Of a stretch of 21,755 bases of DNA, positions 1 to 21,755 are shown piece by piece (position 1 is the stretch's first letter; every line of letters starts with the position of its first letter). Made by a program: the position numbers and the translations under genes. The stretch lies in the IMG/VR virus record IMGVR_UViG_3300023235_000155, positions 1 through 21,755 of that record. One strand, written 5' to 3'. The notes under the pieces were generated by a model. The model searched no databases. It had not been told where the DNA came from and saw only the letters and a list, made by a program, of their open reading frames with translations. This stretch comes from a virus.

Positions 1-84
1 CATTTAAAAAACAAAATACCAGTTTATGATATAACTGTAGAGAAAAACCATAACTTTTTCGCTAATGGCGTATTAGTACACAAT
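1..84 (+). other. C-terminal end of an intein in NrdA
   Basis: Codons 1-28 read as a typical intein C-terminal splicing block: VYDITVEKNHNFFANGVLVH followed by Asn28, then Cys29 as the +1 extein residue. This is the HN|C signature in which Asn cyclises and Cys is the second nucleophile. The flanking extein resumes exactly in the NrdA family motif CQEITLPT, whereas family members normally read NLC without interruption. The body of the intein, and any homing endonuclease in it, is upstream of the window. The splice point is between bases 84 and 85. Confidence 0.93.
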
Positions 85-1095
85 TGCCAGGAGATAACAC
101 TACCTACGAAACCTATTCAACACATAGACGACAAAGAAGGTGAGATTGCACTATGTATTCTATCTGCTATCAATTTAGGTCTACTGACAGATATAGATGA
201 ATTGGAAGAGTTATGCGATCTATCAGTTAGAGCATTAGATGAGATTATAGACTATCAAGAATATCCAGTTGAGGCTGCTAAGATTTCTACACAGGCAAGA
301 AGATCATTAGGTATTGGTTATATAGGTCTTGCACATTACCTTGCTAAAAATCAAGTAAGTTATGAAAGTAAAGCCGCATTAAAAATTGTTGATAAAGTAA
401 CAGAAGCGTTTCAATACTTTCTATTAAAGGCAAGTAATAATCTTGCAAAAGAAAAGACTAAATGTACATGGTTCGAAAAGACTAAATATAGTGATGGCAT
501 ACTACCAATTGATACTTACAAAAAAGAAGTAGATGACATTGTAAGTAGAAAACTTACTTATGATTGGGAGTGGTTAAGAAAAGAAATTAAAGAACACGGA
601 TTAAGACACTCAACATTATCGGCACAAATGCCAAGTGAGTCTTCTTCCGTTGTATCAAACGCAACGAATGGTATTGAACCACCAAGAGATTACTTATCAG
701 TTAAGAAGTCTAAGAAAGGTCCTTTAAAACAAATTGTACCTGACTATAACAGACTAAAGAATTTTTATACATTATTATGGGATATGAAAGGTAACGAGGG
801 ATACATTAATATTGTCGCTGTTATGCAAAAGTATTTCGACCAAGCAATTAGTGGTAACTGGAGTTATAATCCAGAAAACTACAAAGATAATGAAGTGCCT
901 TTATCGGTTATGGCACAAGACTTATTGACAACATATAAACTAGGATGGAAGACAGCTTATTATCAGAATACATATGACGCAAAATCTGATATAGATGAAC
1001 CTGTACATCCTGTAGGTTGGCATGATGGTGTAGAAGAAACACCAAAGGAAACAAAAGAGGATGACGAAGAAAATTGTGACGCTTGCGCTATATAA
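1..1095 (+). CDS. nrdA: Ribonucleotide reductase class Ia alpha subunit, C-terminal part, preceded by the end of an intein
   Basis: The frame is open from base 1, so the gene starts outside the window. The first 28 codons are the end of an intein; the remaining 336 codons are the C-terminal part of the catalytic subunit that reduces ribonucleotides to deoxyribonucleotides. Visible family landmarks are the CQEITLPTKP stretch (Cys29 here matches the redox cysteine C462 of E. coli NrdA), PSESSSVVSNATNGIEPPR near residues 211-229, the radical-transfer tyrosine pair at 320-321 (YYQN), and a C-terminal CDAC at 359-362 that would shuttle electrons from a glutaredoxin or thioredoxin. nrdB follows after one small gene, the usual T4-like order. 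A glutaredoxin gene lies at 6943. The assignment is secure; only the missing N-terminal part and most of the intein cannot be judged. Confidence 0.97.
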   Translation, partial: HLKNKIPVYDITVEKNHNFFANGVLVHNCQEITLPTKPIQHIDDKEGEIALCILSAINLGLLTDIDELEELCDLSVRALDEIIDYQEYPVEAAKISTQARRSLGIGYIGLAHYLAKNQVSYESKAALKIVDKVTEAFQYFLLKASNNLAKEKTKCTWFEKTKYSDGILPIDTYKKEVDDIVSRKLTYDWEWLRKEIKEHGLRHSTLSAQMPSESSSVVSNATNGIEPPRDYLSVKKSKKGPLKQIVPDYNRLKNFYTLLWDMKGNEGYINIVAVMQKYFDQAISGNWSYNPENYKDNEVPLSVMAQDLLTTYKLGWKTAYYQNTYDAKSDIDEPVHPVGWHDGVEETPKETKEDDEENCDACAI

Positions 1096-1249
1096 AGATT
1101 TTTTAGAAAAGGCAAACAAAGAACAAAAAGAGTTAGATGAGTGTAGAAAAGAAGCAAACAGACAAACTAAAGAAAGAAAAAAAACTGAATCAGAAAGATT
1201 ACAAGATGAGTTGGAACCATTACCATGGTGTCCTATGTCAGACGAATGA
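1061..1249 (+). CDS. Small charged protein between nrdA and nrdB, possibly frameshifted
   Basis: A 62-codon frame starts inside the end of nrdA, with AAAGGA 11 bases upstream. The product is highly charged, likely helical, and ends LEPLPWCPMSDE; I do not recognise it. Just after its UGA stop (1247-1249) the +1 frame continues with a coding-like tail (DGYLNSFSDDLKNSIKKRLK...) to a stop at 1328, overlapping the nrdB start. Either the gene ends at 1249, or an indel or programmed +1 shift joins the two parts into a protein of about 88 residues. A competing frame from 1137 to 1328 also covers the tail but has a less protein-like first half. The position between nrdA and nrdB is certain; the exact gene model is not. 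Confidence 0.5.
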   Translation: MTKKIVTLALYKDFLEKANKEQKELDECRKEANRQTKERKKTESERLQDELEPLPWCPMSDE

Positions 1250-1314
1250 TGGATATTTAAACTCTTTTAGTGATGACTTAAAAAATAGTATTAAGAAAAG
1301 ATTAAAGGCAAAAA

Positions 1315-2412
1315 ATGAAAACATTTAATACAAAAAAAGTAGATTGGTTGAAACAACCCATGTTTTTTGGTGAGGAGCCAAATGTTCAAAGGTTCGATCA
1401 ACAGAAATATCCTGTATTTGAGAGGTTGAATCAACAACAACTAGGATTCTTCTGGAGACCTGAAGAGGTTTCTTTACAGAAAGATAGAAACGATTATCAA
1501 TCTCTATCTGAACAACAAAAACATATCTTTACATCTAATCTAAAGTATCAAACATTATTAGATAGTGTACAAGGTCGTGGTCCTTGTCTAGCATTTTTAC
1601 CTTTTTGTAGCCTACCTGAATTAGAATCTTTATTAGTTGCATGGGACTTTAGTGAAACAATACACAGTAGATCATATACTTACATAATGAAAAACATCTA
1701 TTCAGACCCTACGGAAGTATTAGATACCATCATTGATACACCAGAGATCATGGCAAGAGCAAAAACAGTTACCGAGTCATATGATAAATTTATAGACTAT
1801 GCTCACAAATATTATCTAACAGGTAAAGGTGATATAAAAGAACTTAAAAGACTTCTATACCTTACATTGATTAATGTTAATATACTAGAGGGTATAAGAT
1901 TTTATGTATCATTTGCCTGTTCATTTGCATTTGGCGAACTTAAACTTATGGAAGGTAGTGCTAAGATTATATCTTTAATTGCAAGGGATGAAAATCTACA
2001 TTTAGCTATATCTCAAAATATGATTAACAACTATCGTAAGAAAGAAAACGATAAGGAGATGTTAAAGATCATAAGAGATAATGAGGATGAAGTTTATAAG
2101 ATGTATGATGAGGCAGTTCAACAAGAGAAAGATTGGGCAAAATATTTATTTAGAGAAGGTTCAATGATTGGTTTAAATGATAAACTATTAAATCAATATG
2201 TTGAGTTTATGGCAAACAAAAGATTAAGAGCAATAGGATTAACTGCTCAATACGATTATCCAGTAACCAATAACCCATTACCTTGGACACAACATTGGTT
2301 AAATAGTCGTGGATTACAGAATGCCCCACAAGAAACTGAAATAGAAAGTTATGTGGTTGGTGGTATTAAACAAGATTTAGAAAAAGATAGCTTTAAAGGA
2401 TTTAAACTGTAA
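1315..2412 (+). CDS. nrdB: Ribonucleotide reductase class Ia beta subunit (di-iron tyrosyl radical protein)
   Basis: This 365-residue protein is the radical-generating small subunit that partners NrdA. The full set of di-iron and radical residues can be aligned by motif with E. coli NrdB: Asp83 (LLDSVQG), Glu114 and His117 (SETIHSRSY), the radical Tyr121, Glu192 (LEGIRFYVSFACSFAF), and Glu226 and His229 (ARDENLHL). Length is normal for the family. The start has AAAGG eight bases upstream. Its stop codon overlaps the start of the next small gene (TAATG), indicating translational coupling. No truncation or insertion is seen, unlike nrdA, which carries an intein. Confidence 0.97.
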   Translation: MKTFNTKKVDWLKQPMFFGEEPNVQRFDQQKYPVFERLNQQQLGFFWRPEEVSLQKDRNDYQSLSEQQKHIFTSNLKYQTLLDSVQGRGPCLAFLPFCSLPELESLLVAWDFSETIHSRSYTYIMKNIYSDPTEVLDTIIDTPEIMARAKTVTESYDKFIDYAHKYYLTGKGDIKELKRLLYLTLINVNILEGIRFYVSFACSFAFGELKLMEGSAKIISLIARDENLHLAISQNMINNYRKKENDKEMLKIIRDNEDEVYKMYDEAVQQEKDWAKYLFREGSMIGLNDKLLNQYVEFMANKRLRAIGLTAQYDYPVTNNPLPWTQHWLNSRGLQNAPQETEIESYVVGGIKQDLEKDSFKGFKL

Positions 2413-2588
2413 TGGATATAGAAGTAGAAAAAAAGACCTGTACTAACTGTGGTGCTCTCTATGATATTAAACATGATCTTCCTGAAGAAGATTACATAGA
2501 GAAGTTTTGTCCTTTCTGTGGTCATGAAAACGAAATTGAAGAGGATGTAATTAGTCATGTAGAGGATAGGTATGAAGACTGGAACTAA
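2412..2588 (+). CDS. 58-residue zinc-ribbon protein
   Basis: The start codon overlaps the nrdB stop. The product has two CxxC knuckles, CTNCG at residues 10-14 and CPFCG at 33-37, separated by about 20 residues: a classic rubredoxin-like zinc ribbon. The rest is acidic and ends YEDWN. It probably binds one zinc ion and could be a nucleic-acid or protein adaptor, but no specific function can be assigned. It overlaps the start of the following GIY-YIG gene by 17 bases, so the nrdB, zinc-ribbon and nuclease genes are probably co-translated. Confidence 0.8.
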   Translation: MDIEVEKKTCTNCGALYDIKHDLPEEDYIEKFCPFCGHENEIEEDVISHVEDRYEDWN

Positions 2589-3015
2589 TTGGTTATATAG
2601 AGATAAAGAAGTAAAAGAACTCCCTAAAGATTGTGAAGCATTTGTATATTTAATAACAAATACTACGAATGGTATGATGTATGTAGGTAAGAAGTTAGCA
2701 AAATTCAAAACCACAAAGAAACCACTCAAAGGTCGAAAGAATAAGAGAAGAGGCACAAAGGAAAGTGACTGGAAAACCTATTGGGGTTCTTCTGAGAGAT
2801 TGACCGCTGATGTAGAGAAGCACGGCGAAGATAAATTTACTAGACAGATACTATATTATTGTGCTAGTAGAGGTGTAGCAAGTTACCTAGAAGCAAAAGA
2901 ACAGTTTGAAAGAAAAGTACTTGAAGTTGACGATTACTATAACGGTATCATAAATGTCCGTATCGGAGGTTCTAAAATTTTGAGAGAATCGCTGAAAAAG
3001 ATGTTGAAATTTTAA
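2572..3015 (+). CDS. GIY-YIG family endonuclease (Seg-like, putative homing nuclease)
   Basis: The 147-residue product carries the GIY-YIG fold in order: FVYLITN at 24-30 (the GIY strand), MMYVGKK at 35-41 (the YIG strand), a basic stretch at 42-63, DWKTYWGSS at 66-74, the catalytic-type glutamate in YLEAKE (Glu107), and YYNGIIN at 122-128. Such DNA-cutting proteins occur in T4-like phages as free-standing homing endonucleases or as conserved stand-alone nucleases. The place beside an intein-bearing nrdA fits a homing role, but nothing proves it. Start codon choice is supported by GAGG/AGG just upstream. No clear promoter is seen, so it is probably cotranscribed with nrdB. Confidence 0.85.
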   Translation: MKTGTNWLYRDKEVKELPKDCEAFVYLITNTTNGMMYVGKKLAKFKTTKKPLKGRKNKRRGTKESDWKTYWGSSERLTADVEKHGEDKFTRQILYYCASRGVASYLEAKEQFERKVLEVDDYYNGIINVRIGGSKILRESLKKMLKF

Positions 3016-3088
3016 TTTGTCTAAATAGAAATAATACGAACCGAAATTTGATTTGATATCTCAAACTTCACAACACGATTAGGTGATT

Positions 3089-3217
3089 ATGGCTCTGCCA
3101 GTAAGAAAAATTATAGTCCGATTAAGAATGTGGTGGGCAGACCTACGAGGTCACCACGGCAAAAGATGGAACTATGAACCAGGTGCTCATTATATGGGCA
3201 GAAAAAGAACAAAATAA
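3089..3217 (+). CDS. Possible 42-residue basic protein
   Basis: This is the only coding-like content in the roughly 310-base gap between the GIY-YIG gene and the next promoter. The frame starts at an ATG with AGGTG five to six bases upstream. It encodes a strongly basic, tryptophan-rich peptide (MALPVRKIIVRLRMWWADLR at the start, EPGAHYMGRKRTK at the end). It has no transmembrane segment and no cysteine. I do not recognise a family. The composition could suit nucleic-acid binding, but that is speculation. Upstream, at 3041-3070, lies an imperfect inverted repeat containing TTTGATATCTCAAA, the reverse complement of a sequence at 20819. Confidence 0.5.
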   Translation: MALPVRKIIVRLRMWWADLRGHHGKRWNYEPGAHYMGRKRTK

Positions 3218-3263
3218 GAACATAATCACCCAAAAACCCCCATTCCATGCGCCTTTTTAGTGC

Positions 3264-3292
3264 TTGACTTTTACCCTTAAATGTGGTATAAT
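3264..3292 (+). promoter_or_regulatory. Sigma70-type early promoter with Shine-Dalgarno leader
   Basis: TTGACT (3264-3269), a 17-base spacer and a perfect TATAAT (3287-3292) lie in the gap after the GIY-YIG gene. The predicted start near 3299 leaves a leader of about 29 bases ending in ACAAAGGATAACATT before the ATG at 3328. The same leader type recurs at three other promoters (3997, 10195, 10521). Confidence 0.85.
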
Positions 3293-3327
3293 ATATCTAT
3301 ATTATGAAAAAAACAAAGGATAACATT

Positions 3328-3507
3328 ATGAATAACATGACACTTGCTATAGTTAGAAACATTGCCTATAGTCAAATTAACAAGATCAACAAAAAGATCA
3401 AAGAAGAAATTGAAGTTGATAGTACTCTTACAAAGATGATTGATATCAATATGAAGAATGCTATTAATAAAATTATTAACAACTATAAACTACAACTACA
3501 ACAATAA
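3328..3507 (+). CDS. Small helical protein of unknown function
   Basis: A 59-residue Asn/Lys/Ile-rich product starting MNNMTLAIVRNIAYSQ. The frame is open from an upstream ATG at 3304, but I chose 3328 because AAAGGATAACATT directly before it matches the conserved leader AAAGGATACATT seen before the genes at 3997, 10195 and 10521. The protein is probably alpha-helical with alternating hydrophobic residues and has no signal peptide. It is the first gene after a strong early promoter, so probably made right after infection. No family recognised. Confidence 0.75.
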   Translation: MNNMTLAIVRNIAYSQINKINKKIKEEIEVDSTLTKMIDINMKNAINKIINNYKLQLQQ

Positions 3508-3526
3508 CTGAACGAGGATATACATT

Positions 3527-3934
3527 ATGACAAAAAACAACAAAACCTTTAACGTGTGTTATTTAAGAGAGTATATGGATCCTGAACATCAAGGACAATT
3601 CTTTTATTCATACGAAACAGTTTACAGAAATGTACCTGTTAAATATAAATCTAAATTCAATGATAAGACGAAGCTAAAGATAGTTAAGTTTTTAGATTGG
3701 AATTACAAAGAAACTGCTACTAACTATGTTAATGTCAGTAGAGTTGAACTTATAGATCAGAAACAATATTATCAATCTTACAAAGATGTATTTGGTGATG
3801 TTGCTGAAGCAGATGATAAGAAGATGTGGACAGATTACGGTCAACAATATGATAGACAATCATTGAGAAAAGACTTCAACCCACAGTTGACTAAAAAGAA
3901 AGTGTTATCCTACAACGATAAAAGACTAAATTAA
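3527..3934 (+). CDS. Hypothetical early protein, 135 residues
   Basis: Nineteen bases after the previous gene and preceded by GAGGATATACATT, a variant of the recurrent ribosome-binding leader. The product is soluble and rich in aromatic and charged residues (start MTKNNKTFNVCYLREYMDPE, centre VKFLDWNYKETATNYVNV, basic end). There is one cysteine, no signal peptide and no motif I can assign. It probably shares the early transcript that starts near 3299. Its stop codon lies inside the left arm of an inverted repeat that flanks the next promoter. Confidence 0.85.
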   Translation: MTKNNKTFNVCYLREYMDPEHQGQFFYSYETVYRNVPVKYKSKFNDKTKLKIVKFLDWNYKETATNYVNVSRVELIDQKQYYQSYKDVFGDVAEADDKKMWTDYGQQYDRQSLRKDFNPQLTKKKVLSYNDKRLN

Positions 3935-3966
3935 CGCTTGACTTTGCGTTAAAAGTATGATAGTAT
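3931..3966 (+). promoter_or_regulatory. Early promoter with an inverted repeat around the -35 box
   Basis: TTGACT (3938-3943), 17-base spacer, TAGTAT (3961-3966). The -35 box sits between perfect 7-base arms TTAACGC (3931-3937) and GCGTTAA (3946-3952), a possible operator. The leader to the ATG at 3997 (ATACACTTAATAAC, then ACAAAGGATACATT) nearly repeats that at 10164-10194. Confidence 0.75.
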
Positions 3967-3996
3967 ATACACTTAATAACTTACAAAGGATACATT

Positions 3997-4257
3997 ATGG
4001 AAATGACTAAAGAAATTATGCACGAACAGTTTAAGAAACTGAAATCTAATGACGAGAAAGTCAAATATCTAGTAGATTTAAAAGAAATGAAACAGAAGAA
4101 CCCTCATGTTTTTAGAAACATCAAAATCAATTTAAAACAATTTTCAAATCTTATTAGAGAATATTCAAGTGTTAATCCTTTTAGTGCAATGACTAGAATG
4201 ATTGCAGAAAGAGAAGCAGAAGAACTTAGAATTGCTGCCGAAAAGAGAAAGCAGTAA
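3997..4257 (+). CDS. Hypothetical early protein, 86 residues
   Basis: Starts after the conserved AAAGGATACATT leader of the promoter at 3931-3966. The product is charged and helix-rich with a C-terminal run (MIAEREAEELRIAAEKRKQ) typical of a coiled or extended helix. There is no cysteine, signal peptide or membrane segment. Its TAA overlaps the ATG of the next gene, so the two are translationally coupled. The family is not recognised; early timing is inferred from the promoter. Confidence 0.85.
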   Translation: MEMTKEIMHEQFKKLKSNDEKVKYLVDLKEMKQKNPHVFRNIKINLKQFSNLIREYSSVNPFSAMTRMIAEREAEELRIAAEKRKQ

Positions 4258-4586
4258 TGAAGAAGTTTTTTGCTTTAATAATAATTCTTAATACCTTGTT
4301 GTGGTTCGGTCTATCATCTGTCGCTAAGGCAGATGAAAAGACTTCAGCTATTATTGGTCATGTTATCACACAAGTAATTCAAGGTAATGATATGGATCAT
4401 GCCGAAGTAATGACTAATGAATTGGCTGCTCTAATGCACAAATTCTCAATCGAAATGACAAGTATATTATTACAAAATATGCCAAATATATTAGATAGTA
4501 TATCAGCACAGTTAAGATTAGAACTAGATAAACAATACAAATGTTCACTTCAAAGTGATGATTATAAAAATAAAGAGTGTATATAA
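4257..4586 (+). CDS. Exported small protein with cleavable signal peptide
   Basis: The 109-residue product begins with a clear Sec signal peptide: MKK, a hydrophobic core (FFALIIILNTLLWFGLSS) and a likely cut after VAKA before DEKTS. The mature part, about 83 residues, is helical and ends with two cysteines (YKCSLQSDDYKNKECI) that could form a disulfide in the periplasm. I recognise no family. Start and stop overlap neighbours by one base (TAATG) on both sides, marking a tightly coupled set of envelope genes that runs on through the 40-residue and 87-residue membrane proteins downstream. Confidence 0.85.
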   Translation: MKKFFALIIILNTLLWFGLSSVAKADEKTSAIIGHVITQVIQGNDMDHAEVMTNELAALMHKFSIEMTSILLQNMPNILDSISAQLRLELDKQYKCSLQSDDYKNKECI

Positions 4587-4708
4587 TGAAAAGAAATAAA
4601 TTAGAAAGAAAACTAGATGAATACAACCACACAATGGAATTGATTAGAACTATAATTCCAGTTGCGATACTATGTCTTCAGGTAGTTATATTGGCAAAAC
4701 TTATATGA
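4586..4708 (+). CDS. 40-residue single-pass membrane protein
   Basis: The start overlaps the previous stop (TAATG) and the stop overlaps the next start (ATGA). The sequence has a charged N-terminal half (MKRNKLERKLDEYNHTMEL) and a hydrophobic segment (TIIPVAILCLQVVILAKLI) reaching the C terminus. It is likely a cytoplasmic-side-anchored micro-membrane-protein. The tight packing on both sides is the best evidence that it is real. Function unknown; a holin-like or superinfection role would be guesswork. Confidence 0.7.
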   Translation: MKRNKLERKLDEYNHTMELIRTIIPVAILCLQVVILAKLI

Positions 4709-4968
4709 GTAAAATAACAGTAGAACTAAACAAGAAAACCTTATCAGAAGTTTACAATCAAGTTGGGATGTTAAATGATATGGGGTTTCCTAACTTTCAA
4801 AAAGGCGAACCTATCAATAATCTAATGAGAGAAATCAAAAGAAATATTAAAAAACAAAAGAAACAAGAAGACTTTGGTTGGAAAGACTTCTGGGAGTTTT
4901 GGCCGCTATCAATCGTAGTACCAATTATGTTAATATCAATCATACTAGGACCTCTATTTCAACAATAA
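4705..4968 (+). CDS. Small membrane protein with C-terminal anchor
   Basis: I place the start at 4705, where ATGA overlaps the preceding stop, rather than at an in-frame ATG at 4672 that lies inside the previous gene. The 87-residue product begins MSKITVELNKKTLSEVYNQV. It has a soluble N-terminal part, a basic patch (RNIKKQKKQED), an aromatic stretch (FGWKDFWEFWPL) and a C-terminal hydrophobic segment (SIVVPIMLISIILGPLF), as in a tail-anchored protein. No family recognised. It closes the coupled run of four genes that starts at 3997. Confidence 0.8.
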   Translation: MSKITVELNKKTLSEVYNQVGMLNDMGFPNFQKGEPINNLMREIKRNIKKQKKQEDFGWKDFWEFWPLSIVVPIMLISIILGPLFQQ

Positions 4969-4971
4969 TGC

Positions 4972-5000
4972 TTGACTTTTATGTCAATTAATGTTATAAT
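4972..5000 (+). promoter_or_regulatory. Consensus early promoter abutting a start codon
   Basis: TTGACT (4972-4977), 17-base spacer and TATAAT (4995-5000). The ATG at 5007 lies seven bases past the last base of the -10 box, so the predicted transcription start is the A of the start codon, a leaderless arrangement. A short inverted repeat TTGAC/GTCAA overlaps the -35. Confidence 0.85.
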
Positions 5001-5006
5001 ATTATA

Positions 5007-5375
5007 ATGACTTCAATGATTTATACTAAAAATTCAAGTGGCGCCATTCGTAGATTACAAAGAAAAAAACCTACCAAGAGTTATCTCTCAGCATTAATAG
5101 ATCACATTAAATTTCTAAAAAGTTTAGGTTTCAAGTTTGATTCAAAAGGTAAAATGAAGCGTAGATATAAAAAATCTGCCCCTTTAGCTCATTCGGTAGA
5201 GCAGCTGATTTGTAATCAGCAGGTGGTCTGTTCAAATCGGACAAGGGGCACCACTACTATACCATCAAACAACTGGCGACTACAAGAGTCCAGAAAGTTT
5301 ACAATCGCCCCAGCATATAACAAAGGCGGTTATCAAGTTATATCAAAAGAAAATATTAAGAACATAGGTAAATGA
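5007..5375 (+). CDS. Open frame containing an in-frame tRNA gene
   Basis: A 122-codon frame. Codons 1-57 give a basic segment (MTSMIYTKNSSGAIRRLQRK, then SALIDHIKFLKSLGFKF). Codons 58-83 are simply the translated tRNA-Thr gene at 5178-5253. The last ~39 codons again look like protein (TIPSNNW, then RKFTIAPAYNKGGYQVI). There is no ATG, GTG or TTG between the tRNA and the stop, so that C-terminal domain can only be made by reading through the tRNA. Either the tRNA invaded a real gene without breaking the frame, or the real gene ends early and the tail is a remnant. Transcription probably begins at the start codon, from the promoter at 4972-5000. Function unknown. Confidence 0.6.
   Translation: MTSMIYTKNSSGAIRRLQRKKPTKSYLSALIDHIKFLKSLGFKFDSKGKMKRRYKKSAPLAHSVEQLICNQQVVCSNRTRGTTTIPSNNWRLQESRKFTIAPAYNKGGYQVISKENIKNIGK
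5178..5253 (+). tRNA. tRNA-Thr (anticodon TGT)
   Basis: A complete 76-base cloverleaf: acceptor GCCCCTT/AAGGGGC, D arm GCTC/GAGC, anticodon stem GCTGA/TCAGC with loop TTTGTAA (anticodon TGT at 5211-5213), T arm GTCTG/CGGAC with loop TTCAAAT, and an encoded terminal ACCA. It would read ACA, the threonine codon favoured by AT-rich phage genes. It lies in the same direction as, and wholly inside, the open frame 5007-5375, so it must be excised from that transcript. Confidence 0.97.
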
Positions 5376-5836
5376 TGAAAAAAATATTATTAATTATTAG
5401 TTTGATTTTACTTACTAATTGTAGTACTGTCACAAAATCTCATATGAGTAGTGTTATAGGTGCAACAGCAGGTTACGGTACTTGTCATAGTATGTTGAGT
5501 ACAGGTGTCGCATTGACGGCTGCTTGTACAGTAGCAGGCGCCTGGCTTGGTGCTAGTATGTTTTATAATGATGATATGAATATACACAAGGCAGTATTTG
5601 TAGATACTTTAAATACAAATCCAGGTAAAAGAAGTCATGTATCCTGGGGAAGTCAAACCACTGGTAATTGGGGATCAATTACAGTTAATAGAACTTACCT
5701 TGTTAAGGGTGTTAAGTGTAGTGATTATGAATCAGTAATTAGTATTGAGAGAAGTTGGCCTTTGTATTCTATACAAAGAGAAAATGAATTTGGTGTTGCT
5801 TGTCAAATGCCTGACGGAAGATGGTATATTCAATAA
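5372..5836 (+). CDS. Lipoprotein resembling the 17-kDa surface antigen family
   Basis: The 154-residue product has a lipoprotein signal (KKILLIISLILLTNC; lipidated Cys at residue 17 or 16, depending on which of two adjacent ATGs is used). A glycine/alanine-rich hydrophobic stretch (residues ~29-64, GATAGYG through VAGAWLGASM) resembles a glycine-zipper. A beta-rich C-terminal part ends ACQMPDGRWYIQ, close to the ACRMPDGRW-type ending of rickettsial 17-kDa/RT0821-like outer-membrane antigens. It would be an outer-membrane or periplasm-facing lipoprotein. The start overlaps the preceding stop and the stop overlaps the next gene. The family assignment is by motif memory, moderately sure. A phage copy of a host-type surface antigen suggests envelope modification. 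Confidence 0.8.
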   Translation: MMKKILLIISLILLTNCSTVTKSHMSSVIGATAGYGTCHSMLSTGVALTAACTVAGAWLGASMFYNDDMNIHKAVFVDTLNTNPGKRSHVSWGSQTTGNWGSITVNRTYLVKGVKCSDYESVISIERSWPLYSIQRENEFGVACQMPDGRWYIQ

Positions 5837-6183
5837 TGAAAACATATCATTTTTATACAGTAGTTTTAATATCACTATTACTTGTAGCAAGTATTGTAAG
5901 TGCAGAAGAACCTAAATCAAAGTGGTTAAATGAAAACCCTTGTATGATAAAGGTTACTATTACAAATACAGAATCAAACGGAGTTGTTAAGACAATTAAA
6001 GAAGAAAAATTAGTATGTAAAGATGGATATGATGGTCCCAATTATTGGGAACTATTTGCTCAGTTTTACTATTCAGGAATTACGATGCCTGCTTATTGCA
6101 GACCGTATGCAAGACCAAATCATCCTTTTAAGACGCCTGGTATGCTTTGTTTAAATGAAAAAGGTGTTTGGGAGAAACAATAA
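5836..6183 (+). CDS. Secreted cysteine-containing protein of unknown family
   Basis: I take the ATG that overlaps the previous TAA (5836) rather than an in-frame ATG at 5821. The 115-residue product has a Sec signal peptide (MKTYHFYTVVLISLLLVASI, cut likely after VSA before EEPKSKW). The mature protein has four cysteines (PCMIK, LVCKDG, AYCRPY, MLCLNE), suggesting two disulfides in the periplasm. The middle looks like a beta domain (MIKVTITNTESNG). It overlaps both neighbours by one base, in the same coupled set as the upstream lipoprotein. No known family recognised. Confidence 0.82.
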   Translation: MKTYHFYTVVLISLLLVASIVSAEEPKSKWLNENPCMIKVTITNTESNGVVKTIKEEKLVCKDGYDGPNYWELFAQFYYSGITMPAYCRPYARPNHPFKTPGMLCLNEKGVWEKQ

Positions 6184-6314
6184 TGACAAAACTACTTTTA
6201 ATAGTGGCTTGTATTGTAGTCATTACAGTACATTGGAGTGATTTTAATGACAAGGTCAATGTGACCAAAATGGTAGATAAATCTATCGAAATAATAAAAG
6301 AAGGAAGTAAATAA
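6183..6314 (+). CDS. 43-residue single-pass membrane protein
   Basis: Start overlaps the previous TAA. The peptide begins with a hydrophobic segment (MTKLLLIVACIVVITVHWSD) and continues with a short charged tail (KMVDKSIEIIKEGSK) probably outside the cytoplasm, or it may act as an uncleaved signal anchor. The coupling to the flanking exported-protein genes supports it. No family recognised. Confidence 0.7.
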   Translation: MTKLLLIVACIVVITVHWSDFNDKVNVTKMVDKSIEIIKEGSK

Positions 6315-6318
6315 ATAT

Positions 6319-6939
6319 ATGATGAAAGTTATAATGATCGCTTTACTTGCTTTGGGTTTGACAAATTGTGCTCAAACTAACTACAAAGTAAAACAAGAAG
6401 TGAAAGAAGAAGGAAGAGTGTTGAATCAAGTACCACAATGGTACATTGACGCTAAAATAGATAAAGGATTTATCTTTAACAAAGACGCAGATAAATTTGT
6501 TTATGCAGTAGGTCAAGGTAATAGTCCTGATTTACAGTTAGCAATCGAAAAGGCAATGATGATCGCTAAAGCAGAACTTGCTGACAAATTACACGGTCAG
6601 ATGAACAAAAGAACTGATCTATACATAACAGAAATTGGTTCAGAAGGCAATAAAAAAGTTGTTTCAAAGATTGAAGAAACAATTGTAAACGTAGTTAAGG
6701 CAACAATGATTCAAGGTTATGAATCTTGGGAGAAAGCTGTTTACGAAACACCAAATGGCGAATATAGAGTTTATATTGGTTTGAAAATGGGTGTTGGTGA
6801 CAGTAATAAACTTGCTGACTATATTGCTAAACAAGCTTTTTCAGCAGTTGATGTAGATACGCTTGCTAAAAACGCTATCGAGAAAGTAATGGTTGAAGAC
6901 ATTACAAATCCAGATGGCATTAAAACAATAGAAAACTAA
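6319..6939 (+). CDS. LPP20-family lipoprotein
   Basis: The 206-residue product starts with a lipobox signal (VIMIALLALGLTNC, Cys at residue 17; a second ATG one codon in is possible). The mature part has a long N-terminal linker, PQWYID, then FVYAVGQGNSPDLQLAIEKA and an Ala-rich helix (MMIAKAELADKLHG), followed by VNVVKATMIQGYESWEKAVY and YRVYIGLKMG. This is the layout of the LPP20/FlgP-type lipoprotein family, whose members include outer-membrane antigens and flagellar outer-membrane ring components. It would be anchored to the outer membrane and may oligomerise. It ends the exported-protein cluster that starts at 5372. Family confidence is moderate to good; its role in infection is unknown. 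Confidence 0.83.
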   Translation: MMKVIMIALLALGLTNCAQTNYKVKQEVKEEGRVLNQVPQWYIDAKIDKGFIFNKDADKFVYAVGQGNSPDLQLAIEKAMMIAKAELADKLHGQMNKRTDLYITEIGSEGNKKVVSKIEETIVNVVKATMIQGYESWEKAVYETPNGEYRVYIGLKMGVGDSNKLADYIAKQAFSAVDVDTLAKNAIEKVMVEDITNPDGIKTIEN

Positions 6940-6942
6940 AAT

Positions 6943-7206
6943 ATGACAATAACAATATACAGTAAACCAAATTGTCCCTTTTGTGTTAAGTCGAAGGCCT
7001 TGGTAAAAGGCCTTGGATTGACCTATGAAGAAAAGATGTTCGGTAAGGACTTTAATACACCTGAAGAACTATATGAGGCAGTAGGTAAACAAGTTAGAAC
7101 TATGCCACAAGTATTGATAGATGGTGAACTCATAGGTGGTTACAATCAATTGGTTGAATACTTTATGGAAAAAGGTAAAGTTAATTTCAAGGGCGAGAAG
7201 ATATAG
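6943..7206 (+). CDS. Glutaredoxin
   Basis: An 87-residue thioredoxin-fold protein with the dithiol active site CPFC at 11-14, the cis-proline motif TMPQV at 53-57 and the glutathione-side motif GGYNQL at 65-70. It is the right length for a phage NrdC/GrxC-like glutaredoxin. Its likely job is to reduce the C-terminal cysteines of NrdA using glutathione, coupling it to the nrd genes at the start of the window. It starts three bases after the preceding lipoprotein gene and shows no promoter of its own. A late promoter for the next gene follows its stop. Confidence 0.95.
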   Translation: MTITIYSKPNCPFCVKSKALVKGLGLTYEEKMFGKDFNTPEELYEAVGKQVRTMPQVLIDGELIGGYNQLVEYFMEKGKVNFKGEKI

Positions 7207-7213
7207 ACATCAT

Positions 7214-7221
7214 TATAAATA
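7214..7221 (+). promoter_or_regulatory. T4-type late promoter, leaderless geometry
   Basis: Exact TATAAATA followed by GTAAT and the ATG at 7227. With T4-type spacing the RNA would start at or next to the A of the start codon. The same TATAAATA-GTAxT-ATG layout occurs at 14127. Confidence 0.85.
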
Positions 7222-7226
7222 GTAAT

Positions 7227-7907
7227 ATGAGAAAATTTCAACAGTATATTACTGAAGGTGTCTATGATCCTTCTATATTCAAGGCTTTCTTTTTAGCAGG
7301 TGGTCCTGGTTCAGGTAAATCATTTGTATCTAAAAGTGCATTATCAGGCATGGGTCTTAAAGTGATTGATAGTGATAGTGCTTTTGAAAGTAAATTAAAA
7401 AAAGAAAAGATAACACTAGATTTCACTACTCACAATGATATAGAAATTGTAAGAAGGGATTTAATCAGATCAAAATCAAAACGAATTGCAGGTATGCAGA
7501 TGAGTTTAGCACTTGAAGGTCGTCTAGGACTTATAATAGACAGTACAGCGAGGGATGTTGAAAAGATAGAACAACAAGCAAACAATTTAAGAACAATAGG
7601 TTATGATATTCATATGGTCTTTGTTAATACAACGATAGAAGTCGCCTTAGAGAGAAATAGAAGTAGACCTAGAAAACTACCAGACGCAATCGTAATTCAA
7701 AGTCATAAACAAATTCAAAAGAACATAGGAAGACTACAAAGAATATTCGGCTCAAGAAACTTTATTATTGTAGATAATAATAAACCTGCTGAAGATGTCA
7801 ATCCTATGGTACATAAGAAAATAAGAGGAATGATAAACAGAGCACCTACATCATATCAAGCAGTTAAATGGATACACCGAGAACTAGAGAAAAAAAAAAG
7901 AAAATAA
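7227..7907 (+). CDS. P-loop kinase-like protein (zeta-toxin/polynucleotide-kinase type)
   Basis: The 226-residue product has a Walker A motif GGPGSGKS at 25-32 in FFLAGGPGSGKSFVSKSAL, then VIDSDSAFE (a possible catalytic Asp pair). A Walker B-like strand follows (LGLIIDSTARD) and then an Arg-rich lid (ALERNRSRPRKL). This is the order in small kinases of the zeta-toxin/AAA_33 type. The N terminus MRKFQQYITEG resembles the start of many T4-like late proteins. A late promoter sits directly in front, so it is probably made late. The substrate cannot be told from sequence. Its basic tail overlaps the next gene's start by one base. Confidence 0.85.
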   Translation: MRKFQQYITEGVYDPSIFKAFFLAGGPGSGKSFVSKSALSGMGLKVIDSDSAFESKLKKEKITLDFTTHNDIEIVRRDLIRSKSKRIAGMQMSLALEGRLGLIIDSTARDVEKIEQQANNLRTIGYDIHMVFVNTTIEVALERNRSRPRKLPDAIVIQSHKQIQKNIGRLQRIFGSRNFIIVDNNKPAEDVNPMVHKKIRGMINRAPTSYQAVKWIHRELEKKKRK

Positions 7908-8197
7908 TGGACAGAAGTGATGAAGAAATTATCAAGAACATTAAATCAGTATTAGAAAAAAATGTTAAAGATAATGTAGCAATGCATGGTGGTATGATTA
8001 ATTTTTTATCATACGATAAAGGTATTGTTAGATTAGAAATGGCAGGTGCTTGTTCTGGTTGTGCTATGAGTAAAAAAACATTACATGAAGGTGTTGAAAA
8101 AATGCTTAAACATTATGTACCAGAAGTAACTCAATTAATAGGTGAAGATGATGAACAAGCCGCTGAAAAAGGATATACGCCATGGGCAACAATGTAA
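7907..8197 (+). CDS. NifU C-terminal-domain / NfuA-like Fe-S carrier
   Basis: I start at 7907 (TAATG overlap), not at an in-frame ATG at 7868 inside the kinase gene. The 96-residue product is almost exactly a NifU C-terminal domain: EEIIKNIKSVLEKNVKDNVA, HGGMINFL, VRLEMAGACSGCAMS with the cluster-binding pair Cys49 and Cys52, then TLHEGVEKMLKHYVPEV. Two such proteins would bridge a [4Fe-4S] cluster and deliver it to client enzymes. In this phage it may support iron-dependent enzymes, but no client is identified. It is coupled to the upstream kinase gene. Family assignment is secure. Confidence 0.93.
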   Translation: MDRSDEEIIKNIKSVLEKNVKDNVAMHGGMINFLSYDKGIVRLEMAGACSGCAMSKKTLHEGVEKMLKHYVPEVTQLIGEDDEQAAEKGYTPWATM

Positions 8198-8556
8198 TTA
8201 TGTTTCCTGCTCATAAGGCAAGGAAACCTGCAACAGATTCAGCTTCAAAACAAACTGAAGAACAAGCTAAATCAATAAAAGAAGATATATTTATTGAACA
8301 ATTGGTTGAGGAATTTACTTTAGATTTTATTCATGTTTTACAACATAACGCTATTACAATGAAAAACGAAACTTTTTTAAGAGATTTGGCGGTTGTGATA
8401 GAAAGTATTAAGAGTTTAATTAAAAGAGATTTTAAAAAAAAACATCCAATGCAATCTATAACAGATGTAATTTCTAAAATATCTACATTACCTAATGGTA
8501 AACAGGTTACCGATATGGATTATAGTAAGGTATTTGTATCTAAACCAAAAGCTTGA
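8182..8556 (+). CDS. Conserved phage protein of unknown function
   Basis: The start at 8182 overlaps the NfuA-like gene by 16 bases and is preceded by AAGGA at good spacing. A later ATG at 8200 has no such site. The 124-residue product begins MGNNVIMFPAHKAR, has a Gln/Glu-rich linker, then a helical core (IEQLVEEFTLDFIHVLQHN, FLRDLAVVIESIKSLIKRDF, HPMQSITDVISKI) and ends MDYSKVFVSKPKA. I recall similar uncharacterised proteins in T4-like marine phages, but I cannot name a family. No signal peptide or cysteine. The -35 box of the next promoter overlaps its final codons. Confidence 0.85.
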   Translation: MGNNVIMFPAHKARKPATDSASKQTEEQAKSIKEDIFIEQLVEEFTLDFIHVLQHNAITMKNETFLRDLAVVIESIKSLIKRDFKKKHPMQSITDVISKISTLPNGKQVTDMDYSKVFVSKPKA

Positions 8557-8581
8557 CAATCTAACAGAAATATGTTATAAT
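8553..8581 (+). promoter_or_regulatory. Consensus early promoter abutting the RNase H start
   Basis: Perfect TTGACA (8553-8558), 17-base spacer and perfect TATAAT (8576-8581). The ATG at 8587 is six bases past the end of the -10 box, so no room for a Shine-Dalgarno leader. The catalytic Asp of the encoded nuclease is residue 5, which excludes a downstream start. Confidence 0.9.
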
Positions 8582-8586
8582 ACATT

Positions 8587-9423
8587 ATGATTATCGTTGA
8601 TATAAACCAAATAATGATCTCAAACCTTATGGTTACGATCAATAGAGATAACTTAGAGTTAAGTGAGGACCTTGTACGTCATATGATACTAAATAGTTTA
8701 AGAGGTCACAATAAGAAGTTTAGAAAAGAATATGGCGATATGGTTATCGCTTGTGATAGTGGTAATGTTTGGAGAAGACAAGCATTTCCTAATTATAAGG
8801 CAGGTAGAAAAGCAAATAGAGAGAAGTCTGAACACGATTGGTCAATGATATTTGATATACTGTCTAAAGTTAAAAACGAAATTAAAACATTCTTACCTTA
8901 CAAGGTTATAGAATTAGAAACAGCCGAGGCAGATGATATTATAGCTGTTCTAACGAGAAAAGTAAAAGAGAAGATACTAATACTAAGTGGTGATAAAGAC
9001 TTTATACAATTACATAATGCAAGAATAAAACAATACAATCCTGTGCTTAATAAGTTTGTAGGTCAAGATGAAAATCCAAGTCTATATATTAAAGAGCATA
9101 TACTAAAAGGTGATAGAAGCGATGGCATACCAAACGTACTATCAGACGACAATGTTTTTATTGAAGGTAGAAGACAAACACCTTTAAGTAAAAAGAAGAT
9201 AGAGGCATGGTGCAATGAGATCGTACCTACCTTTAACGAACAAGAACAAGCGAATTACGATAGAAATAAAACATTAATAGATTTGAATTGTGTTCCTAAG
9301 GAATTAGAAGACAAGATAAATCGTGAGTTTGAAAATTTTGAAGTAGCAACTAGAGATAAGATTCTAGGTTATTTTATAAACAAAAAACTTAAAACTTTAA
9401 TTGAAGTCATAGATGAATTTTAG
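8587..9423 (+). CDS. rnh: RNase H / 5'-3' exonuclease (T4 Rnh-like)
   Basis: This 278-residue flap-endonuclease-family enzyme would remove RNA primers from lagging-strand DNA. Acidic metal-binding motifs appear in order: VDINQ with Asp5, IACDSG with Asp57, WRRQAFPNYKAGRK, EADDIIA (114-120), LILSGDKDF (131-139) and the GDRSDGIPN loop (175-183). The region EGRRQTPLS and the C-terminal LKTLIEVIDEF also parallel T4 RNase H (TNSINEF end). Length fits T4 Rnh (305) with a shorter N terminus. Transcription should start at the start codon itself. Confidence 0.95.
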   Translation: MIIVDINQIMISNLMVTINRDNLELSEDLVRHMILNSLRGHNKKFRKEYGDMVIACDSGNVWRRQAFPNYKAGRKANREKSEHDWSMIFDILSKVKNEIKTFLPYKVIELETAEADDIIAVLTRKVKEKILILSGDKDFIQLHNARIKQYNPVLNKFVGQDENPSLYIKEHILKGDRSDGIPNVLSDDNVFIEGRRQTPLSKKKIEAWCNEIVPTFNEQEQANYDRNKTLIDLNCVPKELEDKINREFENFEVATRDKILGYFINKKLKTLIEVIDEF

Positions 9424-9452
9424 ACTTCAAAAGAACTGTTAAGGAGAAAAAA

Positions 9453-10049
9453 ATGGTTATAATTAGAAGAAATCCAGATGGATCAATTGCAAATCCAGAC
9501 TTGGTAAGACAACAAACGCAACAACAAAACGAACAATTACATCAACAACCTGTATCACACCCAGCATTAGCAAGTAAAAAAGGAATGGCAGCACTATCAG
9601 AATCAGGTAGAGGTATACCACCTTTATACAGCGAAATTGCTATGAAGGTGAACAATGCAAAAGATAAACCTAGAAAATTAAAAGTGTTAAAAGATCACGA
9701 TTCAATTGCTTTAAGACAGGTTTTAAAAGCTGCATTTGATCCTAAAATAGAATGGGCATTACCAAAAGGCGAAGTGCCTTATACTGTTAATGACGCACCT
9801 ATGGGTACCGATCATACAATATTAAGTCAAGAAGCAAAGAGATTATACCTTTTCATAAAAGGCGGTGAAAACTTAAAACAAACTAAAAGAGAAATGCTTT
9901 TTGTACAAATGTTAGAAGGTCTATCAGCAGAAGAAGCTGAGTTCCTAGTTGCAGTTGTTAATAAAAAGATTAATAACAAGTACAAAGGATTCACAGCGAA
10001 TCTAGTAAAGGAAGCGTTCAATTGGGACGATAATTTTATGAAAAAATAA
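9453..10049 (+). CDS. DUF6433-like conserved phage protein
   Basis: A 198-residue protein with AAGGAG eight bases before the ATG, one of the strongest ribosome-binding sites here. The N-terminal ~50 residues are Gln-rich and probably disordered. The conserved core follows: LYSEIAMKVNNAKDKPRKLK, LRQVLKAAFDPKIEWALPKG, VPYTVNDAPMGTDHTILSQE, LFIKGGENLKQTKREMLFVQ, EAEFLVAVVNKKI and YKGFTANLVKEAF. This order matches the uncharacterised family I know as DUF6433, common in T4-like phages. Function unknown. It ends an operon: a strong intrinsic terminator follows at 10077. Confidence 0.85.
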   Translation: MVIIRRNPDGSIANPDLVRQQTQQQNEQLHQQPVSHPALASKKGMAALSESGRGIPPLYSEIAMKVNNAKDKPRKLKVLKDHDSIALRQVLKAAFDPKIEWALPKGEVPYTVNDAPMGTDHTILSQEAKRLYLFIKGGENLKQTKREMLFVQMLEGLSAEEAEFLVAVVNKKINNKYKGFTANLVKEAFNWDDNFMKK

Positions 10050-10076
10050 CATCTGTTCACGCTTTGTTCTCATTTT

Positions 10077-10124
10077 AAAACCCTTATATTTCAATAAACG
10101 TTGATTTATAAGGGTTTTTTTATG
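10077..10124 (+). terminator. Rho-independent terminator
   Basis: Perfect 12-base arms AAAACCCTTATA (10077-10088) and TATAAGGGTTTT (10107-10118), with an inner TCAA/TTGA pair extending the hairpin, followed by a T run to 10121. It separates the RNase H/DUF6433 unit from the next early promoter. Confidence 0.92.
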
Positions 10125-10134
10125 TATTATTTGC

Positions 10135-10163
10135 TTGACTTTTGTATCAAACTCTGATAGGAT
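10135..10163 (+). promoter_or_regulatory. Early promoter with conserved leader
   Basis: TTGACT (10135-10140), 17-base spacer, TAGGAT (10158-10163). The leader ATACACTTAATAAC followed by ACAAAAGGATACATT to the ATG at 10195 is nearly identical to that before 3997. Confidence 0.78.
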
Positions 10164-10194
10164 ATACACTTAATAACGAACAAAAGGATACATT

Positions 10195-10443
10195 ATGATA
10201 CTATATGAAACATTAAATAAGATGACAGTTGCTCAATTAAAAGATACTAAAGATATGATTGATATTATTGTTAAAAACAAAGTTAAGAGTGAACTTAAAG
10301 TAGGATCAGAAGTTTATATCGTACAGAAAACTAAAAAAACACCTGGTGTTATTAAAAAAATAATGCAATCAAGATGTTTAGTTAAAATGAGAGATATGAC
10401 TTATAGAGTACCAATGTCAATGTTAGAATTGAGAGTTGCTTAA
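10195..10443 (+). CDS. Small early protein with a KOW/SH3-like segment
   Basis: The 82-residue product has an N-terminal helix (MILYETLNKMTVAQLKDTKD) and a C-terminal beta-rich part (LKVGSEVYIVQ, TPGVIKKIMQSRCLVKMRDM, YRVPMSMLELRV) whose glycine and strand spacing resembles KOW or SH3-like small barrels. That resemblance is only by eye. It is basic, without signal peptide. First gene of an early unit driven by the promoter at 10135-10163, and alone until the next promoter at 10453. Possible nucleic-acid or RNA-polymerase interaction is speculative. Confidence 0.85.
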   Translation: MILYETLNKMTVAQLKDTKDMIDIIVKNKVKSELKVGSEVYIVQKTKKTPGVIKKIMQSRCLVKMRDMTYRVPMSMLELRVA

Positions 10444-10452
10444 GTGCGACAA

Positions 10453-10490
10453 TTTAGACACTTTACAAATGTCTAAAAGTCTGATAGTAT
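10453..10490 (+). promoter_or_regulatory. Early promoter with an inverted repeat flanking the -35 box
   Basis: TTTACA (10462-10467), 17-base spacer, TAGTAT (10485-10490). The -35 lies in the loop of a perfect 8-base inverted repeat, TTTAGACA (10453-10460) and TGTCTAAA (10470-10477), a candidate operator. The leader ends ACAAAAGGATACATT before the ATG at 10521. Confidence 0.72.
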
Positions 10491-10520
10491 ATACAGATAA
10501 CATTAACAAAAGGATACATT

Positions 10521-11156
10521 ATGAAAAAGAAACAAAAAAAACCCAGAATTAATCTTGATGAATTGACTCTACAAAACAGTAGAAATAATCATTATAGATT
10601 TAAAAAAATAAAAGAAAAAAGATTTTTAGATTTTACAAATGAAGAATTTATATCATCAAATAAATTACTTCTTGATAGTCCTCGTAGAAGTTCTCCTACG
10701 ACTTGGATGATTCATAGTGTTACCGAAGATTTAAGATATAAAAAAGGTGTGTACTGCATATGGGTTGTTTACAAAGATGAATATATTCCTTTGTATATAG
10801 GTTCAGGTAATATTGGTAATAAAATTTTAGATCATTGTCGACCTCATAGTCACATGAATGAAATAAGATATGATGAATATAATAGTAATGATTTTCTTTT
10901 TACATTTAAAGATTATATCTATTATAGTTATATCATAGAAACAGAAGATGTAAATCAAAAAATACTATCACAATATGACGATTTAATTTCACACAAAAGA
11001 CTTTTAGAAGAAGTTGAATATGAGTTTATTGCTAGATTAAATCCTCTCGAAAATGTACAATGTAATTATCAAAATAATCTTATGTTAATGAGTAAGTTTG
11101 TAAGATTAAATGAAATTAAGAAAAAGATAGAGAAAACTAAAAAGAAGGCTGCTTAA
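10521..11156 (+). CDS. GIY-YIG-fold protein, 211 residues
   Basis: After a basic N terminus the product has TTWMIHSV (60-67), KGVYCIW at 75-81 (GIY-type strand), IPLYIGSGNIGNKILDH at 89-105 (YIG-type strand with following Arg-poor helix) and VEYEFIARLNPLENVQ at 165-180. In the last stretch Glu168 is in the place of the catalytic glutamate. This is the order of GIY-YIG nucleases. It differs clearly from the other GIY-YIG protein at 2572, so the two are not a recent duplication. The tail is lysine-rich. It lies behind an early promoter with a possible operator. It could be a homing enzyme or a host-DNA nuclease; I cannot decide. Confidence 0.75.
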   Translation: MKKKQKKPRINLDELTLQNSRNNHYRFKKIKEKRFLDFTNEEFISSNKLLLDSPRRSSPTTWMIHSVTEDLRYKKGVYCIWVVYKDEYIPLYIGSGNIGNKILDHCRPHSHMNEIRYDEYNSNDFLFTFKDYIYYSYIIETEDVNQKILSQYDDLISHKRLLEEVEYEFIARLNPLENVQCNYQNNLMLMSKFVRLNEIKKKIEKTKKKAA

Positions 11157-11312
11157 TTGACATTAATATACGGAATTATGTTCTTGTTGCTTTCCACGAC
11201 TTCAATCATATCGATTTTAGTCGTGGTTTTATATCTATCAAATAGAACTAGAAAACAAGAAGTTAAATCAAACGAAGCTGAGAAGTCAATACAAAAACTA
11301 AACGAAAGATAA
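11157..11312 (+). CDS. Small membrane protein, TTG or internal ATG start
   Basis: The frame follows directly after the previous stop. With a TTG start at 11157 (AGAAGG about nine bases upstream) it gives 51 residues; with the ATG at 11178 it gives 44. A hydrophobic segment (IYGIMFLLLSTTSIISILVV) is followed by a charged tail (SNRTRKQEVKSNEAEKSIQK), as in a single-pass protein with a cytoplasmic coiled tail. A perfect inverted repeat CCACGACT/AGTCGTGG lies inside the gene at 11196-11226. No family recognised. Confidence 0.6.
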   Translation: MTLIYGIMFLLLSTTSIISILVVVLYLSNRTRKQEVKSNEAEKSIQKLNER

Positions 11313-11319
11313 ATACATT

Positions 11320-11604
11320 ATGAAACTAAATGCAAAACAAAAAGAACTACTAAATTTATTAGTAAAAGGTAAAGGTCAATTTAAAACACCTACGATACCT
11401 AAAGATCAAAATGAAAAGAACTTAGATAATATCGTAAGTTTATATCTAAAAGGTCTATTAACCTTTCAAAGAAAATACGATATTGAATATGTCGGTCCAT
11501 CTAACGAACATATGGTTAGATTTAAGTGGTATGTTCTTACCATAGACAAGAAGAAGACGATCAAAGATATTAAAAATGTTATCAAGGAAGGAAAAGTTGC
11601 CTAA
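11320..11604 (+). CDS. Hypothetical 94-residue protein, possibly DNA-binding
   Basis: The product begins MKLNAKQKELLNLLVKGKGQ and continues with EKNLDNIVSLYLKGLLTFQR and a beta-like region (FKWYVLTIDKKKTIKD). The first half resembles the helical start of small winged-helix proteins, but no recognition helix can be proved. It is basic and soluble. The upstream AAATACATT-ATG echoes the recurrent early leader, without a promoter in front. Its final codons contain AAGGAAGG, probably the ribosome-binding site for the lysin gene that overlaps its end. Confidence 0.78.
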   Translation: MKLNAKQKELLNLLVKGKGQFKTPTIPKDQNEKNLDNIVSLYLKGLLTFQRKYDIEYVGPSNEHMVRFKWYVLTIDKKKTIKDIKNVIKEGKVA

Positions 11605-12259
11605 TAAACTACAATGGCAGTATTGGATAGATAAAGTTTGGTTCTATTTCAAGATATTTTTTGCCCTATGTGTATTCGGTATGATTACTTTTGGTTGGGG
11701 TACTTTTTATCCTAACAGGTCAACGATTGCAATAGTTAATACTGAACTAGACAAATATTATGTAGATACCATCAAAGAAATGGATCTACAAGAACCTGAG
11801 TTTACATATATCAATGATACTCAATTTGTAAGATCAATGCATAAGTGTATTAACTATATTAACTTTACTACATCTAAACATTTAAGAATACCCTATGAAA
11901 TGATTATAGGTCAGGCTGCCTTAGAGTCTGGTTGGGGTAAAAGTAGATTTGCCACAGAAGGTAATAATCTATTTGGTATTAGAACATGGACAGAAACATC
12001 ACCACATCTATTACCTATTGGTGTTGAGGAATGGCCTGGATGGGGTGTTAAAGTATTCGCTAGTAAATGTGATAGTGTAAAATACTATGTTGATTTACTG
12101 AACAACCACTCAGCATATGAAAATTTTAGAAAAACGAGAGAGGTCACTAAAGACCCTATAAAATTAATTAAAACATTAGACAAATTCTCTACCACTAAAG
12201 ACTATGATAAGAGAGTGATAAGAATGATTAATATAATAAGAAAAATGGAGGAGAAATAA
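11576..12259 (+). CDS. Membrane-anchored glucosaminidase (putative endolysin)
   Basis: A 227-residue protein with an N-terminal hydrophobic segment (VWFYFKIFFALCVFGMITFG, residues 21-40) and a C-terminal glucosaminidase domain (PF01832 type). The domain shows PYEMIIGQAALESGWGKSRF with catalytic-type Glu117, then EGNNLFGIRTW. It should cut the glycan strands of peptidoglycan. The uncleaved anchor suggests a signal-arrest-release or signal-anchor lysin that reaches the periplasm without needing a holin. The ATG at 11576 has no good ribosome-binding site. A TTG at 11597 (residue 8) sits six bases after AAGGAAGG and may be the true start. It is one of two lysin-type enzymes in the window, the other being at 14628. 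Confidence 0.88.
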   Translation: MLSRKEKLPNKLQWQYWIDKVWFYFKIFFALCVFGMITFGWGTFYPNRSTIAIVNTELDKYYVDTIKEMDLQEPEFTYINDTQFVRSMHKCINYINFTTSKHLRIPYEMIIGQAALESGWGKSRFATEGNNLFGIRTWTETSPHLLPIGVEEWPGWGVKVFASKCDSVKYYVDLLNNHSAYENFRKTREVTKDPIKLIKTLDKFSTTKDYDKRVIRMINIIRKMEEK

Positions 12260-12417
12260 TGGCAAAACATAAATGCTCAGTATGTGTGAAATCTTTTACA
12301 CACGATAAGACAAAGACATTAGTAGGTAAGTTAGGACCTATACCGGTTCAATTTTGTGAACCTTGTTTTAAAAAGGTTATGAAGAAAGATGATTTACCTT
12401 TGAAGGATACAAGATAA
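12259..12417 (+). CDS. 52-residue zinc-finger-like protein
   Basis: Start overlaps the glucosaminidase stop (TAATG). Two CxxC pairs, CSVC at 6-9 and CEPC at 33-36, spaced as in a treble-clef or zinc-ribbon fold, with basic residues between (HDKTKTLVGKLGP). It resembles the small metal-binding proteins many large phages carry and is unrelated in sequence to the zinc ribbon at 2412. Role unknown. Its stop directly abuts the next start codon. Confidence 0.75.
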   Translation: MAKHKCSVCVKSFTHDKTKTLVGKLGPIPVQFCEPCFKKVMKKDDLPLKDTR

Positions 12418-12585
12418 ATGGAATCCAAAGATATATCAAAGAAACATTTTTACCTTTCAATAAGTAAATCTGTTTTAAGATTAGTAGCTTGTTATGTGTT
12501 ATGGGTAACTAATGATGTACTTTTAATGTTTGTTGGAGTGTTATTCGGTCTAGCAGAGATACTAGGAATAGCAGAGGAGATATAA
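12418..12585 (+). CDS. 55-residue membrane protein
   Basis: The ATG follows the previous stop without a gap, with AAGGA inside the end of the upstream gene. The peptide has a short polar start (MESKDISKKHFYLSISKS) and two hydrophobic stretches (VLRLVACYVLWV and VLLMFVGVLFGLAEILGI), which could form a hairpin of two membrane helices. Lying just behind a glucosaminidase it might be a holin or lysis helper; this rests only on context. Confidence 0.68.
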   Translation: MESKDISKKHFYLSISKSVLRLVACYVLWVTNDVLLMFVGVLFGLAEILGIAEEI

Positions 12586-12590
12586 GCAAT

Positions 12591-12773
12591 ATGAATAAAT
12601 TAACACCAGATACAATGAAAGATATGAACGAAATGAAAAGAATATTAAATGCTGAAAGAGCGTGTAAGAATGCTACGACCGATTGGGGAAAGAACTATTG
12701 GTATAATACATTTAAAAAATTATGCGAAAAGTATAATCGAATAACATACTTCAATAATGTTAGAGGTGATTAA
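12591..12773 (+). CDS. 60-residue hypothetical protein
   Basis: A small soluble product starting MNKLTPDTMKDMNEMKRILN with two cysteines (ERACKN, KKLCEK) and aromatic residues (WGKNYWYNTFKK). Preceded by GAGGAG at rather long spacing. No recognised motif. It sits between the membrane protein and the SET-domain gene on the same apparent transcript. Confidence 0.7.
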   Translation: MNKLTPDTMKDMNEMKRILNAERACKNATTDWGKNYWYNTFKKLCEKYNRITYFNNVRGD

Positions 12774-12778
12774 TAAGA

Positions 12779-13147
12779 ATGATGGAGAAAAAAGACATAG
12801 AAGAATACCATAACATGATTGAAAGAATGACAAAAAAAACATATCAACCTTTACCAGATAATTTAGAAATTGGTAAAAGTAAAATACATGGTCAAGGGTT
12901 AATTGCAAAAGAAGATATCCCAACAGGCACAGAACTAGGTATAACTCATTATAGAAAAGGTGATGAAGTAATTAGGACTCCACTTGGTGGATTTATTAAT
13001 CATAATGAAGAACCTAATTGCTTAAGAACACAGATAAGAATAGAACCATATTGGGATAAATGGAGTTTAAAAACAATACAAGACCTTAAAAAAGGTGATG
13101 AATTAACACTAAAATATATCATGTATAGGGTTGACAATGTCGATTAA
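12779..13147 (+). CDS. Minimal SET-domain protein
   Basis: The 122-residue product reads as a compact SET domain, a fold that transfers methyl groups from S-adenosylmethionine to protein lysines. Visible motifs in order: KSKIHGQGLIAKEDIPTG (34-50, the GxG cofactor loop), INHNEEPNC at 73-81 (the NHxxxPNC signature), and LKKGDELTLKY at 103-113 with a terminal tyrosine in the catalytic place. The domain is near the lower size limit of the family and lacks a post-SET cysteine cluster. Its target is unknown; a host or phage protein is possible. The promoter for the next gene lies within its last codons. A second ATG one codon in is possible. Confidence 0.82.
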   Translation: MMEKKDIEEYHNMIERMTKKTYQPLPDNLEIGKSKIHGQGLIAKEDIPTGTELGITHYRKGDEVIRTPLGGFINHNEEPNCLRTQIRIEPYWDKWSLKTIQDLKKGDELTLKYIMYRVDNVD

Positions 13148-13159
13148 ATGTGATATAAT
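13131..13159 (+). promoter_or_regulatory. Consensus early promoter abutting a small gene
   Basis: TTGACA (13131-13136), 17-base spacer, TATAAT (13154-13159), all but the last box inside the end of the SET gene. The ATG at 13166 is seven bases past the -10 box, placing the predicted transcript start on the start codon. Confidence 0.88.
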
Positions 13160-13165
13160 AATGCA

Positions 13166-13273
13166 ATGATAGATAATTTTTTTTATAAAATGTTTAGTTT
13201 AGTAGATGATTTATTCGATTGGATAGTAAATCTATATCCTAAACCTAAACCTAAAAAACCTAGAAAAAAGTAA
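13166..13273 (+). CDS. 35-residue protein with a proline-lysine tail
   Basis: A short frame placed exactly at the predicted transcript start. It encodes an amphipathic first half (MIDNFFYKMFSLVDDLFDWI) and a repetitive basic tail (PKPKPKKPRKK). Its TAA overlaps the ATG of the glycosylase-like gene, so it may serve as a coupled leader peptide as well as a protein. It is too short for family recognition; the fixed promoter geometry is the main support. Confidence 0.65.
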   Translation: MIDNFFYKMFSLVDDLFDWIVNLYPKPKPKKPRKK

Positions 13274-13830
13274 TGAATATTTTTTATTTACATAAAGACC
13301 CAAAGATTTGTGCTGAACAACACCTAGATAAACACGTTGTTAAAATGCTTATCGAGTATGCTCAGCTTATGTCAACTGCTCACAGAATGCTTGACGGTGT
13401 TATGTATCAAGGTAAAACAAAAGCAGGTAGAAACATTAAGAGATATAAAATGAATAATGCTAACGAAGAAAATACTATCTACAAAGCTTGTCATTACAAT
13501 CACCCGAGTGCAATATGGGTTAGAAACAATATTTACAACTACAACTGGTTATATCAGATGTGGTCACACTTACATGATGAATTTAAAATAAGATATGGCA
13601 AAGATCATAAGTCATATACATTACTAAAAGACTTGTTGAAGAATCCCCCTAAAAATATTCCCCTAAATATTCTTTTTAATCAACCAACACAAGCAATGCC
13701 TGATGATGTAAAGAATGAAGATAGTATTATCGCTTATAGAGATTACTATGTAAAATACAAAAAAGATTTTGCTACATGGAAAACAAACACTCCACAATGG
13801 TTTAGTGAGGGAATAAATGCCAACTTATAG
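13273..13830 (+). CDS. Pyrimidine-dimer DNA glycosylase-like phage protein
   Basis: The 185-residue product belongs to a phage family often annotated as pyrimidine dimer DNA glycosylase. It shows MNIFYLHKDPKICAEQHLDK, HVVKMLIEYAQLMSTAHRML, YNHPSAIWVRNNIYNYNWLY, DEFKIRYGKDHKS, NIPLNILFNQPTQAMPDD, then IIAYRDYYVKYKK and a final WF. The family is widespread in T4-like and other phages; actual glycosylase activity is not established from this sequence. It overlaps the next gene by 14 bases and is coupled to the small leader gene upstream. Length and motif order are complete. Confidence 0.85.
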   Translation: MNIFYLHKDPKICAEQHLDKHVVKMLIEYAQLMSTAHRMLDGVMYQGKTKAGRNIKRYKMNNANEENTIYKACHYNHPSAIWVRNNIYNYNWLYQMWSHLHDEFKIRYGKDHKSYTLLKDLLKNPPKNIPLNILFNQPTQAMPDDVKNEDSIIAYRDYYVKYKKDFATWKTNTPQWFSEGINANL

Positions 13831-14131
13831 ATTTTATAATAAAAGAACTAAAAAAGAATATACAGACTTGATGACTATTTCTGAAATGGAAGAGTTTATT
13901 AAAAAAAAACATATTAAATTATTACCACCTACACAAGTAAATATAGTATCAAGTGTAGGTAATATAGACAGTAAAACTGATAGTGGTTGGAAAGAAGTGC
14001 TATCAAAAGTATCTGAAGCTCACCCAGCAAGTAATCTGGCAGCACAATATGGTAAAAAATCAGTAAAAGATACACAGGTTGATAGAATAATACACAAACA
14101 TAGAGCAAAGAAAGCTGGAAAGAAAGTATAA
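13817..14131 (+). CDS. Conserved T4-like marine phage protein (MPTYxF type)
   Basis: The 104-residue product starts MPTYRFYNKRTKKEYTDLMT with a helical SEMEEFIKKK. It continues with PPTQVNIVSS, a DSGWKEVLSKVSEAHPASNL motif and a basic C terminus (IHKHRAKKAGKKV). The opening resembles FmdB-type proteins, but no zinc-binding cysteines are present. I remember similar proteins as conserved unknowns in marine T4-like phages, often near structural genes. GAGGG lies nine bases before the ATG. The stop codon overlaps the following late promoter. Confidence 0.82.
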   Translation: MPTYRFYNKRTKKEYTDLMTISEMEEFIKKKHIKLLPPTQVNIVSSVGNIDSKTDSGWKEVLSKVSEAHPASNLAAQYGKKSVKDTQVDRIIHKHRAKKAGKKV

Positions 14132-14134
14132 ATA
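14127..14134 (+). promoter_or_regulatory. T4-type late promoter, leaderless geometry
   Basis: Exact TATAAATA overlapping the preceding stop codon, followed by GTAGT and the ATG at 14140. Spacing to the start codon is identical to that at 7214. Confidence 0.85.
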
Positions 14135-14139
14135 GTAGT

Positions 14140-14610
14140 ATGGCAGATTTTGATTTTTTAGACGGATTTGACGCTGATGGTGATTGGGGTTTTACCTCGG
14201 TTAAACAGAAACCAGCAACAGAAAGTAAAGCAGATTCAGACGCTACAAGAGAAGTTGTTAAGGCAACAGCGGACGGTGTGGGTAAAGCTGTGTCTAGTGA
14301 AATCATTAATAGACTAGAATTAAAACTAGATAAATTATTAAGAGCAACAAACGAAACAAAAGAAACAGTTGTTGCCAAAAATCAAACAGAATTAGATATT
14401 GCTAAGAAACAAATGGATGATGAATATGATTTGAGAAAAGATAATCTTGGTAAAGAATATACAGACAAATTTAAAGCATTAGAAAAACTTATCATACCTC
14501 TATTAATCAAATTAGCAAAATCACCCGAGGCCTATATTCATTGGCCAAACAGAGCAGAAGTAATCGAATCACAATTGAAAAAGATTGTACAGATTACTCG
14601 TGGTAAATAA
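14140..14610 (+). CDS. Conserved late phage protein with coiled coil
   Basis: The 156-residue product begins with an acidic, aromatic stretch (MADFDFLDGFDADGDWGFTS), followed by a Ser/Thr/Ala-rich linker, a long predicted coiled coil (ISNRL-like LELKLDKLLRATNETKETVV region to LGKEYTDKFKALEKLI) and a conserved end (EAYIHWPNRAEVIESQLKKI). The opening and the IHWPNR-type end recall a conserved unknown of marine T4-like phages, perhaps virion-associated. A late promoter directly in front supports a structural or assembly role. No enzyme motif is present. Confidence 0.82.
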   Translation: MADFDFLDGFDADGDWGFTSVKQKPATESKADSDATREVVKATADGVGKAVSSEIINRLELKLDKLLRATNETKETVVAKNQTELDIAKKQMDDEYDLRKDNLGKEYTDKFKALEKLIIPLLIKLAKSPEAYIHWPNRAEVIESQLKKIVQITRGK

Positions 14611-14627
14611 TCAATAAAGGATATCAA

Positions 14628-15098
14628 ATGAAGTTAAGCAAGAATTTTAGTTTAAAAGAAATGACGACTAGTCAAACCGCTGAACGTAAGGGCATTAATA
14701 ATAATCCCAATGACGATCAGATTACAGGATTACAAAAGTTATGTGAAAACATATTACAACCTGTTAGAGATCAATATGCTACACCAGTCACTATTTCTAG
14801 CGGATTTAGAAGTGAGGAGTTATGTGTTGCAATAGGTTCATCAACGAACTCACAGCACGCTAAAGGCCAGGCTGCTGACTTTGAAATATTTGGGATTCCT
14901 AATGCTGAACTAGCAAAATGGATTATAGAGAACTTAGATTTTGATCAATTAATATTGGAATACCACAAACCAGAGGAACCTAATAGTGGGTGGATTCATT
15001 GCTCATACAAAAGTCCTAGCGATAATAGAAAACAAACATTGAGAGCGTTTCGTGATGATAAAGGTAAAACTCAATATGTTGAGTACAATCCCAACTGA
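14628..15098 (+). CDS. Peptidase M15-type protein (putative endopeptidase lysin)
   Basis: The 156-residue product matches the M15A D-Ala-D-Ala carboxypeptidase-like family. It has LSKNFSLKEMTTSQTA at the start, PVTISSGFRSEELCVAIG, and the zinc ligands in SQHAKGQAADFEI (His77, Asp84) and WIHCSY (His124). It would cleave peptide cross-links in peptidoglycan, complementing the glucosaminidase at 11576. No signal peptide is present, so release would need a holin or other pore. Preceded by AAAGGAT at good distance. After the UGA stop at 15096-15098 the same frame stays open for 19 more protein-like codons (TLGIVSKKEINDMYAKKGI) up to a TAA at 15156-15158. Confidence 0.9.
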   Translation: MKLSKNFSLKEMTTSQTAERKGINNNPNDDQITGLQKLCENILQPVRDQYATPVTISSGFRSEELCVAIGSSTNSQHAKGQAADFEIFGIPNAELAKWIIENLDFDQLILEYHKPEEPNSGWIHCSYKSPSDNRKQTLRAFRDDKGKTQYVEYNPN

Positions 15099-15161
15099 AC
15101 TCTTGGTATAGTTAGTAAAAAAGAAATCAACGATATGTATGCTAAAAAAGGTATTTAATGC

Positions 15162-15190
15162 TTGACCTTTTGATTAATATGTGATATAAT
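15162..15190 (+). promoter_or_regulatory. Consensus early promoter abutting the exonuclease start
   Basis: TTGACC (15162-15167), 17-base spacer, TATAAT (15185-15190). The ATG at 15198 is eight bases past the -10 box, leaving at most one or two leader bases. Confidence 0.87.
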
Positions 15191-15197
15191 ATCATCT

Positions 15198-15914
15198 ATG
15201 AATACATTAAACGAATATTTTAAAAAGAACCATCAACCTAAAACCTTTACTCACAAATCAGTAGAGAAACAACCAGATTTACCAACAAAAACTATTAAGG
15301 GTAAAAGATTTTATGTTTTACCTAATGGTCAAGAACTACCCTCGATAACAACTGTATTATCGGCAAGAGGTAATGAAGGTATCGCCAGATGGCGTGCTTC
15401 AGTAGGTGAACAAGTTGCGAATACTATTATGAGGAATGCGGCTAGCAGAGGCACAGCCGTTCATACACTAACAGAAAACTACCTTAACAACGAAGAACTA
15501 TCACAACAAGGAGTGTTGCCTACGGCATTATTTACTATTCTAAAAGGTGAATTGGATAAGATAAATAATATAGTAATGCAAGAAGGATCTCTTTACAGCG
15601 ATAAATGGGGTGTTGCAGGTAGAGTTGATTGTATTGCAGAATATGATGGTAAGTTATCCGTAATAGATTTTAAAACATCTACTAAAGATAAAAAAGAAGA
15701 ATGGGTAGAAAACTACTTTATTCAAACTTCTGCTTATTGTGAAATGTTTGAAGAACGATATGGCAAATCAATAGATCAGATTGTTATATTGATTGTAACC
15801 GAAGAAGGTTCAACACAAACTTTTGTTAAAGATAAGAAAGACTACTTACCCCTATTAAAACCGGCTATAGAGGAGTTTCATAAGAAATTTAAAGAAGATG
15901 GGAAAACTAATTAA
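15198..15914 (+). CDS. PD-(D/E)XK exonuclease (RecB/MGME1-like)
   Basis: The 238-residue product has the RecB-type nuclease motifs in order. LPSITTVLSARG (48-59) and RGTAVHTLTENYL (84-96, first conserved helix with His89 and Glu93) come first. GRVDCIAEYDG (141-151, Asp144) and SVIDFKTS (154-161, catalytic Asp157 and Lys159) follow, then IQTSAYCEMFEERYG with the Q-x-x-x-Y motif. This layout resembles single-strand DNA exonucleases of the MGME1/Cas4 group found in T4-like phages. It probably processes DNA during replication, recombination or host degradation. The mRNA appears leaderless. Its end overlaps the next gene by 17 bases. Confidence 0.88.
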   Translation: MNTLNEYFKKNHQPKTFTHKSVEKQPDLPTKTIKGKRFYVLPNGQELPSITTVLSARGNEGIARWRASVGEQVANTIMRNAASRGTAVHTLTENYLNNEELSQQGVLPTALFTILKGELDKINNIVMQEGSLYSDKWGVAGRVDCIAEYDGKLSVIDFKTSTKDKKEEWVENYFIQTSAYCEMFEERYGKSIDQIVILIVTEEGSTQTFVKDKKDYLPLLKPAIEEFHKKFKEDGKTN

Positions 15915-16269
15915 AACTATATGTGGATTATTTTTTATATTATGTTTATCCAGTAAGTCATATGCAGGACCAGAGGGTTTACAAAAATATCCTTGGACAC
16001 TACAACAAGCACCAATATGGTGTGGACCTTTAGATGTAGTTAATCAAGCATTAAAAAATGAAGGTTATGTTGAGATAGAAATAGCAGTTGGTAGAACAGC
16101 AGCATTACCAACAGGTGATGTCGTTTATGCTGTAATAACTTATGTGTCAACAGATACACCAGGAAATATTATAAGAACAATGGAAACACCTGCTCAACAA
16201 GAGAAGTGTATATTGAATGTGTTATTTGATTATACGGTTGTTGAAACACCAGCACCGAAAACGAATTAA
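15898..16269 (+). CDS. Secreted protein of unknown family
   Basis: The 123-residue product starts inside the end of the exonuclease gene. It has a Sec signal peptide (MGKLIKTICGLFFILCLSSK, cut likely after SYA before GPEG). The mature protein keeps two cysteines (IWCGPLD, EKCILN) and a beta-rich centre (YVEIEIAVGRTAALPTGDVV), ending in a Pro/Thr tail. No family recognised. The permuted tmRNA gene follows after about 15-20 bases. Similar exported unknowns sit at 4257, 5836 and 19518. Confidence 0.82.
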   Translation: MGKLIKTICGLFFILCLSSKSYAGPEGLQKYPWTLQQAPIWCGPLDVVNQALKNEGYVEIEIAVGRTAALPTGDVVYAVITYVSTDTPGNIIRTMETPAQQEKCILNVLFDYTVVETPAPKTN

Positions 16270-16284
16270 TTGTTGATAAGAAGA

Positions 16285-16497
16285 CAATAACTTTTAGGGA
16301 CCTGGGTGCGATACCCAGCCACTCCACCATTCTAACAATGAAATTAGAGGGGTGGAAATAGGATCGACCATTAGGTAAAACTTCTAGGAGATTGATCGCT
16401 AACACCGTACTGTTATTTAAATGCTGACTCACAAGGTTTCGCATTAGCGGCTTAGGTCGTTAGGGGTTTGCCTGTACCTCGCAACAGAAACAGGCAC
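16285..16497 (+). ncRNA. ssrA: Permuted two-piece tmRNA with tag ADSQGFALAA
   Basis: The acceptor piece comes first: T arm CTGGG/CCCAG (16302-16318), acceptor strand CCACTCC (16319-16325) and ACCA (16326-16329). A 19-base spacer follows. The coding piece then begins GGGGTGG (16349-16355), pairing with the acceptor strand (one G-T), and has the tmRNA-like D region GGATCGACC (16361-16369). A tag frame starts at the Ala codon 16423 and reads ADSQGFALAA before TAG (16453-16455); ALAA is the classic degradation end. A TGCCTGT/ACAGGCA hairpin (16469-16496) follows. The order acceptor-spacer-coding is the alphaproteobacterial, circularly permuted arrangement. The RNA would rescue stalled ribosomes during infection and tag the peptides. 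The outer ends are approximate: I could not fix the long P2 helix or a promoter. Confidence 0.9.
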
Positions 16498-16505
16498 TAT
16501 AAATT

Positions 16506-17051
16506 ATGAATAACTATATACAAATATATAAAAATGCAATAGATGATGAGTACTGTGATGAACTTATTACTAAGTTTAATATTGACTCTAAACAAGAGAC
16601 CTACGATCAAGGTCCTATGTCTTTCACACAAGTTAATCTCAATCAAAATAAATGGAAAGGTGATATAACTAAACTATCATCTGTATTCACAAAATATCTT
16701 GATCAATATAAGAATGATTGTATCATAACAGATCAAATGTGGCCGGATAAATATGCCTTTGAAGAAATAAGATTAAAGAAGTATTTACCTAATGATAAAG
16801 ATCGTTTTGATCCTCATGTAGATTCTATCAATATTGAATCGGCAAAGAGATTTCTAGTATTCTTTATATATCTGCAAGATAATGCTAGAGGGGAAACTAA
16901 CTTTCCTCAATTAGGATTGGCGTCACCTTGTAAAAAAGGTTCACTACTAATGTTCCCACCATTATGGCCGTGGTTACATCAAGGCATGAAACCAATTGAT
17001 GAACCAAAGTATATAATTGGTAGTTATTTACATTATACGCTTGACAATTAG
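16506..17051 (+). CDS. 2-oxoglutarate/Fe(II)-dependent oxygenase
   Basis: The 181-residue product has the double-stranded beta-helix iron site: His104 and Asp106 in FDPHVDS, and His158 in PWLHQG. It also has the typical GETNFPQ (129-135) and KKGSLLMFPP (143-152), as in prolyl-4-hydroxylase-type enzymes. It would hydroxylate a protein, sugar or small molecule using 2-oxoglutarate and oxygen; the substrate is unknown. Similar enzymes are common in marine T4-like phages. It lies immediately after the tmRNA; a TATAAATT directly before its ATG could be a weak late promoter. The next promoter's -35 overlaps its last codons. Confidence 0.9.
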   Translation: MNNYIQIYKNAIDDEYCDELITKFNIDSKQETYDQGPMSFTQVNLNQNKWKGDITKLSSVFTKYLDQYKNDCIITDQMWPDKYAFEEIRLKKYLPNDKDRFDPHVDSINIESAKRFLVFFIYLQDNARGETNFPQLGLASPCKKGSLLMFPPLWPWLHQGMKPIDEPKYIIGSYLHYTLDN

Positions 17052-17069
17052 TGATGGATATAGTATAAT
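17041..17069 (+). promoter_or_regulatory. Consensus early promoter abutting the gp33 start
   Basis: TTGACA (17041-17046), 17-base spacer, TATAAT (17064-17069). The ATG at 17076 is exactly seven bases past the -10 box, again placing the predicted start on the start codon. Confidence 0.88.
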
Positions 17070-17075
17070 AAACAT

Positions 17076-17303
17076 ATGACAGATACAATATTAACACCTA
17101 ATAAGTTTGCTTTAATTGTAGAAAATATAGTTAAGGATAAGAAAATTAGTTATATAGACGCAATTTTAGACTATTGTACTGATAACGAGATTGATCCTGC
17201 AAATACCAGATCAATGATAAATAAAACATTAAAAGAAAAGATAACATATGAGGCACAGAACCTTAATATGTTAAAAGAAAAGGTGGCAAAACTACCTATT
17301 TAA
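17076..17303 (+). CDS. 33: Late-transcription coactivator (T4 gp33-like)
   Basis: A 75-residue protein with SYIDAILDYCTDNEIDPANT in the centre, then MINKTLKEKITYEAQNLNML and LPI at the end. This matches my memory of gp33 of marine T4-like phages, the small protein that bridges RNA polymerase and the sliding clamp to activate late promoters. It fits the presence of several exact TATAAATA late promoters in this window. It is transcribed from an early, apparently leaderless promoter, sensible for a factor needed before late transcription. Assignment rests on pattern similarity, since T4 gp33 itself is longer and divergent. Confidence 0.78.
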   Translation: MTDTILTPNKFALIVENIVKDKKISYIDAILDYCTDNEIDPANTRSMINKTLKEKITYEAQNLNMLKEKVAKLPI

Positions 17304-17306
17304 ATT

Positions 17307-17816
17307 ATGAACGATATAACACAAGTACCACACGTTAATTTTAGAGTAAGAGAACTAGGTGAATGGGTTGATAAAAATACAGATACCTATTTCAAAGGTA
17401 AGAGAGTGATAGTATTTTCTCTACCAGGCGCTTTCACACCGACTTGTTCAAATCAACAATTACCAGGTTTTGAGAAACAAGCAGATGTTTTCAAAGACCA
17501 TAACATAGATGAAATCTATTGTGTATCAGTAAATGATTCCTTTGTTATGAATGCTTGGGCAACAGATCAAAAACTAGAAAATGTAAAAGTAATACCTGAT
17601 GGTAATGGTCAATTCACACAAGAGATGGGAATGCTTTGTCAAAAAAGAGATAAGTGTTTTGGTCAAAGATCATGGAGATATGCTATGGTTGTGAATGATG
17701 GTAGTATTGAACAGATGTTTGTAGAACCAGGTAAGATAGATGACGCACCTGAGGATCCTTATGGTGAATCTTCGCCAGAAAATGTATTAAAATATCTAAA
17801 AAGTTTTAAAGGTTAA
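17307..17816 (+). CDS. Peroxiredoxin (Prx5/redoxin type)
   Basis: The 169-residue product has the peroxidatic site PGAFTPTC at 40-47 (Cys47) within VIVFSLPGAFTPTCSNQQLP, then YCVSVNDSFVMNAWATDQ and RYAMVVNDGSIEQMFVEPG. This is the Prx5-type peroxiredoxin layout, complete in length. It would reduce hydrogen or organic peroxides using glutathione or thioredoxin partners; the glutaredoxin at 6943 could feed it. In an infection it may limit oxidative damage in a host with few defences. It starts four bases after gp33, presumably on the same early transcript. Confidence 0.94.
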   Translation: MNDITQVPHVNFRVRELGEWVDKNTDTYFKGKRVIVFSLPGAFTPTCSNQQLPGFEKQADVFKDHNIDEIYCVSVNDSFVMNAWATDQKLENVKVIPDGNGQFTQEMGMLCQKRDKCFGQRSWRYAMVVNDGSIEQMFVEPGKIDDAPEDPYGESSPENVLKYLKSFKG

Positions 17817-17818
17817 TA

Positions 17819-18430
17819 GTGAATGGTTTTGAAGTATATAAAAAATATCTTGCGATCAAGCTTCATTTCACAAGTAAGAACCAGAGTTATGACTTCCATA
17901 AACACGCTGGGCGGACAACAGCAAGGTTGGATACATTTACTAAAAGACGGGATAGGTATTTTTTTCACAAGCTTAGTAGAGCTTATAGCGATACTGATAT
18001 TATTGATTACTTTATCAGTAATTTTGTTTCTAATACTAATCTTTGGATTGGGGATATTATTGGTAGATCAGGTGATGATAACTATAAAGCGTGGTCAAAA
18101 AAAATAGAAGCACTACATTATTACTATGAACAAGATATAGATTATATACTCGGCAAGATAACAAAGAAGATAACTTTTGATGATTTGTTTACTTCTAAAG
18201 ATGGTCAACACCCACCAATACTTAAATTTGTATTGGCGAAGAAGATAAACTTTGAAACATTTTTAATATTAGATGATATATTAAGATTTTCAAAAAGACT
18301 AAACAAAGACATAGGTGAGAAAGTATTATGGCCGAAACTGTGTGATAGAATGGTGAGATATAAACCTTTCTTATCATATAATATAACAAAGTATAAGATG
18401 ACACTAAAGAATAAAATAAAGGATATGTAA
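17819..18430 (+). CDS. 59: DNA helicase loader (T4 gp59-like)
   Basis: A 203-residue protein using a GTG start two bases after the peroxiredoxin stop, with AAAGG in front. It follows T4 gp59: VYKKYLAIKLHF near the start, KRRDRYFFHKLSRAYSD, IIDYFISNFVSNTNLWIGDI, then KIEALHYYYEQDI and KINFETFLILDDILRFSKRL. gp59 loads the gp41 helicase at forks covered by gp32, so it works with the gp32 encoded at 19806. Length is close to T4 gp59 (217). A 94-codon frame in another phase inside it is a shadow. Confidence 0.92.
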   Translation: MNGFEVYKKYLAIKLHFTSKNQSYDFHKHAGRTTARLDTFTKRRDRYFFHKLSRAYSDTDIIDYFISNFVSNTNLWIGDIIGRSGDDNYKAWSKKIEALHYYYEQDIDYILGKITKKITFDDLFTSKDGQHPPILKFVLAKKINFETFLILDDILRFSKRLNKDIGEKVLWPKLCDRMVRYKPFLSYNITKYKMTLKNKIKDM

Positions 18431-18678
18431 TGAAAAAAATGAGAATATTTAAGTTTTGGAATGAAGCAGGTGACGAAAAAGAAAAAGAATCAATGAGCTT
18501 AAAGAAAGCAGTTATTTCTGTTCAAGGTGACTTCAAAGATAAATTTATTGGTGTTGAATATATCAGTAAAAGAGGTAAAAAGATTATTGACTCTGTGAAA
18601 ATACCTATGGGTAGAAAGATAAGACAAGCAATAATCACAGAAGCAAAACGATTAGCAGCAAAAGAAAAAAGGTTATAA
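18430..18678 (+). CDS. Small conserved phage protein
   Basis: Start overlaps the gp59 stop (TAATG). The 82-residue basic product begins MKKMRIFKFWNEAGDEKEKE, then SLKKAVISVQGDF, GVEYISKRGKKIIDSVKIPM and GRKIRQAIITEAKRL. I recall similar small proteins next to gp59 or gp32 genes in marine T4-like phages. Function unknown. The alternating strand-helix look suggests a compact soluble fold. Confidence 0.82.
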   Translation: MKKMRIFKFWNEAGDEKEKESMSLKKAVISVQGDFKDKFIGVEYISKRGKKIIDSVKIPMGRKIRQAIITEAKRLAAKEKRL

Positions 18679-18684
18679 AAAAAC

Positions 18685-18999
18685 ATGAAACTAATATTAT
18701 CATTAACAATCTTATTATTTTTGACAGGATGTGGTAGTATAGGTGCAGTAATAGGTACAGGTACTAGTGGATACGAATCCTATAAAACGATAACCTATGT
18801 TAAAGGCGCTGTTGATCTTAGCTTGTCGGCTAATGATGAAAAAACCACAGACGATAGAATGTTATCATCAATAACTGGATATGATTGTAAAGTTAAAAGA
18901 GTTTTAAAAGGTGGTTTAGAAGCTATCTGTGTATCACTAGTACCTGATTTTATAATCCCAAAAGAAAAACCAATAGTAAAGGAAAAAGATAATGAGTGA
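18685..18999 (+). CDS. Small lipoprotein
   Basis: The 104-residue product has a clear lipobox signal (MKLILSLTILLFLTGC, Cys16). A Gly-rich segment (GSIGAVIGTGTSGYESYKT) and a beta-like part with two cysteines (GYDCKVKRVL, LEAICVSLVP) follow, then a charged tail. It should be anchored to a membrane on the periplasmic side. No family is recognised, though the start recalls phage Rz1-like or host small lipoproteins. It overlaps the next gene by eight bases. Confidence 0.83.
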   Translation: MKLILSLTILLFLTGCGSIGAVIGTGTSGYESYKTITYVKGAVDLSLSANDEKTTDDRMLSSITGYDCKVKRVLKGGLEAICVSLVPDFIIPKEKPIVKEKDNE

Positions 19000-19243
19000 T
19001 GAAAAACAAAATGCACTAGACGGAGAAATGGGTAAACCTAATCACGAAAAAGATCACGATCACGATAGGTCTTATGAGAATGAGGTAACACCAAGTCCTA
19101 TGGTGTCTATATCATTAAAAGAATATGATAAATTAAAAGAAAAGCAACATTATATTACCGATAAAACTATGATTGATATTATAGATAACCTAGAAAGACT
19201 TGTAAGAGCATTAAGAAAGCATATAGTAAGAACTGAGATATAA
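18992..19243 (+). CDS. Hypothetical protein with His/Asp-rich start
   Basis: The 83-residue product starts MSDEKQNALDGEMGKPNHEK with a HDHDR cluster that could bind metal. It then forms a probable helix pair (MVSISLKEYDKLKEKQHYIT; IDIIDNLERLVRALRKHIVR). It is soluble and without cysteine. The ATG lies inside the lipoprotein gene end, after AAAGG. Its TAA overlaps the next start. No family recognised. Confidence 0.78.
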   Translation: MSDEKQNALDGEMGKPNHEKDHDHDRSYENEVTPSPMVSISLKEYDKLKEKQHYITDKTMIDIIDNLERLVRALRKHIVRTEI

Positions 19244-19353
19244 TGAAGAATAAGAAATTGAAAAAACAATACGATTTTGTTGACAAATACAAGTTAGATA
19301 CATGGATATTTGTGACATTTTTAATTGTAATAGGAATTATAACATGGATATAG
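19243..19353 (+). CDS. 36-residue membrane peptide
   Basis: Start overlaps the previous TAA. The peptide has a basic, polar first half (MKNKKLKKQYDFVDKYKLDT) and a C-terminal hydrophobic segment (WIFVTFLIVIGIITWI). A tail-anchored micro-protein is likely. Its end overlaps the next gene by ten bases, which supports both as real members of a coupled series. Confidence 0.65.
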   Translation: MKNKKLKKQYDFVDKYKLDTWIFVTFLIVIGIITWI

Positions 19354-19505
19354 ACGATAGAGGATCAAACGATATAGAACGAATGAGTGAAGAAAAAGAC
19401 AAGGTTATTATCAATTTAAAACAAGATAATAAACTACTTGCCAAACAAGTTGAAGATTTATTAGAACAAAAGAAACAACTGCTTGACAATCAATCTAAAA
19501 AGTGA
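19344..19505 (+). CDS. 53-residue coiled-coil protein
   Basis: I choose the ATG at 19344, with TAGGAA upstream, over an in-frame ATG at 19302 inside the previous gene. The product is acidic, then forms a heptad-like helix (VIINLKQDNKLLAKQVEDLL). It could partner the membrane peptide encoded just before it. The -35 box and spacer of the next promoter lie inside its last codons. Confidence 0.68.
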   Translation: MDIDDRGSNDIERMSEEKDKVIINLKQDNKLLAKQVEDLLEQKKQLLDNQSKK

Positions 19506-19511
19506 TATAAT
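19483..19511 (+). promoter_or_regulatory. Consensus early promoter abutting a small secreted-protein gene
   Basis: TTGACA (19483-19488), 17-base spacer, TATAAT (19506-19511). The ATG at 19518 is exactly seven bases past the -10 box. Confidence 0.88.
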
Positions 19512-19517
19512 AGAACT

Positions 19518-19727
19518 ATGAAAACTATAATGATAGCACTTTTAGTATTATGCTTTACCGCTACTGTGGGAAATACTAATGAGAATAATATAATTAACAA
19601 AATAACTACTCATATTTCTAATGAGATTCAAGATATAAAAGAATTTCAAAAAGATAATTGGGAAAAAGGTAAAGTTCAAACTGCTAATAATATAGCAATG
19701 ATTAAATCTTGGTTTGTTAAGAATTAG
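19518..19727 (+). CDS. Small exported protein
   Basis: A 69-residue product with an N-terminal hydrophobic signal (MKTIMIALLVLCFTATVG) and a mature helical part (NIINKITTHISNEIQDIKEF, then FQKDNWEKGKVQ). The cleavage site is not sharp; VGN or ATV are options, and an uncleaved anchor is possible. It has its own early promoter. A late promoter for gp32 begins right after its stop. Confidence 0.75.
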   Translation: MKTIMIALLVLCFTATVGNTNENNIINKITTHISNEIQDIKEFQKDNWEKGKVQTANNIAMIKSWFVKN

Positions 19728-19730
19728 TCT

Positions 19731-19738
19731 TATAAATA
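19731..19738 (+). promoter_or_regulatory. T4-type late promoter for gp32
   Basis: Exact TATAAATA. The predicted start near 19744 opens the leader with GTGC...GCAC (19744-19761), a possible 5'-end hairpin, followed by a G-poor, A/T-rich stretch to AAAGGAAAA and the ATG at 19806. Confidence 0.82.
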
Positions 19739-19805
19739 ATGAAGTGCGATTAATACAGCACATATACAAATATAATAATACAAAAACATACAAAGGAAAA
19801 TATAT

Positions 19806-20711
19806 ATGAATACAAGTATAGCGGCCTTAAAAAGGTCAAAGTCAAACCTAGATACCCTAGTCGGCGAACTTAATAAAGTTGCTGAACCCCAAAAACAAAA
19901 GAACTCATATGCTGACGACAGATTCTGGAAACCAGAATTAGATAAGTCTGGCAATGGCTATGCAGTTTTTAGATTTCTACCAGCAATCAAAGGTGAAGAT
20001 TTACCTTGGGCGAGATTATGGTCTCATGCCTTTCAAGGACCTGGTGGATGGTTTATTGAAAATAGTTTAACAACTCTTAACAAAAAATGTCCTATTAGTG
20101 AATCTAACAGTTTACTATGGAACTCTGGTGTTGAAGCAGATAAAGAAATTGCAAGAAAAAGAAAAAGAAAACTATCTTACATTGCAAATATTCTAATTAT
20201 CAATGACTCTAAACATCCTGAGAACGAAGGTCAGATTAAATTGTTTAAATTCGGTAAGAAAATCTTTGATAAGATTACCGAGGCGATGAAACCTGAATTT
20301 GAAGATGAGAAACCTATCAACCCATTTGATTTTTGGGAAGGTGCTAACTTCAAATTAAAAATCAGAAAAGTTGACGGTTATTGGAACTATGATAAATCAG
20401 AATTTGATAGTCCTACACCAGTCAAAGACAATGATGAGGCAATCGAACAACTTTGGGATAAACAATATGCCCTTAAACCATTTCTTGCACCTGAAAACTT
20501 TAAATCATATGATGAGTTAAAAGCGAAACTAGATAAAGTTTTATTGGGTACAAGAAGTACTGGAACTGCTGAAGACGTGACGATCCCACCTGTCACTAAT
20601 GTAGCGCCAGTCAAAACAGAAACAGTTGATAATACATCTCCTACACCGATTACAGAGGATGATAGCGATGAAACGTTATCCTACTTTAGTAAGTTGGCAG
20701 AGGAAGAGTAA
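19806..20711 (+). CDS. 32: Single-stranded DNA-binding protein (T4 gp32-like)
   Basis: The 301-residue product coats single-stranded DNA during replication, recombination and repair. It starts with a basic cooperativity segment (NTSIAALKRSKSNLDTLVGE). The OB-type core follows (SYADDRFWKPELDKSGNGYA, then VFRFLPAIKGEDLPWARLWS, FQGPGGWFIENSLTTLNKKC, LSYIANILIINDSKHPENEG, IKLFKFGKKIFDKI, NPFDFWEGANFKLKIRKVDG). It ends in a Pro/Thr linker and an acidic tail for partner binding. Unlike T4 gp32 it has only one cysteine, so the structural zinc site is missing, as I recall for other marine T4-like phages. A late promoter and AAAGGAAAA lie upstream. The A-rich leader could serve gp32 self-repression. 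Confidence 0.95.
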   Translation: MNTSIAALKRSKSNLDTLVGELNKVAEPQKQKNSYADDRFWKPELDKSGNGYAVFRFLPAIKGEDLPWARLWSHAFQGPGGWFIENSLTTLNKKCPISESNSLLWNSGVEADKEIARKRKRKLSYIANILIINDSKHPENEGQIKLFKFGKKIFDKITEAMKPEFEDEKPINPFDFWEGANFKLKIRKVDGYWNYDKSEFDSPTPVKDNDEAIEQLWDKQYALKPFLAPENFKSYDELKAKLDKVLLGTRSTGTAEDVTIPPVTNVAPVKTETVDNTSPTPITEDDSDETLSYFSKLAEEE

Positions 20712-20743
20712 AATCTCTCCACCTGTTTCGTTATGAGGTTATG

Positions 20744-20772
20744 GCACCTGGGCCTCGATATAAACCAGGTGC
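20744..20772 (+). other. RNA hairpin after gp32
   Basis: Perfect 8-base arms GCACCTGG (20744-20751) and CCAGGTGC (20765-20772) with a 13-base loop. There is no T run after it, so it is not a typical terminator; it may protect or process the gp32 mRNA. It coincides with a tiny 18-codon frame (20741-20797, MAPGPRYKPGARPMNVYK) whose translation is uncertain. Confidence 0.6.
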
Positions 20773-20788
20773 TCGACCAATGAATGTT

Positions 20789-20796
20789 TATAAATA
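20789..20796 (+). promoter_or_regulatory. T4-type late promoter
   Basis: Exact TATAAATA. It would give a leader of about 50 bases to the ATG at 20854, containing the palindrome TTTGAGATATCAAA (20819-20832) and a strong AAAGGAG site (20839-20845). Confidence 0.82.
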
Positions 20797-20853
20797 AACT
20801 TACCACATTATGAAAGCGTTTGAGATATCAAATCATATAAAGGAGACAATTAT

Positions 20854-21087
20854 ATGGACGCTATAAGTAAAATAAAAGCATGGGCTAGTGCATTATCAGA
20901 CGTAGGTGTTTCACTTATCGCTCTGGGTATTGTATTAGAGGTACTTTTTACAGGACAATCTATACCATTTTGGCCAGATATTTCTGTAATCGGTAATGTA
21001 CAAAACATCATAGCAGGGTTTTCTGCTCAAGGCTTAGTTGGTCTAGTTGCTGTTTGGGTACTATACTCGATATATACTAAAAAGTAA
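20854..21087 (+). CDS. Late small membrane protein with two hydrophobic segments
   Basis: The 77-residue product starts MDAISKIKAWASALSDVGVS with a first hydrophobic stretch (VSLIALGIVLEVLFTG), a short polar loop (QSIPFWPDISVIGNV) and a second one (GLVGLVAVWVLYSIYTKK). It has its own late promoter, an optimal AAAGGAG and its own terminator, so it is probably made in large amounts as a single-gene late transcript. Size and topology would suit a holin or a minor envelope-associated protein; I recall like-sized unknowns in marine T4-like phages. No enzyme motif. Confidence 0.83.
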   Translation: MDAISKIKAWASALSDVGVSLIALGIVLEVLFTGQSIPFWPDISVIGNVQNIIAGFSAQGLVGLVAVWVLYSIYTKK

Positions 21088-21110
21088 TATAAACTAACTT
21101 TATTATAGAG

Positions 21111-21139
21111 AAAAGGGGACTTCGGTCCCCTTTTTTTTT
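21111..21139 (+). terminator. Strong rho-independent terminator
   Basis: Perfect 10-base stem AAAAGGGGAC/GTCCCCTTTT closed by a TTCG tetraloop (21121-21124), with the T run extending to 21139. It isolates the late membrane-protein gene from the next late unit. Confidence 0.97.
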
Positions 21140-21148
21140 AGCTATTAT

Positions 21149-21156
21149 TATAAATA
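21149..21156 (+). promoter_or_regulatory. T4-type late promoter for the csgF-like unit
   Basis: Exact TATAAATA followed by GTAG, ten bases after the terminator. The leader is about 75 bases and ends in AAGGGGGTAGG before the ATG at 21235. It should drive the membrane protein and the csgF-like gene. Confidence 0.85.
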
Positions 21157-21234
21157 GTAGCGACTTATTTAAACAAATCTACATCATTTTATATCATATT
21201 TACAGCGAATTGCTAATACCACAAGGGGGTAGGT

Positions 21235-21483
21235 ATGGAAATCAAAAAAATATTTACATGGGTGCCAATTATGGCAGCTGTACTTGGTACACTCTTTATT
21301 ATGACTTTACTTGCCTATGGTTTAAACTATATGAATCCTAAAACAAATGTACTTGAAGAATTAGAAGAAAAGATCAAAAAAGTAGAACAAAAAGAGATTA
21401 TTCTTACTGAAAATGAAAAACAGTTAGAGAAAAAGGCTAATGAAAAAGATTGGGCAGAAATAGATAAACAATTAGAAAAATAA
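21235..21483 (+). CDS. Membrane protein with coiled-coil tail
   Basis: The 82-residue product has a single N-terminal membrane helix (WVPIMAAVLGTLFIMTLLAY) and a long charged coiled-coil tail (VLEELEEKIKKVEQKEIILT and on to LEK). The type resembles spanin-like or scaffold-like inner-membrane proteins. The ribosome-binding site is unusually G-rich (AAGGGGGTAGG). It precedes the csgF-like gene by two bases on the same late transcript, so the two may work together. No family recognised. Confidence 0.82.
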   Translation: MEIKKIFTWVPIMAAVLGTLFIMTLLAYGLNYMNPKTNVLEELEEKIKKVEQKEIILTENEKQLEKKANEKDWAEIDKQLEK

Positions 21484-21485
21484 AA

Positions 21486-21755
21486 ATGAACATTATTAAA
21501 AAAACATTGTTGGTATTAACATATATTGTATTATGCAATAGTTTACTAGCATCTGAATTGACACAGGAGTTTAAAAACCCTGCCTTTAGTGGTAATGGTT
21601 ATTCTTCTCACGTGCTTTCCATAAATCAACTTGAAGTACAAAGAAGACAAAAAGTTATTGATGATGAGAAATCAGCAGCTTCGGCCGCTGAAAGAGATGA
21701 AAAGAACAAGACAGTAAACAAATTTATTGCCAACGTAGAGAGTAGAATATATGCT
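21486..21755 (+). CDS. csgF: CsgF-like curli secretion protein, cut by window end
   Basis: Ninety codons are visible. A Sec signal peptide (MNIIKKTLLVLTYIVLCNSL, cut likely after LLA) is followed by SELTQEFKNPAFSGNGYSSH and VLSINQLEVQRRQK, a charged Ala-rich stretch and NKFIANVESRIYA. The FxNPxFxG motif at the mature N terminus is the hallmark of CsgF, whose N-terminal part plugs into the CsgG outer-membrane pore, and the ending resembles CsgF's NFTQAIQSQI. In bacteria CsgF works with CsgG, CsgE and the curli subunits. Here it stands on a phage late transcript; a csgG-like gene is predicted just beyond the window. I have some memory of curli-type genes in pelagimyophage genomes. Confidence 0.85.
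   Translation, partial: MNIIKKTLLVLTYIVLCNSLLASELTQEFKNPAFSGNGYSSHVLSINQLEVQRRQKVIDDEKSAASAAERDEKNKTVNKFIANVESRIYA

Follow-up and report, generated by a model that had tools for sequence, protein, structure and literature searches.

The window, by which we mean the whole stretch of 21,755 nucleotides of viral DNA analyzed here, comes from a T4-like relative of the pelagimyophages, and its genes include those for ribonucleotide reductase, T4-like exonucleases, an ssDNA-binding protein, an endolysin, and a 2OG oxygenase. Positions 16265–16498 (+ strand) constitute a circularly permuted tmRNA gene of the alphaproteobacterial type; tmRNA is the bacterial RNA that releases stalled ribosomes and marks their incomplete proteins for degradation. 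The gene has the neighbors originally described, a signal-peptide-like small protein upstream (15898–16269, judged by eye) and a 2OG-Fe(II) oxygenase (16506–17051, phrog_61) downstream, followed by a gp33-like late-promoter regulator (17076–17303, phrog_254) and a gp59-like helicase loader (17819–18430, phrog_269). The closest named relatives at the locus are Pelagibacter phages HTVC008M and Mosig and Methylophilales phage Melnitz, all of which carry the tmRNA between the exonuclease and the gp33-like gene, and the conserved block, i.e., exonuclease, small protein, tmRNA, (2OG oxygenase), gp33-like late regulator, (peroxiredoxin), and gp59, has the same order in these three phages and in dozens of contigs. 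A promoter scan of the window returned as many matches as chance predicts, none of which stood out upstream of the tmRNA. A perfect sigma-70 consensus (TTGACA, 17 nt, TATAAT) is present at 17041–17069, at the end of the 2OG oxygenase gene and directly before the gp33-like regulator. Elsewhere in the window, a tRNA-Thr(UGU) gene (5178–5253) lies inside a same-strand ORF (5007–5375) that is probably not a real gene over that stretch.

Covariance models, covariation, synteny, and retention in nearly all relatives bear out the original prediction that the phage encodes a permuted two-piece tmRNA with a tag of its own. In the covariance search proposed with that prediction, two Rfam models for permuted tmRNA matched the window over their full lengths and above their curated gathering thresholds: RF04321 (77.6 bits, gathering 47, E 1.3e-13) and RF01849 (alpha_tmRNA; 74.9 bits, gathering 50, E 5.2e-19). 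ARAGORN likewise called a permuted tmRNA with the tag ADSQGFALAA. The RF04321 score is lower than those of SAR11 copies (123–146 bits). The span first given, 16285–16497, begins about 20 bases too late, as the 5′ strand of P2 starts at ∼16265 and overlaps the stop codon (16267–16269) of the upstream ORF; the RF01849 match stops at 16498. From the RF04321 and RF01849 alignments, ARAGORN, and P2 pairing, the acceptor piece (the 3′ tRNA-like part, ending in ACCA) occupies 16265–16329, its mature 5′ end being approximate. Between its CCA and the 5′ strand of the acceptor lies an intervening segment of 19 nt (16330–16348), variable in length and sequence among relatives and presumed to be removed in processing. 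The coding piece (16349–16498, from the RF01849 match) then comprises the 5′ tRNA-like part, the 3′ strand of P2, the tag frame, and the terminal pseudoknot.

The permuted order is evident from the acceptor stem, the 3′ strand of which (CCACUCC, discriminator A, and CCA; 16319–16329) lies upstream of its 5′ strand (GGGGUGG; 16349–16355); the predicted coordinates were exact, and all seven pairs form, including a G3-U70 wobble, with A73 adjoining. All seven pairs, G3-U70, and A73 were kept in 112 of 112 scorable distinct virus sequences despite several acceptor variants, and although G3 and U70 were partly fixed by the search pattern used for the IMG/VR tmRNA set, they were not imposed in the set retrieved by way of the exonuclease, where these alanine identity elements are also found. 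The acceptor stem was fully paired in each of 66 distinct pelagimyophage sequences. Covariance alignment places a T arm, conserved among relatives, at 16302–16318 (CUGGG/CCCAG with the 7-nt loop UGCGAUA), and a D-loop-like segment at 16356–16368, AAAUAGGAUCGAC, is nearly invariant in phage and host.

P2 joins the two pieces. Its outer helix (AUUAAUU, 16265–16271, with GAUUGAU, 16390–16396) was assigned by alignment with relatives in which the same helix is predicted, and its middle helix (UAAGAAG with one bulged A, 16277–16283, with CUUCUA, 16381–16386) by a double change from G-C to A-U in one relative, L232 (UAAAAAG/CUUUUA). When strands were permuted among clades, the original partners proved the better match (summed energy −200.8 vs −148.4±9.5 for exchanged partners), and 0 of 20,000 permutations did as well. 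Taken alone, the P2 strands of the window form a weak duplex: the inner P2 is interrupted by a 3×3 mismatch loop, pairing without constraints favors a duplex other than the phylogenetic one, and of 18 foreign partners, 3 pair equally well. The assignment in the window is thus based on comparison with relatives, including the double change in L232. At the 3′ end, an alpha-type terminal pseudoknot (16463–16495) is formed by GGGGU (16463–16467) with ACCUC (16476–16480) and by GCCUGU (16470–16475) with ACAGGC (16490–16495); against the latter stem, relatives have GCCAGU/ACUGGC, GUGGAGU/ACUCCAC, and GUGGAUUGU/ACAAUCCAC. P2 therefore covaries and the pseudoknot is kept by compensatory changes, these being the pairings whose absence the original prediction had named as evidence against itself. 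By eye, AGCGGC UUAG GUCGUU could form a hairpin around the stop codon, but this hairpin was not significant in a permutation test (7,812 of 20,000) and hence is not claimed.

The tag frame, supported by ARAGORN and by codon comparison, starts at the predicted Ala codon at 16423 and ends with UAG at 16455 (GCT GAC TCA CAA GGT TTC GCA TTA GCG GCT TAG, encoding ADSQGFALAA). A resume consensus is present and the hydrophobic, degron-like C-terminus is conserved. The gene shows signs of purifying selection, and variation in the last four codons of the phage tags is mainly at third positions, with ALAA, AIAA, or AMAA kept. The comparison with SAR11 tags that had been suggested drew on tmRNAs matched in 119 of 137 genomes of an order identified as SAR11 from genome size, GC, and proteorhodopsin: these tags are different and 9 aa long (e.g., ANESYALAA, ANNKLALAA, and ANDELALAA), and none was common to SAR11 and the set of 33 pelagimyophage loci. 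The phage tag nevertheless keeps the [FY]ALAA end seen in Pelagibacter (SYALAA, KFALAA) and should therefore feed the same protease, so the earlier suggestion that the phage RNA might redirect tagging finds no support. Some phage tags begin with a codon other than alanine, an unusual resume codon (ENFNSFSLAA and ENFNSYSLAA in L216–L219, L252, and L253; GEDNFALAA in Mosig, L197), and in another group of viral contigs (L042, L050, L061, L073, and L084) the tmRNA lies near a ribonucleotide reductase gene (nrdB) and has a very long tag of 29–31 aa.

Retention was assessed in 80 viral loci fetched by their exonuclease alone, which avoids selection by the tmRNA itself. Twelve of these were too short to judge; 67 of the remaining 68 carried a tmRNA, which ARAGORN found just downstream of the exonuclease in 65 and which was read by eye in the other two (L252 and L253) because they carry a variant that ARAGORN missed. 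One close relative (L246) has cleanly lost the gene, which is thus not indispensable. A relic of an integration site was ruled out, since the gene is complete and, in many phages, surrounded by replication genes.

A 2022 study (PMC9004378) described two-piece tmRNAs in pelagimyophages and in Melnitz; of its 133 unique phage tmRNAs, 53 had such a structure, 50 of these originating from phages of marine or aquatic habitats, and the authors discussed what roles they might have. The tmRNA in the window is therefore another example of a published type. Added here are the retention rate, the covariation, an unannotated copy in HTVC008M, the separation from bacterial ssrA, and probable tag exchange. 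Mosig (whose record carries an SsrA feature), Melnitz, and the pelagimyophage MAGs of that study resemble the window in being T4-like marine phages with an alpha-type permuted tmRNA in the interval from the exonuclease to the gp33-like gene, but their tags are ANDNYVPVDYALAA or GEDNFALAA rather than ADSQGFALAA, and the window has a 2OG oxygenase between the tmRNA and gp33. The HTVC008M gene (KC465899.1:145161-145370; RF04321, 90.6 bits) is permuted, lacks a GenBank annotation, and has the same neighbors as that of the window, from which it differs by its tag (ANFNEYALAA) and a longer intervening segment. Melnitz also has a glutamine riboswitch (RF01739, 52.8 bits; L196:4615-4663) just downstream of its tmRNA and outside the 3′ domain of the latter, the RF01849 match ending at 4607; the ARAGORN end at 4653 includes fixed padding. 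Contrary to the reading in PMC9004378, this riboswitch more likely controls a downstream gene than the tmRNA. Unlike Melnitz, the window yielded no glutamine riboswitch at E≤1 in an Rfam search.

As to the origin of the gene, its description as host-derived holds only for the type of RNA, which is alphaproteobacterial. In an unrooted tree of 140 tmRNAs, built without betaproteobacterial and cyanobacterial sequences, all 68 bacterial-type sequences (48 SAR11, 19 other alphaproteobacteria, and one viral contig) fell on one side of a branch with 100/100 support, apart from the pelagimyophage tmRNAs; the latter cluster with 93% bootstrap but an SH-aLRT of 0. SAR11 ssrA shares with the window the permutation, G3-U70, the terminal motif GCAACAGAA, and a tag ending in ALAA/AIAA, whereas it differs in its 9-aa tags, an acceptor that is always GGGGGTG/CACCTCC, an extra segment after the stop codon, and its separate clade. 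When genome contigs were scanned for the exact acceptor of the window, only Puniceibacterium and no SAR11 was found, and a plasmid search gave no matches. Because ssrA is a common integration site and the RNA is of alphaproteobacterial type, the gene could in principle be a passenger captured recently from a SAR11 host, e.g., by imprecise excision, a route suggested in PMC9004378. However, it occupies the same position in many diverged phages, is kept in 67 of 68 loci, shares no tag with SAR11 in the 33-locus set, and lies outside the sampled bacterial clade, so it was not copied recently from a SAR11 gene; we regard such a capture as highly improbable. In AU tests, a grouping of pelagimyophages with all sampled alphaproteobacteria was rejected (p 0.007) and one with SAR11 was not (p 0.08), so an old origin from the SAR11 stem is conceivable. 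Any inference about origin is tentative because of long branches and mosaicism.

That mosaicism extends to the tag. In two separate contigs (L250 and L251), a tmRNA with a phage backbone and the same syntenic position carries a tag identical to ANESYALAA of Pelagibacter; their tag segment is 83–88% identical to Pelagibacter-type ssrA over 41–54 nt, and their 5′ part matches that of phage L248, a pattern that points to probable recombination, i.e., tag exchange, with a host gene. L252 and L253 resemble L216–L219 in tag type and P2 but differ in the T arm, acceptor, and linker, and the tRNA-like part thus seems to have been exchanged as a module between phage tmRNAs. It is conceivable, although we put it forward tentatively, that marine T4-like phages maintain a nearly obligatory tmRNA lineage of their own, distinct from those of living alphaproteobacteria, with swapping of modules (tRNA-like part, tag, and pseudoknot) and occasional import of a host tag.

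As to function, we favor, with a probability of about 0.82, the reading that the locus is a functional phage ssrA which, served by the host, carries out ribosome rescue and tagging during nuclease attack. SmpB (PF01668) was found in two SAR11 genomes and in 0 of 12 virus records, including three complete isolate genomes, so host SmpB would have to serve the phage tmRNA; host AlaRS, EF-Tu, RNase P, and ClpXP would act on it by analogy with known tmRNAs. We infer the transcription, processing, charging, rescue activity, and timing of the window tmRNA as follows. The transcript is probably made jointly with the upstream exonuclease and small-protein genes, and host tRNA-processing enzymes would trim it to two RNAs that stay paired through the acceptor stem and P2. 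Its alanine would be supplied by host AlaRS via G3-U70, and with host SmpB and EF-Tu it would enter ribosomes stalled on broken or nonstop mRNAs, where Ala-ADSQGFALAA would be added before translation ended at its UAG and the ribosome was freed. Through its [FY]ALAA end, the tagged fragment would go to host ClpXP. The phage probably gains in that ribosome rescue continues as its nucleases cut up the DNA and mRNA of the host.

Two other functions deserve consideration. Since tmRNA acts on stalled ribosomes, it tags nascent chains rather than the standing proteome, which argues against a main role in breaking down host proteins and recycling amino acids at an early stage of infection, as does the lack of a promoter above chance upstream of the tmRNA in the window. 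The tag does look degradable and the phage relies on host resources, and just such a role was proposed for Melnitz (PMC9004378), but we consider it very unlikely to be the main one here. The RNA might instead be a decoy or inhibitor that competes for SmpB or ribosomes, or that steers tagging away from phage proteins, given that it has diverged from the host form and has a different and longer tag; a precedent is phage DS6A (PMC11915505), another phage-borne relative, whose tmRNA has no coding sequence and, on expression in E. coli, is reported to inhibit the endogenous tmRNA. In contrast to DS6A, the window has an intact tag frame, the end of which is degron-like and conserved, with synonymous variation at third positions among the phage tags; these features argue for a working tag and make a decoy improbable.

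Phage tmRNAs have mostly been viewed as curiosities or as relics of integration. The retention in 67 of 68 loci, the synteny, and the covariation instead indicate strong selection on the tmRNA gene in one abundant group of ocean phages. If the phages do maintain a tmRNA lineage of their own, the finding of a phage backbone with a host tag suggests selection that keeps phage tagging readable by the proteolytic machinery of the host, and the apparent exchange of host tags offers a naturally occurring test of which residues of the tag are important in SAR11. With host SmpB and a phage tmRNA acting together, ribosomes may stay available for use as mRNA is broken down, which is a testable point about the infection.
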